This document shows, one piece after another, positions 1 to 64,000 of a stretch of 64,000 bases of DNA. The translations under genes and the position numbers were made by a program. The DNA lies in NCBI RefSeq assembly GCF_017254845.1, contig NZ_JAFKCU010000004.1, positions 186,001 through 250,000 of the forward strand. Reading direction: 5' to 3'. The DNA comes from Algoriphagus pacificus (lineage in GTDB: Bacteria > Bacteroidota > Bacteroidia > Cytophagales > Cyclobacteriaceae). Under the pieces are notes generated by a model that was not told the origin of the DNA, ran no database searches, and worked only from the letters and a program-made list of their open reading frames with translations. How positions within the stretch are numbered: position 1 is the first letter of the stretch; every line of letters starts with the position of its first letter.

Positions 1-52
1 TGATTCGGGTCAAATAAAAAATCTTAGGGTAGTGGAATTAGGAAAAAGAGGA

Positions 53-83
53 AAATAAAAAAGGCGATCATTTGATCGCCTTT
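53..83 (-). terminator. Rho-independent terminator of the small basic protein gene
   Basis: Arms AAAGGCGATCA and TGATCGCCTTT (60-70 and 73-83) form an 11-bp stem with a 2-nt loop. Read on the minus strand the stem is followed by a T-rich tract (complement of 53-60). It lies 20 bp past the stop of the 47-aa gene. Confidence 0.8.
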
Positions 84-102
84 CTATCCGTTTATAGGAA
101 AA

Positions 103-246
103 TTATTTAGCAAAAGAAGCTTTCAATTCTTCTACGTCCACGTTTTTGATCACTGGCTTAGCGCTCAGTTGCTTGATTTTGATCACGCGAGTAGTCTGAC
201 TTAGTCTTTTTCTCTTCAACTTTCTTTTTAAAGTAGTAACTGCCAT
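103..246 (-). CDS. Small highly basic protein, 47 aa, function unknown
   Basis: An ATG-started frame of 47 codons, too short for most gene callers, begins MAVTTLKRKLKRKRLSQ and ends in ASFAK. The N-terminal half is dense in Lys/Arg and the C-terminal half carries a PVIKNVDVEELKA segment. There is no signal peptide or membrane segment. Size and charge resemble ribosome-associated small proteins of Bacteroidetes, but I cannot name the family. A good intrinsic terminator directly follows, and an exact TAnnTTTG -7 box lies about 40 bp upstream (287-294), so it looks like a real monocistronic gene. Divergent from hisS. Confidence 0.6.
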   Translation of the reverse strand: MAVTTLKRKLKRKRLSQTTRVIKIKQLSAKPVIKNVDVEELKASFAK

Positions 247-286
247 GGCCGTATATGTTTAATGTTTTTTGTTTCGAAACGAAGCG

Positions 287-294
287 CAAAATTA
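287..294 (-). promoter_or_regulatory. Possible -7 box (TAATTTTG) of the 47-aa gene
   Basis: On the minus strand TAATTTTG matches the Bacteroidetes TAnnTTTG -7 element exactly and would give a leader of about 35 nt. I find no TTTG at the right -33 distance, so this is only a candidate. Confidence 0.3.
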
Positions 295-380
295 AGAAAA
301 CAAATCTATCTAGCCTAGAATAATACCAAAATAAATTCTAATTGATTTACCTGCGGACGGGCGGTTTCCCTTTTTTTGAA

Positions 381-388
381 TAAATTTG
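381..388 (+). promoter_or_regulatory. Possible -7 box (TAAATTTG) of hisS
   Basis: TAAATTTG is an exact TAnnTTTG match 24 bp before the hisS ATG. A -33 TTTG at 19-21 bp is absent; the upstream sequence is a T-rich run. Weak candidate. Confidence 0.3.
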
Positions 389-412
389 ACCTTCAAATCA
401 CCTGATTAAAGC

Positions 413-1774
413 ATGCAAAAACCTGGACTTCCTAAAGGAACGAGAGATTTTGGGCCAGTTCAAATGGCTCGAAGAAATTTTATTTTAAATACCATCAAGG
501 ATACATTTCAACTTTTTGGCTATCAACAGATCGAAACTCCAGCTATGGAAAACCTCAGTACCTTGACTGGGAAGTATGGGGATGAAGGAGATCAATTGCT
601 TTTTAAGATTTTGAACAGTGGTGATTATTTGAAAAAAGTTGATTCAAATGATTTGGAAGCTGGATCCCAGGCCACTTTGAACAAAGTTTCTGAAAAAGGC
701 TTGAGATATGATCTTACGGTGCCTTTTGCGCGCTTTGTTGTGATGAACCGAAATGATTTGACTTTTCCTTTCAAGAGATTTCAGATCCAGCCAGTTTGGA
801 GAGCTGATCGCCCACAAAAAGGAAGGTATCGGGAGTTTTATCAATGTGATGCAGATGTGGTTGGGACAGACAGCTTAGTTTGTGAAGCAGAAATCATATT
901 GATGATCCGTCGAGTTTTTGCAAAGCTCGGATTGAAGGATTTTGATATTAAAGTCAACAATAGAAAAATATTGACTGGTATCTCTGAAGCAATTGGAGAA
1001 GCAGGGAAAGAAGGGCCGCTTTGTGTGGCTATAGATAAACTGGATAAAATCGGATGGGAGAAAGTTCAGGAAGAACTGGCAGAACGCGGTTTTGCATCCC
1101 AATCTGTAGAGAAATTGGCACCTTTGGTAAACCTGAAAGCTGATCTTAAAGGGAAAATTTCCTTTTTGAAGGAATTTCTTGCTCAAAGTGAAACTGGGTT
1201 AAAAGGTGTTGCAGAGTTTGAAGAGATGTTGCAGATCTTGAGTCAGATGGGAGAGAATCTTGAACATGTTGATTTTGACATCATGTTGGCAAGAGGGCTT
1301 TCTTATTACACAGGAGCGATTTTCGAAGTGAAAGTCAATGGTGTTTCCATTGGATCAGTAAGTGGGGGAGGTCGATACGATAATTTGACAGGAGTTTTTG
1401 GCTTACCAGATGTCTCTGGAGTTGGATTTTCTTTTGGAGTAGATCGTTTATATGACGTTTTAGAGGAGTTAGACTTATTTCCCGAAGAAAGTTTAGCAAG
1501 TACAAAAATCCTTCTGATTCATTTTGATCAAAAAGGCTTTGAATATGGGCTTAAGGTTTTAAGTCAATTGAGAAAAGAAGGGATCAAAGCAGAGATTTAT
1601 CCGGACTTGGCGAAAGTGAAAAAACAATTTGATTTCGCCTCTAAAAAGGGTATTCCTTTTGTTGGAATTTGCGGGGATCAAGAAATTGAATCAGATACGC
1701 TGGCTTTAAAAAATATTGAATCAGGCAATCAGGAATCTATTTCCATTGAAGAAGTCGTTTCTTTGCTGAAGTGA
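413..1774 (+). CDS. hisS: Histidyl-tRNA synthetase
   Basis: Class II aminoacyl-tRNA synthetase that charges tRNA-His with histidine in the cytoplasm. Length 453 aa is normal for the family. The N-terminus PKGTRDFGP is typical. LRYDLTVPFAR (about 97-107) precedes motif 2, which holds FQIQPVWRADRPQKGRYREF (about 123-142). The histidine-A motif LARGLSYYTG is at about 292-301 and motif 3, with GGGRYDNLTG and GVGFSFGVDRL, follows. The C-terminal anticodon-binding domain starts near TKILLIHFD. ATG start with a TAAATTTG box upstream. Its stop is 1 bp from the stop of a convergent gene. No leader peptide or T-box is visible upstream. Confidence 0.97.
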   Translation: MQKPGLPKGTRDFGPVQMARRNFILNTIKDTFQLFGYQQIETPAMENLSTLTGKYGDEGDQLLFKILNSGDYLKKVDSNDLEAGSQATLNKVSEKGLRYDLTVPFARFVVMNRNDLTFPFKRFQIQPVWRADRPQKGRYREFYQCDADVVGTDSLVCEAEIILMIRRVFAKLGLKDFDIKVNNRKILTGISEAIGEAGKEGPLCVAIDKLDKIGWEKVQEELAERGFASQSVEKLAPLVNLKADLKGKISFLKEFLAQSETGLKGVAEFEEMLQILSQMGENLEHVDFDIMLARGLSYYTGAIFEVKVNGVSIGSVSGGGRYDNLTGVFGLPDVSGVGFSFGVDRLYDVLEELDLFPEESLASTKILLIHFDQKGFEYGLKVLSQLRKEGIKAEIYPDLAKVKKQFDFASKKGIPFVGICGDQEIESDTLALKNIESGNQESISIEEVVSLLK

Positions 1775-1775
1775 T

Positions 1776-2057
1776 TTAGTCTACTTCGAGTATGGATGAA
1801 ACAGGAAGTGTCAATCCACCTTTTAAAGAAATGTAATCATTACTCACTGCCCAGACGGTAGTGAAAATTTGATAAACATGCTCGTCAGCCGCCTCAAAAG
1901 TTAGATGAACTTTTGTCTGAAGGAGGTTGCCGAGGGTTTGAGATTTAAATAATTTGGCCAGTCTTTCTTTCTGAAGTTCTGGGTCAGTTAAGACTTCTTT
2001 TTTATTGAAAAGGAGGTGAGCAAGTTGCTCTTTTTCAATGATTTCGATAGGTTTCAT
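1776..2057 (-). CDS. Conserved-looking hypothetical protein, 93 aa
   Basis: A 93-aa soluble protein beginning MKPIEIIEKEQLAHLL. The N-terminal half looks helical and charged (KERLAKLFKSQTLGNLLQ). The second half looks like beta strands: KVHLTFEAADEHVYQIFTTV, then WAVSNDYISLKGGLTLPVSSILEVD. I do not recognise the family; the small size and VWAVSNDYISLKGG motif suggest a compact alpha/beta fold. Convergent with hisS (1-bp gap), with no terminator between them. The reading frame is clean, and the opposite strand offers no competing frame. Confidence 0.7.
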   Translation of the reverse strand: MKPIEIIEKEQLAHLLFNKKEVLTDPELQKERLAKLFKSQTLGNLLQTKVHLTFEAADEHVYQIFTTVWAVSNDYISLKGGLTLPVSSILEVD

Positions 2058-2215
2058 GGCATGAAGATTTGATTCAGGTAAATTCAGTAAAATCCCTTAA
2101 AAAGTTACGTTAAAAAACGTTGGCTTTAAACTATTATTGGAATTTGTCGATTAAAAAACTGAAAATAACCAATCATCTCATATCGAGTGGTTTATAAAAA
2201 TTAAAAGCTAAAAAT

Positions 2216-2551
2216 ATGTTTGATATTATGGGAATGATGGGCAAGGTAAAAGAGGCCCAGGCAAAAATAAAAGAAGCTCAATCCAAATTGGTTCATCTGA
2301 CTGCAGAAGGGGAGTCGGGGGCAGGGCTAGTAAAAGTGACTGTCAACGGAGACAGGAAGGTTTTGAAGATAGAAATGGATGAGTCTTTACTGACGCCAGC
2401 CGATAAGGAAATGCTCAGTGATTTGGTAGTTGCGGCAACAAACATAGCTATGGAAGCAATTGAATTAAAGATCAAAGCAGCCATGAAAAATGCTACAGAA
2501 GGAGTAATTCCGAATATTCCTGGAATGGACTTAGGAAGCATGTTTGGATGA
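2216..2551 (+). CDS. YbaB/EbfC family nucleoid-associated protein
   Basis: 111 aa, the usual size of YbaB/EbfC proteins, which form homodimers shaped like tweezers and bind DNA. The sequence begins MFDIMGMMGKVKEAQ, has a long N-terminal helix (KEAQAKIKEAQSKL), the core GLVKVTVNGDRKVLKIEMDESLL, and a second long helix. The tail IPNIPGMDLGSMFG is Met/Gly-rich as is common in the family. In many bacteria the gene follows dnaX and precedes recR; here instead it overlaps the start of a glycosyltransferase by 4 bp (ATGA), so the two are probably translationally coupled. Confidence 0.9.
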   Translation: MFDIMGMMGKVKEAQAKIKEAQSKLVHLTAEGESGAGLVKVTVNGDRKVLKIEMDESLLTPADKEMLSDLVVAATNIAMEAIELKIKAAMKNATEGVIPNIPGMDLGSMFG

Positions 2552-3552
2552 AATCCTGCGCCATTGTCATACTCAATTTTAACGGGGAAGAAATGCTTCA
2601 AAAGTTTCTTCCCTCTGTTTTGGAATACAGCCAATCCGATATTTGGGTGATTGACAATGCGAGTTCGGATCAATCGATTCAGATTCTTGAAGAAAATTTC
2701 CCCTCGGTTCAGCTGATCCAACTTCCACAAAACTTTGGTTTTGCAGAGGGATATAACCAAGGCTTGGAATATCTAAGAGCAAAGTATACCTATTACATTC
2801 TTTTAAATTCAGACGTGGAGGTAAGTCCTGAGTGGGATTTAAATCTTGTTACTTGGGCCAATCAGCATTCTGATTTTGCAGCTATTCAACCGAAAATAGT
2901 ATCCTGGCAGAATCCCGATAAATTTGATTATGCAGGTGCTGGGGGTGGTTTTATAGATACTTTGGGATATCCGTATTGCCGGGGTAGAATTTGGGAAAAT
3001 GTAGAAACTGATTTTGGTCAATTTGACGATTCTATACTGGTTGATTGGGCGTCTGGAGCTTGTATGCTTATCCAGGCAGAATTATTTCATCAGTTAAAAG
3101 GTTTCGATTCTTATTTCTTCGCGCATATGGAAGAAATCGATCTCTGCTGGAGACTGAGAAATCAAGGTTGGAAAATCGGGTATGTAGGAACAGTAAAGGT
3201 TAAGCATGTAGGAGGAGCAACCTTGAGTAGAACTAGTCCAAGAAAGTTGTTTTTAAATATCAGGAATAGCTTGTCTATGATTTATAAGAATGACTCATTC
3301 CTGAACTTTCTGCTGAAGTTCTTTGCAAAATTCTGTCTTGAAATGATGGCAGCGATTGGTTTTATGCTGAAAGGAGAAAGTAATTTCGCCAAAGCAATTG
3401 CCGAAGGATATTGGAAGTTTTTGTTTTCAAATAGCTTTGATAGAAAACAGATATCTGCGAAAAAGAAAATTATCGCAAGGAGCAATGGACCAATTCAGTT
3501 TTTGATTTGGAATACCGGGATTTTAAGAAAAAATAAGTTTGAAGATCTTTAA
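2548..3552 (+). CDS. Glycosyltransferase family 2 protein
   Basis: 334 aa with a GT-A fold of the GT2 family, probably adding a sugar (rhamnosyltransferase-like) to a cell-surface polysaccharide. The N-terminus CAIVILNFNGEEMLQKFLPS and IWVIDNASSDQSIQIL bind the nucleotide. GFAEGYNQGLEYL and the DxD-like YILLNSDVEV follow. The acceptor-side motif FFAHMEEIDLCWRLRNQGWK (about residues 189-208) carries the typical ExDLCWR catalytic signature. A hydrophobic stretch (FLLKFFAKFCLEMMAAIGFML) near the C-terminus suggests membrane association. It overlaps ybaB by 4 bp upstream and the convergent PspC gene by 4 bp at the stop. Donor and acceptor cannot be told from sequence. Confidence 0.9.
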   Translation: MKSCAIVILNFNGEEMLQKFLPSVLEYSQSDIWVIDNASSDQSIQILEENFPSVQLIQLPQNFGFAEGYNQGLEYLRAKYTYYILLNSDVEVSPEWDLNLVTWANQHSDFAAIQPKIVSWQNPDKFDYAGAGGGFIDTLGYPYCRGRIWENVETDFGQFDDSILVDWASGACMLIQAELFHQLKGFDSYFFAHMEEIDLCWRLRNQGWKIGYVGTVKVKHVGGATLSRTSPRKLFLNIRNSLSMIYKNDSFLNFLLKFFAKFCLEMMAAIGFMLKGESNFAKAIAEGYWKFLFSNSFDRKQISAKKKIIARSNGPIQFLIWNTGILRKNKFEDL

Positions 3553-3767
3553 TCGAAGAGAACCGGATTGTTACTCTTTCTAAAGTATTTTCTGATTTTC
3601 ATCATCATTGCCATGCTTACATAAAGAATTACTGGTGATCCCATGGTGATAAATGAAGTGTAAATAAAAAATAACCGAATGCTATCGATCGGAAAATTTA
3701 ATTTCTCTCCTAATCTAGAACAAACCCCAAAAGCTCTTTCTTCAAAGAATAGTTTTAACTTTTCCAT
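3549..3767 (-). CDS. PspC domain membrane protein
   Basis: 72 aa from the ATG at 3767. A longer frame upstream begins at a non-preferred codon and overlaps the divergent promoter region, so I prefer the internal start MEKLKLFFEERAFGVCSR. The pattern FGVCSRLGEKLNFPIDSIRLFFIYTSFITMGSP is that of PspC-type envelope proteins (compare GVCAGLAEYFGIDPTLVRLLF). A hydrophobic helix at about 30-60 should span the inner membrane. PspC proteins act in envelope stress or toxin-like regulation; the exact role here is unknown. Divergent from the next lipoprotein gene, 62 bp apart. Confidence 0.8.
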   Translation of the reverse strand: MEKLKLFFEERAFGVCSRLGEKLNFPIDSIRLFFIYTSFITMGSPVILYVSMAMMMKIRKYFRKSNNPVLFD

Positions 3768-3829
3768 AGTTCTTAATCGGTTTAGTGGTTTAAATTTAAA
3801 AAAAATGTTGGTCGAAACTATAAAGCACA

Positions 3830-5605
3830 ATGTTTAATCGTTTGTTTTTAAAAACATTACTTTTTTTTGCTTCAACGCTCTTTTTATGTTCTTGCGGGTC
3901 AAGAATAGTGCCTGAAAGTAATTTCTTAGAGAAATCAGAAGTAATCCCAACTAAACTTACCTATGATCGCGATTCCATCAGGTTTCAAATAAAAGGTGAA
4001 ATACCCATTGAATCAGTTTTGAGTCCTAAAAACCCAAAAATCGAATTGGTATTTAGAGGATCAGACAGTACGCTAAACCTTGGGGAATTGCAATTGAATA
4101 AGAAGGTTGCATTTTATGATTACAGGGAAGACTTTGTTTTAAAATACCAGCCGTGGATGGAAGGGGCTGTTTTGGAATTGAATTTTTACCAAGGAAGGGT
4201 TTCTGATGAAATCAGTGAAAAGAAGATTCTTGCCAAAGGAGTTATTACTACACCTTTATTGGCAAAAGTGGGGAATGTAAGTCCCGATGAACCGATTCCG
4301 AATGTTGGTCTTTTTATCCCAACAGGCTCCTTGGATAAAGACTTGTCCCGATATGGAGAGTTTTCGATCCGATTCGACCCAGGGTCTTCTCAAATAAAAA
4401 TGAGTTCGGCCAATGAAAGTGTCCTGGATAGCTTGAAAAAATTTATTCTTGAATTTCCTTCTATTGCTTCGATCCGAATAACAGGTACGCAATCGCCTGA
4501 AACATCTGAAGGTAGGAGCAGTAAATTAGGAATGGATCGTGCAGATGCAGTTTTTAATTATTTGAAGGAAACCAATCTCAGATTTGAAGATAGTCTATTG
4601 AACAAAACTTCCCGATGGAATGATTGGTTTGATTTTAGGCTGTTATTGAGAGATTATGAAAAACTATCCACCCAGAAAAAAGATCAGCTTTACTCAGTTT
4701 TGCTAAATGGCCAAGATTACGAAACACAATCCACACAGCTTAGAAGGATATCAGGATTTGACCAAGTAGCTAGAGACCTTTACCCAAGGTTAAGATCCGC
4801 TAAAATAGAAATCATGGCCAAGCCTTTGCCAGGTCTAGATCAAAATCAATCGGCAAGACTCAAAGAAGCTCTGGAGGGTAGTGGTGTAAATTCTGGTTTG
4901 AGTCAAATTGAATGGGCTATTGCAGGAGAAGCTTCTCCTAGGCTGGATGATAAAGAAATTATATACAGCAAAATGACTGAATTATTCCGGTCTGCTTTGC
5001 CCTATAATAATTTGGCTGTGGTAAAAATGAGACAGGCTCAAAGAACCTTGGATCAGCGAAGAAAAGATCTGCTTTGGGAGGAATCAAACAGATTACTTGC
5101 TCAGGCTGCCAGAATTGAAAACAATCCTTATGTTTTGCATAACCAAGGGCAGATTTTGGTATTACAAGGAGATGCTTGGGGGGCTTATAAAAAACTATCA
5201 GATGCTTCAGTTTTGACAAAAAACAATGACTTTTTGAAATATAATGAAAGTCTCAGAGGAGCGCTTGATATTATTAGAGGTGATTATAAATTGGCTACAT
5301 TGCGTTTTCAATATCCATATTCCGAGGCAAAGGATTTTTTCAATAAAGGATTGGCTTTTTTCATGAGTAAGGATTATGCAAATGCCAGCCTTTCTTTTGA
5401 GGAGTCGGTCATAGCAGGACGGTCATTTGGATATGGTTATTATGGGCTTGCTTTAGTAGCAGCGGTAAATGCTCAGGATGAGGTGGCATTAATCCATTTA
5501 AAGCGCGCAATCGATGCTAGCGAGGTGCTTTACCAGAAAGCATTGATTGATCCTGTTTTTGAAGAATTAAGAGCTACTCAGGCCTTTTTCGAAATTTTTA
5601 GGTGA
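3830..5605 (+). CDS. Large lipoprotein with OmpA-like segment and C-terminal TPR-like repeats
   Basis: 591 aa. A lipoprotein signal (FFASTLFLCSC, Cys about 22) places it in the envelope. The middle (about 175-245) contains SIRFDPGSSQIKMSS, then IASIRITGTQSPETSEG and a final RADAVFNYLKE. This is the layout of an OmpA-like peptidoglycan-binding domain, though the usual GHTD motif is replaced by TGTQS. The C-terminal part (about 420-590) has helical pairs such as LLAQAARIENNPYVLHNQGQ and GLAFFMSKDYANASLSFEES, typical of TPR repeats. I know no named family with this order. It may link outer membrane and peptidoglycan or scaffold an envelope complex. It is monocistronic as far as visible; a 485-bp gap follows. 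Confidence 0.7.
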   Translation: MFNRLFLKTLLFFASTLFLCSCGSRIVPESNFLEKSEVIPTKLTYDRDSIRFQIKGEIPIESVLSPKNPKIELVFRGSDSTLNLGELQLNKKVAFYDYREDFVLKYQPWMEGAVLELNFYQGRVSDEISEKKILAKGVITTPLLAKVGNVSPDEPIPNVGLFIPTGSLDKDLSRYGEFSIRFDPGSSQIKMSSANESVLDSLKKFILEFPSIASIRITGTQSPETSEGRSSKLGMDRADAVFNYLKETNLRFEDSLLNKTSRWNDWFDFRLLLRDYEKLSTQKKDQLYSVLLNGQDYETQSTQLRRISGFDQVARDLYPRLRSAKIEIMAKPLPGLDQNQSARLKEALEGSGVNSGLSQIEWAIAGEASPRLDDKEIIYSKMTELFRSALPYNNLAVVKMRQAQRTLDQRRKDLLWEESNRLLAQAARIENNPYVLHNQGQILVLQGDAWGAYKKLSDASVLTKNNDFLKYNESLRGALDIIRGDYKLATLRFQYPYSEAKDFFNKGLAFFMSKDYANASLSFEESVIAGRSFGYGYYGLALVAAVNAQDEVALIHLKRAIDASEVLYQKALIDPVFEELRATQAFFEIFR

Positions 5606-6090
5606 TTTTTTTTAAACAATTTTCAAATTTTACTTTTCTAATAAATCGTATGAATTTTTATCAACTGATTATTTTTTTGGCCAAAATATTTTGGATAATT
5701 CAATCATCGTAAAACAATTACAACAAATTTGTAATTTGAGTAAATTTTTTATGGGAAATCTTTTCCAAAACCAAATTTTATTTTTGCCATTTGAATTTGA
5801 ATTTTGTTTTAGAATATTTAACATTGACGATTAAGTAATAAAACAAAACCCAAAATAATTGCCAATGACCCATCTTTTCGAAGACGAGTAACTCACCACA
5901 AGCATCATCCGATGCCCTCAAACCTAAGGGTTAAATTCCCTATTGCTGGTATTCCTACCACGGTATAATTACAATCAAAGTACAAATCAAAATTACTTCT
6001 CTATTGTAATTATTTTGCGAGTTTCGCAATCGATTGCATTAACAATTGAAAAACAAGTATTTACAATTATTCTTGTTACCCAATCTATCT
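5606..6090 (+). promoter_or_regulatory. Long regulatory gap before susC
   Basis: 485 bp without a convincing gene. The first 250 bp are very AT-rich and contain an exact TAnnTTTG box (TATTTTTG, 5779-5786) without a matching -33 box. Nearer to susC there is a perfect 12-bp palindrome with a CG centre (listed separately) overlapped by a TTGCGA-gtt-TCGCAA inverted repeat at 6015-6029. A small AGGG...CCCT hairpin is possible near 5928-5942. The untranslated leader of susC is probably long. Confidence 0.5.
6026..6037. promoter_or_regulatory. Candidate LacI-family operator upstream of susC
   Basis: GCAATCGATTGC is a perfect 12-bp palindrome centred on CG, the form recognised by many LacI-family regulators. 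It is 54 bp before the susC start and overlaps a second inverted repeat (TTGCGA/TCGCAA, 6015-6029). LacI-type control of SusCD systems is known in Bacteroidetes. No LacI gene is present in this window, so the assignment is an inference. Confidence 0.4.
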
Positions 6091-9000
6091 ATGTTTATGA
6101 AAAATGTTTACAAAAGTTTAGGTGCATTATTGATGCTCCTATTTCTTTCCAGTGCAGCTGCCTTCGCGCAAAAAACTGTAACTGGAACAGTACTGGATGA
6201 GTATGATGTAGGACTTCCAGGAGTTTCGGTTCTTGTAAAGGGAACTACTACAGGTACTGCCACAGACATTGACGGTAAATTCTCCCTAAATGTCCCAAAT
6301 GACCAAGCTGTATTGGTCTTCTCTTTTATCGGTTATTCTGCTGTTGAGCAGGTAGTTGGTAATAGAAGTATTATTGACGTTAAATTAAGTCCAGATGAAA
6401 CAACGCTTACTGAGCTTGTAGTAACTGGTTACACCATTGATAGTAGAAGAGAGACTACTGGTGCAATTGCAACAGTGGATCCAAAGGATTTGACAGTAAT
6501 TCCTACTGGTAACGTTGAGCAGGCCCTTCAAGGTCGTGTTTCTGGTGTTACCGTAATTACAAACGGTCAGCCAGGTACTACTTCTATCATTCGTGTTAGA
6601 GGTTTCGGTTCCTTCGGTGGAAACGAACCATTATATGTAGTGGATGGGGTTCCTGTTCAATCTACTGACTTCTTGAATCCTGATGATATTGCCTCAACAA
6701 CTGTATTGAAAGATGCAGCTGCAGCTTCTATCTACGGTGCTCGTGCTTCTAATGGTGTAATTATTTATACTACTAAGAGAGGTAGAAAAGGAAATCAGAA
6801 ATTAAGAGTTGATTATAATGGTATGTTCGGTGTAACTACTCCAGGTGAAGGTTTGGCAATGATGAATCCTCAGGATTTTGCTACTTATACTTGGTTGGCT
6901 GAAACAAACCAAGCAAGAATTGACAACAGAGCTCCTAAATATGAGCATCCACAGTTTGGAACTGGAAATACTCCGGTACTGCCTTATTATATCAACGTTG
7001 GAGGTGCTGCTGGTGTAGCTGGACCATTCTCTGCTGCTCAATTGGAAGAAGAGAGAGCAAAATACAATGTTGATAGAAGCAAAGGTGGTGTTTACCAAGT
7101 TGTAAGAGCTGCTACTGGTGAGGGAACAGATTGGTACAAAGAATTAACCAGAAATGCTCCTTTGAACCGTCACTCTATCGGATTGAACGGAGGTTCTGAA
7201 ACAAGCAGATTCTTTATCGGTTTGGGTTATCAGGATCAAGCTGGTATCATGAAAAACAACAATTTCAAGAGAATTTCGCTAAGAGCAAACTCTGAATTTG
7301 ACGTTACTAAGAAATTCAGAATCGGTGAAAACTTCCAAGCTACTTATCGTCAAGTCCTAGGACAAACTGGTGGTAATGGTGGTAGAGGTGTTTCTGCTGA
7401 TGAAAATGATATCCTTCAGGCATTTAGAATGCCTTCAATCATCCCTGTTTATGATGAATTCGGTGGTTATGCAGGTACTGCAGCTAGAGGTTTCAACAAC
7501 CCTAGAAACCCTATTGCAAACAGAGATGGTTTAGAAAATAACAGAAACTTTAATGCGAATATCTTCGGTAACGTTTATGCTGAATATGACATCTTGGAAG
7601 ATTTGACTTTCAGAACTTCTATCGGTGGACAGTATAACAACTATTACTACTGGAACTATTCAAGATTGCAGTATGAAAACTCTGAAAACAACTCTTCATT
7701 TGGTTATTCAGAGGGTGCTGGATTTAACTTCCAGTGGGTATTTACAAACACTGTAAGCTATAAGAAGACTTTTGGAAAGCATGCATTTGATGTGATCTTG
7801 GGTCAGGAAGCTTTGAATAATGGATCAGGAAGAAACATTGATGCTTCTGGTCAGAATCCATTCTCTACAGATACTGACTTCGTAACTATTTCAAACTTGC
7901 CAGTTTCTTCTCGTCAGGTAAACTCAGGTCTGTTTAGAGGTGTTAATTTTGCATCTTATTTCGGTAGAGTTAACTATACCTTCAACGACAAGTACTTATT
8001 CAGTGCAGTTGTAAGACGTGACGGATCTTCTGTATTCGGTGAGAATTCTAGATATGGTGTATTCCCTGCATTCTCTGCAGCTTGGAGAATGTCATCTGAG
8101 CCATTCCTCCAGAGTGCAACTTGGATCGACGAATTGAAAGTTCGTGGTGGATGGGGTCAAATGGGTAACTCTAACCCAGTTCCTTCTACAAACCAATTTT
8201 CTTTATTTGGTGGTAACGTAGGTGCTTCTTCTTATGACGTTGGAGGTACTAACAGTTCTGCACAAATTGGTTTTAGAAGAACTACTATAGGTAACCCAAA
8301 TACTCAGTGGGAAACTGCTGTGACTAAAAACATTGGTTTTGATGGTACTTTCTTCAACGGTAGATTGGATGTGATTTTTGACCTTTGGCAAAAAGACACT
8401 AAGGACTTGTTGTTCCAACTTCCAATTCCTCAAACTGCGGGTAGCAACGCAACTCCTCCATTCGTAAATATCGGTCAGATGAAGAATGCAGGTGTTGACT
8501 TGTTAGTAGCAGTTAAAGGTAACTTGTCTAGCGCATTCACTTACGATTTGACTGTTACTGGATCTACTTTGAAAAATGAAATTGTAGCATTGGCTCCAGG
8601 TTTGAATATCATTACTTCTATTAACCCAAGTTATAGAGGTATTCAGCCTATCAGAAACCAAGTAGGTCAGTCTCTATCTGCTTTCTTTGGTTATAAAGTA
8701 GAAGGTTTGTTTAGAAATGCTGAAGATGTAGCAAATCACGCTACTCAAGATGGTGCTGCTCCAGGTAGATTCAAGTATGAAGATATCAATGGTGACGGTG
8801 AAATTACTCCTGATGATAGAACATTTATCGGTAGCCCAGTTCCTGATTTCACAGGTGGTGTAAACTTCACAGTTGGATATAAAGGATTAGATCTTTCTAT
8901 GTATCTATATACTTCTATCGGTAACGAGATCTGGAATCAATCAAGATGGTTTACTGATTTCTATCAGACATTTGAAGGAGCTGCTATTTCTGAGCGTTTG

Positions 9001-9345
9001 AAGGATGCTTGGACTCCTGAGAATTTGGATGCTGAAATCCCAGTTGTTGAAAAGACTGCAAACTTCTCTACGTCTAACGTAGGTAACTCTTTCTATGTGG
9101 AAGATGGTTCTTACCTAAGACTTCAAAACGTAACATTGGGTTATACCCTTCCTGCAAATTTGTTGGAAAGATGGAGATTGGAAAGAGTTAGAGTTTTTGC
9201 TTCTGCAAACAACTTGTTCACTATAACTGGTTATAGTGGATTGGATCCAGCTGTAGGTGGTAATGCTGATACAACATTCGGTATTGATGTAGGTAACTAT
9301 CCTGTTACTAGTGGTTATACTTTCGGCTTGAATCTTAGCTTCTAA
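6091..9345 (+). CDS. SusC/RagA family TonB-linked outer membrane protein
   Basis: About 1084 aa from ATG 6091 (ATG 6097 is equally possible; the longer frame starts at a TTG). The signal peptide MKNVYKSLGALLMLLFLSSA ends at AFAQ. A carboxypeptidase-regulatory-like domain follows (VTGTVLDEYDVGLPGVSVLV, through DIDGKFSL), then the TonB plug with ALQGRVSGV, PLYVVDGVPVQ and SIYGARASNGV, then a large beta-barrel ending in GLNLSF. SusC barrels import oligosaccharides or peptides across the outer membrane using TonB energy, with the SusD lid encoded 51 bp downstream. Codon choice (many GGT, GCT, TCT) differs from neighbours and suggests strong expression. The substrate is unknown; the downstream genes hint at glycopeptides. 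Confidence 0.95.
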   Translation: MFMKNVYKSLGALLMLLFLSSAAAFAQKTVTGTVLDEYDVGLPGVSVLVKGTTTGTATDIDGKFSLNVPNDQAVLVFSFIGYSAVEQVVGNRSIIDVKLSPDETTLTELVVTGYTIDSRRETTGAIATVDPKDLTVIPTGNVEQALQGRVSGVTVITNGQPGTTSIIRVRGFGSFGGNEPLYVVDGVPVQSTDFLNPDDIASTTVLKDAAAASIYGARASNGVIIYTTKRGRKGNQKLRVDYNGMFGVTTPGEGLAMMNPQDFATYTWLAETNQARIDNRAPKYEHPQFGTGNTPVLPYYINVGGAAGVAGPFSAAQLEEERAKYNVDRSKGGVYQVVRAATGEGTDWYKELTRNAPLNRHSIGLNGGSETSRFFIGLGYQDQAGIMKNNNFKRISLRANSEFDVTKKFRIGENFQATYRQVLGQTGGNGGRGVSADENDILQAFRMPSIIPVYDEFGGYAGTAARGFNNPRNPIANRDGLENNRNFNANIFGNVYAEYDILEDLTFRTSIGGQYNNYYYWNYSRLQYENSENNSSFGYSEGAGFNFQWVFTNTVSYKKTFGKHAFDVILGQEALNNGSGRNIDASGQNPFSTDTDFVTISNLPVSSRQVNSGLFRGVNFASYFGRVNYTFNDKYLFSAVVRRDGSSVFGENSRYGVFPAFSAAWRMSSEPFLQSATWIDELKVRGGWGQMGNSNPVPSTNQFSLFGGNVGASSYDVGGTNSSAQIGFRRTTIGNPNTQWETAVTKNIGFDGTFFNGRLDVIFDLWQKDTKDLLFQLPIPQTAGSNATPPFVNIGQMKNAGVDLLVAVKGNLSSAFTYDLTVTGSTLKNEIVALAPGLNIITSINPSYRGIQPIRNQVGQSLSAFFGYKVEGLFRNAEDVANHATQDGAAPGRFKYEDINGDGEITPDDRTFIGSPVPDFTGGVNFTVGYKGLDLSMYLYTSIGNEIWNQSRWFTDFYQTFEGAAISERLKDAWTPENLDAEIPVVEKTANFSTSNVGNSFYVEDGSYLRLQNVTLGYTLPANLLERWRLERVRVFASANNLFTITGYSGLDPAVGGNADTTFGIDVGNYPVTSGYTFGLNLSF

Positions 9346-9396
9346 GTATTATTTAACAGATAAATCGAGTTATAGAAACTATAATTGATTATAAAA

Positions 9397-11121
9397 ATGA
9401 AGAATTATAAATTAAAAATCGGAGCACTAATGTCATCAGCAATCATGATGGTGGCAGTGAGCTGTAGCGATGATTTTCTAGAAGTGCCAGCAACAGGTCA
9501 ATTAGCTGAGGCTCAGTTGACTACACTAGCAGGTCTTGAAGCGTCTTTGATTGCTGTATATTCTCAGGTAAATGGTAGAGGTAACAGACTTGCTTCTCCT
9601 TCTAACTGGGTATGGGGAAGTATCAGAGGTGGTGAAGCAAACAAAGGAACTGACCCTGGTGACTTCAGTACAATCAACCCTATTCAGAGATTTGAAGTAA
9701 ATGCTGCTTCAGGTGATGTGGGTGCAAAATGGAATGGTGCCTATGAAGGTATCGCAAGAGCTAACAATGTGTTGAGATTGATGACTAAAAAGGCGGCTGA
9801 TGTAACAGATGCTGATGAAAAAAGAATCTCTGCTCAAGCTAAATTCCTTAGAGCGCATTACTATTTCGAATTGAAAAGAGACTATGGTAATACTCCATAT
9901 GTTGACGAAACAGTAGATTATGGTTCTGGTCTTGAAGAAGTAAGCAATACTCAGGATCTATATCCATTTATTGAAGCTGATTTGCAGTATGCTGTAGAAA
10001 ACCTTCCTGCTACACAAACACAAGTAGGTAGAGTAAACTCTTGGGCAGCTAAAGCTTACTTGGCAAAAGTTTACATGTATCAGAATAAATTCTCTCAGGC
10101 AAAAGCATTATATGATGACATCATTGCAAATGGTGTAACAAGTAATGGCTTGAAGTATGACTTGGTTCCTTATTACGATGACATGTTTAGAGGTGCAAAT
10201 GATAACCATCAGGAATCTGTTTGGGCATATCAAGCTGCTGCAAATACAGGATCTGTAAACAATGCGAACCCAGAATTTGACCTTAACTTCCCATACAATG
10301 GTGGTCCAGGTGGATGCTGCGGATTCTATCAGCCAAGTTTTTCTTTTGTAAACTCATTTAGAACTGATGCTAATGGTCTTCCATATATCGATGGTTCTTA
10401 CAATGATCCTGGAAAAAGTGTAAAAACTGATATGGGTCTTCAAAGTGATGCTCCATTTACTCCAGATGCTGGAAACCTAGATCCAAGATTGGATCACACT
10501 GTAGGTAGAAGAGGTATTCCTTATCTAGATTGGCAAGACCATCCAGGTGCTGCTTGGATCAGAAACCAGCCAAATGGTGGACCTTACACTCCTAAAAAAT
10601 ATGTGTATCAAGTTGCTGAGAAAGGATCTTATCAAGATAACTCTTCTTGGACTCCTGGTTATACTGGAATCAACTTCATGATTATTCGTTTTGCTGACGT
10701 TCTTTTGATGGCAGCAGAAGCTGAGATCGAAGCTGGTAGCTTGGAAAAAGCTAGAGAATATGTAAACAGAGTAAGAACAAGAGCAAAGAATTCTGAATTG
10801 AAAAGAGGCGACGGTACTGCTGCTGCTAACTACAATGTAGGTCTTTACACTGCTGCTTGGACTGATGCTGCTACTGCTAAGAAAGCTGTAAGATTAGAAA
10901 GAATGCTTGAATTAGGAATGGAAGGACATAGATTCTATGATCTTATCCGTTGGAATACTGTTCAAGAGGAACTTGACAAATATTTGGCTTACGATGGCGC
11001 TATCCTAGTTGCTGCACTTGGTGGTGCTAAGTTTACGGACAAACATCGTCTTGTACCAATCCCTCAAGATCAAATTGACTTGGTAGGATCTGATATATTG
11101 ATTCAAAACCCTGGTTTCTAA
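9397..11121 (+). CDS. RagB/SusD family nutrient-binding outer membrane lipoprotein
   Basis: 574 aa from ATG 9397 (the longer frame starts at a TTG). The lipoprotein signal ends in VAVSC (Cys 23). N-terminal SusD features include DDFLEVPATGQ and the helical TPR-like region with ARANNVLRLM and AKFLRAHYYFELKRDYG. The C-terminal RagB domain has NFMIIRFADVLLMAAEAE and VRLERMLELGMEGHRFYDLI, both hallmarks. It caps the SusC barrel and binds the substrate at the cell surface. A GGCCG patch with paired Cys (about residues 305-310) is unusual. It shares the GGT/GCT-rich codon use of susC and is followed by a strong terminator, so susCD form one transcript. Confidence 0.96.
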   Translation: MKNYKLKIGALMSSAIMMVAVSCSDDFLEVPATGQLAEAQLTTLAGLEASLIAVYSQVNGRGNRLASPSNWVWGSIRGGEANKGTDPGDFSTINPIQRFEVNAASGDVGAKWNGAYEGIARANNVLRLMTKKAADVTDADEKRISAQAKFLRAHYYFELKRDYGNTPYVDETVDYGSGLEEVSNTQDLYPFIEADLQYAVENLPATQTQVGRVNSWAAKAYLAKVYMYQNKFSQAKALYDDIIANGVTSNGLKYDLVPYYDDMFRGANDNHQESVWAYQAAANTGSVNNANPEFDLNFPYNGGPGGCCGFYQPSFSFVNSFRTDANGLPYIDGSYNDPGKSVKTDMGLQSDAPFTPDAGNLDPRLDHTVGRRGIPYLDWQDHPGAAWIRNQPNGGPYTPKKYVYQVAEKGSYQDNSSWTPGYTGINFMIIRFADVLLMAAEAEIEAGSLEKAREYVNRVRTRAKNSELKRGDGTAAANYNVGLYTAAWTDAATAKKAVRLERMLELGMEGHRFYDLIRWNTVQEELDKYLAYDGAILVAALGGAKFTDKHRLVPIPQDQIDLVGSDILIQNPGF

Positions 11122-11141
11122 TTAGAAATCAGACTTCATAG

Positions 11142-11171
11142 AAAAGAGAAGGTCCCTGACCTTCTCTTTTT
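11142..11171 (+). terminator. Terminator of the susCD operon
   Basis: Stem GAGAAGGTC (11146-11154) with GACCTTCTC (11158-11166), loop CCT, extended by A/T pairs and followed by TTTTT-G-TTTTTTT. It starts 20 bp after the susD stop and separates susCD from the FG-GAP lipoprotein gene. Confidence 0.9.
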
Positions 11172-11179
11172 GTTTTTTT

Positions 11180-11215
11180 ACAGATATAATCACTGATATT
11201 TTTTCTCATATCTGT
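11180..11215. repeat. 8-bp inverted repeat before the FG-GAP lipoprotein gene
   Basis: ACAGATAT (11180-11187) and ATATCTGT (11208-11215) are perfect inverted arms with a 20-bp spacer, 45 bp before the next ATG. It could be a regulator site or chance in AT-rich DNA. Confidence 0.3.
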
Positions 11216-11259
11216 CAAAAATGCTAATTTGAAGCCTCTCACACCCAATCTCAACCATT

Positions 11260-14200
11260 ATGAAATTCCAGAATTTTCTCTTTTTGGGAGCCTTACTAAT
11301 CTTAGTAAGTTCCTGTCAAAAGGAGTCAAAATTATTTGATTTAAAGTCTCCAGAATCTACTGGGATAGACTTTGCCAACACTATTATTGAAACAGATTCC
11401 TTTAATATCCTTACCGATGAATATATTTTTAATGGGGGAGGATTAGCTATAGCTGATTTTGATAACAATGGATTACCTGATATATTTTTTACTGGAAATC
11501 AGGTTTCCAATAAGTTGTATTTAAACCAGGGAGATTTTGAGTTCAAAGACATTACTGATCAAGCAGGTGTTGCAGCTGCTGACAGATGGTGCACTGGCAC
11601 TACAGCTGTAGATATCAATAAAGATGGTTTGATGGATATTTATGTAGCTGCAGCCATGCGAAAAGGTACGGGGGAAAGGAATAACCTCTTATTTGTGAAC
11701 CAAGGAGTTGACGCAAATGGACTTGTCACTTTCAAGGAAATGGCAGAGAACTATGGTATTGCTGATTCAGGTAACGGAATGGGTGCGGCATTTATAGATT
11801 ATGATTTAGATGGAGATTTAGATCTATATGTTTTAAATAATGAACAGAGTAAAGTAACTCCGAGTAATTATAGAGAAAAGATTGTAGATGGATCTGCCAT
11901 TAATAATGATGCTTTTTATAGAAATAATGGGGACGGAACATTCACTGACGTTACCCTAGAAGCTGGAATTACCATTGAAGGTTTTGGTCTTGGTGTTCTA
12001 ATTGCTGATTTGAATAATGATGGCTGGCCTGATATCCATGTAAGTAACGATTATGTGACGAATGATCTTCTCTATATTAATAATCAAGATGGAACATTCT
12101 CCAATAATATCAGCCAGGTATTAAGGCATCAAAGTCAGTTTTCAATGGGAGCTGATATTGCTGATTTCAATAATGATGCTTTACCTGACTTATTTACGCT
12201 TGATATGCTTGGCGAAGGCAATTATCGAAAGAAGACTACTATTGGAAACAATGCCTACCAAACCTATATAAACAATGAGCAATGGGGCTATGAGTACCAG
12301 TATGTGAGAAACATGCTTCACATGAACAATGGTCCTGATTTACCATTTAGTGAAATTGGTATGATGGCAGGAGTTTATCAGACAGATTGGAGCTGGGCAC
12401 CGCTTTTTGGAGATGTGGATAATGATGGATTAAGAGATCTTTTGGTTACAAATGGTTTCCCGCGAGATATTACAGATAAAGACTTTGCAAATTATAGAGC
12501 GGATGTGGGGAGTGTGGCCACGATCCGTCAATTATTGGATTCAATTCCTATTGTGAAAATCCCAAATTATGCATTTCAGAATGTTGGGGATATGAAATTT
12601 AATGACAGTGGTGCTGATTGGGGATTGAATAAACCCTCTTTTTCCAACGGAGCTGCCTTGGTTGATTTTGATGGAGATGGGGATTTGGATTATGTAGTCA
12701 ATAACATCAATGATCCCGCATTTGTGTTTGAAAACACCCTAATTAACAAAGAGGGAAAAGCGAATTACTTACGAATTCAATTAAAAGGTACAGCTAGTAA
12801 CCCTTTAGGCCTTGGAGCAAAATTGACCCTTAACCTTAAGAATGGTGAGCAACTCTATCAAGAGCAGCAGATCGTAAGAGGATATATGTCCTCCATCGAT
12901 CCTGTGCTTCATTTTGGTATAGGAAGTGAGACTGAAGTTGAAAAAATATCCATAATCTGGCCTGATGGAAAAGAGGAAAATTTAAGCAATGTTCCAGGAA
13001 ATCAGGTTTTAACATTGTCTTATGGAAATGCAAAGCAAGGTTCAAATTCTAGAGCGATATTAAACTATGCGAAGCAGGATCCTTTGTTTGAGGATGTCAC
13101 CGCAAGTTCTGGGATTGCATATCAGCATGAGGAGGTGGATAAAGTTGATTTTTATATTCAGCGAACAATTCCTCATAAGTTGACTCAATATGGACCAAGC
13201 TTAGCTGTAGGAGATATTAATGGGGATGAAAGAGAGGACCTGATCGTAGGTTCTTCAAGCGGTTTCTCTCCAAAGGTTTTCACGCAAAATGAAGATGGGA
13301 CTTTTGCAGAGAAGGAGCTTTTGCCGGGAGAGAATGCGACTTTCGAAGAAAGAGGAATGCTTCTTTTTGACATGGATAATGATCAGGATTTGGATCTATA
13401 TATGGTCAGCGGAAGCAATGAATTCCAAGCGGAATCTGCCGAATATACAGACAGACTTTATCTGAATGATGGGAAAGGAAACTTCTCTTTAGATAAGAAT
13501 TTCTCTGGATTAAAGGCAAGCGGTTCTACCGTTAGAGGGGCAGATTTTGATGGAGACGGATATTTGGATTTGTTTGTGGGAGGAAGGACTCCTGTTGCCA
13601 AATACCCACTGCCAGATCGAAGCTTCTTACTGAAAAATGAACAGGGCAGTTTAATCGATGTCACAGATGATGTTGCGCCTGGATTGAGAGATGTTGGAAT
13701 GGTGACGGATGCTGTTTGGACAGATATTGATTCGGATGGACAAGTGGATTTGGTTGTGGTTGGAGAGCTGATGGCTATTACTGTATTTAAAAATGATGCT
13801 GGAAAATTCCAAAAACTTGAGAATACTGGATTAGAACAGGTTTTGGGTTGGTGGAATTCGATTGTTCCTGGTGATTTTGATCAAGACGGTGATACAGATT
13901 TTATTGTTGGTAATCTCGGTGCTAATAACCCTCATCAGCCAACTGAGGCTATGCCGGTGAAAGTTTATGCCAAAGATTTTGATAACAATGGAAGTGTCGA
14001 TCCTGTGATTTTTGCTTATTACAAAGATAGGGATGGGAATTACAATTCATTCCCAAGTCATTTCTGGGGGGATTTGTATGGGCAAAGTACCCTTTTCAGA
14101 AGAAAGTATGAGCGCTATAAGACATATGCACTCAGCACCGAACAGAGTCTATTGACCGAGGACGAAAAGAAAGATGCCTTGATCCTAACAGGAAATTATG

Positions 14201-14781
14201 ATAGATCTTCCTATGTAGAGAATTTAGGAGGTGGAAAATTCCAGATTAAGGCTCTACCTACCATCGCGCAGATAGGTCCGGTAAATGGAATTGTTGCTCA
14301 AGATTTTGATCAAGATGGTTTCTTAGATGTTGCCTTGATTGGAAATGATTACGGTAATGAGATTTTTATTGGAAAAATGGATGCTCAAATTGGCTTGATC
14401 CTAAAAGGTAATGGTCAAGGAGAATTTGAGCCTTTGAAACCTGTTTCGAGTGGATTCTTAGTTCCTGGTGATGGAAAAGCTTTGGTTTCATTAAGTAGTT
14501 CTCAAGGAAGTCCTATTCTAATCGCATCTCAAAATAGAGACCAGCTTAAGGTTTTCCAAAGAAAGAATCAACCTTCAAAATCTATAATGCCAGGAAAAGA
14601 AACGATGGCGGTAGTTTTTGAACTGGAAAACGGGAAAAAACAAAGATTTGAAACGAGTTACGGCTCAGGATTCCTTTCGCAATCTAGCAGGGAAATCACA
14701 ATTCCAGCAGGGGTGAAATCTATCCAAATGATTGATTATAAAGGAGAAGTGAAAAATCTTGATTTGAATTCTCTGGATTAA
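11260..14781 (+). CDS. Large surface lipoprotein with FG-GAP/VCBS repeats and ASPIC/UnbV domain
   Basis: 1173 aa. Lipoprotein signal LLILVSSC (Cys 19). Many FG-GAP/VCBS calcium-loop repeats of the form DFDNNGLPDIF, DINKDGLMDIYV, DYDLDGDLDLYV, DFDGDGYLDLFVGG and DFDQDGFLDVALIGN run along the protein, giving probable beta-propellers. Between two repeat blocks (about residues 505-590) lies an ASPIC/UnbV segment (NPLGLGAKLTL, QQIVRGYMSSIDPVLHFGIG, ISIIWPDGKEENL). This class (CRTAC1-like) sits next to SusCD pairs in many Bacteroidetes and is thought to be a surface-exposed binding protein. The dense Asp/Gly loops predict calcium binding. Its stop abuts the stop of the convergent creatininase gene. 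No catalytic motif is recognisable. Confidence 0.9.
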   Translation: MKFQNFLFLGALLILVSSCQKESKLFDLKSPESTGIDFANTIIETDSFNILTDEYIFNGGGLAIADFDNNGLPDIFFTGNQVSNKLYLNQGDFEFKDITDQAGVAAADRWCTGTTAVDINKDGLMDIYVAAAMRKGTGERNNLLFVNQGVDANGLVTFKEMAENYGIADSGNGMGAAFIDYDLDGDLDLYVLNNEQSKVTPSNYREKIVDGSAINNDAFYRNNGDGTFTDVTLEAGITIEGFGLGVLIADLNNDGWPDIHVSNDYVTNDLLYINNQDGTFSNNISQVLRHQSQFSMGADIADFNNDALPDLFTLDMLGEGNYRKKTTIGNNAYQTYINNEQWGYEYQYVRNMLHMNNGPDLPFSEIGMMAGVYQTDWSWAPLFGDVDNDGLRDLLVTNGFPRDITDKDFANYRADVGSVATIRQLLDSIPIVKIPNYAFQNVGDMKFNDSGADWGLNKPSFSNGAALVDFDGDGDLDYVVNNINDPAFVFENTLINKEGKANYLRIQLKGTASNPLGLGAKLTLNLKNGEQLYQEQQIVRGYMSSIDPVLHFGIGSETEVEKISIIWPDGKEENLSNVPGNQVLTLSYGNAKQGSNSRAILNYAKQDPLFEDVTASSGIAYQHEEVDKVDFYIQRTIPHKLTQYGPSLAVGDINGDEREDLIVGSSSGFSPKVFTQNEDGTFAEKELLPGENATFEERGMLLFDMDNDQDLDLYMVSGSNEFQAESAEYTDRLYLNDGKGNFSLDKNFSGLKASGSTVRGADFDGDGYLDLFVGGRTPVAKYPLPDRSFLLKNEQGSLIDVTDDVAPGLRDVGMVTDAVWTDIDSDGQVDLVVVGELMAITVFKNDAGKFQKLENTGLEQVLGWWNSIVPGDFDQDGDTDFIVGNLGANNPHQPTEAMPVKVYAKDFDNNGSVDPVIFAYYKDRDGNYNSFPSHFWGDLYGQSTLFRRKYERYKTYALSTEQSLLTEDEKKDALILTGNYDRSSYVENLGGGKFQIKALPTIAQIGPVNGIVAQDFDQDGFLDVALIGNDYGNEIFIGKMDAQIGLILKGNGQGEFEPLKPVSSGFLVPGDGKALVSLSSSQGSPILIASQNRDQLKVFQRKNQPSKSIMPGKETMAVVFELENGKKQRFETSYGSGFLSQSSREITIPAGVKSIQMIDYKGEVKNLDLNSLD

Positions 14782-15543
14782 TCAAGAATAAAGTTTCCCT
14801 GGTTGGACTTCACAGATTTCTAGAATTAACTCAGCAATTTTATCGCTGGCATCTTCAAGATAAAGCTTTCCCTTTTCAGGGGAAGCTTTTTTTGGATTGC
14901 CTATACCCGTGTCTTCACTTACTTCAGACCACTTTCGCTCAGCCCAAGCCCATTTTTCACGGATACCCTTAATCACTGATTTTTTCTCATTTCCATCACC
15001 AGCCTCTTCCAAAGGAGATACTAACTGCGGGTGAAGATGCATAATCAAGGATGTTTCCATCTCATCTGCATGGTCGCCCATTTCTTCGAAATATTTTGTT
15101 TTGTCTAGTGACTGGAACCAATTACAAGTGAAAAGCAGCATTTCTGGATATTTTAATCCAAGCTCTCTAAGGATTGTCTTAAAATCATTTCCTCCGTGAC
15201 TGTTTAAAATCAAAAGTTTTTTCAGGCCTTGGCGATTTAAAACCTCGATCAGATCATTCAAAATTGCTAATTGAGTACTCGGGTTTAGGTTCATATCCAA
15301 GTAGATGTCAGACTGACCTGTATTCACTCCAAATGGGACTGTAGGAAGGACAACCACTTTAGCACCCTTTTCCCAGGCTTTTTTGGCACTTAATTCAGCC
15401 ATCGCATCAGCTTCATAAATATCTGTTCCATAAGGCATGTGATAATTATGAGCTTCCGTTGCTCCCCAAGGTAAAACTGCTAACTCGAATCGATCAGTTT
15501 TTAGATTTTTCCAGGTTGCTTCTTTTAGGATGTACGGCCTCAT
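14782..15543 (-). CDS. Creatininase family protein (creatinine amidohydrolase-like)
   Basis: 253 aa, the usual length for this metal-dependent amidohydrolase family. Visible signatures are LPWGATEAHNYHMPYGTD (about 24-41; the Glu, His and Asp bind metal), ILNSHGGN (about 112-119) and GDHADEMETSL (about 156-166; a metal-binding Glu). Family members open cyclic amides or act in cofactor pathways; substrate cannot be assigned here. It is transcribed against the neighbouring island genes, with its stop touching that of the FG-GAP gene and its start 90 bp from the glycosylasparaginase gene, so it shares a divergent promoter region with that operon. Cytoplasmic, no signal peptide. Confidence 0.88.
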   Translation of the reverse strand: MRPYILKEATWKNLKTDRFELAVLPWGATEAHNYHMPYGTDIYEADAMAELSAKKAWEKGAKVVVLPTVPFGVNTGQSDIYLDMNLNPSTQLAILNDLIEVLNRQGLKKLLILNSHGGNDFKTILRELGLKYPEMLLFTCNWFQSLDKTKYFEEMGDHADEMETSLIMHLHPQLVSPLEEAGDGNEKKSVIKGIREKWAWAERKWSEVSEDTGIGNPKKASPEKGKLYLEDASDKIAELILEICEVQPGKLYS

Positions 15544-15633
15544 GATAGGTTTATTTAAGAATGAATTGACAGAAGGTTGGCTTTATTATTGGCATTTTTG
15601 ATAATTTCAAAGCCTCATCCGAAATTAAGTTTT

Positions 15634-16614
15634 ATGTCTGAAAGAAGAAAGTTTATAAAGAAGTCGATTTTAGGATCGGCAGTTTTTATCCCTGGGATTT
15701 CCCAAGTTTTTGCAAAGCAATCCAGTCCTCAGCTAATTGGAGAAAAACCCTTGATACTTTCCACTTGGAATCATGGACTACCTGCAAATGCTGCTGCAAT
15801 TGCTAAACTTAAAGAAACAGGAAGTATTTTAGATGCTGTTGAAGCTGGTGTCAAGGACACAGAGTTGGACTTGAGTAATTTGTCTGTGGGGTTACAAGGA
15901 CTGCCAGATAGAGAGGGAATCACAACATTGGATGCTTCTATTATGACCGGAGATGGGGCCTGTGGATCTGTGGCTTTTGTGAGACAAGTGAAACACCCAA
16001 TTTCTTTAGCTCGCGTAGTGATGGAGAAAACCCCTCATGTGATGATAGTAGGAGAAGGAGCAAGACAACTCGCTATTGCGGAAGGGTTTCCTATAGAACC
16101 AGAGGTGCTAAGTCCAAAAGCAAAGGAAGCCTACGAAAAGTGGAAGATTGAAAGTAAATATAAACCGGTAATCAATATCGAAAACCATGATACCATTGGG
16201 ATGATTGGTATGGATGAAGCGGGTAATTTGGCAGGAAGCTGTACCACAAGTGGATTGGCGTATAAAATGCATGGAAGAGTAGGAGATAGCCCTGTTATTG
16301 GAGCTGGATTGTTTGTAGATAATGAAGTAGGAGCAGCTACGGCGACAGGACTTGGTGAATCAATCATACGAATTTGTGGAAGCTTTTTGATCGTGGAATT
16401 GATGCGTCAAGGCAGAACTCCTCAAGAAGCCTGTGAAGAAGCGGTAAAACGTTTGATCGCTAAAAACAGCAAAAATATCAAAGATATTCAGGCTGGATTT
16501 TTAGCTATGAATAAAGAAGGGGAAATTGGTGCTTTTGCCGTTCATCCTGGGTTTAATTTTGCCAAGGGAACCATGCAATCAAACCAGATGATAGATTCAA
16601 AGAGTCATTTTTAA
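15634..16614 (+). CDS. N4-(beta-N-acetylglucosaminyl)-L-asparaginase family (Ntn hydrolase), exported
   Basis: 326 aa from ATG 15634; the longer frame starts at a TTG and lacks a sensible N-terminus. MSERRKFIKKSILGSAVFIP resembles a Tat-type signal (RRKF). The mature enzyme starts PLILSTWNHGLPANAAA. The autocleavage site is HDTIGMIGMD, with Thr the predicted nucleophile after processing. GSCTTSGLAYKMHGRVGDSP and GAATATGLGE complete the active site. Glycosylasparaginases cleave the GlcNAc-Asn bond left after N-glycoprotein breakdown, a job that fits a nearby SusCD importer. The related isoaspartyl-peptidase activity cannot be excluded. cutC follows after 1 bp, so it is an operon. Confidence 0.9.
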   Translation: MSERRKFIKKSILGSAVFIPGISQVFAKQSSPQLIGEKPLILSTWNHGLPANAAAIAKLKETGSILDAVEAGVKDTELDLSNLSVGLQGLPDREGITTLDASIMTGDGACGSVAFVRQVKHPISLARVVMEKTPHVMIVGEGARQLAIAEGFPIEPEVLSPKAKEAYEKWKIESKYKPVINIENHDTIGMIGMDEAGNLAGSCTTSGLAYKMHGRVGDSPVIGAGLFVDNEVGAATATGLGESIIRICGSFLIVELMRQGRTPQEACEEAVKRLIAKNSKNIKDIQAGFLAMNKEGEIGAFAVHPGFNFAKGTMQSNQMIDSKSHF

Positions 16615-16615
16615 G

Positions 16616-17362
16616 ATGGATAAAATCACCCTAGAGTCTCCGGTATTTAATGTTGAGGCAGCTTTGGCAGCGGCTGAATTTGGAGTAAACAGGTTAGAAC
16701 TTTGTTCTAATTTCCCCGAAGGAGGAGAAACACCTAGTGCGGGAATGCTTAAATTCTTAAAATCTGAAGTTGATATACCCATATTTACCATGATTCGCCC
16801 TCGAGGTGGTGATTTTTCCTACTCGCAAAAAGAATTGATGGTGATGAAGCGGGACATTGAAATATTAGGAGAATTAGGGGCTGATGGGTTTGTTTTTGGG
16901 ATTTTGGACTACGATGGAAATGTAAATACTGAGGCATGTGAGACTTTAATCAGAACTGCATCTGGAAAACCTTGTACTTTTCACAGAGCATTTGATGTAG
17001 TTGCAAATTATTTCGAATCCTTGGAGAAGATTATATCACTTGGTTTTGAAAGAATATTGACCTCAGGTGGGAAAAACTCAGTGACTGAAGGACTAGATCT
17101 GATTGCAGAATTAATGGAGATTGCCAAGGATAGAATAAGTATTATGCCAGGTGGAGGCACCATGCCAAAGCATGTTTTTGAACTTTCAAAGAGTGGGTTT
17201 TTAAGAGATATTCATGCATCTTGTAAGGTGTTCAAGCAATCCCCAAACAACTTTATAAATCCTCATGTTTCATTTTCTGAAGATCCAGAAGCTTTCAAAA
17301 AACATCTAAGTGTGGATCAATCGATAGTTAACGAGTTTTTAGAGGCTATCAATTCAATATGA
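16616..17362 (+). CDS. cutC: CutC family protein
   Basis: 248 aa TIM-barrel protein of the CutC family. Family signatures are LESPVFNVEAALAAAEFGVN, NRLELCSNFPEGGETPS, FTMIRPRGGDFSYS and CTFHRAFDV. CutC was named for copper tolerance in E. coli, but a direct copper role is disputed, and the fold and conserved pocket look enzymatic. Here it starts 1 bp after the glycosylasparaginase stop and overlaps the next lipoprotein gene by 4 bp, so it is firmly inside a three-gene operon. That setting points to sugar or glycopeptide catabolism rather than copper handling; this is inference. Confidence 0.93.
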   Translation: MDKITLESPVFNVEAALAAAEFGVNRLELCSNFPEGGETPSAGMLKFLKSEVDIPIFTMIRPRGGDFSYSQKELMVMKRDIEILGELGADGFVFGILDYDGNVNTEACETLIRTASGKPCTFHRAFDVVANYFESLEKIISLGFERILTSGGKNSVTEGLDLIAELMEIAKDRISIMPGGGTMPKHVFELSKSGFLRDIHASCKVFKQSPNNFINPHVSFSEDPEAFKKHLSVDQSIVNEFLEAINSI

Positions 17363-18906
17363 GAGAGTTCAAAGGCTGGTTTGTATTTATTCTTTTTGCT
17401 TTGGGGGCTTGTGGCCCAATTTCCGAGCGAAAGCAACCTCCTCCCACATTAGAGCAATTAGCAGCAGCGGACCTCAATCTTTCCGGAGAGCAATTGGCAA
17501 ATGCCTATTGCGCAACATGCCACGTTAAACCTGAGCCGGAGATTTTAACCAAGGTCATTTGGCAAGAAAAAGTACTCCCAGAAATGAGAAAAAGGATGGG
17601 GCTTTTTTTGGAGGAAGATTTTGGCACAACCATGCCCATTGACATGGATGTTCCCGATGGGGTTTACTCTGATTTTCCCTACATCAAGAAAGATGATTGG
17701 GCAAAATTGAAAAGCTACTATTTGGAGAATGCTCCTGATAATCCGCTTCCACAAGAAGGTAGGAAAGAGATTATAGCAGGTGTGCCTGGCTTCCAAATGA
17801 TTCAGCCAGAGTATGCTGAAACTTATGCAAATCTGGTAACTATGCTTAGGGTTCATCCACAGACTGGAGACTTATGGCTGGGTCATAGATTTAAATCCTT
17901 GTTTGTCTTAGATTCTAAAAATGATTTCCAAATTCTGGATTCCATAGGCACAGATACTGCCCCAATTGACATTCGATGGGGTGAGATTGATGATACTTTT
18001 GAGCTCTTGACTATGGGTTTGATGGATCCATCTAATGACTCTGTTGGGCAAATCAGCCGATATAAAAAAGTGAATTCTTCATGGGAGGTTGAGCCTCTTG
18101 TTCAGAGTTTACAAAGACCTGTTCAGGTAGAATATGCTGATTTTAATAAGGATGGAAAATTAGATAAAGTAATCAGTGAGTTCGGAAATCATCTGGGAGA
18201 ACTTTCCTTGTTTTTATCTGAAGGGGAGAGCTGGAAAAAGCAGATGTTAACTACAAATCCTGGTGCAAGGAGAGTGGTTGCAGAAGACTTAGATGATGAT
18301 GGCGATTTAGACATTCTTGTATTGATGACGCAAGCCAATGAAGGGTTTTTTGCCTATATCAATGAAGGTGAAGGAGTCTTTAAAGAAAAAGCAATACTTC
18401 GTTTTCAGCCGGCTTTTGGTTCCAGTGATTTTAGGTTTGTTGACATGAACAAGGACGGATTGAAGGACCTTGTTTTAGTCAATGGAGATAATGCAGATTT
18501 ATCCCAAATTTTAAAAAACTACCATGGTGTACGGATATTCTTAAATAAGGGTGATCTGGATTTTGAGTTGGCTTGGTTTTATCCCATGTATGGTGCAAGT
18601 GGTCTAGAAGTAGAGGATTTTGATCAGGATGGAGATTCAGACCTATTTGTACTGGCTTTTTTTCCAGATCAAACTCAGAAACCAAGACAAGATCTGTTGT
18701 ATTTTGAGCAAAAGGAGCAGATGGATTTTAATCCTTTCGCACCTGCGGTTGGTTTTGATTCGCATTGGTTGACAATGACAAAAGGGGACTTAGATAAAGA
18801 TGGAGACATGGATGTGGTGGTGGGTACTTTTGAATTTCAAGACTTATACTCAAAATCAAATAAACCTTGGAAACCGATAGTAATCTTTAAAAATCAAAAG
18901 AAATAA
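17359..18906 (+). CDS. Lipoprotein with c-type heme motif and FG-GAP/VCBS repeats
   Basis: 515 aa. Lipoprotein signal ILFALGAC (Cys 18). A heme c attachment motif CATCH (residues 51-55) lies in a short cytochrome-like segment (LSGEQLANAYCATCHVKPEP). Calcium-loop repeats of FG-GAP type follow: DFNKDGKLDKV, DLDDDGDLDILVLM, DMNKDGLKDLVLV, DFDQDGDSDLFVLAF and DLDKDGDMDVVVG. So a single-heme module is fused to a beta-propeller, probably on the outer surface. No distal Met ligand is certain. Overlaps cutC by 4 bp (ATGA). It may pass electrons or bind substrate; function is unknown. Last gene of the island operon. Confidence 0.88.
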   Translation: MREFKGWFVFILFALGACGPISERKQPPPTLEQLAAADLNLSGEQLANAYCATCHVKPEPEILTKVIWQEKVLPEMRKRMGLFLEEDFGTTMPIDMDVPDGVYSDFPYIKKDDWAKLKSYYLENAPDNPLPQEGRKEIIAGVPGFQMIQPEYAETYANLVTMLRVHPQTGDLWLGHRFKSLFVLDSKNDFQILDSIGTDTAPIDIRWGEIDDTFELLTMGLMDPSNDSVGQISRYKKVNSSWEVEPLVQSLQRPVQVEYADFNKDGKLDKVISEFGNHLGELSLFLSEGESWKKQMLTTNPGARRVVAEDLDDDGDLDILVLMTQANEGFFAYINEGEGVFKEKAILRFQPAFGSSDFRFVDMNKDGLKDLVLVNGDNADLSQILKNYHGVRIFLNKGDLDFELAWFYPMYGASGLEVEDFDQDGDSDLFVLAFFPDQTQKPRQDLLYFEQKEQMDFNPFAPAVGFDSHWLTMTKGDLDKDGDMDVVVGTFEFQDLYSKSNKPWKPIVIFKNQKK

Positions 18907-19027
18907 TATTCTGTTGATATAATAATATTCAATTAATAGTACTGATTAATTTTATTTTTTAGGTTACTATTTTTATTTTTTGCTCTTTTTCCGTAAATTA
19001 TTCTTTCACCTTTAAATTGTTTTGTCT

Positions 19028-19489
19028 ATGGTTAAGAGTTTTCAAGGAGTTAGAATGGTTGAACCTAAAAAATCTCCTGCCGCCCAAATATTGGTCAAAG
19101 ACCACATGAGTACTAACCTTGTCACATTCCATCCAGATGATACAATTGACATGGTATTAGAAGTACTCACCAAAAGAAAGATCTCGGGTGCTCCTGTTGT
19201 GGATGAATCTGGGTCTCTTGTAGGTATTATTTCGGAGGTAGATTGCTTAAAAGAGATTATAAAGGGTAAATACACCAATACACCTAAATTCCCTGGGAAA
19301 GTGAGGGAACATATGAGTACCGATGTTATCACTTTGGGACAAGATCTTTCACTTTTTGATGCCGCCCAAAAATTTTTAGAATTGAAAATCAGGAGATTTC
19401 CTGTGATGAAGGATGGGCGATTAATTGGTCAAATAAGTTTAAGTGATGTCATTAGGGCATTTCCTAAGCTTAAGCAGACTACATGGTAA
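19028..19489 (+). CDS. CBS-domain pair protein
   Basis: 153 aa from ATG 19028 (the longer frame begins at TTG). Two CBS motifs make up nearly the whole protein: VKDHMSTNLVTFHPDDTIDM through GAPVVDESGSLVGIISEVD, and VREHMSTDVITLGQDLSLFD through RRFPVMKDGRLIGQISLSDV. Stand-alone CBS pairs bind adenine nucleotides and act as energy or redox sensors for partner enzymes. No partner is evident among the neighbours. The gene ends inside a long palindromic terminator shared with convergent metZ. Confidence 0.93.
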   Translation: MVKSFQGVRMVEPKKSPAAQILVKDHMSTNLVTFHPDDTIDMVLEVLTKRKISGAPVVDESGSLVGIISEVDCLKEIIKGKYTNTPKFPGKVREHMSTDVITLGQDLSLFDAAQKFLELKIRRFPVMKDGRLIGQISLSDVIRAFPKLKQTTW

Positions 19490-19521
19490 TAAAGAAGGTC
19501 CCAATTGGGACCTTCTTTATT
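19488..19521. terminator. Bidirectional terminator shared by the CBS gene and metZ
   Basis: A perfect 34-bp palindrome centred at 19504/19505 with core GAAGGTCCCAATTGGGACC. It overlaps the stop codons of both convergent genes (19487-19489 and 19517-19519). Confidence 0.92.
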
Positions 19522-20689
19522 TTGATAGCTGTAGAGCTCTCTCTACGTCCTCAATAATATCATCTACATGTTCCAGTCCCACGGAAAGTCTCACCAAGCC
19601 ATCTGTAATCCCAACTCTGGCTCTTTCTTCTACAGATAGTTTGCTATGAGTAGTCGAAGCAGGGTGAGTAACGATGCTTCGACTGTCACCAAGATTTGCA
19701 GTCACAGAAATCATTTGAAGGTGATCAATGAATCGCTGTGCTCTTGCTACTCCTCCTTTTACTGTTAGCGTTATAATTCCTCCACCAAGTTTCATTTGTT
19801 TTAATGCTAACTCATGTTGAGGATGTGATTTTAGAAAAGGGTATTTGACATTTTCAAGTTCAGCGTTTCCTTCGAAATAGCTTGCTACTTTCAAAGCATT
19901 GTCACAATGTCTGTCCATTCTCACACCTAATGTTTCCATGCTTTTGGAAAGAATCCAAGCGTTGAAAGGTGAAATAGCTGGCCCTGTATGTCTGGTGAAA
20001 AATTGAACTTCTTTCATCAACTCTTCTGTACCTAGAATAAGTCCACCGAGTACTCTTCCTTGGCCATCGATATATTTTGTTGCGCTATGTGTCACAATAT
20101 GAGCTCCCCATTTTGCTGGCTGCTGCAGGTAAGGAGTTGCGAAACAATTATCAACCACCAAGATTAGATTGTGAGCTTTTGCAAAATTTCCAGCCCCTTC
20201 TAGATCGATAATTTCCAGCCCTGGATTAGAAGGAGTCTCTATGAATAGCATTTTGGTATTGGGCTGAACTAAGCTTTCCCAATTAGCGATATCAGAAATA
20301 TCTCCATAGGTTGATGTGATTCCCCATTTTGGAAATACCCTTGTCAATAATTGATGTGTTGATCCAAAAAGTGAGCGAGAGGCCAAAACATGATCTCCCT
20401 GTTGCAATAGTGAAGCGATACTTCCAAACATTGCTGCCATCCCGGAAGCAGTAGCAATTCCTGATTCAGTCCCTTCTGCAGCACAGATTTTTTCAATTAA
20501 ATCAGTGGAATTAGGGTTGGCATACCTAGAATAAATGTTTCCCTGAATTTCATCAGCAAACATGGCTCTTGCCTCTTCTGCAGAATCAAAAGTGAAGCTG
20601 GAGGTTAGGTATAGGGGAGAGGAATGCTCTTTTTGGTTGGATTTAGAAGAGTTAATCCTGATGGAATTGGTTTCGAAATGCTTTCTCAT
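19517..20689 (-). CDS. metZ: O-succinylhomoserine sulfhydrylase (Cys/Met metabolism PLP enzyme)
   Basis: 390 aa PLP enzyme of the Cys/Met metabolism family. Motifs: LYLTSSFTFDSAEEA, YSRYANPNSTDLIEK, the cofactor-phosphate site ASGMAAM, FIETPSNPGLE, VVDNCFATPYLQ and the PLP lysine in HSATKYIDGQGRVLGG. The DGQGR pattern after the lysine fits MetZ-type sulfhydrylases, which make homocysteine from an acylated homoserine and sulfide; a cystathionine gamma-synthase role is less likely. An SAM-I riboswitch and a promoter sit directly upstream, so expression should fall when S-adenosylmethionine is plentiful. The stop codon lies inside the shared terminator. Confidence 0.92.
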   Translation of the reverse strand: MRKHFETNSIRINSSKSNQKEHSSPLYLTSSFTFDSAEEARAMFADEIQGNIYSRYANPNSTDLIEKICAAEGTESGIATASGMAAMFGSIASLLQQGDHVLASRSLFGSTHQLLTRVFPKWGITSTYGDISDIANWESLVQPNTKMLFIETPSNPGLEIIDLEGAGNFAKAHNLILVVDNCFATPYLQQPAKWGAHIVTHSATKYIDGQGRVLGGLILGTEELMKEVQFFTRHTGPAISPFNAWILSKSMETLGVRMDRHCDNALKVASYFEGNAELENVKYPFLKSHPQHELALKQMKLGGGIITLTVKGGVARAQRFIDHLQMISVTANLGDSRSIVTHPASTTHSKLSVEERARVGITDGLVRLSVGLEHVDDIIEDVERALQLSK

Positions 20690-20796
20690 CGCAGAATGCC
20701 TTGATTAAATATGGACATAAAATGGCTCAATCAGTTTGAGAAAGTCAAACCATTGGCGGTCAAATCGAACTAAAAAGGGATTATTTTTTTGTAAAG

Positions 20797-20903
20797 CCAA
20801 TTTATAGTTCCCGCTAAGGGTAGGACTTGGCACCTTTCAACCGAGGTGGATGGTTGCCAGAGGGTCAATGAGCCTATTCTCTCGCCTCTTCTTTATAAAT
20901 CAG
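20797..20903 (-). ncRNA. SAM-I (S-box) riboswitch controlling metZ
   Basis: Read on the minus strand the region has the S-box elements in order: P1 ATTTATA...TATAAAT, AAGAGGCGAGAGA, CCTCTGGCAACC, a CAACC/GGTTG stem (P3), and AAGGTGCCAAGTCC. These match the conserved SAM-I core (GGCAACC and AAGGTGCNAANTCC). It lies about 107 nt before the metZ ATG. The expression platform has no evident T-run terminator; a GTTTGA/TCAAAC hairpin (20734-20750) lies between aptamer and start, so control may be translational. Confidence 0.93.
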
Positions 20904-20918
20904 TTGCCTGAAGTGCTG

Positions 20919-20950
20919 CAAAGTAAACCTGTGTCAGGTTGATTTCCAAA
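20919..20950 (-). promoter_or_regulatory. Candidate promoter of the metZ riboswitch transcript
   Basis: Minus strand TTTG (20950-20947) and TACTTTG (20925-20919) are separated by 21 bp. The -7 box has one base fewer than TAnnTTTG, but the position is right: transcription would start just before the SAM-I aptamer. Confidence 0.45.
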
Positions 20951-20960
20951 TCAATTTGAA

Positions 20961-21521
20961 TCAATTATTAAACTGATTCATCGTTCGCTCAATCCCAATG
21001 GTGCAAAATGCCAGACACATTTCTATAGCTTTATCCATGATGATTGGAAGTTCGGCAAATTCATCTTGGGTAAATTTACCAAGTACAAAGTCTACTTGCC
21101 TTCCTTTTGGAAAGTCATCTCCAATTCCCATTCGTAGTCTTGGGTAATTTTGACCGCCTGTCAGCTCTTCAATATTTTTTAATCCATTATGACCTGCTGC
21201 ACTACCTTTTGGTTTCATTCTTAATTTCCCAAAAGGAATGGCTACGTCATCTACTAGGACCAAAACATTTTCTTTGGGGATCTGTAATTCCTTCATCCAG
21301 TAATTCATTGCCTTACCACTTAGATTCATATAAGTGGTGGGTTTGATAATATGGATATTTCTGCCTTTGTATTTGAATTCGGTTTTGAAAGCAAGTCGTT
21401 CGCTCTTCCAGGAGATGGATTCTTTGTCTGCCAATCGATCAACAGTCAGAAAGCCGATGTTATGACGGGTTAGTTCGTATTCTGGCCCGATGTTTCCCAG
21501 ACCAACGAGAAGATATTTCAT
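20961..21521 (-). CDS. pth: Peptidyl-tRNA hydrolase
   Basis: 186 aa, standard length. It recycles peptidyl-tRNAs dropped by ribosomes. Signatures: LLVGLGNIGPEYELTRHNIGF (catalytic His in TRHNIGF), PTTYMNLSGKAM, LVLVDDVAIPFGKLRMKPKG, and SAAGHNGLKNIEE, where GHNGL is diagnostic. Order prs-rplY-pth on the minus strand is common in bacteria. A terminator lies between rplY and pth, so pth may depend on read-through or its own promoter. Confidence 0.97.
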   Translation of the reverse strand: MKYLLVGLGNIGPEYELTRHNIGFLTVDRLADKESISWKSERLAFKTEFKYKGRNIHIIKPTTYMNLSGKAMNYWMKELQIPKENVLVLVDDVAIPFGKLRMKPKGSAAGHNGLKNIEELTGGQNYPRLRMGIGDDFPKGRQVDFVLGKFTQDEFAELPIIMDKAIEMCLAFCTIGIERTMNQFNN

Positions 21522-21543
21522 AGGGTAGTCATTCTATGGGTAA

Positions 21544-21580
21544 AAATAAAAAATCCTGCCCAGTTAAGGAGCAGGATTTT
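21544..21580 (-). terminator. Terminator after rplY
   Basis: Arms AAATCCTGC (21551-21559) and GCAGGATTT (21571-21579). Read on the minus strand, the stem is followed by TTTTTTATTTTTA. It sits 20 bp past the rplY stop and before pth. Confidence 0.85.
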
Positions 21581-21599
21581 AGTGTTGATGCGAAGCAGA

Positions 21600-22175
21600 T
21601 TAATCTTCTACTTTCTTGCCTCTTAGAGCTCTTGGGATACCGATAGTAACCAAAGAAACGTTAGGGCTTGTAAGGATTTCAAAACCTTCTGCGTTCAATT
21701 CTGCAACTTTGAATGATTTACCCAAATCAAGGTTAGAAATGTTAGCTTCGATATAGTCAGGAAGGTCATTAGCCAATCCTTTCACTTTCAATTTTCTAGT
21801 TTTGAATTCAAGTTTACCACCTTTAGCAATACCTGGAGAAGATCCAGTTACTTTTACAGGGATTTCAAACTTGATTGGCTTGTCTTCAGTGTAAGCCATA
21901 AAGTCAGCGTGAAGCAAAGTTTCACTAACTGGGTGGAATTGAGCTTCTTTCAAAACAGCCTTCACGATTGTTCCTTCGATGTTCAATTCAACCAAATGTA
22001 CTTCAGGAGTGTAGATCAAGTCTCTGAACAAAATGATCGGAGAATAGAAATGGATTTGCTCAGGAATACCTGGTCCATAAACTACGCAGGGAACATTGCC
22101 TGTTTCTCTGATTTCTGTTAGAGAGGCACCGTCGAGATTTGCTCTTTTAAACCCTATAATCTCAAGTGTTTTCAT
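21600..22175 (-). CDS. rplY: 50S ribosomal protein L25/general stress protein Ctc
   Basis: 191 aa, i.e. the long TL5/Ctc form of L25 that binds 5S rRNA. The N-terminal domain starts MKTLEIIGFKRANLDGASLT and has GNVPCVVYGPG; the beta C-terminal domain has MAYTEDKPIKFEIPVKVTGS and GGKLEFKTRKLKVKGLANDL. The start follows prs by 27 bp on the same strand, so both are probably co-transcribed, with a terminator after it. The last residues are RALRGKKVED. Confidence 0.95.
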   Translation of the reverse strand: MKTLEIIGFKRANLDGASLTEIRETGNVPCVVYGPGIPEQIHFYSPIILFRDLIYTPEVHLVELNIEGTIVKAVLKEAQFHPVSETLLHADFMAYTEDKPIKFEIPVKVTGSSPGIAKGGKLEFKTRKLKVKGLANDLPDYIEANISNLDLGKSFKVAELNAEGFEILTSPNVSLVTIGIPRALRGKKVED

Positions 22176-22202
22176 AAGATATATATTTAATAAAATTGGT
22201 TC

Positions 22203-23129
22203 TTAAATAAATAAAGAACTGATAGAGGTGTGACCTGTTACAGCATGAATTGCTTTTGCAAATAGGTCAGCTACTGTCAATACTTTAATTTTTGAAGACT
22301 TCTGTTTTAAAGGAATAGTATCAGTGATTACCAATTCCTGAAGCACAGAGCCTTCAATATTTTCATAAGCTTTACCAGAAAGAACACCATGGGTTACAAC
22401 AGCTCTTACTGATTTAGCCCCTTTTTCCATGATGATTTGAGCTGCTTTACACAAAGTGCCTGCAGTATCTACCAAATCATCAATTAGAATGACATCTTTT
22501 CCTTCAACTTCACCAATGACTTGCATAGAAGCAATTTCATTGGCTCTTTTTCTGTGCTTATCACAGACTACCATTTCTACCTCAAAATGCTTTGCATAAG
22601 CCCTAGCTCTAGCAACTCCACCCACATCTGGTGCGGCGAAAATCATATTGTCTAGGTTGAGGCCGCTCAAATAGGGCACAAAGATAGCTGATCCATTCAA
22701 GTGATCCAAAGGAAGATCAAAAAAACCTTGAATTTGTCCTGCATGAAGATCGCAAGTCATAATTCTGTCAGCACCTGCGGATGTAATCATGTTTGCTATT
22801 GCTTTTGCAGCGATGGAAACCCTTGGCCTGTCTTTCCGATCCTGTCTGGCATATCCGAAATATGGAATCACAGCACATACTTTATAAGCACTGGCTCTTT
22901 TCGCAGCATCAATCATCAGGCATAACTCTAGAATGTTATCACTAGGAGGGTTCGTGCTTTGGATCAAAAACACGGTACATCCACGGATAGATTCATCAAA
23001 GCTAGGAGACATTTCACCGTCACTGAATTTTGACATGGTGAGTTCGCCCAGCTTTTTTCCGTAGTTTTTTGCGATTTTCTCTGCTAGTAATTGGCTGTTT
23101 CCGCCGGAAAAGATTTTGACTTCGGACAT
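22203..23129 (-). CDS. prs: Ribose-phosphate pyrophosphokinase (PRPP synthase)
   Basis: 308 aa from ATG 23129 (MSEVKIFSGGNSQLLAEKIA); the longer frame adds 30 residues of intergenic character and was rejected. It makes PRPP from ribose 5-phosphate and ATP, feeding purine, pyrimidine, His and Trp synthesis. Signatures: FSDGEMSPSFDESIRG, VFLIQSTNPPSDNILELCLM, YFGYARQDRKDRPR, the metal-binding MTCDLHAGQIQGFFD and the PRPP-binding DVILIDDLVDTAGTLCKAA. First gene of prs-rplY. Many reactions encoded later in the window (trpD, the His pathway) consume its product. Confidence 0.97.
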   Translation of the reverse strand: MSEVKIFSGGNSQLLAEKIAKNYGKKLGELTMSKFSDGEMSPSFDESIRGCTVFLIQSTNPPSDNILELCLMIDAAKRASAYKVCAVIPYFGYARQDRKDRPRVSIAAKAIANMITSAGADRIMTCDLHAGQIQGFFDLPLDHLNGSAIFVPYLSGLNLDNMIFAAPDVGGVARARAYAKHFEVEMVVCDKHRKRANEIASMQVIGEVEGKDVILIDDLVDTAGTLCKAAQIIMEKGAKSVRAVVTHGVLSGKAYENIEGSVLQELVITDTIPLKQKSSKIKVLTVADLFAKAIHAVTGHTSISSLFI

Positions 23130-23438
23130 GTTTGGTGGTTTATTCGGAGAAGAAAAGGATAGATTTCGTAAGCAAAAATAATAAAAATTGATGGGAAGGC
23201 TAAGGGATTGCAATTTCATTCAAAATATTAATTTTTTGGAATTGCCTTGATTGATTTCAAATCACTCAACCTACCGCGCTAACAACTTGCCATCCTTCCA
23301 GTCCGTGTTTGCTTATTTCATTGTGGTATTATTCCGATCCTGTAAAAATTTAAAAATAGAAGGTAGTCTCAAACAGATACCTCTTTTTTCATAGTATTTT
23401 AGGAGAGGTTAAGTCAATCCCCAACCAAATTATAGCTT
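23130..23438. other. Divergent intergenic region, prs / M14 peptidase
   Basis: 309 bp with no gene. On the minus strand TATTTTTG (23173-23180) is an exact TAnnTTTG -7 box for prs, but no -33 TTTG at the right distance is seen. A purine-rich GGAGAGGTT lies about 30 bp before the M14 gene start. No RNA structure is recognisable. Confidence 0.4.
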
Positions 23439-26168
23439 ATGAAAAAACGATTTACGCTCTTTATGATTATGATGAGCTTTTGGTCCTTTGGACTTTTTGC
23501 TCAGTCAGTTCCCACACCAAAGTCTCATTTTGGATTTGATATAGGGGATGATTATAAACTTGCCACATTCACACAATCTGAAGAATATTTTAAAAAAGTA
23601 GCAGATGCTAGTGATCGAGTAAGACTAGTAGAAATTGGAAAAACAGAATATGGGAGATCACACCCCATGATGATAGTGACTGCTCCAGCTAATTTTGAAA
23701 AGCTGGACAGATACAAGGAAATTTCTCAGACCCTCGCTAGGGCAGAAATCTCTAAAGAAGAGGCAGAGAAGTTAGTCATTGAAGGAAAGCCTGTAGTTTG
23801 GATAGATGGAGGACTACATGCCAATGAAGTGGTAGGGCCTCATCAGTTGATCGAGACGCTTTATCAACTTGCTTCAAGAACTGACGAAGAGACAATGAAG
23901 ATTTTGGATAATGTGATTATCCTACTTGTCCACGCCAATCCTGACGGGATGGAAATCATGTCAGAATGGTACATGAGAAAAGACAATCCGGAAGAAAGAG
24001 ATCAAAACATTCCTATCCTTTATCAAAAGTATGTGGGTCACGACAATAACCGTGATTTCTACATGAATAACATGAGTGAAGCAGCGAATATGTCGCTTCA
24101 ACAGTATGTAGAATGGATTCCGCAGATCATTTACAATCACCACCAATCTGGACCAGCGGGTACAGTTGTGGCAGGTCCTCCATACAGAGATCCTTTCAAT
24201 CATGTTTTTGATCCGCTAATTATTACAAGTTTGGATGCAGTTGGTGCTTCAATGATCAATAAGCTTCATCAAGAGGATAAGCCTGGATATACTCGATTAG
24301 ATGGATCGGTTTTTTCAACTTGGTGGAATGGTGGATTAAGAACCACTCCTTATTACCATAACATCATCGGTATCTTAACTGAAATCATTGGTAATCCAAC
24401 TCCTTCAACTGTTCCTTTGGTGCCAGATAGGCTTATTCCAAACAATGGGACTCCCTATCCGGTAACTCCTCAAGAATGGCATTTCAGAAGATCAATTGAT
24501 TATTCTGTTTCCCTGAACTATGGCATTTTAAACCATGCAGTAAGACATGGAGATGAATTGCTTTATAATATTTACCTAATGGGGAGAAATGCTATCGAAA
24601 AAGGCAGCAAGGACAATTGGACCATGTATCCAAAATATGCTCAGGCTGTTCAGGATGCTTTTGAAGCTTCTCAGAAAAAGAAATCGGAAGATGATGAAGA
24701 TGCAGTCTTTTTTGGCTTTAGATCAGGAATACCAGCACAATTCTATGATTCAGTTTATAAAGATCCAGCTAGAAGAGATCCAAGAGGATATATTTTGTCA
24801 GCTGACCAACCTGATTTTCCAACAGCTATCAAATTCTTAAATGCCTTAATTAAATCTGGAATTTTAGTCCACAAGGCTACAGCTGAATTTACAGTAAATG
24901 GAAAAACTTATCCAGCTGGGTCTTATGTGGTCAAAACAGATCAGGCTTTCCGTCCGCACGTGATTGATATGTTTGAGCCACAAGATCACCCGAATGACTT
25001 TTTGTACCCAGGCGGACCTCCGATCAGACCTTACGATGCTGCTGGTTGGACTTTAGCATATCAGATGGGTTCAGAAATAGATCGCATCATGGAAGATTTT
25101 GATGGTCCGTTTGAGCGCATGCCTTATGGTGAGATTTTAAACCCTGATCCAAAAGCATTAGTAGCCAGCTCAGGTTATTTATTGGATGCTAGAGGGAATA
25201 ATAGTTTTATGGCTGTAAATGATCTTTTGAAAGCAAAAGTTAAGGTTTATAGAACAAGTTCTGAAGTAAACGGTCTTCCTGCTGGATCCTTCTATGTTGG
25301 AGGAGCTGGTAAGAAAGTTTTAGAAAATGCAGCACAAGAATACGGTGTATATCCTGTAGCAGTCAAAGGGATACCTTCTGGCGCAAAAGAGATTAAGCCG
25401 GCTAGAATTGGTCTTTTTGATCAATATGGTGGTTCTATGCCATCTGGTTGGGTGAGATGGATGATGGAACAATTCCATTTCCCTTTCCAACTTGTTTTTC
25501 CTGAGGAAATCGACGGAGGTAATTTAAATGAGAAATTCGATGTAATCGTCTTCATCGGTCCAGGTATACCAGGGGAAAACTCCAATGGAGGAGGCTATTC
25601 AAGAAGACAGCCGAAAGCAGAAGATATCCCTGAAGAGTACAGACATATGCTGGGAGGAATTTCAACAGATAAGTCAATTCCTCAATTGAAGGAGTTCATT
25701 GAAAAAGGCGGCAATGTAATCACTGTAGGTTCTGCTACTGATTTAGCCTTCCATTTGGATTTGCCTGTGGAAGACGCCTTGGTAGAAATGGGGCCAAATG
25801 GTATGCCGAGAAGCCTTAGTGGGGAGAAATATTATGTGCCTGGTTCGGTTCTTGAAATGCACGTTGACAATTCAGTTCCTATCAATTATGGAATGGGAGA
25901 TAAGGCTTATATCATGTTTAACAGAAGTCCGGTGTTTAAGCTTGCTCCTACCGCTGGAAACATGGGCGTAAAACCTATTGCTTGGTTTGGAGAAGAGGAG
26001 CCGCTAAAAAGCGGTTGGGCTTGGGGTCAATCTTACCTGAAAAATGGAGTGACTGCCTTTGAAGCTCAACTAGGCAAAGGAAAACTTTATGCATTTGGAC
26101 CTGAGATTACTTTCAGAGCTCAATCACATGGAACATTTAAAATGCTATTCAATGGTCTCTATAAATAG
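23439..26168 (+). CDS. M14 family zinc carboxypeptidase, secreted
   Basis: 909 aa. Signal peptide of about 21 residues ending GLFAQ. The peptidase domain carries the zinc ligands HANE (127-130, in WIDGGLHANEVVG) and a later His (IIYNHHQSG, 234/235), with NNRD (203-206) as the substrate-binding Arg region. The long C-terminal part (about 560-909) has a glutamine-amidotransferase-like or Rossmann layout (ARIGLFDQYGGSMPSGWVRW, KFDVIVFIGPGIPG, NVITVGSATD). This double layout is common in Bacteroidetes secreted M14 enzymes. Probably degrades peptides in the periplasm or outside; it may serve the peptide-glycan island upstream, but no linkage is shown. A terminator follows. Confidence 0.9.
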   Translation: MKKRFTLFMIMMSFWSFGLFAQSVPTPKSHFGFDIGDDYKLATFTQSEEYFKKVADASDRVRLVEIGKTEYGRSHPMMIVTAPANFEKLDRYKEISQTLARAEISKEEAEKLVIEGKPVVWIDGGLHANEVVGPHQLIETLYQLASRTDEETMKILDNVIILLVHANPDGMEIMSEWYMRKDNPEERDQNIPILYQKYVGHDNNRDFYMNNMSEAANMSLQQYVEWIPQIIYNHHQSGPAGTVVAGPPYRDPFNHVFDPLIITSLDAVGASMINKLHQEDKPGYTRLDGSVFSTWWNGGLRTTPYYHNIIGILTEIIGNPTPSTVPLVPDRLIPNNGTPYPVTPQEWHFRRSIDYSVSLNYGILNHAVRHGDELLYNIYLMGRNAIEKGSKDNWTMYPKYAQAVQDAFEASQKKKSEDDEDAVFFGFRSGIPAQFYDSVYKDPARRDPRGYILSADQPDFPTAIKFLNALIKSGILVHKATAEFTVNGKTYPAGSYVVKTDQAFRPHVIDMFEPQDHPNDFLYPGGPPIRPYDAAGWTLAYQMGSEIDRIMEDFDGPFERMPYGEILNPDPKALVASSGYLLDARGNNSFMAVNDLLKAKVKVYRTSSEVNGLPAGSFYVGGAGKKVLENAAQEYGVYPVAVKGIPSGAKEIKPARIGLFDQYGGSMPSGWVRWMMEQFHFPFQLVFPEEIDGGNLNEKFDVIVFIGPGIPGENSNGGGYSRRQPKAEDIPEEYRHMLGGISTDKSIPQLKEFIEKGGNVITVGSATDLAFHLDLPVEDALVEMGPNGMPRSLSGEKYYVPGSVLEMHVDNSVPINYGMGDKAYIMFNRSPVFKLAPTAGNMGVKPIAWFGEEEPLKSGWAWGQSYLKNGVTAFEAQLGKGKLYAFGPEITFRAQSHGTFKMLFNGLYK

Positions 26169-26188
26169 AGCTTTCGAACTTTGATTGG

Positions 26189-26219
26189 AAAGCTGTCTCT
26201 AACAAGGGGCAGCTTTTTT
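26189..26219 (+). terminator. Terminator after the M14 peptidase gene
   Basis: AAAGCTG (26189-26195) pairs with CAGCTTT (26210-26216), with further partial pairing inside, followed by TTTTTTATTTT. Confidence 0.75.
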
Positions 26220-26289
26220 ATTTTCTTTATGTTTGGGGTAGAGGTAAACTTCAGTTTCAATTTTCAGTATACCATCTAAAATAAAGTTA

Positions 26290-27006
26290 ATGGATACCTA
26301 TTTACATTATGTGCATGCTGAGTTAGGGTCTTGGTTGATTCAAATGAAGAAAAAGCCAAGTCTTTTTGGGAAAATAACTCACGGAGTTCAGGGGAAGATA
26401 AATAGTTGGATTCCTGAAAAAGTACATAGAGCCATCACGGTGGCGATTGAAAATATGGTGAAAGCTGTTATCACAGGTTCATCCTGGATTCGCCCTAAGC
26501 CAAAAAAAGATCTTGATTTAAAAGAACGGGAAACCAAGATCAGAAAGAGAATCAAGTGGTATAGAAATACAGCTTCTGTAGAAGGTGCTGTAACAGGAGC
26601 TGGAGGTATTCTGTTGGGATTTGCCGATTTCCCTGCTTTTTTAACTATTAAGATGAAAATGCTTTTTGATATTGCTGCTCTGTACGGTTTCGATACCAAG
26701 GATTATAAAGAGCGGTTATTCCTTCTTTATGTATTTCAATTATGCTTTTCATCCCAGCAAAGAAGAAATGATTTGGTAGGATTGATTGAAAATTGGGATG
26801 AATTCCAAGAGACTTTACCCGCTGATTTCAGCCAGTTTGATTGGAAAACTTTTCAGCTGGATTACCGGGATTACATCGATTTGGCGAAGCTTGCACAATT
26901 AATCCCTATTGTTGGAGCTGGTGTAGGAGCCATTGCTAATTATAAGCTTACAGAGCAATTAGGGAAAGTGGCTATGAATGCCTTTAGGCTTAGAGTGCTG
27001 AAATAA
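26290..27006 (+). CDS. EcsC family protein
   Basis: 238 aa of the EcsC family, named after B. subtilis EcsC but without defined biochemistry. The recognisable core is NTASVEGAVTGAGGILLGFADFPAFLTIKMKMLFDIAALYGFD (in part about 97-140), with a membrane-embedded or amphipathic helix, and a second hydrophobic GVGAIANYKLTEQLG near the C-terminus. No EcsA/B ABC transporter genes lie beside it. It precedes the tRNA-Gln terminator on the opposite strand. ATG start, no signal peptide. Confidence 0.85.
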   Translation: MDTYLHYVHAELGSWLIQMKKKPSLFGKITHGVQGKINSWIPEKVHRAITVAIENMVKAVITGSSWIRPKPKKDLDLKERETKIRKRIKWYRNTASVEGAVTGAGGILLGFADFPAFLTIKMKMLFDIAALYGFDTKDYKERLFLLYVFQLCFSSQQRRNDLVGLIENWDEFQETLPADFSQFDWKTFQLDYRDYIDLAKLAQLIPIVGAGVGAIANYKLTEQLGKVAMNAFRLRVLK

Positions 27007-27035
27007 AAAAACCTTCCCGATTAGAGGAAGGTTTT
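27005..27035. terminator. Terminator between EcsC gene and tRNA-Gln (mainly for tRNA-Gln)
   Basis: AAACCTTCC (27009-27017) and GGAAGGTTT (27026-27034) form a 9-bp stem. On the minus strand it ends in seven T residues directly after tRNA-Gln. On the plus strand the tail is TTTTGGTT, weaker, but may serve the EcsC gene. Confidence 0.85.
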
Positions 27036-27037
27036 GG

Positions 27038-27110
27038 TTGGTCTACTAGGGCTCGAACCTAGACTCTTCTGAACCAAAATCAGACGTGTTGCCAGTTACA
27101 CCATAGACCA
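27038..27110 (-). tRNA. tRNA-Gln (anticodon TTG)
   Basis: On the minus strand the 73-nt gene starts TGGTCTATGGTGTAACTGG. The acceptor arms TGGTCTA and TAGACCA pair, the discriminator is A, and the anticodon stem-loop CTGATTTTGGTTCAG shows anticodon TTG (Gln). The T arm contains GGTTCGAGCC. CCA is not encoded. A terminator follows and a well-spaced promoter precedes. Confidence 0.96.
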
Positions 27111-27151
27111 GTAATAAAAGATTTCCCTGAGGGGTTTCTTTTAAAGTGTCA

Positions 27152-27183
27152 CAAAGGTAGAATCTCCTTTCTTTTTTTCCAAA
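27152..27183 (-). promoter_or_regulatory. Promoter of tRNA-Gln
   Basis: Minus strand TTTG (27183-27180), a 20-bp gap, and TACCTTTG (27159-27152): both Bacteroidetes boxes exact. The predicted start lies about 36 nt before the tRNA. Confidence 0.7.
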
Positions 27184-27385
27184 CTAGCAAAAAAAGTTTT
27201 TTTCAGAATTAGCTTAATCACCTTTGATTCAGTGAATAAAGTTTATTTTTTCTGTTTTTTGCTCTGAATGCTAGCAGTATATCCATTGAAAATAATTTGA
27301 TTTTGAAATCAGCTTGGAAAACGTTTGAAATTACGATTCTGTTAATTTTCAGATAGATATATTGTTTTATCGAAAAAATATCTAG

Positions 27386-27424
27386 AGTTTTGTTTGAAAA
27401 ATAAAAATATATCGAAACAAAACT
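27386..27424. repeat. 10-bp inverted repeat in the leader of the 81-aa gene
   Basis: AGTTTTGTTT (27386-27395) and AAACAAAACT (27415-27424) are exact inverted arms with a 19-nt spacer, ending 7 bp before the ATG. In RNA they would form a hairpin just before the start codon. The rest of the 27111-27431 gap is AT-rich and shows only the tRNA promoter. Confidence 0.4.
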
Positions 27425-27431
27425 ACTAACA

Positions 27432-27677
27432 ATGCAAATCGAAAAATTAGAAAAAACGCTTCCTGAAGTTATTCAGAAGCTAGAAAAATTAAAGCTTGGA
27501 GATTCACTTGCTGCTGAATTATCTTGGTGCTGGGTGAGTTTTAAAAACGACCAAAATCCAGTAGGAGTAATCGAAAAAAGTGAAAAAGCTATTGCTTTGT
27601 TTAAAGAAGTAAGAGAGAAAAACTCTCGTGCAGTTTCTAAGAAACTGATTGAAGATTTTGAAAAATCTCTGAATTAA
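27432..27677 (+). CDS. Small acidic/helical hypothetical protein, 81 aa
   Basis: 81 aa, predicted all-helical and soluble, beginning MQIEKLEKTLPEVIQKLEKL, with GDSLAAELSWCWVSFKNDQN in the middle and a charged tail. The paired Trp in SWCWVSFKNDQNPVG is the most distinctive part. I do not recognise a family. The gene is flanked by a possible leader hairpin and by a strong shared terminator, so a genuine transcript is likely. Convergent with the rpsF-rpsR-rplI operon. Confidence 0.65.
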   Translation: MQIEKLEKTLPEVIQKLEKLKLGDSLAAELSWCWVSFKNDQNPVGVIEKSEKAIALFKEVREKNSRAVSKKLIEDFEKSLN

Positions 27678-27686
27678 TCAAAAAAG

Positions 27687-27715
27687 AAAAGCTCGCCAAT
27701 TGGCGAGCTTTTTTT
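27687..27715. terminator. Bidirectional terminator, 81-aa gene / rplI
   Basis: Perfect palindrome at 27687-27712 with core GCTCGCCAATTGGCGAGC, flanked by A- and T-runs on both sides. Confidence 0.9.
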
Positions 27716-27734
27716 ATCTAGGTATGTGAGAGGC

Positions 27735-28178
27735 TTATTCGCCTACAACCACAAACTTAACTTCTGTTTTTACTTCTCTGTGTAAATCTACCTCAGCAGC
27801 GAATTCTCCAGCACCATCAACTGGTACATTGATAGAGATTTTTTTTCTGTCGATATCGATTCCATTAGCTGCAAGAGCGTCAGCAATCTGAAGTGTAGTT
27901 ACTTTTCCGAAGATTTTACCTGATTCACCGATTTTTGCTTTGATTTCAAGAGTCAATTGGCTCAATTTCTCTGCAATGTTCTCAGCTTCAGTCTTGATTT
28001 TCTCTGCTTTGTGAGCAGCTTGCTTGATGTTCTCGGCAAGGATTTTCTTGTTTGAACCGGTTGCCAAAACTGCATATCCTTGAGGGATAAGGTAGTTTCT
28101 TCCGTAACCAGGCTTTACTTCAACCAAGTCGTTTTTATAGCCAAGACCTTTGATGTCTGTTTTTAGAATGATTTCCAT
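27735..28178 (-). CDS. rplI: 50S ribosomal protein L9
   Basis: 147 aa, normal L9 length. MEIILKTDIKGLGYKNDLVEVKPGYGRNYLIPQGYA is the diagnostic N-terminal domain (conserved GYGRNYLIP), joined by a long charged helix to the C-terminal domain (KIFGKVTTLQIADALAANGID, DLHREVKTEVKFVV). Binds 23S rRNA near the L1 stalk. Last gene of rpsF-rpsR-rplI, ending at the shared terminator. Confidence 0.97.
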   Translation of the reverse strand: MEIILKTDIKGLGYKNDLVEVKPGYGRNYLIPQGYAVLATGSNKKILAENIKQAAHKAEKIKTEAENIAEKLSQLTLEIKAKIGESGKIFGKVTTLQIADALAANGIDIDRKKISINVPVDGAGEFAAEVDLHREVKTEVKFVVVGE

Positions 28179-28217
28179 TTGTAATGATCTTTTTTGATTG
28201 GACGATACAAGACCGAA

Positions 28218-28469
28218 TTATTTCAAACCATCGGTTACGAATGGCAACAAAGCCAAATGTCTTGCTTTTTTGATGGCATTAGCCACTTTCTTCTGGTACT
28301 TTGCAGAGTTTCCAGTAAGTCTTCTAGGAAGAATTTTACCTTGCTCGTTTACAAATTTCAACAAGAAGTTAGGGTCTTTGTAATCAATGTACTTAATGCC
28401 ATGCTTTTTGAAACGGCAATATTTTTTTCTGATTTCGCCTCTATTGATTGGCTCGTTTACTAGTGTCAT
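28218..28469 (-). CDS. rpsR: 30S ribosomal protein S18
   Basis: 83 aa. S18 pairs with S6 in the small subunit. Signature region: [40 protein letters not shown] and [22 protein letters not shown]. Its start overlaps the rpsF stop by 4 bp, so translation is likely coupled. Other frames in the same stretch are shadows. Confidence 0.97.
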
Positions 28470-28837
28470 TTGGTGGCTTCCTCCTTAGCTTCAACTTTTT
28501 TGTTAAATTCTCCTTTTCTTCTTCTTTCGGCATAAGCAATACCATGCTTCTCCAGAACAGTAGTCAAGAATCTCATTACTTTTTCATCTCTTCTAAATTC
28601 TAGTTCGAATTTGCGGATGATAGTAGGGTCGGCCTTGAACTCAACCAAAACATAAAAACCTGTAGTCTTCTTGTCAATGGTATAAGCCATTTTCTTTAGA
28701 CCCCAGTTTTCCACATTAATAACATCTGCTCCCTCTTCTTTTAACAAGTTCACAAACTTGTCTACGGTATCCTTCATCTGAACATCAGACAAAACGGGAG
28801 TTAAAATGAATACCGTCTCGTAATTTCTTTGGAACAT
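28466..28837 (-). CDS. rpsF: 30S ribosomal protein S6
   Basis: 123 aa. The N-terminus [21 protein letters not shown], the centre [21 protein letters not shown] and the strand [20 protein letters not shown] are typical of S6. The C-terminus is Lys/Glu-rich ([19 protein letters not shown]). In E. coli this order (rpsF-priB-rpsR-rplI) is autoregulated by S6:S18; priB is missing here, as usual outside Proteobacteria. First gene of the operon; a matched promoter lies 38 bp upstream. Confidence 0.97.
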
Positions 28838-28874
28838 TTTTAAATGTGTTTAAGGAATTTGAATAAACAGACCG

Positions 28875-28906
28875 CAAAAGTAGGAGAAATAAGGCTCTAT
28901 TCCAAA
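28875..28906 (-). promoter_or_regulatory. Promoter of rpsF-rpsR-rplI
   Basis: Minus strand TTTG (28906-28903), a 20-bp gap and TACTTTTG (28882-28875). Both boxes are exact matches to the Bacteroidetes consensus and the position fits the rpsF start. Confidence 0.7.
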
Positions 28907-28938
28907 TAGATATCCAAATCTTATTTGGTTTATTTCAT

Positions 28939-28961
28939 AAAAAAACCTCCCGAAGGAGGCT
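28939..28961 (-). terminator. Terminator of the coiled-coil membrane protein gene
   Basis: On the minus strand GCCTCC-TTCG-GGAGG with a stable TTCG loop is followed by TTTTTTT. It begins within 10 bp of the stop codon at 28966. Confidence 0.88.
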
Positions 28962-28965
28962 TGAT

Positions 28966-29895
28966 TTATTTTACTGTAAAGGTCTTGGACCCGACTTGAT
29001 AATTGTCTACGAAAATTCGGACTTCATGATCTCCTGAGACATAATCAGAACCTTTCTCATAATAAAAAGTCAACTCCTGTTCTGTATTGTCAAATATGAT
29101 GTCCTGCTTGACAGTGTAAAATTCTTCCACTCCATCCATCATGAATGTTCCAGAACCCTTTGCCACATCAAATATTGGTTGTGTATTCGGTGCCAAAATC
29201 TGAACATAAACATTTCTTGGTCCTTTTTCAGCCACTTTATTGTCAGCAAGATTGAAACTTACTTTGATTCTTTCTATTTGACGATTTCTAAAGTCTTTGG
29301 TAGTCTCAACTCGTTCTTTGCCTCTTGAGTTAACTGCAGCAATATTGATGTTTTCAGCTTTCAGCATCGCAGCAATATTGACTTTGGCCTGAAGATCTTC
29401 TTTTTGAATGTTTAACTGAGCGACTTCTTCTTCAATCTCTGCCTGAGTAGATTTGAGATCTTGATTTTCTGCAAAGAGCTGTTGATTCATCGCACGTAAT
29501 TCAAGTATTTCTTGATCTTTCTCCTCGATCAGGCCACTATAGCTTCTGATTTTTTCATTCAACGCTGCGATTTCATTGGCACTACGTTGACGGGAAGTAT
29601 TTCTCTCAGCAATAAGTTGATCTCTCACTTCTTCAAGCGCCTTTACATTTCCTCCTAATTTCTCGATTTCTTGAATCCTTAAATCCAATTGGAATCTCAT
29701 TGAATCCAATCGTTTATTCAATTCGTTGTTTTCAGTAGATAGAAGTAAAATCTCTTCTGTCTTTTTACTTCTGTCTACATAATCTGTGTAAAGCTTGATA
29801 CCGCTGATAATTACCAGGAGGACAAGAACAATGATGATAATATTTTTACCTTGATCCTTCTTTTCCTTAGATTCTGATTCGAAGTTTGTGCTCAT
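28966..29895 (-). CDS. Membrane-anchored coiled-coil protein, function unknown
   Basis: 309 aa. A short charged N-terminus is followed by one transmembrane helix (NIIIIVLVLLVIISGIKLY, about 18-36). A long coiled coil follows (about 45-175: heptads such as ILLLSTENNELNKRLDSM, ELRAMNQQLFAENQDLKS and EEVAQLNIQKEDLQAK). The C-terminal domain (about 190-309) is beta-rich (RNVYVQILAPNTQPIFDVA, DHEVRIFVDNYQVGSKTFTV) and likely periplasmic. The layout suggests a periplasmic scaffold; I know no family name. Divergent from a methyltransferase gene 24 bp away, with a terminator after its stop. Confidence 0.75.
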   Translation of the reverse strand: MSTNFESESKEKKDQGKNIIIIVLVLLVIISGIKLYTDYVDRSKKTEEILLLSTENNELNKRLDSMRFQLDLRIQEIEKLGGNVKALEEVRDQLIAERNTSRQRSANEIAALNEKIRSYSGLIEEKDQEILELRAMNQQLFAENQDLKSTQAEIEEEVAQLNIQKEDLQAKVNIAAMLKAENINIAAVNSRGKERVETTKDFRNRQIERIKVSFNLADNKVAEKGPRNVYVQILAPNTQPIFDVAKGSGTFMMDGVEEFYTVKQDIIFDNTEQELTFYYEKGSDYVSGDHEVRIFVDNYQVGSKTFTVK

Positions 29896-29919
29896 GACAA
29901 TTTTAAATAGGGCTTATTT

Positions 29920-30510
29920 ATGGCTGATTTAGACGAAAACTATTGGTCCGAACGTTATAGAAATGCTTCAACTGGCTGGGATATTGGTTTTCCTTCTCCC
30001 CCTATTGTGCAATATTTAGACCAAATTGAAAATAAAGAGGTCGAAATTCTCATTCCAGGTGCTGGCAATTCCTATGAAGCGTCCTATGCTTTTAAAAAGG
30101 GCTTTTCCAATGTGAATATTTTGGATTTGTCCCGAGAGCCATTGAATAATTTCAAGAGGGCAAATCCAGAATTCCCCGATTCTCAGTTACATCATGAGGA
30201 TTTTTTCCTCCATATGCATCAATATGACCTAATCTTAGAACAAACATTTTTTTGTGCGATTGATCCCCGTTTAAGAGAAAAGTATGTGACTAAAGTGCAT
30301 GAACTTTTAAAGCCAGGAGGAAAATTAGTGGGAGTTTTATTCAATCGTCATTTCGAGTTACAGGGTCCTCCTTTTGGAGGAGATAAGGAAGAATATCAAT
30401 TGCTTTTTTCTAAAAAATTCAAAGTGGAATGCCTTGAAACCTGCTATAATTCGATTCCTCAAAGGCAGAATTCTGAGGTATTTATCATTATGAAAAAATC
30501 AAATGCTTAG
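29920..30510 (+). CDS. Thiopurine S-methyltransferase-like SAM methyltransferase
   Basis: 196 aa, class I SAM-dependent methyltransferase of the TPMT-like group. N-terminus ENYWSERYRNASTGWDIGFPSP is characteristic, and the SAM site is EILIPGAGNSYEASYAFKKG. Later conserved parts are DLILEQTFFCAIDPRLREKY and LKPGGKLVGVLFNRHF. Bacterial relatives methylate selenium, tellurium or thiol compounds; the substrate here is unknown. Its 3' end overlaps the convergent methyltransferase gene by 12 bp. Confidence 0.88.
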   Translation: MADLDENYWSERYRNASTGWDIGFPSPPIVQYLDQIENKEVEILIPGAGNSYEASYAFKKGFSNVNILDLSREPLNNFKRANPEFPDSQLHHEDFFLHMHQYDLILEQTFFCAIDPRLREKYVTKVHELLKPGGKLVGVLFNRHFELQGPPFGGDKEEYQLLFSKKFKVECLETCYNSIPQRQNSEVFIIMKKSNA

Positions 30511-31302
30511 CACATAATCTGTTTTTCCTCCAGGTGCTTCAAAAAATAAGATTCCGCATTCGTAGAAGTCCAAACTCAATTTAACCTTAGGGTTCGCCTT
30601 GATTTCCTTCCACGCTTTCGCCATTTCTTTTGACCAATAAATATCTCCTATGGCGACGATTGATTGGGGTGAAATTTTCTCCAAAAGTAAATGAAAAGAA
30701 GTCATTGTGCCTTCATAGGTATGATTGGCATCGACTAATGCAAAATCCACTTGAGGCAAACCCTTTAAAATTTCGGGAAGACTTTGTTGGATTTCTCCTA
30801 AAATAAATTCGATATTTTTTGTGTCAGCATTTCTTTTAGCCACGTCCTGTATTTCTTTTGAACCCTCGAAAGTAAATACTTTTCCATGGGTGACTTCTGC
30901 GAGATACCTGCTACTGATACCCATGCAAGTGCCTAGTTCAATGACATGCTTTGCTTTAGTCAGGCTACAGAAATATTGATACAGTTTTGCAAACTTGGGT
31001 GAGCTCGTACTGTATTTGGTGATTAATGCGACTTTTCTCTTGAATGTATTAACCTTTTTAGATCCAGCTCCTAAATCCAATACCTCTATAACTTCATCAG
31101 AATCTAGTAGAGATCTCCTAAAAGATTCAATCTCATTATTTCCCTTATTTTCCTCTTTTAAAAAGGATACCAGATTAGAATAAATGGAATAAACAAAAGG
31201 GGATTGAAGAGAATGTCCATCCTCTTTTTTCAGCCAATGATTAAGGTATGCAAAAAGCGGAAAAAGCTTATTCGGCAAATTAATTGTGGAAAATATTGGC
31301 AA
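30499..31302 (-). CDS. Class I SAM-dependent O-methyltransferase-like protein
   Basis: 267 aa. The SAM-binding region reads HVIELGTCMGISSRYLAEVT, followed by KVFTFEGSKEIQDVAKRNAD and VDFALVDANHTYEGTM, a layout close to family-3 O-methyltransferases and capsule-type class I enzymes. The N-terminus has a conserved PLFAYLNHWLKKEDGHSLQSPFV part (in segments) that is typical of a Bacteroidetes subgroup. Starts 23 bp inside the 3' end of apaG, so both are probably one transcript. Substrate unknown. Confidence 0.82.
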   Translation of the reverse strand: MPIFSTINLPNKLFPLFAYLNHWLKKEDGHSLQSPFVYSIYSNLVSFLKEENKGNNEIESFRRSLLDSDEVIEVLDLGAGSKKVNTFKRKVALITKYSTSSPKFAKLYQYFCSLTKAKHVIELGTCMGISSRYLAEVTHGKVFTFEGSKEIQDVAKRNADTKNIEFILGEIQQSLPEILKGLPQVDFALVDANHTYEGTMTSFHLLLEKISPQSIVAIGDIYWSKEMAKAWKEIKANPKVKLSLDFYECGILFFEAPGGKTDYVLSI

Positions 31303-31666
31303 TCATTTGGAATTCGGGAACTACCACTTCAATGCTTTTCCCATCGAAAAGTTTTTCCATGTAGTATATTCCTTTCATTTTCCCGAGGCCTGATTTTAGA
31401 TTGCAGCCAGAGACATAGCTGTGAGACTCGCCGGTTTCCAAAATAGGTTGTTGTCCTACTACGCCGTCACCTTCTACGATTTTGGGTGATTCTGCCGCAT
31501 CAAAAATCTCCCATTTTCTTTTTAAGAGTTGGACAGTGTAGGGGCTTTTATTTTGAATAGTTACTTTGTATGTAAATACATAATGGTGCTGATGAGGACT
31601 TGAAAATTCAGCCTGATAAGTAACTTCAACACTTACTTGAATTCCTTCTGTTACAGCAGTTACCAT
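31280..31666 (-). CDS. apaG: ApaG family protein
   Basis: 128 aa, the standard size of the ApaG fold (immunoglobulin/fibronectin III-like). Key parts: GIQVSVEVTYQAEFSSPHQH, HYVFTYKVTIQNKSPYTVQL, LLKRKWEIFDA, VVGQQPILETGESHSYVSGC and KGIYYMEKLFDG. ApaG was linked to cobalt resistance and Mg2+ efflux in Salmonella, but its molecular role is unsettled. Divergent from ung (64-bp gap) and overlapping the following methyltransferase. Confidence 0.95.
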   Translation of the reverse strand: MVTAVTEGIQVSVEVTYQAEFSSPHQHHYVFTYKVTIQNKSPYTVQLLKRKWEIFDAAESPKIVEGDGVVGQQPILETGESHSYVSGCNLKSGLGKMKGIYYMEKLFDGKSIEVVVPEFQMIANIFHN

Positions 31667-31730
31667 TTGAGTAGGGATTAAAAAGAATGTAAATATACAA
31701 TTGTGAATTTGAAAATCAATATTTTAAACT

Positions 31731-32393
31731 ATGGATGTAAAAATTGAACCTAGTTGGAAAGAAGTTTTAGCATCAGCTTTTGAAGACGAAACTTTCACAA
31801 ATTTGGTTTCATTCCTAAAAGACGAATATCATAAAGAAAAGATTTATCCTCCAGGAAAGGAAATATTTAACGCATTTTGGCACTGCCCAATAGATCAGGT
31901 GAAAGTTGTCATCTTAGGACAGGATCCTTATCATGGACCAGGCCAAGCACATGGCTTATCTTTTTCAGTAAAACCCGGAATCCGATTCCCTCCAAGTTTG
32001 CTCAATATTTTTAAGGAAATCAAATCGGATCTTGGAATAGACCTGCCACCTAACGGAGATTTGACCCGATGGGCTGATCAAGGTGTGTTTTTGTTAAATG
32101 CAACTTTAACTGTCAGAGCTGAGCAGGCAGGTTCTCATCAAAAAAGAGGTTGGGAGGAATTTACCGACAAGGTTATTCAATTGATAAGCGAAAAGAGAGA
32201 AAATGTAGTTTTTCTGCTGTGGGGATCGTATGCACAAAAGAAATCCGAATTAATCGATACTTCTAAACATTTGATTCTAAAAGCACCTCACCCAAGCCCT
32301 TTATCTGCTCACCGAGGGTTTCTCGGATGTGGTCATTTTTCGAAAACAAATTCTTATTTGGAGTCGAAAGGATTAAAACCAATAGCATGGTAA
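31731..32393 (+). CDS. ung: Uracil-DNA glycosylase
   Basis: 220 aa, family 1 UDG that removes uracil from DNA. The catalytic motif [18 protein letters not shown] starts at about residue 63 (general base Asp 65). The DNA-intercalation motif [18 protein letters not shown] lies near the C-terminus, and the uracil-recognition region LLNATLTVR is present. The stop is 2 bp before a terminator shared with convergent lepB. Confidence 0.98.
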
Positions 32394-32394
32394 T

Positions 32395-32429
32395 AAAAAA
32401 TCCGGCAATGTGAGTTGCCGGATTTTTTT
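32395..32429. terminator. Bidirectional terminator, ung / lepB operon
   Basis: Stem AAAAAATCCGGCAA (32395-32408) with TTGCCGGATTTTTT (32415-32428), loop TGTGAG. Ends both convergent transcripts. Confidence 0.92.
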
Positions 32430-32430
32430 A

Positions 32431-33507
32431 TTATTCGATTCCTTTAAAGAATCGGCTCCATCTAATTTTATTAAACATGGATTCGTATTTATCTAAGGAA
32501 AGCCATAAGAACCAAGCCTTTCCTACGATATGATCCTCTGGCACAAATCCCCAGAATCTGGAATCCAAAGAGTCATGTCGGTTGTCTCCCATCATGAAAT
32601 AGTAATCCTGCTTGAAAGTATAGCTATCAACTTTTTGACCATCGATTACCATAGATCCATCTTGCATGGCTACAGATTCATGGCCCTCGTATTTTTGAAT
32701 AGTAAAGAAATACTTTTGTAGGTTTTCTGCTGTCAACTGGATGGATTCTCCTTTAGAAGGAACTTTCAATGGTCCAAAATTATCAGCATTCCACTTAAAG
32801 TCTGTATTTTCTGGGAAAATTCTAGGATCTCTAAAATTTGATTTTTCAACTCTTTTTGTAACTGAAGTGATTACTGGAGAAGATTCTAATCTTGAAATGA
32901 CTTCATTAGTTGCAAATACCATATAGCCTGATCCATCTGAAAATGCAAGATAACTATCTGGATTTACACCATATTCCATAAAGAAATCCGGATTCAAAGG
33001 TCTATTGGAAATCACATCATAAGAAAACTGCATTTCTTCAGGCTTCATTGCCATTTCACCATTAACATAAAGATCGGAATTTTTAATTTCGATCACGTCT
33101 CCAGGGATACCTACGGCCCTTTTGATATAGTTGGTTTTCAAGTCAGGTGGATATTGAAATTCTGTAGGGTAATTAAAAACTACTACATCATATCTTTCCA
33201 CATCCGAAAATCCTGGAAGTCTATAATATGGCAATTGAATTGCATCGCTATAGGAAGGAATATTTGTTCCCCAGATTTTTTGATGGGTCAAAGGTACTTG
33301 TAAAGGCGTTTTTGGAATTCTGGTCCCGTAGTGCATTTTACTTACGAAAAGGAAATCTCCGACTAAAAGAGATTTCTCCATGGAAGCAGTAGGGATCGTA
33401 AATGGTTCTAATAATAACCATCTGATCAAACTCGCCGCTACGACTGCGAAAACCAAAGCATCTACCCATTCACGGGTTGGGGACTTTTTCTTTTTGGATT
33501 GGCTCAT
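32431..33507 (-). CDS. lepB: Signal peptidase I
   Basis: 358 aa from ATG 33507 (MSQSKKKKSPTREWVDAL); the longer frame would overlap dapB and has no membrane logic. One N-terminal helix (ALVFAVVAASLIRWLLLEPF) anchors it, then the catalytic Ser motif TIPTASMEKSLLVGDFLFVS and the Lys motif YIKRAVGIPGDVIEI. Box E MMGDNRHDSLDSRFWGFVP is near the C-terminus. It is longer than E. coli-type enzymes because of a middle insertion (about 160-270), a form common in Bacteroidetes. Last gene of parA-parB-DUF5683-dapB-lepB. Confidence 0.95.
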   Translation of the reverse strand: MSQSKKKKSPTREWVDALVFAVVAASLIRWLLLEPFTIPTASMEKSLLVGDFLFVSKMHYGTRIPKTPLQVPLTHQKIWGTNIPSYSDAIQLPYYRLPGFSDVERYDVVVFNYPTEFQYPPDLKTNYIKRAVGIPGDVIEIKNSDLYVNGEMAMKPEEMQFSYDVISNRPLNPDFFMEYGVNPDSYLAFSDGSGYMVFATNEVISRLESSPVITSVTKRVEKSNFRDPRIFPENTDFKWNADNFGPLKVPSKGESIQLTAENLQKYFFTIQKYEGHESVAMQDGSMVIDGQKVDSYTFKQDYYFMMGDNRHDSLDSRFWGFVPEDHIVGKAWFLWLSLDKYESMFNKIRWSRFFKGIE

Positions 33508-33523
33508 TTCAAATTTAATAATT

Positions 33524-34246
33524 TCAGAAAGATAGAAAATCATCCATGGAAAGCACACCTTTCTTTGATGGGATCCATTCTGCTACAAGCACAGCACCTA
33601 GGGCAAAACCCTGTCTGCTATGAGCAGTATGGCTAATTTCAATATCGTCTATCTCTGATTTGTACCGAATAATATGTGTTCCCGGAGCGGGATCAATTCT
33701 TTTTGAGGTAATTTCTACTGAATTTTCCTGAGAATTGGTTTCTCCAGCAAGATTCCAAGAATCTTTTTCACTTAGGTTTTTAATAATTCCTTCTGCCAGA
33801 GTGATAGCTGTTCCTGATGGAGCGTCTTTTTTAGCAGTATGATGAATCTCCTCAATGGATACTTCGTAGCCTTTTGTTTCATTCATCAGCTTGGAAAGCA
33901 ATTCATTCACTTTGAAAAAGATATTGACTCCCACACTGAAATTAGAAGCATAAAAGAAACTGCCTTCTTTTTCCAGAGTCAAAGCCTCAACTTCTTTCTT
34001 TTTGTCCAACCAACCTGTGGTTCCCACGACAATAGGCACACCATGATTAATTGCCCAAGAAATGTTTTCAAAAGCAGCCTCTGGTTGGCTGAATTCAATG
34101 GCAACATCAATCTGGGAAGGATCCAATAAATCTAGATCAGATTTGTTCTCAATGTTGATTTTGCCGGCAATGGAATGCCCACGGGATTCGGCTATTTCAC
34201 CGATGATTTTTCCCATTTTTCCATAACCAAGTAATAATATATTCAT
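33524..34246 (-). CDS. dapB: 4-hydroxy-tetrahydrodipicolinate reductase
   Basis: 240 aa. Reduces the dihydrodipicolinate intermediate in lysine/meso-diaminopimelate synthesis. MNILLLGYGKMGKIIGEIAE is the nucleotide-binding N-terminus, VPIVVGTTGW a conserved loop, EIHHTAKKDAPSGTAITLAEG the substrate-binding and catalytic His/Lys region, and IEISHTAHSRQGFALGAVLVA the C-terminal part. It is 16 bp before lepB and 2 bp after the DUF5683 gene, all minus strand. Confidence 0.97.
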   Translation of the reverse strand: MNILLLGYGKMGKIIGEIAESRGHSIAGKINIENKSDLDLLDPSQIDVAIEFSQPEAAFENISWAINHGVPIVVGTTGWLDKKKEVEALTLEKEGSFFYASNFSVGVNIFFKVNELLSKLMNETKGYEVSIEEIHHTAKKDAPSGTAITLAEGIIKNLSEKDSWNLAGETNSQENSVEITSKRIDPAPGTHIIRYKSEIDDIEISHTAHSRQGFALGAVLVAEWIPSKKGVLSMDDFLSF

Positions 34247-34248
34247 TT

Positions 34249-34854
34249 TTAAAATTTGAGTTTTACTGAAAACCCCAAGGAATTATTGCTTGAGGAGAAT
34301 GTCTCAACATGAGGCTCGATACCCAACGAAAGATCATCCGAAATATCAAAGCCTGATAGATGTGCATCCACATTGGCATCGATCAAGTTAAGAGCATAGA
34401 TTCCTGCCAGTAGCAAATAACACAAGTCTCGGTTTCTCCTCCAATAATCCACATTCCTAACCAATGCTTCCCTATTCAAATTTGGGAAATCATTGATATT
34501 CCCATCATCAAAATCAAACAAAGCCTGTCGGAAAACCTGATACCTTCGGTTGTTGAATCGGATAAAATAAACATCCGTCATGATTCCTGCATAGAGAATC
34601 GGAACCTTCCAGGCTTTGTTATTATAAATCTGCCCGGCTCCAGGAAGAATAGCAGACATGATAGTCGCCTTCCTTGGATTTTTAGGAAGGTTCGAATAAT
34701 CTGGTTTTTCTTTTTTTACAGGAGAAGGTTTTGATTCAACCTGAGTTTGCTGCGCAAAGGTGCTACAATTTATAAATAAGCACAAAACCAAAAGTCCCAT
34801 GAATATCCATGGGCCTTGAAGTTTGTGAAAATTATGAAAAATTAAGGTTTTCAA
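34249..34854 (-). CDS. DUF5683 domain envelope protein
   Basis: 201 aa. The N-terminus holds a hydrophobic signal/anchor (GPWIFMGLLVLCLFINCSTFA). The conserved core is PRKATIMSAILPGAGQIYNNKAWKVPILYAGIMT, the typical DUF5683 beginning, then YRRNRDLCYLL-like segments and IYALNLIDANVDAHL. The final strands (LSLGIEPHVE, LGFSVKLKF) could be an outer-membrane barrel hairpin. The family lies between parB and dapB in many Bacteroidetes; function unknown. Strongly operonic (2-4-bp gaps). Confidence 0.88.
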   Translation of the reverse strand: MKTLIFHNFHKLQGPWIFMGLLVLCLFINCSTFAQQTQVESKPSPVKKEKPDYSNLPKNPRKATIMSAILPGAGQIYNNKAWKVPILYAGIMTDVYFIRFNNRRYQVFRQALFDFDDGNINDFPNLNREALVRNVDYWRRNRDLCYLLLAGIYALNLIDANVDAHLSGFDISDDLSLGIEPHVETFSSSNNSLGFSVKLKF

Positions 34855-34857
34855 CGG

Positions 34858-35769
34858 TTAAATGATTTCCAGGATTTCTAGAATTCTGTTGAGATCAGAT
34901 GTGGAAGTGAAAGGGATTTTTATCTCTCCTTTATTTTTTTGGTCAGCTTTTAAAGAAACTTTGGTGCCAAAGTGAGAAGCCAAACGTTGCTGGATTTTAC
35001 TGATCTCGTATTTTCTTACTGGATCCAAATCAGGTTTTGGAGCTTTTTCTTCTTTTCCTTCATTCAGTGCTTTGACAAGTGCTTCCACTTTTCTGACACT
35101 TAATTCTTCCTCAACAGCTTTTTTGAAAATTGCCAACTGCTTATCTACATCCTCAATGTTAATCAAAGCGCGTGCATGTCCCATAGAGATTTGCTGATCT
35201 CGAATAGCTGCCTGAATAGTAGGAGGGAGCTTCAAGAGCCTCAAATAATTATTGACAGTGGTTCTATTTTTACCTACCCGATCTCCCAACTGCTCTTGCT
35301 TCAAATCACACTCTGCCAATAGTCTTTGATAGGAGTGGGCGATTTCCAAAGCATTTAAATTCTCTCGCTGAATGTTTTCAATGAGAGCCATCTCCAGCAT
35401 TTGCTGATCATTCGCAGTCCTGACATAAGCAGGGATCTGGGTCAATCCTGCAATTTTTGATGCCTGAAAACGTCTTTCTCCGGAAATCAGCTGGTATTCA
35501 TTGGCATCCAGCTTTCTCACAGTGATAGGCTGAATGATACCCTGTACTTTGATAGACTCTGCCAGTTCGCTCAAGGCGTCCTTGTCGAAATGAACCCTAG
35601 GTTGGAATGGATTTACCTGGATTTCGCCAAGAGGAATTTCAAAAATCCCTGTTTTGACTACTTCCGGTAGAATTTCATCTGACTTATGTTTTGCTGGACT
35701 ATCTTCCAACAAAGCGCCAAGTCCTCTTCCTAAAGCACTTTTTTTTCGATTTGGCTTATTGTCTGACAT
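34858..35769 (-). CDS. parB: Chromosome partitioning protein ParB
   Basis: 303 aa. KSALGRGLGALLED is the usual N-terminus. The CTPase/ParB-N motif includes NPFQPRVHFDKDALSELAES, YQLISGERRFQASKIAG and the ENIQRENLNALEIAHSYQRL box. A helix-turn-helix follows (LGDRVGKNRTTVNNYLRLLK). It binds parS sites near the origin and loads SMC. It starts 2 bp after the parA stop. I found no convincing parS site in this window. Confidence 0.97.
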   Translation of the reverse strand: MSDNKPNRKKSALGRGLGALLEDSPAKHKSDEILPEVVKTGIFEIPLGEIQVNPFQPRVHFDKDALSELAESIKVQGIIQPITVRKLDANEYQLISGERRFQASKIAGLTQIPAYVRTANDQQMLEMALIENIQRENLNALEIAHSYQRLLAECDLKQEQLGDRVGKNRTTVNNYLRLLKLPPTIQAAIRDQQISMGHARALINIEDVDKQLAIFKKAVEEELSVRKVEALVKALNEGKEEKAPKPDLDPVRKYEISKIQQRLASHFGTKVSLKADQKNKGEIKIPFTSTSDLNRILEILEII

Positions 35770-35771
35770 AA

Positions 35772-36554
35772 TTAACTATTCACTTTTTGAAGGCCGTTTT
35801 TCTGAGCAATCTCGCTAGCCAGGTTAAGATAGGCAATTGCGCCTTTTCCATCCGCATCAAATGCAATCGCTGGAAGACCAAAACTTGGAGCTTCACTCAA
35901 GCGGACATTACGAGGGATTATTGTTTCAAAAACCATGTTCTTAAAATGTAACCTCACTTCTTCTACCACTTGGTTTGAAAGCCTTAGTCTTACATCGTAC
36001 ATGGTCAAAAGTATGCCTTCGATTTCTAAATCAGGATTTAACCTTGTTTGAATGATTTTGATGGTATTGAGCAACTTGCCCAATCCTTCCAATGCGAAAT
36101 ATTCACATTGTACTGGGATAATGACGGAATTAGCTGCTGTCAAGGCATTGATTGTAATCAAACCCAAAGAGGGAGAGCAATCGATGACAATGAAGTCGTA
36201 TTTGTCTCTTAAATCAGAGATCACACCCTTCATTTTTTCCTCACGGTTATCTAAGTTGATCATTTCAACTTCAGCTCCCACCAAATCAATGTGTGAAGGA
36301 ACCAAGTCCAAATATTCCAACTCAGTTTTTAATATGATTTCGTTGATATCAATTTCATCGACCATGCATTCGTAAATGCTGGTATTGATTGATTTTGGAT
36401 CATGCCCAAGACCGGAAGTTGTATTTGCCTGAGGATCTGCATCAATCACTAAGGTTTTAAACTCCAGTACAGCAAGACTTGCAGCGAGATTCATCGCTGT
36501 AGTGGTTTTTCCCACTCCGCCTTTTTGATTGGCAATGGCAATGATTTTTCCCAT
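35772..36554 (-). CDS. parA: Chromosome partitioning ATPase ParA (Soj)
   Basis: 260 aa from ATG 36554 ([20 protein letters not shown]); the longer frame adds ten residues of unlikely leader. The deviant Walker [18 protein letters not shown], Walker A' [16 protein letters not shown] and Walker [20 protein letters not shown] are complete. Works with ParB in chromosome segregation. First gene of parA-parB-DUF5683-dapB-lepB. Confidence 0.97.
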
Positions 36555-36837
36555 GTTATTTTTTCTCGGGTAATTGAATACCAATATTAAGCAAAATCAA
36601 TTCTTTTATGGCTGAAGCTTCAGGTTTTTTTGAGATAGCTCAATTAGCTATCAGTCAGTCGTCACTTCTGAAATTCACTTGCATTTAGCCAAAGAATCAT
36701 GTCAAAGTCTCTCAATCAGAGTCTTTTAAATTTCAAAATTTAAGATACGACAGGGAATTGGTTTTTAGATTATGTGGCTAAAATGGCTTTTTAAATTTCT
36801 GTCATTGACAATTGTCGCCGTAATATTTTAAATGCAA
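36555..36837. other. Intergenic region between parA and yidC
   Basis: 283 bp holding the parA promoter region. I see only a small GACAATTGTC palindrome (36807-36816) and no gene or RNA. The terminator of yidC lies just after it. Confidence 0.5.
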
Positions 36838-36869
36838 CGAAAAAAGGGAGCTTCAATTGAGCTCCCTTT
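36838..36869 (-). terminator. Terminator after yidC
   Basis: AAAGGGAGCT (36843-36852) pairs with AGCTCCCTTT (36860-36869). On the minus strand the stem is followed by TTTTTT. It lies 4 bp past the yidC stop. Confidence 0.88.
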
Positions 36870-36872
36870 GTA

Positions 36873-38675
36873 TTATTTTTTTCTGTTTGTTTCAGCTGCT
36901 TTCATTGCGTCCTCCAGCTTTTGCTGAAATTTGGATTTCTTCTTGTTTACATTCTTCGCTTTACTTTCTTCCACTTTTGCTCTGATCTTCGCATCGTCTA
37001 CGAAAAGCTTGATGACAGCCTGCTGGCCAAATGTAACCATATTGGAAACAAAGTAATAAAAACTCAATCCCGCAGGGTAGGAGTTAAGGATAAACATAAA
37101 CATCACCGGCATGATGTAGCCCAGGTTTTTCATTGGCCCTGTTGCTGTGGTCAGCTGATTGTTAAAATGGGTGTAAACAATCTGCGAAACTGTCATCAAT
37201 AGGGTGAACAAACTCACGTGAGATCCATAGAATGGAATCGTAAATGGTAGATTGATAAACGTATCATACGTTGATAAGTCAGTTGCCCAAAGGAATGATT
37301 CCTGTCTCAGTTGAATTGCATTCGGGAAGAAAAAGAACATCGCAAAAAGGAATGGCATCTGGAATACCATTGGGAGACATCCTGAAATCGGACTGACGCC
37401 CAATTGACCAAAAAGCTTCATTTGCTCTTGTTGCATTTTGGTAGGGTCATCACCATACTTTTCCTTCAATTCGTCAATTTCTGGCTTGATTACACGCATC
37501 TTAGCCATTCCGATATAGGACTTATAAGTCAAAGGAGATAGAGCCAGTTTAATGATAAATACAATCAGGATAATGATTATTCCATAATTGCTGAAGTATT
37601 TTTCTAAGAAGGCAAACAGGTTGACAATGATGTATTTATTTACCCAGCTGACAAAGAAATAACCCATGTCAACATTTTGCTCAAATCCTTCCGTTACTTT
37701 CTTTAGGGTCTTGTAATTGTCTGGACCAAAGTAAAAAGTATAAGAAGCGGAGCCATCTTTCAGAGGGATATCCAAAGATGTTTCCATGTATTTGACGATC
37801 GAGCTATCAGTAGGAGTGCTCTGTGCCAAATTCACATTTTGGAAAGTTTCATCAGCAATCAAACCTGCCGTAAAAAATCGCTGACTAAAGCCAATCCATT
37901 TTACAGGCTCTTCCACAGCTTCCTGCTCCAAGTCATCACCTACTCCTAGGTTCTCATAAGATCCTGATGCGAGGTAATAGTTGACTTGAGTTTTTCTTCT
38001 GGATTCTGCCAGATCTTTTTCATGTGCCTTAACCTGATCAGCCCAAGTTAATTGGATGGAATTTCCGGTGAAATAACCAGAATATCTGTCAATCTTAAAT
38101 GATTTGTGAACCTCATAACTTCCGTCTTTCAGAGTGAAAGTTTGAATCAGTTGACCACTCTCAGTACCAGCAGCTAATGTCAGTATGTGTGTTGTGATTC
38201 CTTCTTCATCCTGTTCAGTTGTCAGTTTCGGTGTGAAATAAAGGTCATTCAAATTCAGGTTACCCATTTTGCTTTCGATAGTGAAAGCCATTTTTGAGCT
38301 TTCCTCATCGATCAAAACCAAAGGCTCTTGACTCCAGCTTTTGAATTCCTTTAATATAACCTCTTCAATTTCAGCTCCTTTTGAGGATACCTTAACTTGG
38401 ATTAAGTCGTTTTCTAAAACGGTTTGTTGTGCTTCACCGGAAGTCAAGTTTGCCAAAACTCCGTATTTAGCAATTTTGGAAGCCGATACAATGCTATCGT
38501 TTTCAGGTTCAACCTGAGTTTCCATAGCTGCAGCCTGAGATTCCTGTACAGGTTCTGTCTGAGCAGTAGTTTGTACTTCTTCTACAGGTATTTCAGGTGT
38601 ACTCGCAAAAAACAGCGAATAGACCAAAATAACAGCTGCGAAAAGAATTAAACCAGTCGCTTGATTTTTGTCCAT
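36873..38675 (-). CDS. yidC: Membrane protein insertase YidC
   Basis: 600 aa. It inserts and folds inner-membrane proteins. The N-terminal anchor is ATGLILFAAVILVYSLFFA, followed by a large periplasmic beta domain (about 60-345). The conserved Oxa1 region holds the later helices: IIIILIVFIIKLALSPLTYKS, FQMPFLFAMFFFF and YIMPVMFMFILNSYPAGLSFYYFVSN. The C-terminal tail is highly basic (KNVNKKKSKFQQKLEDAMKA), fitting ribosome binding. It follows pyrG on the minus strand with a 43-bp gap that contains a hairpin. Confidence 0.97.
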   Translation of the reverse strand: MDKNQATGLILFAAVILVYSLFFASTPEIPVEEVQTTAQTEPVQESQAAAMETQVEPENDSIVSASKIAKYGVLANLTSGEAQQTVLENDLIQVKVSSKGAEIEEVILKEFKSWSQEPLVLIDEESSKMAFTIESKMGNLNLNDLYFTPKLTTEQDEEGITTHILTLAAGTESGQLIQTFTLKDGSYEVHKSFKIDRYSGYFTGNSIQLTWADQVKAHEKDLAESRRKTQVNYYLASGSYENLGVGDDLEQEAVEEPVKWIGFSQRFFTAGLIADETFQNVNLAQSTPTDSSIVKYMETSLDIPLKDGSASYTFYFGPDNYKTLKKVTEGFEQNVDMGYFFVSWVNKYIIVNLFAFLEKYFSNYGIIIILIVFIIKLALSPLTYKSYIGMAKMRVIKPEIDELKEKYGDDPTKMQQEQMKLFGQLGVSPISGCLPMVFQMPFLFAMFFFFPNAIQLRQESFLWATDLSTYDTFINLPFTIPFYGSHVSLFTLLMTVSQIVYTHFNNQLTTATGPMKNLGYIMPVMFMFILNSYPAGLSFYYFVSNMVTFGQQAVIKLFVDDAKIRAKVEESKAKNVNKKKSKFQQKLEDAMKAAETNRKK

Positions 38676-38691
38676 AATGATAGGATAGAGC

Positions 38692-38708
38692 CGGAGAAAT
38701 ATTCTCCG
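38692..38708 (-). other. Intergenic hairpin between pyrG and yidC
   Basis: CGGAGAA (38692-38698) and TTCTCCG (38702-38708) form a 7-bp stem with a 3-nt loop and no T-run, so it is not a normal terminator. It may protect or cleave the pyrG-yidC transcript. Confidence 0.4.
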
Positions 38709-38718
38709 TCAAACTGTG

Positions 38719-40338
38719 TTACTTAATTTTTTTATTGTCTATAGCCGCTTGAATGAATTTTACAAAGAGCGGTTGAGGAGTTAATACGGTACTTTTGTAT
38801 TCAGGGTGGAATTGAACACCTACAAACCAAGGATGGTTTTTGATTTCAATAATTTCCACAAGCCCTGTGTCAGGATTTTTACCAGTAGCAACCATTCCTT
38901 TACTTTCTATTTCTGCAAGGTAATCGTTGTTGAATTCATATCTATGTCGGTGTCTTTCCTGAACTTTCAACTTTCCATAGGCATTGTAAGCTTTACTTCC
39001 TTTTTTGAGGTCGCAAGCATACGAACCCAAACGCATAGTTCCACCCATTTGATCGATTTTCTTTTGTTCTTCCATCAATGAAATAACTGGATCTGGAGTT
39101 TCAGGGTCCATTTCGGTGCTATTTGCTTTGCTATGTCCTAAAACATTTCTTGCAAATTCAATGACAGCGACTTGCATTCCAAGGCAAATTCCAAAGAATG
39201 GAATTTTGTTTTCTCTGGCGAATTTGACGGTTTCAATCTTACCTTCAAATCCTCTCTCTCCAAATCCTGGAGCTACCAAAATCCCATCTAAATCCTCTAG
39301 TTTCTGTTGGAAATTATCTGAATTGATTTCTTCAGAAGACATCAATTTTAAATTTACCTGACATTCGATAGAGGCTCCTGCATGGGTAAATGCTTCAATG
39401 ATAGATTTATAAGCATCAGGCAAGGAAACATATTTACCAATCAAACCTATTGTAACCTCCTGGGTAGGATTTTTTAATTTGCCCAAGAAATCCTTCCAGT
39501 TTTCTAGGTCAGTATTTTCTTTCGAGCTTAGTTTAAGCTTCGACATCACGCGCTCATCCAGCTTTTCCTTTTTCATCAATAAAGGAACATCGTAAATGGA
39601 ATCGGCATCCATCGCTTCTATTACAGAGTTCAGCTGAACGTTGCAAAATAGAGCAAGTTTTTTCTTTACATCAGAAGGTAAATGATACTCGGTTCTACAA
39701 ACTAGGATGTCTGGCTGAATACCTGCTTCCAATAATTGTTTAACAGAGTGCTGAGTAGGCTTTGTCTTTAATTCTTTTGCGGCTTTCAGGAAAGGAATCA
39801 AGGTCAAGTGGATGACCAAAAAATTATTTTGTCCTAAATCCCATTTTGCCTGTCTTACTGCTTCAATAAAAGGAAGTGATTCGATATCACCCACACAGCC
39901 ACCGATTTCTGTAATGATCACATCATACTTACCATCTTCTCCATTTTTGTAAAAGTTGGCTTTGATTTCATCTGTGATATGAGGAATTACCTGAACAGTT
40001 TTTCCTAGGAATTCACCTTTTCGTTCTTTGGTAATAACGTTGTTGTAGATTCTTCCCGTGGTGACGTTGTTACTCTGAGAAGTTGTGATGTTCAGGAATC
40101 TTTCGTAGTGACCTAAATCCAGATCAGTTTCAGCCCCATCATCCGTCACATAACACTCACCATGTTCGTAAGGATTTAATGTTCCCGGATCAATATTGAG
40201 ATAGGGGTCAAATTTTTGGATGGTTACTTTGAATCCTCTGGATTGTAGCAATTTGCCTAGAGAGGCTGCAATGATACCTTTTCCGAGTGAGGAGGTAACC
40301 CCTCCTGTAATAAATATGTACTTTGTTGTTGAACCCAT
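38719..40338 (-). CDS. pyrG: CTP synthase
   Basis: 539 aa, standard length. It makes CTP from UTP with glutamine as the amide donor. The synthase domain starts [20 protein letters not shown] with the P-loop, [20 protein letters not shown] and [15 protein letters not shown]. The glutamine amidotransferase domain has [10 protein letters not shown], the catalytic Cys in [21 protein letters not shown] and the His/Glu pair VQFHPEYKS. The -7 box TAATTTTG lies about 50 bp upstream on the minus strand (40383-40390), without a matching -33 box. Confidence 0.98.
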
Positions 40339-41079
40339 AAGAATGGAGGCGGGATGATTTTTGTTTGAATTCTTATGGGGCTCAAAATTACGGAAAAATC
40401 CCGATTAAGGGTCTTTAATCCTTTTGAATTTTCTCTTTTTTGAAAATTAATCTACATCTAATGATTTAGGTTTTTGTTATTGGGGTACTCTATAGTTTCA
40501 GGAATTGATACTAAATCAGCAGCGAAAAATCATCTGTATTTGGAGAAATTAAGAACTATATTTTGTGAATCCTCCGAATGATAGAAATTCATAGATGCGA
40601 ATCTATTTTGGAAAGAATTATTTAAGAAGCTATAAATAATTGGTTTGGAGATGATTAAGAAATAATTTTTAAATTATCTATCTGATAGTAAGATTAATAG
40701 GTGAATGAATGACTTTGGATAATTATAATTCAAGTGCTTTTAAATTTTTCTTATTTAATCTCTTGAAATCTTTTTTAAATTTCTTTTTAAGAAATTCTTC
40801 TTTTGTAAAAACCATAATTGAATAATATCCGAAGAGGTTATTCCATTAAAAAATAAGTAAGATTCCTTTTTGGATTTTATGAAGTAGAATACGGAAGAAT
40901 ATTAAAATTATAATTCATTTTTATTTACATAGTTAAATAGCTGCTGTTTAATTTAATATTCCGTTTTATTTTTAATGTGTTAAATAAATTAAATTTCAAT
41001 AAAAAGAAAGGTCCGTATTATTGCTAATAAACAATAATATATATATTGCACTACGTTTAACATCTTAAGAATTATCCAT
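40339..41079. other. AT-rich 741-bp gap between pyrG and the HTH gene
   Basis: No gene, RNA or mobile-element remnant is recognisable on either strand. It is far richer in A/T than its neighbours. The left end must carry the pyrG promoter (TAATTTTG at 40383-40390 on the minus strand). The right end carries a TATTATTG/CAATAATA inverted repeat (41016-41039) and the promoter candidate for the HTH gene. Confidence 0.6.
41021..41048 (+). promoter_or_regulatory. Candidate promoter of the HTH gene
   Basis: TTG (41021-41023), an 18-bp gap and TATATTG (41042-41048), a near match to TAnnTTTG, 32 bp before the ATG. An 8-bp inverted repeat, TATTATTG/CAATAATA (41016-41039), overlaps it and could be an autoregulatory site. 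Confidence 0.35.
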
Positions 41080-41487
41080 ATGAGAGAATTAATTAAAGAG
41101 TCTATCAGTGACTTGAAAAAAAGTGATGGCTTTGTCTATGTAACAGCAGAAGGTAAAAAAATTGATCTACACGAAGCAGCAGCAAAAGGAATTGCAGTTA
41201 CTCCAGTAAATCCAAAAGATGAAGTAATAAAAAAATTAGAGGCAGCAGGCCTATTTTTATTAGATGGCAAATTCTTAAATGATTTAAATGAGTTGATCAG
41301 CCTAATCAGTGGTGCAGGATCTTCTAAAGGAAAGTCTGGTAAAAGAAGAACATTTACAGATTCTGAAAAGAATAAAATTGTAGAAGAGTGGAAAAAAGTT
41401 GAGGCTGCAGGAAAGCAGACTAAAGCTGCTTTTGCAAGAGAAATCGGAGTAGGATATCAAACTTTTATTAATTGGTTGAGAGGTTAA
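41080..41487 (+). CDS. Small DNA-binding protein with C-terminal transposase-like HTH
   Basis: 135 aa. The N-terminal half (about 1-80) is mixed alpha/beta with GFVYVTAEGKKIDLHEAAAK and GIAVTPVNPKDEV. A Gly/Ser/Lys linker (GAGSSKGKSGKRR) leads to a C-terminal helix-turn-helix (about 90-135): TFTDSEKNKIVEEWKK, then AAFAREIGVGYQTFINWLRG. This HTH looks like that of IS-type transposase OrfA proteins, but no transposase or inverted repeats are near, so it may be a domesticated regulator. It stands alone between a large AT-rich gap and a strong terminator. Targets unknown. Confidence 0.72.
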   Translation: MRELIKESISDLKKSDGFVYVTAEGKKIDLHEAAAKGIAVTPVNPKDEVIKKLEAAGLFLLDGKFLNDLNELISLISGAGSSKGKSGKRRTFTDSEKNKIVEEWKKVEAAGKQTKAAFAREIGVGYQTFINWLRG

Positions 41488-41502
41488 TAAAAGCTTTTCA
41501 TC

Positions 41503-41537
41503 AAAAAAAAGACAACTGTTAAGTTGTCTTTTTTTTT
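41503..41537. terminator. Bidirectional terminator, HTH gene / anti-sigma gene
   Basis: GACAACT (41511-41517) and AGTTGTC (41522-41528) with a GTTA loop, flanked by eight A on one side and nine T on the other. Confidence 0.88.
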
Positions 41538-41946
41538 ATTCTGTTTTTAGTTTCTTCGAATAATAGAGCACCCAAAAAAGCATTAAAATACTAAATGCAA
41601 ATAGGGAGGTGTTGAAAACAAAACCCATGTTGATTTTTGGTAAACTTAATTTAGGGAAGCTAAGCATTTGTAAACTATCTGAAAATGTAGGAATCTCATT
41701 CCAAACAGAATCAGATGTTGCACCTCCTGGTAATAATAGGATTGTCAAAACGAAAATGGTAATAATCCCTAATCCAATTAGGCGCAATGCAAAAGAGGAA
41801 ATGAGTGGCTGATATATTATTGATTTTTTTGTTTCAATACTTGCCAATATTTTCAAATGGAAATCTTTGCTAGGAGATTCATTTCCCGCTTCCATTAACC
41901 ATTTTTTTGTCAGCTGCTCTTCATTTGTCATGTTATGATTTTTCAT
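41536..41946 (-). CDS. Probable anti-sigma factor, membrane protein
   Basis: 136 aa with two transmembrane helices (ALRLIGLGIITIFVLTILLL, about 53-72, and FVFNTSLFAFSILMLFWVLYY, about 108-129). A short cytoplasmic N-terminus (EEQLTKKWLMEAGNESPSKD) could hold the sigma factor. The short second half between the helices (SDSVWNEIPTFSDSLQML) would be periplasmic. It overlaps the sigma-factor stop by 4 bp (ATGA), the usual arrangement of sigma/anti-sigma pairs. No zinc anti-sigma (ZAS) His-Cys motif is seen, so the assignment rests on context and topology. Confidence 0.65.
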   Translation of the reverse strand: MKNHNMTNEEQLTKKWLMEAGNESPSKDFHLKILASIETKKSIIYQPLISSFALRLIGLGIITIFVLTILLLPGGATSDSVWNEIPTFSDSLQMLSFPKLSLPKINMGFVFNTSLFAFSILMLFWVLYYSKKLKTE

Positions 41947-42518
41947 AGCAGGTTGATAAGTTCAGTTTTAGTAATCTTCTGTAAGGAGTGAAGCATGTTT
42001 TTCCTTCCTCTATGTAGAAGTATTTTAATATGCGATTCTGATAGATCTGTAATTTGCTCAATTTCCTTGATACTTTGTTCTTCCAGATAAAACAAAGTTA
42101 AAACAGCAGATTCCGTTGGTTTTAATGTATCAAGTGCTTTCTTGATCAATTGTTTTCTCTCTTGGACGTGCAATTGATCTATTCCGTTTACAAAATCTGC
42201 CGGAGTTTCTTCAGTTTCAATTATCTCTTCTAGGTCAATCATATTCTTTTTGGTTTTTCTCAATCTCCCTAAAGATTCGTGGTAGATTATTTTGTATAAC
42301 CAAGTTGTAAACTTTGATTTTCCTTCAAAGGACTTTAAAGAAGCATAAACTTTCATAAATGCATCTTGCGCTGTTTCTTCAGCATCTTCTTGATTTTTTA
42401 AAATCCGAAATGCCAATGTATAGGCATACTTTTCATGCTTAAGGATAAGTTGTCCAAAAGCATGCAAGTCACCCGCCAAGGTTTTTTCTATATAATGGAG
42501 GTCATCTTCGAAGCGCAT
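41943..42518 (-). CDS. ECF-type RNA polymerase sigma factor
   Basis: 191 aa from ATG 42518; a longer frame starts at TTG 42545 but would lie upstream of the predicted transcription start. Region 2 is complete (DLHAFGQLILKHEKYAYTLA, NQEDAEETAQDAFMKVYASL, FTTWLYKIIYHESLGRLRK). Region 4 is LKPTESAVLTLFYLEEQSIKEIEQ followed by LSESHIKILLHRGRKNM. It sits in front of a membrane anti-sigma and divergent from a DUF6249 gene. Both genes have the same ECF-like promoter, so the sigma factor probably drives itself. The -10 box ends about 7 bp before the ATG, so the message may be leaderless. Confidence 0.93.
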   Translation of the reverse strand: MRFEDDLHYIEKTLAGDLHAFGQLILKHEKYAYTLAFRILKNQEDAEETAQDAFMKVYASLKSFEGKSKFTTWLYKIIYHESLGRLRKTKKNMIDLEEIIETEETPADFVNGIDQLHVQERKQLIKKALDTLKPTESAVLTLFYLEEQSIKEIEQITDLSESHIKILLHRGRKNMLHSLQKITKTELINLL

Positions 42519-42525
42519 TCTCAAG

Positions 42526-42558
42526 TATGATGCAATAAGTCCCAAAGAAGTTACAAAA
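42526..42558 (-). promoter_or_regulatory. Predicted ECF promoter of the sigma/anti-sigma operon
   Basis: Minus strand TTTTGTAAC (42558-42550), 16 nt, then GCATCATA (42533-42526). The same two blocks occur divergently at 42575-42608. GTAAC is an ECF-like -35 (AAC core). Confidence 0.75.
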
Positions 42559-42574
42559 TATTTTTTTCAATTTT

Positions 42575-42608
42575 TTTTGTAACCTTTTACTCGCTTGATA
42601 GCATCATA
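42575..42608 (+). promoter_or_regulatory. Predicted ECF promoter of the DUF6249 gene
   Basis: TTTTGTAAC (42575-42583), 17 nt, then GCATCATA (42601-42608). Identical -35 and -10 blocks to the promoter on the opposite strand. The start codon is 27 bp downstream. Confidence 0.75.
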
Positions 42609-42635
42609 GAAGAAAAACCTCAAACAAATAGCATT

Positions 42636-42980
42636 ATGGACGCAACCACAGTATTGGTAAACTTGATCATCTTCTCTACACTATTTGGTGTAGTATATAT
42701 GTTTTTGACAAGTAGAAATAAAGAAAGACTCGCATTAATTGAAAAAGGAGCTGATGCTTCGGTCTTTAATTCAGGAAAGAAATTCAGTTTTTCTGAGGTG
42801 ATCATGAATATTGCATTATTGGCAATTGGCATTGGAACGGGTGTATTAGTAGGAGCGATGCTTGAGCAAAGTGGACTTGCAAGTGAAGTAGCATTCACCT
42901 CTTCAATTTTTATTTTTGGCGGATTGGGTTTACTGGTAAGCATTTTTATCAATAAAAAACTAGAAAAGAAAAATGATTAA
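42636..42980 (+). CDS. DUF6249 domain membrane protein
   Basis: 114 aa with three predicted transmembrane helices: TVLVNLIIFSTLFGVVYMFL (about 5-24), VIMNIALLAIGIGTGVLVGA (about 55-74) and SSIFIFGGLGLLVSIFI (about 88-104). The SRNKERLALIEKGADASVFN loop after the first helix is the typical DUF6249 signature. Divergent from the ECF sigma/anti-sigma operon and driven by the same promoter type, so it is probably the main target of this sigma factor. The pairing of an ECF sigma factor and DUF6249 recurs in Bacteroidetes, to my knowledge without a defined function. A terminator follows. Confidence 0.85.
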   Translation: MDATTVLVNLIIFSTLFGVVYMFLTSRNKERLALIEKGADASVFNSGKKFSFSEVIMNIALLAIGIGTGVLVGAMLEQSGLASEVAFTSSIFIFGGLGLLVSIFINKKLEKKND

Positions 42981-42997
42981 ACGATAGATTGCCAACT

Positions 42998-43028
42998 AAA
43001 AAACCTCCTCTAGCCGGGAGGTTTTTTT
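42998..43028 (+). terminator. Terminator after the DUF6249 gene
   Basis: AAACCTCC (43001-43008) and GGAGGTTT (43017-43024) are followed by TTTTTTT (43022-43028). It ends the DUF6249 transcript before the YrdC-like gene. Confidence 0.88.
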
Positions 43029-43076
43029 GTTTGTGATAGGATTAAAAGGGTTGCTCTCAATATTCTGATTATTTTT

Positions 43077-43565
43077 GTGTCAAAAAAAGAGACATTGGAT
43101 CATCCGCATTTTCTAAAATCGTTTAAAAAAGAAGGTATTTTAACTATTCAGGAAGGGAATGGTAAAGTGATTACCCTCATGTCTCCCAACAAATGGGAAG
43201 CAAAAATGGGGAATGACTGGATCTATTTGTTGTTTGATACCTTCCAAATCAGGTCCATATGTGAGCAATTCTCAGAGGTTTCATTGGATATTGTCGAATT
43301 CGCTTCTAAACCTACGATTTATCATAGCAAGCCTAATTCGGTAATCCCTGAAGGACCCAAAACCAATGGGTCTTTGATGTTTTCGCTGCTTCGTGAGCCA
43401 AATTGGAATAAATTATTGTTTCAGATTTCACAGCCAACGTTGGTCAAATTAGATTCAACCGAGAAAGCAGAAGTGAAAACCGATTTATTATTCCCATTAT
43501 TTAGTCTTGGAACCAAAGAGATGTATTTAGGAGCTGAGGGTGATGTAAAAATTTTGAAAGGATGA
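43077..43565 (+). CDS. Divergent YrdC/Sua5-like protein lacking catalytic motifs
   Basis: 162 aa starting at GTG. I recognise a distant YrdC/Sua5 pattern: LDIVEFASKPTIYHSKPNSV matches the conserved xDLIEFADKPLTIVYPxxK block, NGSLMFSLLREPNWNKLLFQ matches DGSIGIRIxxxxFxxxLI, and ISQPTLVKLDST replaces PIVSTSAN. The KPxxRPL substrate loop and the STSAN motif are not there, so threonylcarbamoyl-AMP synthase activity is doubtful. It overlaps cca by 4 bp (ATGA), a tRNA-processing neighbour. Either a degenerate paralogue with a new role or an unrelated fold; moderate confidence only. Confidence 0.5.
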   Translation: MSKKETLDHPHFLKSFKKEGILTIQEGNGKVITLMSPNKWEAKMGNDWIYLLFDTFQIRSICEQFSEVSLDIVEFASKPTIYHSKPNSVIPEGPKTNGSLMFSLLREPNWNKLLFQISQPTLVKLDSTEKAEVKTDLLFPLFSLGTKEMYLGAEGDVKILKG

Positions 43566-45013
43566 ATTTCAAATCCCATCTTGATTCCATAGATGTTTTT
43601 AAAAAAGTAGCTCAAGCAGCTCAAAATGCCAATCTTGAAACCTATGTAGTAGGTGGATATGTTCGAGATTTGGTTTTGGGAAGGGAGAAATCTGATAAGA
43701 AAGATATAGATTTTACTTGCGTAGGAAGTGGTATTGCGTTGACAGAAGAAGTTGCGAAGCAATTTGATTTTCACGTGCCCCTTTCAGTTTTTAAAAATTT
43801 TGGTACAGCGATGCTAAAATTGGATGATTGGGAGCTGGAATTTGTAGGAGCCCGTAAGGAATCCTATCGCTCTGAATCAAGAAAGCCAATAGTGGAAGAT
43901 GGCACACTTCAAGAAGATTTGGAGAGAAGAGACTTCACTATCAATGCCATGGCCATTTCCTTGAATCAGGATAACTATGGAGATTTGTTGGATCCCTTTG
44001 AGGGATTGAAGGACCTGAAAAGTAAAATCATCCGTACACCTTTAGATCCTAATGTGACTTTTTCAGATGATCCGCTTCGAATGATGCGAGCGATTCGTTT
44101 TGCTTCTCAGCTTGATTTTGATATTGATGCCGATACCTTTTTTGCGCTTACAGCAAATGCGGATCGACTTAAAATTATATCTGGAGAAAGAATCATTGAT
44201 GAGCTGAATAAAATCTTATTGGTGCCAAAACCTTCTTATGGATTCAAATTGCTGTTCGCAAGCAAATTACTTCATGAGTTTTTTCCTGAGATGGTTGCTT
44301 TGCAAGGCGTAGATTCTGTGGATGATAAATCACATAAAGATAATTTTTATCATACCCTTCAGGTAGTAGATAATGTATCACAAATGAGTGATGATCTCTG
44401 GCTGAGATGGGCGGCTGTTTTGCATGATATTGCCAAACCGGCAACCAAACGATTTAATTCAAAAGTTGGATGGACTTTTCATGGCCATGAAGACAAGGGC
44501 GCCAAAATGACTCCCGGGATTTTCAGGAGACTCAAGTTGCCCATGGATGATCGGATGAAGTTTGTTCAAAAGCTGGTCAAATTGCATTTGAGACCCATTG
44601 CATTAGTAAAAGATGAAGTGACTGATTCTGCCTTAAGAAGATTGTTGTTTGATGCGGGAGATGATATTGATTCACTGATGAAGCTTTGTCGGGCAGATGT
44701 AACTTCAAAGAACAATAAACGTGTTAAACGATACCTAGAAAACTTCGATAAAGTGGAGCAAAAGCTTTTGGAAGTAGAGGAAAAGGATCAAGTTCGAAAT
44801 TTTCAGCCACCTGTTTCTGGCGAAGAAATTATGGAAACCTTCGGGCTTTCGCCATCAAAAATCGTTGGAGAGATTAAAGAAGAAATTAAAGAAGCTATAT
44901 TGGAGGGCAAAATTCAAAATAAGCCCGAAAAGGCAAGAGAATTGATGTTGGAAATCGCTAAATCAAAAGGAGTTTTTCCAGTCAAAGATCTACCAAAATC
45001 ATCATCAAAATAA
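43562..45013 (+). CDS. cca: CCA tRNA nucleotidyltransferase with HD domain
   Basis: 483 aa. Adds or repairs the CCA end of tRNAs. Nucleotidyltransferase head: TYVVGGYVRDLVLGREKSDK, KDIDFTCVGSG (DxD metal site) and the RRDFTINAMAISL motif. DDPLRMMRAIRFASQLDF and ERIIDELNKIL are the tRNA-binding neck. The C-terminal HD phosphohydrolase domain has the H and D residues in HTLQVVDNVSQ and AAVLHDIAKPATK, with HGHEDKGAKM. Essential here because tRNA-Gln in this window lacks an encoded CCA. It overlaps the YrdC-like gene by 4 bp; the TPR gene follows. Confidence 0.96.
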   Translation: MNFKSHLDSIDVFKKVAQAAQNANLETYVVGGYVRDLVLGREKSDKKDIDFTCVGSGIALTEEVAKQFDFHVPLSVFKNFGTAMLKLDDWELEFVGARKESYRSESRKPIVEDGTLQEDLERRDFTINAMAISLNQDNYGDLLDPFEGLKDLKSKIIRTPLDPNVTFSDDPLRMMRAIRFASQLDFDIDADTFFALTANADRLKIISGERIIDELNKILLVPKPSYGFKLLFASKLLHEFFPEMVALQGVDSVDDKSHKDNFYHTLQVVDNVSQMSDDLWLRWAAVLHDIAKPATKRFNSKVGWTFHGHEDKGAKMTPGIFRRLKLPMDDRMKFVQKLVKLHLRPIALVKDEVTDSALRRLLFDAGDDIDSLMKLCRADVTSKNNKRVKRYLENFDKVEQKLLEVEEKDQVRNFQPPVSGEEIMETFGLSPSKIVGEIKEEIKEAILEGKIQNKPEKARELMLEIAKSKGVFPVKDLPKSSSK

Positions 45014-45024
45014 ATTAATTGAAA

Positions 45025-45732
45025 ATGAAGCGCGTTTTATTCATGCTGCTCCTGGCTTTATGTGCCAGCCCTATTCTTGCCCAAACTGCTACGGATTCTA
45101 TTCCTCGTTTGGACGCAAAAACCAGAAAAGCTTTAAATACCCAAGATCAAGCTGCTTATCAGTTGGCTCAGAGATATGCTGACCCTTTGGTGGCTAGAAC
45201 CAAGTTGTATGAGTTGATGGTCAGAAACCCAGAGGATATGAGATATCCTGAGTTATTGGCAGGAATGTATTTCGAAAGCAACCTATATACATCTGCTGCT
45301 TTGGTGGCAATGGATATTTTGGAATTCAATGACAAGAGTATTGGAGCATTAGAGATTGCAGCTTATTCTTTGGAGCAAGTAGGAGCTCTTGATCGAGCAC
45401 TTCCTCATTTCGAAAGTCTCTATTTATTGACTGGAGATAATTTCAGCCTTTATAAATCAGGATTTCTCCAGTATTCTTTGAAGCGATATGATGAGGCTTT
45501 GAACTCAGCTAATATGTTGATTAAAAATGCAAAGGCAGATGAGAAAATCGGTTTCAATACAACAGAAGGAGTGACCCAAGAAGTGAGCATGAAAGCTGCA
45601 GCCTTGAATTTGAAAGGTATGATTTATTTGGATCAGGGATCAAAGCCAGAAGCTAAAACTGCTTTTGAGGAAGCAATTCAACTGGATGGCTCCTTTGAAC
45701 TTGCAAAAGAAAACTTGAAAAAGGCTCAATAA
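45025..45732 (+). CDS. Secreted TPR-repeat protein
   Basis: 235 aa from ATG 45025 (the longer frame starts at TTG). Signal peptide KRVLFMLLLALCASPILAQ. The mature part is a solenoid of helical pairs: LYELMVRNPEDMRYPELLAG, LVAMDILEFNDKSIGALEIA, FSLYKSGFLQYSLKRYDEAL and LNLKGMIYLDQGSKPEAKTA, typical of TPR repeats. Probably a periplasmic adaptor. It starts 11 bp after cca and ends at a terminator, so it is the last gene of yrdC-like/cca/TPR. Confidence 0.82.
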   Translation: MKRVLFMLLLALCASPILAQTATDSIPRLDAKTRKALNTQDQAAYQLAQRYADPLVARTKLYELMVRNPEDMRYPELLAGMYFESNLYTSAALVAMDILEFNDKSIGALEIAAYSLEQVGALDRALPHFESLYLLTGDNFSLYKSGFLQYSLKRYDEALNSANMLIKNAKADEKIGFNTTEGVTQEVSMKAAALNLKGMIYLDQGSKPEAKTAFEEAIQLDGSFELAKENLKKAQ

Positions 45733-45751
45733 TCGAGTATCAAATGAATCT

Positions 45752-45778
45752 TAAAACCGGGAAATCCCGGTTTTTTTT
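45752..45778 (+). terminator. Terminator after the TPR gene
   Basis: AAAACCGGGA (45753-45762) pairs with TCCCGGTTTT (45765-45774) and is followed by a T-run. It ends the YrdC-like/cca/TPR transcript. Confidence 0.88.
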
Positions 45779-45792
45779 ATGTCTTTAAAAAA

Positions 45793-46005
45793 TTAAAAAA
45801 ATAGGAAATAGGCTATACTGGTAGTAAAAAGTGAGATTGCCAGACTTAAAATCAGAATTTTAGGGTAGTTGGTATTGATGTTTTTTTGATGGGAAGATTG
45901 GTCCACCACAATTTTCTTGTAAGGTTTAATTACCTCTTGAATCAAAGCCAGGCACCCGAAAAAGTAAATTGATAAAATCAGTAATAAACTTGCTGCTAAT
46001 TCCAT
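45793..46005 (-). CDS. Small two-helix membrane protein, 70 aa
   Basis: 70 aa from ATG 46005, preceded by an AGGAAA ribosome-binding-like motif; the longer frame extends only into low-complexity sequence. Two transmembrane helices: MELAASLLLILSIYFFGCLA and ILILSLAISLFTTSIAYFLF, joined by a basic loop (KPYKKIVVDQSSHQKNINTN). No family recognised. It stands alone on the minus strand, 14 bp past the terminator of the TPR gene. Confidence 0.6.
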   Translation of the reverse strand: MELAASLLLILSIYFFGCLALIQEVIKPYKKIVVDQSSHQKNINTNYPKILILSLAISLFTTSIAYFLFF

Positions 46006-46085
46006 TTGATTTCCTTTTTTTTCAAAGGTACCTTCCTTGAATCCATTATCATTTCGAATTTTAAAACTTAACAATTTGATAATGA

Positions 46086-46119
46086 GCAAAAAAAAGCGAC
46101 TTCTGGAGAGTCGCTTTTT
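46086..46119 (-). terminator. Terminator of the subtilase gene
   Basis: AAAAGCGACT (46092-46101) and AGTCGCTTTT (46109-46118). On the minus strand it is followed by T residues; 20 bp past the subtilase stop. Confidence 0.87.
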
Positions 46120-46138
46120 CTAAAAATTAACTAATTGT

Positions 46139-47371
46139 TTACCTAACAGCTATTTGATCAACTTCATCGTTGTCAGGATCACCTATGACTGCGCCTCCAG
46201 CTCTAGGAGTTCCCCAAAGCAAAAGACCGCAAACATGGGGAGAAGCCATCGAGGTGCCACTATATGAGGCATAACCACCTGGGACAGTAGATAAAACCCC
46301 TACTCCAGGAGCTGCAAAGTCTATAGGAGGGTTTCCGTAATTTGAGAAGGATGCATAAACATCACTACTATTTACTGCAGAAATTGTATAGATATTTCCA
46401 TGTTCTGCTCTCGCTGGTGAGTGATTATTGGCATCATCAGATTCATTTCCAGCAGCGAGTGCCACTTTAACTCCACTTGCTGCCATAGCAATAACTGCAT
46501 TATCTAAAGCCTGCGAAACAGGTCCTCCTAAACTCATATTTGCAACATCTCCATTGTTTGCATTTGCTTTAACGAAATCAACACCAGCAATTACACCTGA
46601 ATAAGAACCAGATCCTCTAGAATTAAGAACCTTTACAGGGACAACAGTAGCTCCAGCAGCAACTCCAACAACACCAATTGAATTATTAATTGCAGCTACA
46701 GTGCCAGCAACGTGTGTGCCATGCCCATTTCCATCTTGAGATAAATCAGAATCTTTTCCAGAAGAGAAGGCATTGAATCCTAAACTTGCATCCACATTTA
46801 AATCAGGATGACTGGAATCGATTCCTGAATCGATGATATAAGCCACATTAGTTCCAGTATAAGTTTGACCACCTCCAACTCGGGTGATTCCATAAGGGGT
46901 TTGCTGAGCTGCGGAGCCACCGCCTCCACCGCCACCATTACCTGGTCTACCGCCGGGAGGTGCAAGCGCAATTACTCTATCAGGCTCAATAGCTTTGATA
47001 CTTGGATCTTTAGCAATCAGTTCAGCTTGCTCATCAGTTAATGTAACAGAGAATCCTTCAATAGAGCTTCCATATACATAACCAATGTTTTCTTCAGCGA
47101 TTCTGTATTTAGCTAAAAGTTCAGAACCAGTCTTTCTCATAGCAGCCTGCACAGCATCATAAGACATGTCTTTTCTGAAATTCAATCCTGTTGGTTGCAT
47201 CGTGACGATGTATTTACCAGGAATAATATCACCGGACTTAAATCCGATGTATTCCACTGTATCTGGGGACAGTGGGGAGTCATCTTGCGGCTGGCAAGAA
47301 AATGCAAGCGCACCCAAAGCTAAACCAGCTAAAAGGACTGGTTTTCTCCAAAGTTTGTTTTGGTTGATCAT
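46139..47371 (-). CDS. S8 family subtilisin-like serine protease, lipoprotein
   Basis: 410 aa. Lipoprotein signal ALGALAFSC (Cys 26). An inhibitor I9-like propeptide follows (GKYIVTMQPTGLNF, then GYVYGSSIEGFSVTLTDEQA, IKAIEPDRVI). A Gly-rich linker (GGRPGNGGGGGGG) leads to the catalytic domain with Asp 181 (YIIDSGIDSSHPD), His 217 (GHGTHVAGT), the oxyanion Asn 309 (AAGNE) and Ser 374 (GTSMASPHV). The triad is complete. Probably surface-anchored or released. It is separate from the adjacent S41 protease gene, which has its own terminator; both are lipoproteins and may cooperate in extracellular protein degradation. Confidence 0.96.
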   Translation of the reverse strand: MINQNKLWRKPVLLAGLALGALAFSCQPQDDSPLSPDTVEYIGFKSGDIIPGKYIVTMQPTGLNFRKDMSYDAVQAAMRKTGSELLAKYRIAEENIGYVYGSSIEGFSVTLTDEQAELIAKDPSIKAIEPDRVIALAPPGGRPGNGGGGGGGSAAQQTPYGITRVGGGQTYTGTNVAYIIDSGIDSSHPDLNVDASLGFNAFSSGKDSDLSQDGNGHGTHVAGTVAAINNSIGVVGVAAGATVVPVKVLNSRGSGSYSGVIAGVDFVKANANNGDVANMSLGGPVSQALDNAVIAMAASGVKVALAAGNESDDANNHSPARAEHGNIYTISAVNSSDVYASFSNYGNPPIDFAAPGVGVLSTVPGGYASYSGTSMASPHVCGLLLWGTPRAGGAVIGDPDNDEVDQIAVR

Positions 47372-47490
47372 AATTGTTTAGTTGATTGATTGGTTAAATC
47401 TCCTTTTCAACGGTCAATTTTCCGTGTTAAGGACCAGAATCTCTAAATATTCTTTGGAATTAACAATTTTTAGAGAAAAAAAATATCGGT

Positions 47491-47520
47491 AAAAAAAATG
47501 GCCTCAATTTCTTGAGGCCA
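47491..47520 (-). terminator. Terminator of the S41 protease gene
   Basis: TGGCCTCAA (47499-47507) and TTGAGGCCA (47512-47520). On the minus strand the stem is followed by a run of eight T. It lies 8 bp past the stop. Confidence 0.9.
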
Positions 47521-47528
47521 AACTGCAT

Positions 47529-48923
47529 TTATTTGATGATGTTATTTTCTATCATTTTTCCAGACCTGACTTTTAAATCAAGTGTGCTCCCAATGTCCTT
47601 TCTATCAAGAACTTCAAATCTTCCAGAAGATGGAATTCCAGTTATCTGAGATATTGCTGTTCTCAACAAGAGTTCATTGACATCACCAAGAGGCCTTAAT
47701 CTTTCAGAGGATTCTTTCTTTGTAATATTTGGAGTAAATCCATTTGAATAATCGGATTGATCTAGGCTGTTGAAACTTTGGGAAACAATCGGCAGGATTC
47801 CATAAGGGTTGTCTGGATTTTCTTCATCTTCAAAAGGAATCGAACCTACATTTTTTCCATAAGTCACATCGCCGATAATAAACACATCCATATAGGGCTT
47901 TAATCCATTGATCACTAATTCTGAAGCGGATGCAGTTCTTCCAGATGTTAACACATAGACTCTGTTTCCTTCCAGAATATTTCCAAGGTTTTGAGTTTTT
48001 ACTTTAAAAGCTGTCTTTACATTGCTCAACTCTGGTATCTCAGACATTAATAAGTTGTTGTACTTCGTCTTTGAGAATATATCAGTACTAGTAACAGATG
48101 GGGCAATTAAACTCGCCAAATTGGTTGCAGAAGAAACATAACCTCCTCCATTATATCTAAAATCAATGATCAAATGATCGATGTTTGCAGCTTTGAATTT
48201 TGCAAAAATCTCATCGGTCTGATTATCATACTCCGTACTGTTGCCTCCTGGCCCAGGAGCAAAGAAGTTATACATAAAGTAACCGATTTTTTGTCCTTCA
48301 ATAGTGTAGACTGTATCTACATAATTTGGATTTTCTGAAAGTTGAACAGTATTAAGGGTCAATGGCTCTTGTTCCTCATAAACTTGCGATTCTGGATTCA
48401 GGCTCAAATAAGTAATAGTGTGTTGAGATTCTATTTGACCTAGTATATCTCTATAGTTTTCAGTTGTGAGTTGTGTGCCATTGATTTTAGTGATGATGTC
48501 ACCTCTTACCAGGCCAGCGGCTTCTGCAGGACTGCCTTTTTTCACATAGGAAATCTCAGCAATTACGTTTTGGCTATTTTGGCTTTCTAGATATAGCTGA
48601 AATTCATATCCTGCTTCTAGCGTAATTCCATTCAGATTATTGATCAATTCCTGATAGTCAGGATAAATAACAGAGAATCTATCTGCTGCTTTATATAATA
48701 ATGCATCATAATAATCTTCTGGATCGGAATCTGCTGCAATAGGAGTACCAAGGTTGTTCAACCAATAATATACCTCATCCATCACATCTAGAATCCATCC
48801 ATTAATAGCTGTATTCGAGCTAGGATCTATGACCGGTTCTGTATCTTCTTTGTCTTTACAGCTCCATCCAAATCCAGCCAGGATAAGAAATAGGCTAAGT
48901 TGAATTAATTTGGTTGATTTCAT
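47529..48923 (-). CDS. S41 family C-terminal processing-like peptidase, lipoprotein
   Basis: 464 aa. Lipoprotein signal LAGFGWSC (Cys 22). An N-terminal helical part holds ILDVMDEVYYWLNNLG. A PDZ domain (about 105-175) contains SYVKKGSPAEAAGLVRGDII. The S41 core has IDHLIIDFRYNGGGYVSSAT, LTSGRTASASELVINGLKP (nucleophile Ser in the ASAS motif, about 332-334) and YGKNVG, with Lys 357 as the general base. A complete Ser/Lys dyad therefore appears present. Typical of secreted Bacteroidetes S41 proteases. Single gene with its own terminator. Confidence 0.94.
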   Translation of the reverse strand: MKSTKLIQLSLFLILAGFGWSCKDKEDTEPVIDPSSNTAINGWILDVMDEVYYWLNNLGTPIAADSDPEDYYDALLYKAADRFSVIYPDYQELINNLNGITLEAGYEFQLYLESQNSQNVIAEISYVKKGSPAEAAGLVRGDIITKINGTQLTTENYRDILGQIESQHTITYLSLNPESQVYEEQEPLTLNTVQLSENPNYVDTVYTIEGQKIGYFMYNFFAPGPGGNSTEYDNQTDEIFAKFKAANIDHLIIDFRYNGGGYVSSATNLASLIAPSVTSTDIFSKTKYNNLLMSEIPELSNVKTAFKVKTQNLGNILEGNRVYVLTSGRTASASELVINGLKPYMDVFIIGDVTYGKNVGSIPFEDEENPDNPYGILPIVSQSFNSLDQSDYSNGFTPNITKKESSERLRPLGDVNELLLRTAISQITGIPSSGRFEVLDRKDIGSTLDLKVRSGKMIENNIIK

Positions 48924-48990
48924 AGGAATTGTATTATAAGCTCTTTAAGAACGTATTACTTTCAAGTATGTTTGATCAGAGTGAATTTAC

Positions 48991-49701
48991 TTAATAGGTC
49001 GATCCGAAGGAAACATCATGGGTTTTACTATCGAGTAAACGACCATTTTCACATTTCAAAACCCGATAAGGATACTTACGAAGTAACTCATGGTTATGGG
49101 TTGCCATAAGTATTGCTGTTCCTTTTTTATTGATTTCTTGGAATAGCTTAAAAATGCCGTCTGCTACATCAGGATCTAAATTTCCTGTAGGCTCATCAGC
49201 TAGCAAAATAGAAGGTTCATTCAATAAAGCTCTGGCAATAACCACACGCTGTTGCTCTCCACCAGAAAGCTGATGAGGCATTTTGCTGGCTGCATTATTA
49301 AGACCGACAAGTAAAAGAACTTCCGCCATTCTTGCTTTAATTTTAGCAGAATCTTTCCATCCTGTCGCCTTCATGACAAAATTTAGGTTTTCCGCAACAG
49401 TTCTATCGTTGAACAATTGGAAATCCTGAAAAATGATACCGATTTTCCTTCTTAAAAAAGGGATTTCTTTAGTCTTGATTTTGGTGAGGTCAAAACCTGC
49501 AATCTCAACCATGCCACTTTTTAATTCCAGATCGGCATATAATGTTTTTAACAGTGAGCTTTTGCCACTGCCTGTTCGACCGATTAGAAATACGAATTCA
49601 TGCGGCTCCACAGAGAAATCCACGTCAGTCAAAATAGGGTCTACACCTTGAAAAATGGTGGCTTGTGTTACCTGTAAAACAGGTTCGGTACTAAAATCCA
49701 T
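48991..49701 (-). CDS. ftsE: Cell division ATP-binding protein FtsE
   Basis: 236 aa ABC ATPase, the cytoplasmic partner of FtsX in cell division and peptidoglycan hydrolase control. Walker A GRTGSGKSSLLKTLYADLEL, Q-loop IGIIFQDFQLF, signature LSGGEQQRVVIARALLNEPS, Walker B ILLADEPTGNLDP and the His switch ATHNHELL are intact. RRKIGIIFQDFQLFNDRTVA is typical of FtsE. ftsX is not adjacent; the gene before it is a 67-aa protein 2 bp away. Confidence 0.92.
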   Translation of the reverse strand: MDFSTEPVLQVTQATIFQGVDPILTDVDFSVEPHEFVFLIGRTGSGKSSLLKTLYADLELKSGMVEIAGFDLTKIKTKEIPFLRRKIGIIFQDFQLFNDRTVAENLNFVMKATGWKDSAKIKARMAEVLLLVGLNNAASKMPHQLSGGEQQRVVIARALLNEPSILLADEPTGNLDPDVADGIFKLFQEINKKGTAILMATHNHELLRKYPYRVLKCENGRLLDSKTHDVSFGSTY

Positions 49702-49703
49702 TC

Positions 49704-49907
49704 TTACAGATCTAATTTTTGCAATTTTCCAAAAGGCAGTCCTTGAATTAAGCTTTCTAGTTCTTCTTCTTTCCCTTCAAGACCGAATTTTTCAATATTC
49801 TTTAATGGTCTATCAGCTCTGAAATAGGCTACTAGAACGAAATTTTCATCCCGTATTTGTATGTAATCTGGGATTTTTGCTTTGCCTTTTACTTTTATGA
49901 TATACAT
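49704..49907 (-). CDS. Small hypothetical protein upstream of ftsE
   Basis: 67 aa, beginning MYIIKVKGKAKIPDYIQIRD, with FVLVAYFRADRPLKNIEKFG and a charged C-terminus. The beta-rich start and charged end suggest a compact soluble protein. Its stop is 2 bp before ftsE and its start lies 10 bp downstream of the fsa terminator, so it heads the ftsE transcript. I do not know the family. Confidence 0.68.
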   Translation of the reverse strand: MYIIKVKGKAKIPDYIQIRDENFVLVAYFRADRPLKNIEKFGLEGKEEELESLIQGLPFGKLQKLDL

Positions 49908-49917
49908 AGAGGGAAAT

Positions 49918-49947
49918 TAAAAAAAAGACCGGCAAAAGCCGGCCTTT
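49918..49947 (-). terminator. Terminator of fsa
   Basis: GACCGGC (49927-49933) and GCCGGCC (49938-49944) with an AAAA loop, flanked by A/T pairs; on the minus strand followed by a T-run. Confidence 0.85.
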
Positions 49948-49953
49948 CTGAGT

Positions 49954-50613
49954 TTATTTTCCTGCCGCTTTAGCATGATCAGCCAGAAACTGTGCCAATC
50001 CTGAATCGGTCAGTGGATGTTTTAATAATCCGGTAATTACTTTTAACGGGCAAGTGACTACGTCAGCTCCTACCTCAGCACACTTCAACAAGTGCATGGT
50101 ATGTCTTACTGATGCCGCCAAAACTTCTGTTTCAAAGCCATAATTGCCATAGATATGTACAATCTGAGAGATCAAGTCCATGCCATCAAAAGCGATGTCA
50201 TCTAATCTACCAATAAAAGGAGATACATAAGATGCACCGGCTTTTGCAGCCAATAGCGCCTGACCTGCTGAGAAAATCAACGTACAATTGGTGCGGATTC
50301 CCTCACTATGAAAATATTTCAATGCCTTCACGCCATCCTTGATCATCGGGATTTTCACCACGATTTTATCATCGATTTTGGCTAGCTCTTTTCCTTCTTT
50401 CACCATGCCAGCAAAGTCAGTAGAAATAACTTCTGCACTTACTTTATCATCCACGATATCGCAGATTGCTTTATAGTGCGCTTTTACTTTTTCATCTCCG
50501 CTGATTCCTTCTTTAGCCATCAAAGAAGGATTGGTAGTTACACCATCTAATACACCAAGGTCGTATGCTTCTCTGATTTCATCCAGATTAGCTGTGTCAA
50601 TAAAGAATTTCAT
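49954..50613 (-). CDS. fsa: Transaldolase-like fructose-6-phosphate aldolase
   Basis: 219 aa, the short TalC/Fsa type. [20 protein letters not shown] and [13 protein letters not shown] are characteristic; the Schiff-base lysine is in [35 protein letters not shown] and [13 protein letters not shown] complete the barrel. These enzymes cleave fructose 6-phosphate or act as transaldolase in the pentose phosphate pathway; short forms cannot be told apart from sequence alone. Own terminator, minus strand. Confidence 0.92.
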
Positions 50614-50807
50614 TTTTGAATAATTAAAATAGGCGTGAACATGATTCTTTGCTTGATACTTGAAAACCGAAAGGATAATCTTTGGTTTAAAAATTCAGAA
50701 CAAGAAAACCATGTGTGATTTGGTTTTAATTGCTGAGCAAAGTTAGAAGATAATTCAAGATTCGGAACCTTAGCCCTCAGTACATTCAAAAAAATAGGGC
50801 AAAAAAA

Positions 50808-50890
50808 GAAGCGGCATCGCACCGCTACAACCGCCTACCCTTGCTTCCTTCCGGACCTGGGGGATTCAGCAGGAGCTGGTCGTGCCGCTA
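50808..50890 (-). ncRNA. ffs: Signal recognition particle RNA (small bacterial type)
   Basis: On the minus strand the RNA reads from TAGCGGCACGACC through the apical tetraloop domain CAGGTCCGGAAGGAAGCAAGG, quoted here as CAGGTCCGGAAGGAAGCA. This is the universal SRP-RNA core bound by Ffh. The ends AGCGGCA (50889-50883) and TGCCGCT (50816-50810) pair, and a T7 run follows. A short 4.5S-like form of about 83 nt. A matched promoter lies directly upstream. Confidence 0.95.
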
Positions 50891-50895
50891 GGCCA

Positions 50896-50925
50896 CAAAG
50901 GTAAGGCAAAATTCACAGTTTACAA
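50896..50925 (-). promoter_or_regulatory. Promoter of the SRP RNA
   Basis: Minus strand TTG (50925-50923), a 19-bp gap and TACCTTTG (50903-50896), the same -7 box as tRNA-Gln. Transcription would start at about 50890, the RNA's 5' end. Confidence 0.7.
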
Positions 50926-51005
50926 TTCATCCATCCATAATTTGATCCAGTCAAGGGATCTAGTGCTGAATATCAGATGGATAAATTATTTTGAAATAAG
51001 TGTTT

Positions 51006-51233
51006 TTAGCTTTTTGCAAGATGAAGCTGGAATTCCAGAGGGCTGCAGGCCTGAAATTCGTCTTCTGCCAGGTCCTCAAAAATTTCCTCGTCAAACTCCA
51101 TGATTGTTTTTTCCACTTTTCCATCAGGGTGAATAATCAATTCAGTACCCGTAAAATCACTAGGGTTGACTTGTACTAAAACTTGATAATCGTCAAAAAT
51201 TCTTTTAAAATATTGGAAAATGACCTGTGCCAT
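51006..51233 (-). CDS. Small acidic hypothetical protein, 75 aa
   Basis: 75 aa, beginning MAQVIFQYFKRIFDDYQVLV. The middle has QVNPSDFTGTELIIHPDGKV and the end is acidic (EFDEEIFEDLAEDEFQ). Soluble, no signal peptide. Function unknown; it may be a conserved small protein. It is divergent from the trp leader region (about 54 bp to the trp -33 box). Overlapping frames on the other strand are shadows. Confidence 0.6.
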   Translation of the reverse strand: MAQVIFQYFKRIFDDYQVLVQVNPSDFTGTELIIHPDGKVEKTIMEFDEEIFEDLAEDEFQACSPLEFQLHLAKS

Positions 51234-51286
51234 GCGTAAGATTTGATTTTATTTTCAAATGTAGAGGTAAATTTTCGGAAATAAGT

Positions 51287-51316
51287 TTTGCGGATTCAGA
51301 TCCCTTTCTAAATTTG
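51287..51316 (+). promoter_or_regulatory. Promoter of the trp operon leader
   Basis: TTTG (51287-51290), 18 bp, TAAATTTG (51309-51316): both exact Bacteroidetes boxes. Transcription would start at about 51320, only a few nt before the leader peptide ATG. Confidence 0.68.
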
Positions 51317-51326
51317 TCCGAAACTT

Positions 51327-51404
51327 ATGAAAACAATAAAAGCAAATATCTGGTGGTGGCATCTGAATTCTTTCCAAGGGAAAGCTCAGAAAGCCCGTGC
51401 CTGA
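51327..51404 (+). CDS. trpL: trp leader peptide with three tandem Trp codons
   Basis: A 25-codon frame beginning MKTIKANIWWWHLNSFQGK and ending KARA. Three consecutive TGG codons (51351-51359) form residues 9-11. Such a Trp run directly upstream of trpE, behind a good promoter and before a terminator hairpin, is the hallmark of a ribosome-stalling attenuator leader. The longer frame in another phase (51227-51424) has no support. See the attenuator entry for the pairing regions. Confidence 0.8.
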   Translation: MKTIKANIWWWHLNSFQGKAQKARA

Positions 51405-51457
51405 AATTGCTGCACGAAATATAAAGGCTTGCTGGATTTCCCAGTAAGCCTTTTTTT
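51358..51457 (+). terminator. trp transcription attenuator (segments 1-4)
   Basis: Segment 1 (51358-51375) pairs with segment 2 (51379-51395): GGC/GCC, TCTGA/TCAGA and CTTTCC/GGAAAG, three helix blocks giving 14 bp. Segment 2 TCAGAAAGCC (51386-51395) can instead pair with segment 3 GGCTTGCTGG (51426-51435), 9 of 10 positions including one G.U. Segment 3 otherwise pairs with segment 4 (51441-51450, CCAGTAAGCC) to form the terminator, followed by seven T. A ribosome stalled at the Trp codons would cover segment 1, freeing 2 for 3 and preventing termination. Confidence 0.78.
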
Positions 51458-51478
51458 ATGATCAAAAACTTATAACTA

Positions 51479-52891
51479 ATGTCCAAGTCAAATTTTCAAA
51501 TCCTTACCTCCTATAGAAAAAGATTGGCGGATACGATTACTCCAGTGAGTATTTATCTGCAGATCCGAGACAGATTTGTCAACCCGATTTTGCTGGAAAG
51601 CTCTGATTACCATGGCCAGGAAAATAGTTATTCCTATATCTGTTTCAATCCACTTGCGACTTTCAGCTTTAATGCTGGGAAAGTAGAGGAAAAACTCCCC
51701 TCTGGTAAGAAAGAGGTCTATGAGGTGACAAGCCAACAGAAGTTGATGGATAGCTTAAGGGCATTTGGTAATAAGTTTTCCCGCGAACCAGATCAGTTTA
51801 AATTCAGTACTAATGGCTTATTTGGATATATCCAATATGATACGGTAGCCTATTTTGAGGATATCAAACTCAAAAACACCAAGGAGAGTCAGGTTCCGAT
51901 GCTTCAATATTCCATTTACCAAAATATCATCGTGGTGGATCATTATAAAAATGAACTCCACATGTTTGAGCATCAGGTAGAGGGATATAAATCCGAAGCT
52001 CAGATGGATGAGATAGAAATACTCTTAAACAATAAGAATATCCCTGCTTATTCTTTCAAGCGAATCGGTGAAGAAACTTCAAACTATTCAGATCAGGAGT
52101 TTTTGAAAATATTAAACCAAGGCAGAGAGCATTGCTTTAAGGGAGATGTATTTCAGATTGTGCTTTCCAGAAGATTTAGCACTGCTTTTAAAGGTGATGA
52201 ATTCAATGTTTACCGTGCCCTTCGTTCAGTCAATCCTTCTCCTTATTTATTCTACTTTGATTATGGATCCTTCAAGGTCTTTGGTAGTTCTCCAGAAGCA
52301 CAGATTGTAGTGAAAAACAAAAAGGCTACCATCTTTCCAATTGCCGGAACTTTCAGAAGAACAGGAAATGATCAAGATGATGCGGTTTTGGCGAGAAAAC
52401 TATATGATGATCCGAAAGAAAACTCAGAACATGTGATGTTGGTGGATCTTGCTCGAAACGACCTTTCAAGATCATCTGAGCACGTTAATGTGGAGGTTTT
52501 CAAAGAGATCCAATACTATTCTCATGTAATCCACTTGGTTTCTAAGGTGACTGGTGAACTGCATCAAGGTGCAAATCCATTGCAATTGGTGGCAGATACT
52601 TTTCCTGCAGGGACACTCTCAGGAGCACCTAAATACAGAGCCATGGAATTAATCGATGAGCTTGAAAATATATCAAGGGAATTCTACGGTGGGGCTATCG
52701 GCTATTTAGGTTTCAATGGGGATTTTAACCACGCTATTTTAATCCGATCATTTGTTTCGGAAAACAATAAGTTAAGATTCCAAGCAGGAGCAGGAGTGGT
52801 GGCCAAATCATCTATTCCTTCAGAACTACAAGAAGTTTCCAACAAGCTTGAAGCACTAAGAGTGGCTCTTAGAACGGCGGAGAAAATTTAA
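51479..52891 (+). CDS. trpE: Anthranilate synthase component I
   Basis: 470 aa. Converts chorismate to anthranilate with TrpG. Chorismate-binding C-terminal half: IFPIAGTFRRTGNDQDD, LARNDLSRSSEHVNVE, ADTFPAGTLSGAPKYRAMEL and FYGGAIGYLGFNGDFNHAIL. N-terminal domain of the Trp-feedback type is present. It follows an attenuator leader. An unrelated four-helix-bundle gene lies between it and trpG. Confidence 0.97.
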   Translation: MSKSNFQILTSYRKRLADTITPVSIYLQIRDRFVNPILLESSDYHGQENSYSYICFNPLATFSFNAGKVEEKLPSGKKEVYEVTSQQKLMDSLRAFGNKFSREPDQFKFSTNGLFGYIQYDTVAYFEDIKLKNTKESQVPMLQYSIYQNIIVVDHYKNELHMFEHQVEGYKSEAQMDEIEILLNNKNIPAYSFKRIGEETSNYSDQEFLKILNQGREHCFKGDVFQIVLSRRFSTAFKGDEFNVYRALRSVNPSPYLFYFDYGSFKVFGSSPEAQIVVKNKKATIFPIAGTFRRTGNDQDDAVLARKLYDDPKENSEHVMLVDLARNDLSRSSEHVNVEVFKEIQYYSHVIHLVSKVTGELHQGANPLQLVADTFPAGTLSGAPKYRAMELIDELENISREFYGGAIGYLGFNGDFNHAILIRSFVSENNKLRFQAGAGVVAKSSIPSELQEVSNKLEALRVALRTAEKI

Positions 52892-52909
52892 TTGGAAAAT
52901 TGAAAGATT
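52890..52909 (+). repeat. Left inverted repeat flanking the four-helix-bundle gene
   Basis: AATTGGAAAATTGAAAGATT starts at the trpE stop. Its first 19 bases from 52891 match the reverse complement of 53332-53350 at 18 of 19 positions. The full 20-mer recurs exactly, inverted, at 61535-61554 before hisA. Confidence 0.8.
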
Positions 52910-52925
52910 TTAAGATTGAAAAATT

Positions 52926-53315
52926 ATGGCAAAATATGATCGATTCGAAGACTTGCCCGTTTGGCAGCACGCAATTAGAATAGGAGTGAGAATTTATGGA
53001 TTGGTAGAATCTGAAAAATTAGGAAAAGACTATCGTGCCAAAGATCAACTGATTGGGTCTGCAATTTCGATCTCTAATAACATTGCTGAGGGATTTGAAT
53101 ATAATAGAAATAGGCAGTTTATCCGATATCTAGAAATATCAAAAGGTTCGGCAGGTGAACTCCGAAGTCAGCTTTTTTTATTGCTTTCAACAGGAAAAAT
53201 AGACAAGGAAATTTATGACGAATACTATTCGGATTTAATCGATCTGTCAAGTGAATTAAAAGGCTTAATTAAATATTTAAATGAATTTGAAAACGGGAAA
53301 AACAAAAAGGATTAA
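52926..53315 (+). CDS. Four helix bundle protein of the S23 / rRNA intervening-sequence family
   Basis: 129 aa. The recognisable motifs are EDLPVWQHAIRIGVRIY, DYRAKDQLIGSAISISNNIA, EGFEYNRNRQFIRYLEISKG and SAGELRSQLFLLLSTG. This family was first seen as an ORF inside spliced-out 23S rRNA intervening sequences (S23), and related folds occur in accessory proteins of retroelements (Avd). Here it lies inside the trp operon between trpE and trpG, flanked by inverted 19-nt repeats. It is probably an acquired mobile-type cassette rather than part of tryptophan synthesis; function unknown. Confidence 0.92.
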   Translation: MAKYDRFEDLPVWQHAIRIGVRIYGLVESEKLGKDYRAKDQLIGSAISISNNIAEGFEYNRNRQFIRYLEISKGSAGELRSQLFLLLSTGKIDKEIYDEYYSDLIDLSSELKGLIKYLNEFENGKNKKD

Positions 53316-53331
53316 CTCTAACAAATCTTCC

Positions 53332-53350
53332 AATTTTTCAATTTTCCAAT
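53332..53350 (-). repeat. Right inverted repeat flanking the four-helix-bundle gene
   Basis: AATTTTTCAATTTTCCAAT, the inverted partner (18 of 19) of the left repeat. It lies 17 bp after the stop codon and 17 bp before trpG. Confidence 0.78.
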
Positions 53351-53366
53351 ATTACAATCTATATAA

Positions 53367-53936
53367 ATGAAAATATTAGTCCTAGATAATTACGATTCCT
53401 TCACTTACAATCTGGTTTATATTGTGAGGCAATTAGGCTATGGTGATCGAATGGATATTTTCCGAAACGATAAGATATCCTTGGAAGATGTGGATCAATA
53501 CGATAAGATTCTTCTTTCTCCTGGGCCAGGTGTGCCCGAAGATGCGGGAATCATGCCGGATTTGATTAAGAAATACAGTCCAACTAAATCTATTCTTGGA
53601 GTTTGTCTCGGTCATCAGGCGATAGGAGAGGCATTTGGAGGTAGTCTAATCAATCTCTCAGAAGTGCTTCACGGAGTAGCGTCTCAAGTGAAAGTTCAGC
53701 CTGATTTGCTTTTTAAAGGCGTTCCAGATACATTTAATATTGGTAGGTACCATTCTTGGGTCATCGACGAATCCACCCTTTCGCCGGAACTTGAGATCAT
53801 AGCCCGAACTCCTGATCAGCAGATTATGGGAGTGAGACATAAGACCTTAGATGTAAGAGGTCTTCAATTTCATCCTGAAAGTATTCTGACAGAAAACGGA
53901 GTTCAAATCATTCGCAACTGGCTGGAGAATGAGTAA
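53367..53936 (+). CDS. trpG: Anthranilate synthase component II (glutamine amidotransferase)
   Basis: 189 aa. Provides ammonia to TrpE. MKILVLDNYDSFTYNLVYIV, the oxyanion loop LLSPGPGVPEDAG, the catalytic Cys in ILGVCLGHQAIGEAFGG and the His/Glu in VRGLQFHPESILT are complete. Related to PabA, but the setting makes TrpG the likely role. trpD follows after 31 bp. Confidence 0.96.
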   Translation: MKILVLDNYDSFTYNLVYIVRQLGYGDRMDIFRNDKISLEDVDQYDKILLSPGPGVPEDAGIMPDLIKKYSPTKSILGVCLGHQAIGEAFGGSLINLSEVLHGVASQVKVQPDLLFKGVPDTFNIGRYHSWVIDESTLSPELEIIARTPDQQIMGVRHKTLDVRGLQFHPESILTENGVQIIRNWLENE

Positions 53937-53967
53937 TCATTCGTAATCCCCTTAATCCAACCCAATC

Positions 53968-54978
53968 ATGAAAGAAATTATCAATCACCTTATTGCCCAT
54001 AAAACCTTGGAAAAATCCGAGGCAAAAGAAGTTCTGAAAAACCTGGCAAGTGGAAATTATAATCCAAGTCAAATTGCGGCATTTATGACTGTCTATTTGA
54101 TGAGAAGTATCACTGTCGAAGAGCTATCAGGTTTCCGAGAGGCAATGCTGGAACTTTGTGTTCCTGTAGAGATTGCAGAATACGATGCCATGGACCTTTG
54201 CGGTACAGGTGGAGATGGAAAAGACACCTTTAATATTTCCACACTGTCTTCATTTATTGTGGCAGGAGCAGGGCAAAATGTGGCTAAACATGGAAACACT
54301 GGCGTTTCTTCCATTTGCGGTTCATCGAATTTGCTGGCTTATTTTGGCTATGAATTCACAAATGACATTGATAAGATCAGAAAGAGTTTGGACGAAGTAG
54401 GGATTTGCTTTTTGCATGCACCATTATTTCACCCAGCTATGAAAAATGTGGCTCCCATCCGTAAGGAACTAGGGGTTAAGACCTTCTTCAACATGCTTGG
54501 TCCGATGGTAAATCCAAGTTTCCCCAAGAAACAGGTGGTTGGTGTTTTCAGCTTGGAGTTGGCGCGCTTATATGGCTATTTATACCAAGATATGAACGGT
54601 AGATTTTCTATCCTCCATGCCTTAGATGGCTACGATGAGATTTCATTAACAGGACCATTTAAAATGATTTCCAATGAGGGGGAAAGAGTGCTTAACCCAG
54701 AAAATATTGGATTGAAAACACTGAAAGCTGATTCTATCTTAGGCGGGACCACCATAGAAGAATCCGCTAAAATCTTTGAAAACATATTAAAAGGAAAAGG
54801 GACCAAAAGTCAAAACGCAGTTGTACTGGCTAATTCAGCAGCTGCGTTGGTAACAGCAGAAGAAGGGCTTTCCTTTGTAGATGCTGTTGCTAAAGCAGAA
54901 GAGGTATTGCTATCAGGCAAAGCCTTGGAAGTATTTGATGGTCTAGTCAACCCTAAAACAAGCGTTTCTTTAGCTTAA
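53968..54978 (+). CDS. trpD: Anthranilate phosphoribosyltransferase
   Basis: 336 aa. Transfers phosphoribose from PRPP to anthranilate. DLCGTGGDGKDTFNISTLSS and KHGNTGVSSICGSSNLLAYF are the PRPP and anthranilate sites; APLFHPAMKNVAPIRKELGV and RTFFNMLGP-like (KTFFNMLGPMVNP) are conserved. Single-domain form. It ends 7 bp before trpC. Confidence 0.97.
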   Translation: MKEIINHLIAHKTLEKSEAKEVLKNLASGNYNPSQIAAFMTVYLMRSITVEELSGFREAMLELCVPVEIAEYDAMDLCGTGGDGKDTFNISTLSSFIVAGAGQNVAKHGNTGVSSICGSSNLLAYFGYEFTNDIDKIRKSLDEVGICFLHAPLFHPAMKNVAPIRKELGVKTFFNMLGPMVNPSFPKKQVVGVFSLELARLYGYLYQDMNGRFSILHALDGYDEISLTGPFKMISNEGERVLNPENIGLKTLKADSILGGTTIEESAKIFENILKGKGTKSQNAVVLANSAAALVTAEEGLSFVDAVAKAEEVLLSGKALEVFDGLVNPKTSVSLA

Positions 54979-54985
54979 AAAACCT

Positions 54986-55807
54986 ATGAATATTTTAGAT
55001 AAAATCATTGCTCAGAAGCATATAGAAGTAGCTGAGAAGAGCAGTTTAGTCCCTGTGAAACTTTTAGAGAAAAGTATTTTTTTCGAAGGAAAAGTAGTTT
55101 CCATGAAGCGTTATGTCACTGATGCGGAAAAGTCAGGGATTATTTCTGAGTTTAAGAGACAATCTCCCTCGAAGGGAATTATTAATGGTGCGGCACAGAT
55201 TGAAACCGTAAGTATCGGTTACATGCAGGCTGGAGCATCAGCTCTTTCCATATTAACTGACAAGGATTTCTTCGGAGGATCCAATGAAGATTTGAAATCA
55301 GCTAGAAAATTTAATTTCTGCCCTATTCTCAGAAAAGATTTTGTCATAGATGAATACCAAATCCTGGAAGCAAAATCAATCGGTGCGGATTGTATTCTTT
55401 TGATAGCGGCAGCTTTGGAACCAGCTAAATTGAAAAGTTTAGCAGCTTTTGCTAAAAGTCTTGGACTGGAAGTTTTGATGGAAGTACATGATGGGGAAGA
55501 ACTTGAAAGAAGCTTATGCGAAGAGTTGGATCTAGTGGGTGTGAATAACAGAAACCTCAAGACCTTTGAAGTTTCGCTTGATACCTCTTTGGAATTGGTA
55601 GAGAAAATCCCATCCAGTTTTGTGAAAATCTCCGAAAGTGGAATTTCAAAGCCTGAAACTTTGGTGACTTTGAAAAAAGCTGGCTTTGATGGATTCTTGA
55701 TCGGAGAGAATTTCATGAAATCTTCTAGACCAGAGCAAGCAGCTTATAATTTTATCAAAGAATACAAGAAACTGCTGGCGAAAGAAACCGCTTTAGATCA
55801 AGCCTGA
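54986..55807 (+). CDS. trpC: Indole-3-glycerol phosphate synthase
   Basis: 273 aa TIM barrel. Signatures: ILDKIIAQKHIEVAEKSS, SGIISEFKRQSPSKGII, LSILTDKDFFGGSNEDL, CPILRKDFVIDEYQILEAKS, DCILLIAAALEP, LMEVHDGEELE and LVGVNNRNLKTFEV. Its stop overlaps the trpF start (TGATG, 1-bp overlap), so the two are coupled. Confidence 0.97.
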   Translation: MNILDKIIAQKHIEVAEKSSLVPVKLLEKSIFFEGKVVSMKRYVTDAEKSGIISEFKRQSPSKGIINGAAQIETVSIGYMQAGASALSILTDKDFFGGSNEDLKSARKFNFCPILRKDFVIDEYQILEAKSIGADCILLIAAALEPAKLKSLAAFAKSLGLEVLMEVHDGEELERSLCEELDLVGVNNRNLKTFEVSLDTSLELVEKIPSSFVKISESGISKPETLVTLKKAGFDGFLIGENFMKSSRPEQAAYNFIKEYKKLLAKETALDQA

Positions 55808-56433
55808 TGATTATCAAAGTTTGTGGGATGCGAGAGCCGGCCAACATGCTGGCATTAGAGAAATCAATTAAGCCTGATTGGATGGGATTGATTTTCTATG
55901 CTAAATCTCCACGCTTTGTATCCTCAGAGATTGCCTCAAAAACAGCAGAGATAACAATTCCAAAAGTTGGAGTTTTCGTAAATGAATCCTTGGATTATTT
56001 GTTGGAAAAAATCAATGAATTTCAATTAGCAGCTGTTCAACTACATGGAAATGAAAGTGCGGCATTTGTAAAAGAATTGAAACTGAAAACAGATGTAAAA
56101 ATCTGGAAAGTAATCTCTGTAGGAAGTTCCATTGATTGGGAAACATTGAGAGATTATGTGGGGTTAGTTGATTGTTTTCTTTTCGATACTGCAACCAAAA
56201 ATCATGGCGGTTCGGGAAAGAAATTTAATTGGCAACTGCTTCATGAATATCCCTTTGATGTTATCTTTTTATTGAGTGGTGGGATTGACGAAGATTCAGT
56301 TATTGAAATTAAGAAATATTCCGAGGTTATTCCTCAATTGATAGGAGTGGATCTCAATTCAAAATTTGAGGTGGAACCAGGATTAAAAAATATTGAAAAG
56401 CTAAAAGCTTTTAAAAATACATTGTTGAAATAA
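55807..56433 (+). CDS. trpF: Phosphoribosylanthranilate isomerase
   Basis: 208 aa TIM barrel. [66 protein letters not shown] and the C-terminal [12 protein letters not shown] with [16 protein letters not shown] are diagnostic. Catalyses the Amadori step before TrpC. trpB starts 29 bp later. Confidence 0.97.
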
Positions 56434-56462
56434 AGTTTAGTGATCATTTAATCACTGACAAC

Positions 56463-57656
56463 ATGAACGAACAACAGATGATCAAAGTAGATGAAAAGGG
56501 TTTTTATGGCAAATTCGGAGGAGCTTACATTCCCGAAATGCTTCACCCAAATGTGGAAGAACTGAGAGAGAATTATGAGTCAATCATGGCCTCAAAGGAG
56601 TTTCAGGATGAGTTCAGAGGATTACTCAAAGATTATGTGGGAAGACCTACTCCTTTATATTTTGCCTCGCGATTATCAGAAAAATATGGAGCAAAAATCT
56701 ACCTGAAAAGAGAAGATCTTTGTCATACAGGGGCACATAAAGTAAACAATACCATCGGACAGATCATCTTGGCAAAGAAGCTCGGAAAGAAGCGGATCAT
56801 AGCAGAAACCGGGGCCGGCCAGCATGGTGTGGCTACGGCAACTGTCTGCGCGCTGATGGGAATGGATTGTACCATCTATATGGGTGAAATTGACATTGCT
56901 AGACAGCATCCAAATGTGGAAAGAATGAAGATTTTGGGAGCACAAGTGGTTCCCGCAACTTCCGGTTCCAAGACTTTGAAAGATGCGACAAACGAAGCGA
57001 TGCGAGCTTGGATCAATAATCCTGTGGATACTCATTATATCATTGGCTCTGTGGTTGGGCCTCATCCATATCCAGAGATGGTTGCCAGATTTCAATCTGT
57101 GATTTCGGAGGAGATTAAATGGCAATTGAAGGAGAAAGAAGGAACAGAAAATCCAGATTTAGTTATTGCATGTGTTGGTGGAGGATCCAATGCTGCGGGT
57201 GCTTTTTATCATTATTATAATACGCCAGGAGTACGATTAGTTGCTGCAGAAGCTGGAGGATTGGGAGTGAATTCAGGAAAAACAGCAGCAACAACTGCTA
57301 AAGGAACTCCAGGCATTCTTCATGGATCAAAAACTATACTGATGCAAACTGAAGATGGTCAGGTAGTTGAGCCTCACTCTATTTCTGCTGGATTGGATTA
57401 TCCAGGAATCGGACCTGTGCATGCGCATTTGTTTGATGTGGGAAGAGGAGAATTTGTAGCGGTTGAGGATAAAGATGCTATGGCAGCTGGTATTGAGCTT
57501 AGTCGATTGGAAGGAATCATTCCAGCTATCGAGTCTGCACACGCTATTTATGCCTTGAATCTAATTGAATACTCCAAAGATGATGTGATCGTGATCAACC
57601 TTTCTGGAAGAGGCGATAAAGATTTGGATACCTACATCAAATGGGGGAAGTATTGA
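56463..57656 (+). CDS. trpB: Tryptophan synthase beta chain
   Basis: 397 aa PLP enzyme. [20 protein letters not shown] is the N-terminus; the PLP lysine is in [20 protein letters not shown]-like [34 protein letters not shown], the phosphate loop [15 protein letters not shown] and the monovalent cation region are present. It condenses indole with serine. A repeat-containing gap of 140 bp follows before trpA. Confidence 0.98.
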
Positions 57657-57663
57657 ATGATTT

Positions 57664-57782
57664 TGGAAATACGAAATACGATATGGTGATGAACTCCAGA
57701 CAAATTTTTTAGATGGTATGGAGTTTTCTCTAAAGCCTCAATTTTAAAGTTAAAGCTCGTATTTCGTGCCTCGTATTTCAAA
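57664..57782. repeat. Palindromic intergenic repeat between trpB and trpA
   Basis: GAAATACGAAATACGA (57666-57681) faces TCGTATTTCGTGCC (57757-57770) and TCGTATTTC (57771-57779) in inverted orientation, with an inner AACTCCA/TGGAGTT stem (57692-57698 and 57719-57725). Similar TACGAAATACGA words recur in other gaps of this cluster. Confidence 0.7.
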
Positions 57783-57796
57783 AAAAATTAGAAAAA

Positions 57797-58570
57797 ATGA
57801 ATAGAATACATAAGCTGTTTGAAAATAAAAAAGATCGCGTTCTCTCGATCTACTTTACTGCTGGCTTCCCGAAACTGGAAGATACATTGCCCATCATGGA
57901 GGCAATCCAAGCTGGTGGAGCGGATATAATTGAAGTGGGCGTACCTTATTCTGATCCAGTTGCCGATGGCCCAACCATTCAGGATAGTAATATGATTGCT
58001 TTGGAAAATGGGATTTCTCTCAAGAAAATTTTTGAGCAATTAGCTGGTTTTCGGGACAAAATCCACATTCCTGTTGTTTTGATGGGGTACCTAAATCCTA
58101 TCATGCAATACGGAATGGAGGCTTTTTGTAAAAAATGTCAAGAGGTAGGAGTGGATGGATTGATACTTCCGGATTTACCAATGCAGCAATACATTGATGA
58201 CTACAAGGAATTGTTTGAGAAATATGGTTTGGTCAATACATTTCTTATTTCACCTCAGACTTCCGAAAAGAGAATCCGTGAAATCGATGAGAATACCTCA
58301 GGCTTCATTTACATGGTTTCATCCCATAGCATCACCGGTGCAAAAGCAGGGATTTCTGAAGAGCAGATTTCTTATTTCGATCGGGTGAAAGCACTCAACT
58401 TAAAAAATCCAAAGCTGATAGGTTTTGGGATTTCAGACTCAGAAACATTTACCACTGCATCTAATTATAGTAATGGTGCCATCATTGGATCGGCATTTAT
58501 CAAAGTTGTGAAGGATTCAAAAAACCTAAGTGAGGATATCCAGCGATACATTCAATCAGTGGTGAATTGA
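57797..58570 (+). CDS. trpA: Tryptophan synthase alpha chain
   Basis: 257 aa TIM barrel. SIYFTAGFPKLEDTLPIMEA, GADIIEVGVPYSDPVADGPT with catalytic Glu/Asp region, VVLMGYLNPIMQYG, GVDGLILPDLPMQQ and NTFLISPQTSEKRIREID are typical. Cleaves indole-3-glycerol phosphate to indole for TrpB. Last of the trp genes; DAHP synthase follows after 89 bp that include TACGAA-type words. Confidence 0.97.
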   Translation: MNRIHKLFENKKDRVLSIYFTAGFPKLEDTLPIMEAIQAGGADIIEVGVPYSDPVADGPTIQDSNMIALENGISLKKIFEQLAGFRDKIHIPVVLMGYLNPIMQYGMEAFCKKCQEVGVDGLILPDLPMQQYIDDYKELFEKYGLVNTFLISPQTSEKRIREIDENTSGFIYMVSSHSITGAKAGISEEQISYFDRVKALNLKNPKLIGFGISDSETFTTASNYSNGAIIGSAFIKVVKDSKNLSEDIQRYIQSVVN

Positions 58571-58659
58571 AAAAAATCACAATCAAACCTTTGATTCACT
58601 AAAACGCTTAACGTTTAGTTTATCTTCCTAATTCGTACTTCATAAATCGTACTTAAATA

Positions 58660-59679
58660 ATGATTATTCAACTTCAGCCAGATATTTCCTCTAAGCAAAA
58701 GGAAAACCTGATCGATAAAATCAACGGTATCGGCTACAAAACTACCGAAGTAAAAACCCAATTAGGGGATTACCTGATTGGTATCGGCAAAAAGGAATTT
58801 GACATCCGTAAAATCGGTCAGATGGATGGAATCATTGATATCCATATCGTTTCTGACGAATACAAATTGGTTTCTAAAAAGTGGAAAGCAAAACCAACTT
58901 CCATTGATTTGGGTGATAATGTATTTATCAAAGATGGAGAAATGGCGATCATCACCGGACCTTGTTCGATTGAGTCCGAGGAACAAATCCGTGCTGTGGT
59001 AGCTCATTGTGTTGAAAATAATGTAAAGATGATGCGAGGTGGGGTTTTCAAACCTCGAAGTAGCCCTTATGCATTTAGAGGTTTGGGATTGGAAGGACTA
59101 AAGTTATGGTACAATATCGCCCATGAAGCAGGTATTAAAATCGTGACTGAAGTGATGCAGACTTCTCAGATCGAAGAAATGTATCCTTATGTGGATGTGT
59201 ACCAAGTAGGGGCGAGAAACTCTCAAAACTTCAACTTGCTAGACGAACTTGGCAAAGTAGATAAAGCAGTAATGATCAAACGCGGGATCTCTGGAACAAT
59301 TGAAGAGCTTTTGCAATCTGCTGAATATGTGTTTTCCGGAGGAAATGAAAAGTTGATTCTCTGTGAAAGAGGAATCAGAACTTATGAAAGAGCTTCCAGA
59401 AACACTTTGGATTTGAATGCGATTCCAATCTTAAAAGCAAAATCACATTTGCCTGTGATCGTCGATCCATCTCATGGTATCGGTATCCGTGCTTATGTGC
59501 CACAAATGGCTTTGGCAGGAGTGATGTCGGGTGCCGATGGAATCATCTATGAATCCCACGAAATTCCTGAGAAAGCTTATTCCGATGGCCAACAAACTTT
59601 AGATTTTGTCCAAAGCGCAAGATTGATCTCTTGGATCAGAGAGAGTTTCGCGATGCGAAAAGGATTTGATTTGTTGTAA
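58660..59679 (+). CDS. aroF: 3-deoxy-7-phosphoheptulonate (DAHP) synthase, type I-beta
   Basis: 339 aa. First step of aromatic synthesis from PEP and erythrose 4-phosphate. An N-terminal ferredoxin-like regulatory domain (about 1-70: MIIQLQPDISSKQKENLIDK) precedes the catalytic barrel with AIITGPCSIESEEQIRAV, VKMMRGGVFKPRSSPYAFRG, VYQVGARNSQNFNLL, VMIKRGISGTIEELL and PVIVDPSHGIGIRAYVPQMA. The N-terminal domain is of the kind fused to type I-beta enzymes of Bacillus/Thermotoga. It sits between trp and phhA-his genes and supplies chorismate to trpE. The gene symbol is a convention; aroG/aroH naming varies. Confidence 0.93.
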   Translation: MIIQLQPDISSKQKENLIDKINGIGYKTTEVKTQLGDYLIGIGKKEFDIRKIGQMDGIIDIHIVSDEYKLVSKKWKAKPTSIDLGDNVFIKDGEMAIITGPCSIESEEQIRAVVAHCVENNVKMMRGGVFKPRSSPYAFRGLGLEGLKLWYNIAHEAGIKIVTEVMQTSQIEEMYPYVDVYQVGARNSQNFNLLDELGKVDKAVMIKRGISGTIEELLQSAEYVFSGGNEKLILCERGIRTYERASRNTLDLNAIPILKAKSHLPVIVDPSHGIGIRAYVPQMALAGVMSGADGIIYESHEIPEKAYSDGQQTLDFVQSARLISWIRESFAMRKGFDLL

Positions 59680-59717
59680 AAAATTGATTTCTAGATTAAC
59701 CTGCTTAAATTAGTTGC

Positions 59718-59771
59718 ATGAATCCGACACCAAGAACCTTTGTACATCATTCTTACCACCATTCTCAATGA
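59718..59771 (+). CDS. hisL: Histidine leader peptide (four His codons)
   Basis: A 17-codon frame, MNPTPRTFVHHSYHHSQ, ending TGA. Four of its six codons at 59745-59762 are His, with one Tyr between. A His-rich leader followed by alternative hairpins and an intrinsic terminator, upstream of genes that include hisH-hisA-hisF-hisIE, is the classic his attenuator layout. It is far too short for automatic gene finders. No clear ribosome-binding site is visible, which is usual in Bacteroidetes. The Tyr and Phe codons leave a secondary option of Phe/Tyr sensing, given the phhA gene downstream. Confidence 0.72.
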   Translation: MNPTPRTFVHHSYHHSQ

Positions 59772-59772
59772 A

Positions 59773-59842
59773 GGGGTAGGATTGCTATGGTTTTTTGGTA
59801 AAAATATAGAGGCCTATTCCTTACTGGAGTAGGCCTTTTTTG
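59773..59842 (+). terminator. his/phhA transcription attenuator (segments 1-4)
   Basis: Segment 1 TCTTACC (59751-59757, inside the His codons) can pair with GGTAGGA (59775-59781). The overlapping GGGGTAGG (59773-59780) can instead pair with CCTATTCC (59813-59820), all 8 positions with two G.U pairs, an antiterminator. CCTATTCC is also the 5' arm of the terminator AGGCCTATTCC (59810-59820) with GGAGTAGGCCT (59826-59836), followed by TTTTTT-G-TTTT. A ribosome stalled at the His codons would free segment 2 and prevent termination. Confidence 0.75.
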
Positions 59843-59917
59843 TTTTGCCAGATTTGAAATTGACGAACTTAAGACAGAGAGAATAGTTATAAATACTCAA
59901 GAATATACCCAAATACC

Positions 59918-60703
59918 ATGAACATGAATTCAAAACCAAAAGACTGGGTTTTTACTGACCCGAGATTACAGAAGCTCAAGCAGGAGTACGATGCTTACAC
60001 TGCTGAGGATTTTAAAGTCTGGAAGATATTGTTTGAAAGGCAGATGCCAAACCTACCGAAGGCTGCCTCAAAAGCCTATTTAGAGGGAGTTGAAATTGTG
60101 AATTTCTCTGCGGATAAGATTGCAAATTTTGATGAGCTCAATCAGATTTTATCCAAAACTACAGGGTGGGAAGTTCAGGTGGTTCCAGGATTGATTGATG
60201 ATGATTTGTTCTTTGGACTATTGAATAATCGAAGATTTCCTTCGTCCACTTGGTTGAGGAAAATGGAGCAATTGGATTATTTGGAAGAGCCTGATATGTT
60301 TCACGATGCCTTTGCCCACATGCCGATGTTGACCAATCAGCCTTATGTCGATTTTCTGGAAAAGCTTTCTGGGATCGCTTTGAAACACATCGATAATCCA
60401 TGGGCAATTCAGTTGTTGAGCAGGATTTATTGGTTTACAATTGAATTTGGACTGATAAAAGAGGATGGAGAGTTAAAAATTTACGGGGCTGGTATCTTAA
60501 GTTCGGCCGGAGAGACTAAATTCAGCCTTTCAAATGAGCCAAAGCATTACGATTACGATGTGCGGAGGATTTTGAATCAAGAATACTGGAAAGATCACTT
60601 TCAGGATAAATATTTTGTGATAGAGAATTACGAGCAACTTTATGAATCACTTCCGGAAATAGAAGCGGTTCTTGAAGAGATGTTGCTGGAGAAAGAAAAG
60701 TAG
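59918..60703 (+). CDS. phhA: Phenylalanine 4-monooxygenase (aromatic amino acid hydroxylase)
   Basis: 261 aa. Non-heme iron, pterin-dependent hydroxylase that makes Tyr from Phe. Iron ligands H129 and H134 lie in MFHDAFAHMP and E176 in YWFTIEFGL; the active-site loop FPSSTWLRKMEQLDYLEEPD is typical. It consists of the catalytic domain only, as in Pseudomonas PhhA. Located behind the His-rich leader and before hisH, with no terminator between, so it is probably transcribed under histidine control together with the his genes. Its own N-terminus MNMNSKPKDWVFTDPRLQKL fits the bacterial family. Confidence 0.95.
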   Translation: MNMNSKPKDWVFTDPRLQKLKQEYDAYTAEDFKVWKILFERQMPNLPKAASKAYLEGVEIVNFSADKIANFDELNQILSKTTGWEVQVVPGLIDDDLFFGLLNNRRFPSSTWLRKMEQLDYLEEPDMFHDAFAHMPMLTNQPYVDFLEKLSGIALKHIDNPWAIQLLSRIYWFTIEFGLIKEDGELKIYGAGILSSAGETKFSLSNEPKHYDYDVRRILNQEYWKDHFQDKYFVIENYEQLYESLPEIEAVLEEMLLEKEK

Positions 60704-60729
60704 AATTTGTAAGAATTGAAATGTAAAAG

Positions 60730-60785
60730 TCGGGTGCCCGATGTTCGGTGTAAATTCATCGAATATCGGACATCGGACATCAGAC
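60730..60785. repeat. Inverted intergenic repeat between phhA and hisH
   Basis: CCGATGTTCGG (60738-60748) faces TCGGACATCGG (about 60766-60776), 9 of 11 inverted matches, followed by a second ACATCAGAC copy. Same architecture as, but different sequence from, the TACGAA repeats in neighbouring gaps. Confidence 0.55.
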
Positions 60786-60790
60786 AATAC

Positions 60791-61387
60791 ATGAAAATAG
60801 CAGTCATAAAATACAATTCCGGCAATGTCCAGTCGGTTCTTTATGCATTGGAACGTCTAGGCGTGCAAGCTGAATTGACAGACGATGCTGAAAAAATCAG
60901 GTCAGCAGATAAAGTTGTTTTTCCTGGTCAAGGTGAAGCCAGCACAGCAATGAAATACCTCAAGAAAAGGAACCTTGACACTTTGATTGGAGATTTGAAA
61001 CAGCCATTTCTGGGAGTCTGCTTAGGACTTCAACTTTTGTGTGAGCACTCTGAAGAAAATGACACGAAGTGTTTGGGGATTTTTCCGGTGAAAGTGAAGA
61101 AGTTTGTGCCTGAAAATTCCCAGGAATTCAAAGTGCCTCATGTAGGTTGGAATGAATTGGAGGATTTAAAAAACAATCCATTGCTAGCCGATCTTCCAGC
61201 AAACCCATTTGTATATTATGTGCATAGCTATTATGCGGAACTAAGCAATTTGACTCTGGCAAGTACGCATTATATCCATGATTTTTCCGGAATTCTTCAT
61301 CGGGATAATTACTATGCCATTCAGGCTCACCCTGAGAAAAGTGGCTTAGTGGGAGAGAAGCTGTTAAGCAATTTCTTAAGGATTTAA
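60791..61387 (+). CDS. hisH: Imidazole glycerol phosphate synthase subunit HisH
   Basis: 198 aa from ATG 60791 (MKIAVIKYNSGNVQSV); the longer frame runs into the repeat and is rejected. Glutamine amidotransferase of the HisF/HisH complex. Catalytic Cys in FLGVCLGLQLLCEHS and His/Glu in YYAIQAHPEKSG; VVFPGQGEASTAMKYL is the oxyanion region. First his gene after phhA. hisG, hisD, hisC and hisB are not in this window. Confidence 0.96.
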   Translation: MKIAVIKYNSGNVQSVLYALERLGVQAELTDDAEKIRSADKVVFPGQGEASTAMKYLKKRNLDTLIGDLKQPFLGVCLGLQLLCEHSEENDTKCLGIFPVKVKKFVPENSQEFKVPHVGWNELEDLKNNPLLADLPANPFVYYVHSYYAELSNLTLASTHYIHDFSGILHRDNYYAIQAHPEKSGLVGEKLLSNFLRI

Positions 61388-61399
61388 AATCATAAATAA

Positions 61400-61424
61400 C
61401 GATTTACGAAATACGAGTTACGAG
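61400..61424. repeat. TACGAA-type intergenic repeat after hisH
   Basis: The region reads CGATTTACGAAATACGAG then TTACGAG, a cluster of the TACGAAATACGA word seen in trpB-trpA and hisA-hisF gaps. It starts 13 bp after the hisH stop. Confidence 0.6.
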
Positions 61425-61518
61425 GTGTTTCTGCACCTTCACAACAAGAATAAAACTCAAATCCCCATGTTTCCTTTGAAATATGCTGACAGCCCTTCAA
61501 TAATTAATGTTAAATCAT

Positions 61519-61554
61519 AATTTTCCAATCTTTCAATCTTTCAATTTTCCAATT
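61519..61554 (-). repeat. TTTCAATTTTCCAAT-type repeat before hisA
   Basis: AATCTTTCAATTTTCCAATT (61535-61554) is the exact reverse complement of 52890-52909 in the trp operon. A partial tandem copy (AATTTTCCAATCTTTC, 61519-61534) precedes it. It ends 8 bp before the hisA ATG. Confidence 0.75.
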
Positions 61555-61562
61555 CAAAAAAA

Positions 61563-62279
61563 ATGCAAATAATCCCAGCAATCGACCTTATCGGAGGTAA
61601 ATGTGTCCGACTAAGCCAAGGCGATTACAGCAGCAAAAAAGAATACCATGACGATCCTTTGGAAATGGCCAAGCGTTTTGAAGGAGCTGGAATCCAAAGA
61701 CTTCATTTGGTAGATCTTGATGGTGCCAAAGCCAAAAAGATTGTAAATGGAGATGTACTGGAAAGAATAACAAGCGGGACTAGTTTACAACTTGATTTTG
61801 GGGGAGGAATTCAGTCAGATGAGGAAATTGAGAAGGCTTTTGAATTCGGAGCAAAGCAGGTAACTGGTGGAAGTATTGCAGTGAAAAACCCAGAACTATT
61901 TGGTGGTTGGATCACCAGATTTGGCGCTGATAAAATCATTCTTGGTGCTGATGCCAAAAACAGAAAGATCGCAGTCGGAGGTTGGGAAGAAACTACCTCC
62001 GTGGATTTGATTCCATTTATCAAAGACTATGTCGAGAAAGGAATCAGCTATGTGATCTGTACGGATGTAGCAAAAGACGGATTGCTTCAAGGTCCATCTA
62101 CGGATTTATACAAAGAGATTTTAGAAGAAATTCCTGGCGTAAAATTGATCGCAAGTGGAGGAGTATCCTCTGTGAAAGATTTGGAAGAACTGGAGAAAAT
62201 AGGTGTTTACGGGACAATCGTTGGGAAGGCCTATTATGAAGGAAGAGTAACGTTGGAGGAATTGGCAGCTTTCGTTTAA
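61563..62279 (+). CDS. hisA: Phosphoribosylformimino-5-aminoimidazole carboxamide ribotide isomerase
   Basis: 238 aa TIM barrel. MQIIPAIDLIGGKCVRLSQG, LHLVDLDGAK, QLDFGGGIQSDEEIEKAFE, VCTDVAKDGLLQGPS and KLIASGGVSSVKDLEEL are typical. Fourth step of histidine synthesis. A repeat-rich gap of about 200 bp follows before hisF. Confidence 0.97.
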   Translation: MQIIPAIDLIGGKCVRLSQGDYSSKKEYHDDPLEMAKRFEGAGIQRLHLVDLDGAKAKKIVNGDVLERITSGTSLQLDFGGGIQSDEEIEKAFEFGAKQVTGGSIAVKNPELFGGWITRFGADKIILGADAKNRKIAVGGWEETTSVDLIPFIKDYVEKGISYVICTDVAKDGLLQGPSTDLYKEILEEIPGVKLIASGGVSSVKDLEELEKIGVYGTIVGKAYYEGRVTLEELAAFV

Positions 62280-62431
62280 GTACGATTTACGAAATAAGAA
62301 TTACGAGATTGAACTGAACCTCAATTATCAATATCAATTCTCACCATCAAAAAAGGCTAAATATGGGGAGGATGGTAAACACAAAAATAGACCTCGAACC
62401 CCGATAACTATAGGGGCGTATTTCGTACTTC
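62280..62431. repeat. Inverted TACGAA-type repeat in the hisA-hisF gap
   Basis: TACGATTTACGAAATAAG (62281-62298) with TTACGAG after it faces CGTATTTCGTACTTC (62417-62431), inverted and imperfect. The roughly 110 bp between contain no gene, so the unit resembles a non-coding palindromic element. Confidence 0.6.
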
Positions 62432-62480
62432 AGAAAATTAGAATAATGAATATTGAAGAAATGTTAATAGAATTCAAATA

Positions 62481-63236
62481 ATGCTTACTAAACGAATAAT
62501 CCCCTGCCTAGATATCAAAGAAGGCCGAACAGTCAAAGGAGTGAACTTTGTTGAGCTGCGTGATGCAGGTGATCCGGTGGAGTTGGCAAAAATTTACTCG
62601 GATGAAGGGGCTGACGAATTGGTGTTTTTGGATATCACTGCAACCGTAGATAAGCGTAAAACTTTAGCGGAATTAGTTACAAAAGTGGCCAAAGCCATCA
62701 ATATTCCATTTACAGTGGGAGGCGGGATTTCTACTGTAGAGGATGTGAAAGTATTGCTTAATGCCGGAGCCGATAAGATTTCCATCAATTCTTCAGCGGT
62801 GAAAAATCCTCAAATTATCAATGAAATGGCTGCCGAGTTTGGTTCTCAATGCATTGTTGTAGCGATAGATACCCGAAATGTAGACGGAATTGACTTTGTC
62901 CATACTCATGGAGGCAGGCGGGCAACGCTTCTAAAAACACAAGAATGGGCTCAGGAAGTCTGCGAACGTGGTGCTGGAGAAATTCTTCTGACTTCCATGG
63001 ATCATGATGGGACTAAAGCTGGATTTTCCAATGAATTATTAGCTGAGATTTCTTCAGCACTTTCCATTCCAGTTATTGCTTCTGGGGGAGCTGGGACCAT
63101 GGCACATTTCAAAGATGTGTTTACCTTTGGAAAAGCAGATGCAGCTTTGGCAGCAAGTATTTTCCACTTTAAAGAGATTGGAATTCCTGAATTGAAGCGA
63201 TACCTCGCCGATTCAGAAATCAGCATAAGAAACTAG
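62481..63236 (+). CDS. hisF: Imidazole glycerol phosphate synthase subunit HisF
   Basis: 251 aa TIM barrel. [86 protein letters not shown] and [20 protein letters not shown] are complete. Works with HisH. hisIE starts 2 bp later. Confidence 0.98.
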
Positions 63237-63238
63237 TA

Positions 63239-63847
63239 ATGAGCGAAAGAATAATTGATTTCAAAAAAATGGACGGTTTAGTGCCTGCAATAGTACAAGA
63301 TGCTTTGAGCGGGAAAGTACTGATGCAAGGCTATATGAATGAGGAGGCTTTGGTAAAAACCAAGGAAACTAAACAAGTGACTTTTTTTAGCCGTAGCAAA
63401 AACCGGCTTTGGACAAAAGGAGAAACCTCTGGAAATTTCATGGAGCTAGTTTCAATTTCTGTTGACTGTGACGGAGATTCTATTTTGGTGAAAGCTAATC
63501 CAAAAGGTCCGGTTTGTCACACAGGTGCAGATACTTGTTTTGCTGAGGTGAATTCTTCTAAAATTGGTTTTATTGACCAGCTGAGAGCCATTATCAAGGA
63601 TAGAAAAAACAATCCAACGGACAAATCCTATACAGCCTCACTTTTTGCCAAAGGCATCAATAAAGTTGCCCAGAAAGTTGGAGAAGAAGCGGTAGAGATC
63701 GTGATCGAGGCTAAAGACGACAACAAAGAATTATTTATGGGGGAAGCGGCGGATTTACTTTACCACTATTTGGTTTTGTTGGAGGCCAAAGGATATGAAC
63801 TAGATGAAGTAATGGATGTGCTGATAGAAAGACATCAGAAAAAATAA
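63239..63847 (+). CDS. hisI: Bifunctional phosphoribosyl-AMP cyclohydrolase / phosphoribosyl-ATP pyrophosphatase
   Basis: 202 aa HisIE fusion. The HisI half (about 1-110) has IVQDALSGKVLMQGYMNEEA, TKQVTFFSRSKNRLWTKGET and SGNFMELVSISVDCDGDSIL with the zinc Cys residues in GPVCHTGADTCF. The HisE half (about 120-202) has YTASLFAKGINKVAQKVGEE and AVEIVIEAKDD. Catalyses the second and third steps of histidine synthesis. Its end overlaps a strong terminator, so it closes the phhA-his transcript. Confidence 0.97.
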   Translation: MSERIIDFKKMDGLVPAIVQDALSGKVLMQGYMNEEALVKTKETKQVTFFSRSKNRLWTKGETSGNFMELVSISVDCDGDSILVKANPKGPVCHTGADTCFAEVNSSKIGFIDQLRAIIKDRKNNPTDKSYTASLFAKGINKVAQKVGEEAVEIVIEAKDDNKELFMGEAADLLYHYLVLLEAKGYELDEVMDVLIERHQKK

Positions 63848-63878
63848 ATAAAGCCCGATTCAATCGGGCTTTATTTTT
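63847..63878. terminator. Bidirectional terminator after hisI
   Basis: AAAGCCCGATT (63850-63860) and AATCGGGCTTT (62-72 of the same line, 63862-63872) with adjoining A/T pairs and T-runs on both sides. It also lies at the 3' end of the minus-strand frame that follows. Confidence 0.88.
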
Positions 63879-64000
63879 AGTAAGCTGGGAATTCTTGTTG
63901 AAGCCCTTTGAATTGATCTATCATCTCCCATTTAGGTCGATAGAATGTGTTGACGAGCCTGCTGTTCACATTTCCATTTTCCAAGACCTGGATTGCAGCG
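63877..64000 (-). CDS. C-terminal end of a minus-strand protein (partial at window edge)
   Basis: A minus-strand frame is open from the window end to TAA at 63877-63879, giving 40 residues ending YRPKWEMIDQFKGLQQEFPA plus Tyr. The length is too short to identify the family. The shared hairpin at 63847-63878 would act as its terminator, which supports a real gene. Confidence 0.5.
   Translation of the reverse strand, partial: AAIQVLENGNVNSRLVNTFYRPKWEMIDQFKGLQQEFPAY

Follow-up and report, generated by a model that had tools for sequence, protein, structure and literature searches.

A Candidate Tyrosine- and Histidine-Responsive Leader Peptide Attenuator Upstream of phhA-hisHAFI in Algoriphagus pacificus and Other Cytophagales

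Results

The window, the 64,000-nucleotide stretch of the Algoriphagus pacificus genome analyzed here, carries phhA at 59918..60703, hisH at 60791..61387, hisA at 61563..62279, hisF at 62481..63236, and hisI (hisIE) at 63239..63847, all on the plus strand. The phhA product is phenylalanine 4-monooxygenase, which converts Phe to Tyr; it matches NF008877 at 275.1 bits (cutoff, 247) and PF00351 above cutoff. The his gene products match TIGR01855, TIGR00007, TIGR00735, and NF002747, respectively, all above cutoff. Upstream lies a DAHP synthase gene (58660..59679, plus strand), identified by NF006421 and TIGR01361 above cutoff and by synteny, which is the last gene of a trp cluster. A scan of the four gaps from the DAHP synthase gene to hisF turned up one terminator and one promoter-like box with a TTG partner, both belonging to the leader described below. 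phhA-hisHAFI is presumably a single transcript, with two intergenic gaps of more than 170 nt, and read-through out of the DAHP synthase gene would meet the attenuator too. A 40-nt direct repeat (80% alike) occupies 61399-61438 in the hisH-hisA gap and 62282-62321 in the hisA-hisF gap. Elsewhere in the window, Rfam identified a SAM riboswitch (20799-20901, minus strand) and a Bacteroidales small SRP RNA (50803-50896, minus strand), and a small ORF (MAKYDRFEDLPVWQHAIRIG...) between trpE and trpG (52926-53315) resembles a four-helix bundle by eye.

Between the DAHP synthase gene and phhA is a leader peptide ORF of 17 codons, MNPTPRTFVHHSYHHSQ (ATG at 59718 to TGA at 59771, plus strand), with four His codons, one Tyr codon, and one Phe codon. 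Its frame had been read from the letters alone in the original prediction and is confirmed to the base; the coordinates given there for the three pairing segments and for the terminator with its six T also hold. A predicted sigma-A(Bacteroidetes)-type promoter, TTG-N19-TAAATTAG (59684..59713, plus strand), ends 4 nt 5′ of the leader ATG. Both strands of the window were searched for ORFs starting with ATG or GTG in which 5 or more of 8 codons are His/Tyr and whose end lies no more than 110 nt from a terminator at least as stable as −14 kcal/mol; the single occurrence was the phhA leader. Dinucleotide-preserving shuffles of 59680-59917 did not yield even the His/Tyr-rich ORF (0 of 1,500). The leader pattern before phhA is not due to chance.

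The pairing elements all lie on the plus strand. Segment 1, TCTTACC (59751-59757), is inside codons 12 to 14 and pairs with GGTAGGA at 59775-59781. Segment 2, GGGGTAGGA (59773-59781), directly follows the stop codon and has either segment 1 or segment 3 as its partner; its bases 59773-59780 read GGGGTAGG. Segment 3, CCTATTCC (59813-59820), pairs with segment 2 to form the antiterminator and is also the 5′ arm of an intrinsic terminator at about 59809-59837 (−20.5 kcal/mol), which has six T at 59836-59841. The fold of 59712-59845 has a z score of −4.78 and was equaled in stability by 0 of 200 shuffles. For the antiterminator, z is only −1.4 in the window itself and averages −2.3 over 52 leaders; in a further set of 46 leaders, the computed value is below −1 in 25.

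In the mechanism that we propose, RNA polymerase would start at or adjoining the leader AUG, and a ribosome would follow. Were Tyr- or His-tRNA short, this ribosome would stall on segment 1 at the HHSYHH codons, so that segment 2 would pair with segment 3, no terminator would form, and phhA-hisHAFI would be transcribed. Were both tRNAs plentiful, the ribosome at the stop codon would cover segment 2, and the terminator would end transcription; the same would follow without a ribosome, with segment 1 pairing with segment 2. The Tyr codons would serve phhA, which makes Tyr from Phe, and the His codons would serve hisHAFI. The sequences themselves show the anatomy, its conservation, the wealth of synonymous changes, and the match of codons to gene content across genomes; stalling, read-through, the single transcript, and the start at +1 are inferred.

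A phhA search of a species-genome collection gave 577 confirmed loci, the best 80 of which were kept; Algoriphagus aestuarii was among the nearest named matches (97% identity). Besides the window, 51 of these 80 loci have the leader, and in 50 of the 51 it is followed downstream by hisH, hisA, hisF, and hisI, the remaining contig ending 174 bp past phhA; the gene order on which the original prediction built is thus found in relatives as well. At the other 29 of the best 80 loci, e.g., in Belliella, Cecembia, and Aquiflexum, no leader was detected, and hisH still stands behind phhA at 23 of them. Forty-five Algoriphagus-type leaders, the window included, share M[NS]PTPRT[FY][VI]HHS..., starting with ATG in 34 and GTG in 11. 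P3, T4, P5, R6, T7, H10, H11, and S12 are the same residue in 45/45; codon 8, Phe in the window, is Phe or Tyr in 45/45, and codon 13 is Tyr in 31. Third-base changes occur at every invariant codon (3 to 7 and 10 to 12) except R6, which varies between AGA and CGA. Invariant residues with synonymous variation argue that the ORF is translated. Algoriphagus winogradskyi (L046, 3194-4000) has a further ORF between attenuator and phhA, which would likewise be under leader control.

Litoribacter, Rhodonellum, Echinicola, and Anditalea have different peptides in the same style (e.g., MFENQAVKYYSHYYHFFSSWD), and in more distant family members runs of Tyr codons (e.g., MNNYYYYYYYRMMSFGMGVVCS), together with a strong terminator, may occupy this slot ahead of phhA. 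Where phhA is followed by hisH, the Tyr runs are mixed with His, e.g., AYYYHYYH. In wider samples, Tyr-run leaders were found at 11 of 40 loci (by eye), at 5 of 20, and, in the order survey, at 15 of 40 (with the spurious L274 left out and L256 included), the remaining 25 phhA loci of that survey being without a leader.

The antiterminator and the terminator are kept along with the peptide. Six of the 45 Algoriphagus-type rows (L040, L052, L055, L067, L070, and L071), whose segment 2 is displaced by one base, were left out of the pair counts. In helix 2:3, the antiterminator, 312 of 312 cells are paired across 39 leaders, and sliding it by 1 to 3 columns leaves at most 59.6% paired; in the terminator, 96.9% of 390 cells are paired. 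Helix 1:2 is paired in 83.9% of cells in the window's register; it exists in most leaders and is strong in many, though without one common register, which shifts among relatives. The mutually exclusive antiterminator and terminator are thus conserved in the window's clade, and together with the anatomy these counts uphold the attenuator architecture originally proposed. Alignment across relatives had been suggested as its check. Frame and stems proved conserved, helix 1:2 with a shifting register, while covariation was thin: helix 2:3 holds a single two-sided change (L057), and column shuffles equaled its score in 69 of 500 cases. Segment 3 is almost constant, which makes true compensatory changes rare, and covariation was set aside as the main proof for want of variation.

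Promoter position was compared in the same groups. In 27 of 52 window-group leaders, exactly 4 nt separate the start codon from the end of a TAnnTTTG-like box with a TTG 19 to 20 nt further 5′; in the others, the distance is 2 to 9 nt (4 leaders), 14 to 18 nt (6), or 40 to 50 nt (6), or no box was found (9). In the further set of 46 leaders, the box is 4 to 8 nt from the start in 20, further off in 2, and absent in 24. Passages of PMC9723704 place the −7 box TAnnTTTG of Flavobacterium psychrophilum at −12 to −5 and put leaderless mRNAs in that species at only 5.5%. With this spacing, a box that ends 4 nt before the start codon would set +1 on the first base of that codon. Leaderless initiation is therefore likely in many phhA leaders, not in all, and the window's own leader may start in this way. 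Directly 5′ of the phhA start codon is a conserved (A)CCCAAATA (59907-59915 in the window), also present at leader-free loci (e.g., L080 and L088), which might be a translation signal.

Leader codons were compared with operon content across the order, with one leader per genome and the window not counted. All 96 phhA leaders contain Tyr codons, in runs of up to YYYYYYY. A Tyr/His cluster was defined as neighbors at most one other codon apart; the definition was set after the peptides were seen, and it matters for THNTYYYYY leaders, where His stands three codons ahead of the run. His is in the cluster of 66 of the 68 leaders with a his gene behind phhA versus 2 of the 28 with none found, 12 of those 28 loci being covered for only about 1.5 kb downstream. 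The cluster is Tyr only in the other 26 of the 28 (Fisher test for the table, 6.6e-19, with kinship ignored). Two of the exceptions, L263 and L265, belong to one genus and have hisH alone found downstream and no His codon; the other two, L276 and L292, have a His codon and no his gene, and in L276 a phhB-like gene (by eye) follows phhA. L279, L281, and L292 are weak as leaders. The table leaves out the window, second copies of the same genome, L274 (a spurious ORF), L094 and others that end too soon after phhA, and L238 to L253, which are additional or duplicate genomes from the window's clade, those listed having a leader, His codons, and his genes. Three detector misses (L046, L063, and L068) and 15 loci were added by hand; L256, with a leader and a his gene, was found later and is outside the count.

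One genus is represented by 10 genomes: NTYYYYY occurs in the 8 that show no his gene within 1.5 kb, and HYYYY(Y)H in the 2 with hisH-hisA. The rule that His codons are present if and only if his genes follow predicted five contexts beforehand, and 5/5 came true, two of them (L220 and L221) being identical leaders from one genus. A phhA tree was built from 62 of the 96 rows, with only a few of the numerous Algoriphagus among them; along it there are 7 changes in his linkage and 8 in the His codon. A sign test on supported branches had 4 pairs only (median p, 0.25), and a Pagel-type test with our own code gave a likelihood ratio (LR) of 22.7 (4 df; p, 1.4e-4) on one tree of these rows. The 96 leaders are not independent, and phylogeny-corrected support for the match of codons to content is moderate. 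It looks as though leader codons track operon content, Tyr for phhA and His for hisHAFI.

These counts bear on the reading that the attenuator responds purely to histidine and that the Tyr and Phe codons are present only for pairing with segment 2. The window's leader, with 4 His codons versus 1 Tyr, the invariant His10 and His11, and the position of Tyr codon 13 within segment 1 would all suit such control. Against it stand the constant Tyr codons, the Tyr-only clusters of leaders without his genes, and the Echinicola leaders, which have 4 Tyr codons versus 2 His. Two other leaders of the clade served as controls. The window's trpE leader, MKTIKANIWWWHLNSFQGKAQKARA (51327-51404), contains WWW, and its strong terminator ends at about 51457. 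The hisGDCB genes, elsewhere in the genome, have a separate leader ending in VQHHFHHSS. Twenty-eight genomes were searched, and a His-rich leader precedes hisG in all 27 relatives with a hisG match; none of these 27 has Tyr in its last 8 codons (by eye). Tyr in phhA leaders is therefore not a by-product of His leaders, and a single clade has a leader for Trp at trpE, one for His at hisG, and one for Tyr, alone or joined by His, at phhA. On this evidence, control by histidine alone is rejected as a general rule, and we regard it as improbable overall. The original prediction, in essence a histidine switch of the hisL type in which phhA is the odd one out, is thus not supported, given the Tyr-only clusters, although its His codons do turn out to be a meaningful signal.

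The hisGDCB leaders (L115 at about 8414-8497, minus strand, G000:C12 near 1138.5 kb; and L118 to L144) mostly end in HHxHHSS, and many have the stop codon in the loop of a ATTCCTCC/GGAGGAAT hairpin followed by a ACATATCGCCC motif. They show no obvious U-run terminator, and the three loci scanned (L115, L123, and L135) gave no Rfam match. Their control is possibly different, translational or of a pause type.

Two further readings do without amino acid supply as the main signal. A plain terminator could simply separate the trp-DAHP synthase and phhA-his operons, the small ORF being unrelated or vestigial and without translational regulation. Its location between these operons and the 29 relatives among the best 80 in which no leader was found agree with this, but the peptide is kept despite synonymous changes, segment 2 is complementary to segment 3 in every cell counted, codons follow gene content, and other genera show the same design with other peptides; we consider it very improbable. 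Equally remote is action by the peptide itself, through arrest or in trans, with amino acid supply secondary, for which PTPRT is invariant in Algoriphagus despite synonymous changes and the leader peptide peTrpL of Sinorhizobium, which reportedly has a role in trans (PMC7298713), offers a precedent; this N-terminal part is not common to the leaders of other genera, whereas the Tyr/His codons are.

Discussion

The short phhA leader is rich in codons for the amino acids that its operon makes, its translation being suggested by the synonymous changes, and Tyr and His codons precede phhA and hisHAFI together. The reading that we prefer, at a probability of roughly 0.8, is that phhA-hisHAFI answers jointly to charged tRNA-Tyr and tRNA-His through a ribosome-mediated transcription attenuator. 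With 4 His codons versus 1 Tyr, histidine should be the main signal at the window's leader, and its response is probably dominant there. The Echinicola leaders should respond to both amino acids and the YYYYYYY leaders to tyrosine alone. Retuning would be easy, UAY and CAY being one transition apart. With somewhat less confidence, we consider it probable that phhA of the Cytophagales has a class of Tyr-sensing ribosome-mediated attenuator on a leaderless or nearly leaderless mRNA, retuned between UAY and CAY as his genes join or leave, and placing two unrelated pathways behind a natural Tyr-or-His gate.

Fitness data in passages of PMC7311316 propose that, in Echinicola vietnamensis, phenylalanine hydroxylase (PAH) offers a Tyr route parallel to prephenate or arogenate dehydrogenase. 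Echinicola belongs to the same family as the window, Cyclobacteriaceae, and three other Echinicola species carry the phhA leader (L104, L106, and L110). The window's genome has TyrA, which rules out PhhA as its sole Tyr route; a recognizable TyrA is missing in 8 of the 27 leader-bearing genomes tested. With PAH as a Tyr route and some genomes without TyrA, Tyr control of phhA makes sense. A phenylalanine hydroxylase in a histidine-attenuated unit had been a puzzle, and it dissolves if one leader reads the products of two pathways. Tyr and Phe codons in the leader had been taken to leave room for a joint response. Joint reading now appears the better account, with Tyr as the constant signal; the Phe codon is unlikely to be regulatory, since Phe is the substrate of PhhA and position 8 alternates between Phe and Tyr.

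The mechanism class, ribosome-mediated attenuation, is already known. In the amino acid operons of Proteobacteria, trpL, hisL, pheL, thrL, and ilvL are attenuators of this kind, and the phhA leader resembles them in its leader ORF with cognate codons, its exclusive antiterminator and terminator hairpins, and the biosynthetic genes downstream. It differs in that Tyr is sensed with phhA as the target, in the combination of Tyr with His, in its occurrence in Cytophagales, and in a start codon at the predicted +1. Multivalent attenuators are also known, ilvL for Ile, Val, and Leu and thrL for Thr and Ile, in which, as here, a single leader has codons for several amino acids served by the operon. 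The phhA leader, unlike these, joins two amino acids from unrelated pathways and has Tyr-only versions in related genomes, once in the same genus, without his genes behind phhA. T-boxes bind tRNA directly, whereas the sensor proposed for the phhA leader is a translated Tyr run. Tyrosine T-boxes, named in passages of PMC1262725, share with it the sensing of tyrosine at the RNA level. Within the same phylum, signs of leader peptide attenuation are reported in Flavobacterium psychrophilum, before amino acid operons, and in Bacteroides; the main-text passages of these accounts (PMC9723704 and PMC7366714) name no phhA, tyrosine, or histidine leaders.

No Rfam family reached threshold at the window's leader or at nine other leader loci. 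His_leader, the hisL family of Proteobacteria, had no match at gathering in the window and was not among the 14 matches up to an E value of 10 for 59600-60000. Searching 401 bases gave the RF04312 trpB motif a score of 28.2 bits (E, 0.054) versus a gathering score of 59 bits, and this match and that of Thr_leader, both far below threshold, were rejected. The Lyubetsky group is reported to have compared attenuation across a wide range of bacteria. Among the matches listed in the open-licence PubMed Central literature, there was no tyrosine leader or phhA leader, and none for Tyr as a signal for translated leaders, for the Tyr and His pairing, or for the match of codons to content. The main text of PMC8305728, on the his genes of Bacteroidota, is without the words leader, phenylalanine, and Algoriphagus.

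Through this attenuator, a bacterial phenylalanine hydroxylase would gain a place in regulated tyrosine synthesis, and tyrosine, alone and with histidine, would be added to the amino acids to which translated leaders seem to respond. Leader codons set against operon content across many genomes, in one case within a genus, amount to a natural experiment, in which the rule that a leader's codons match what the downstream genes make can be tested directly.
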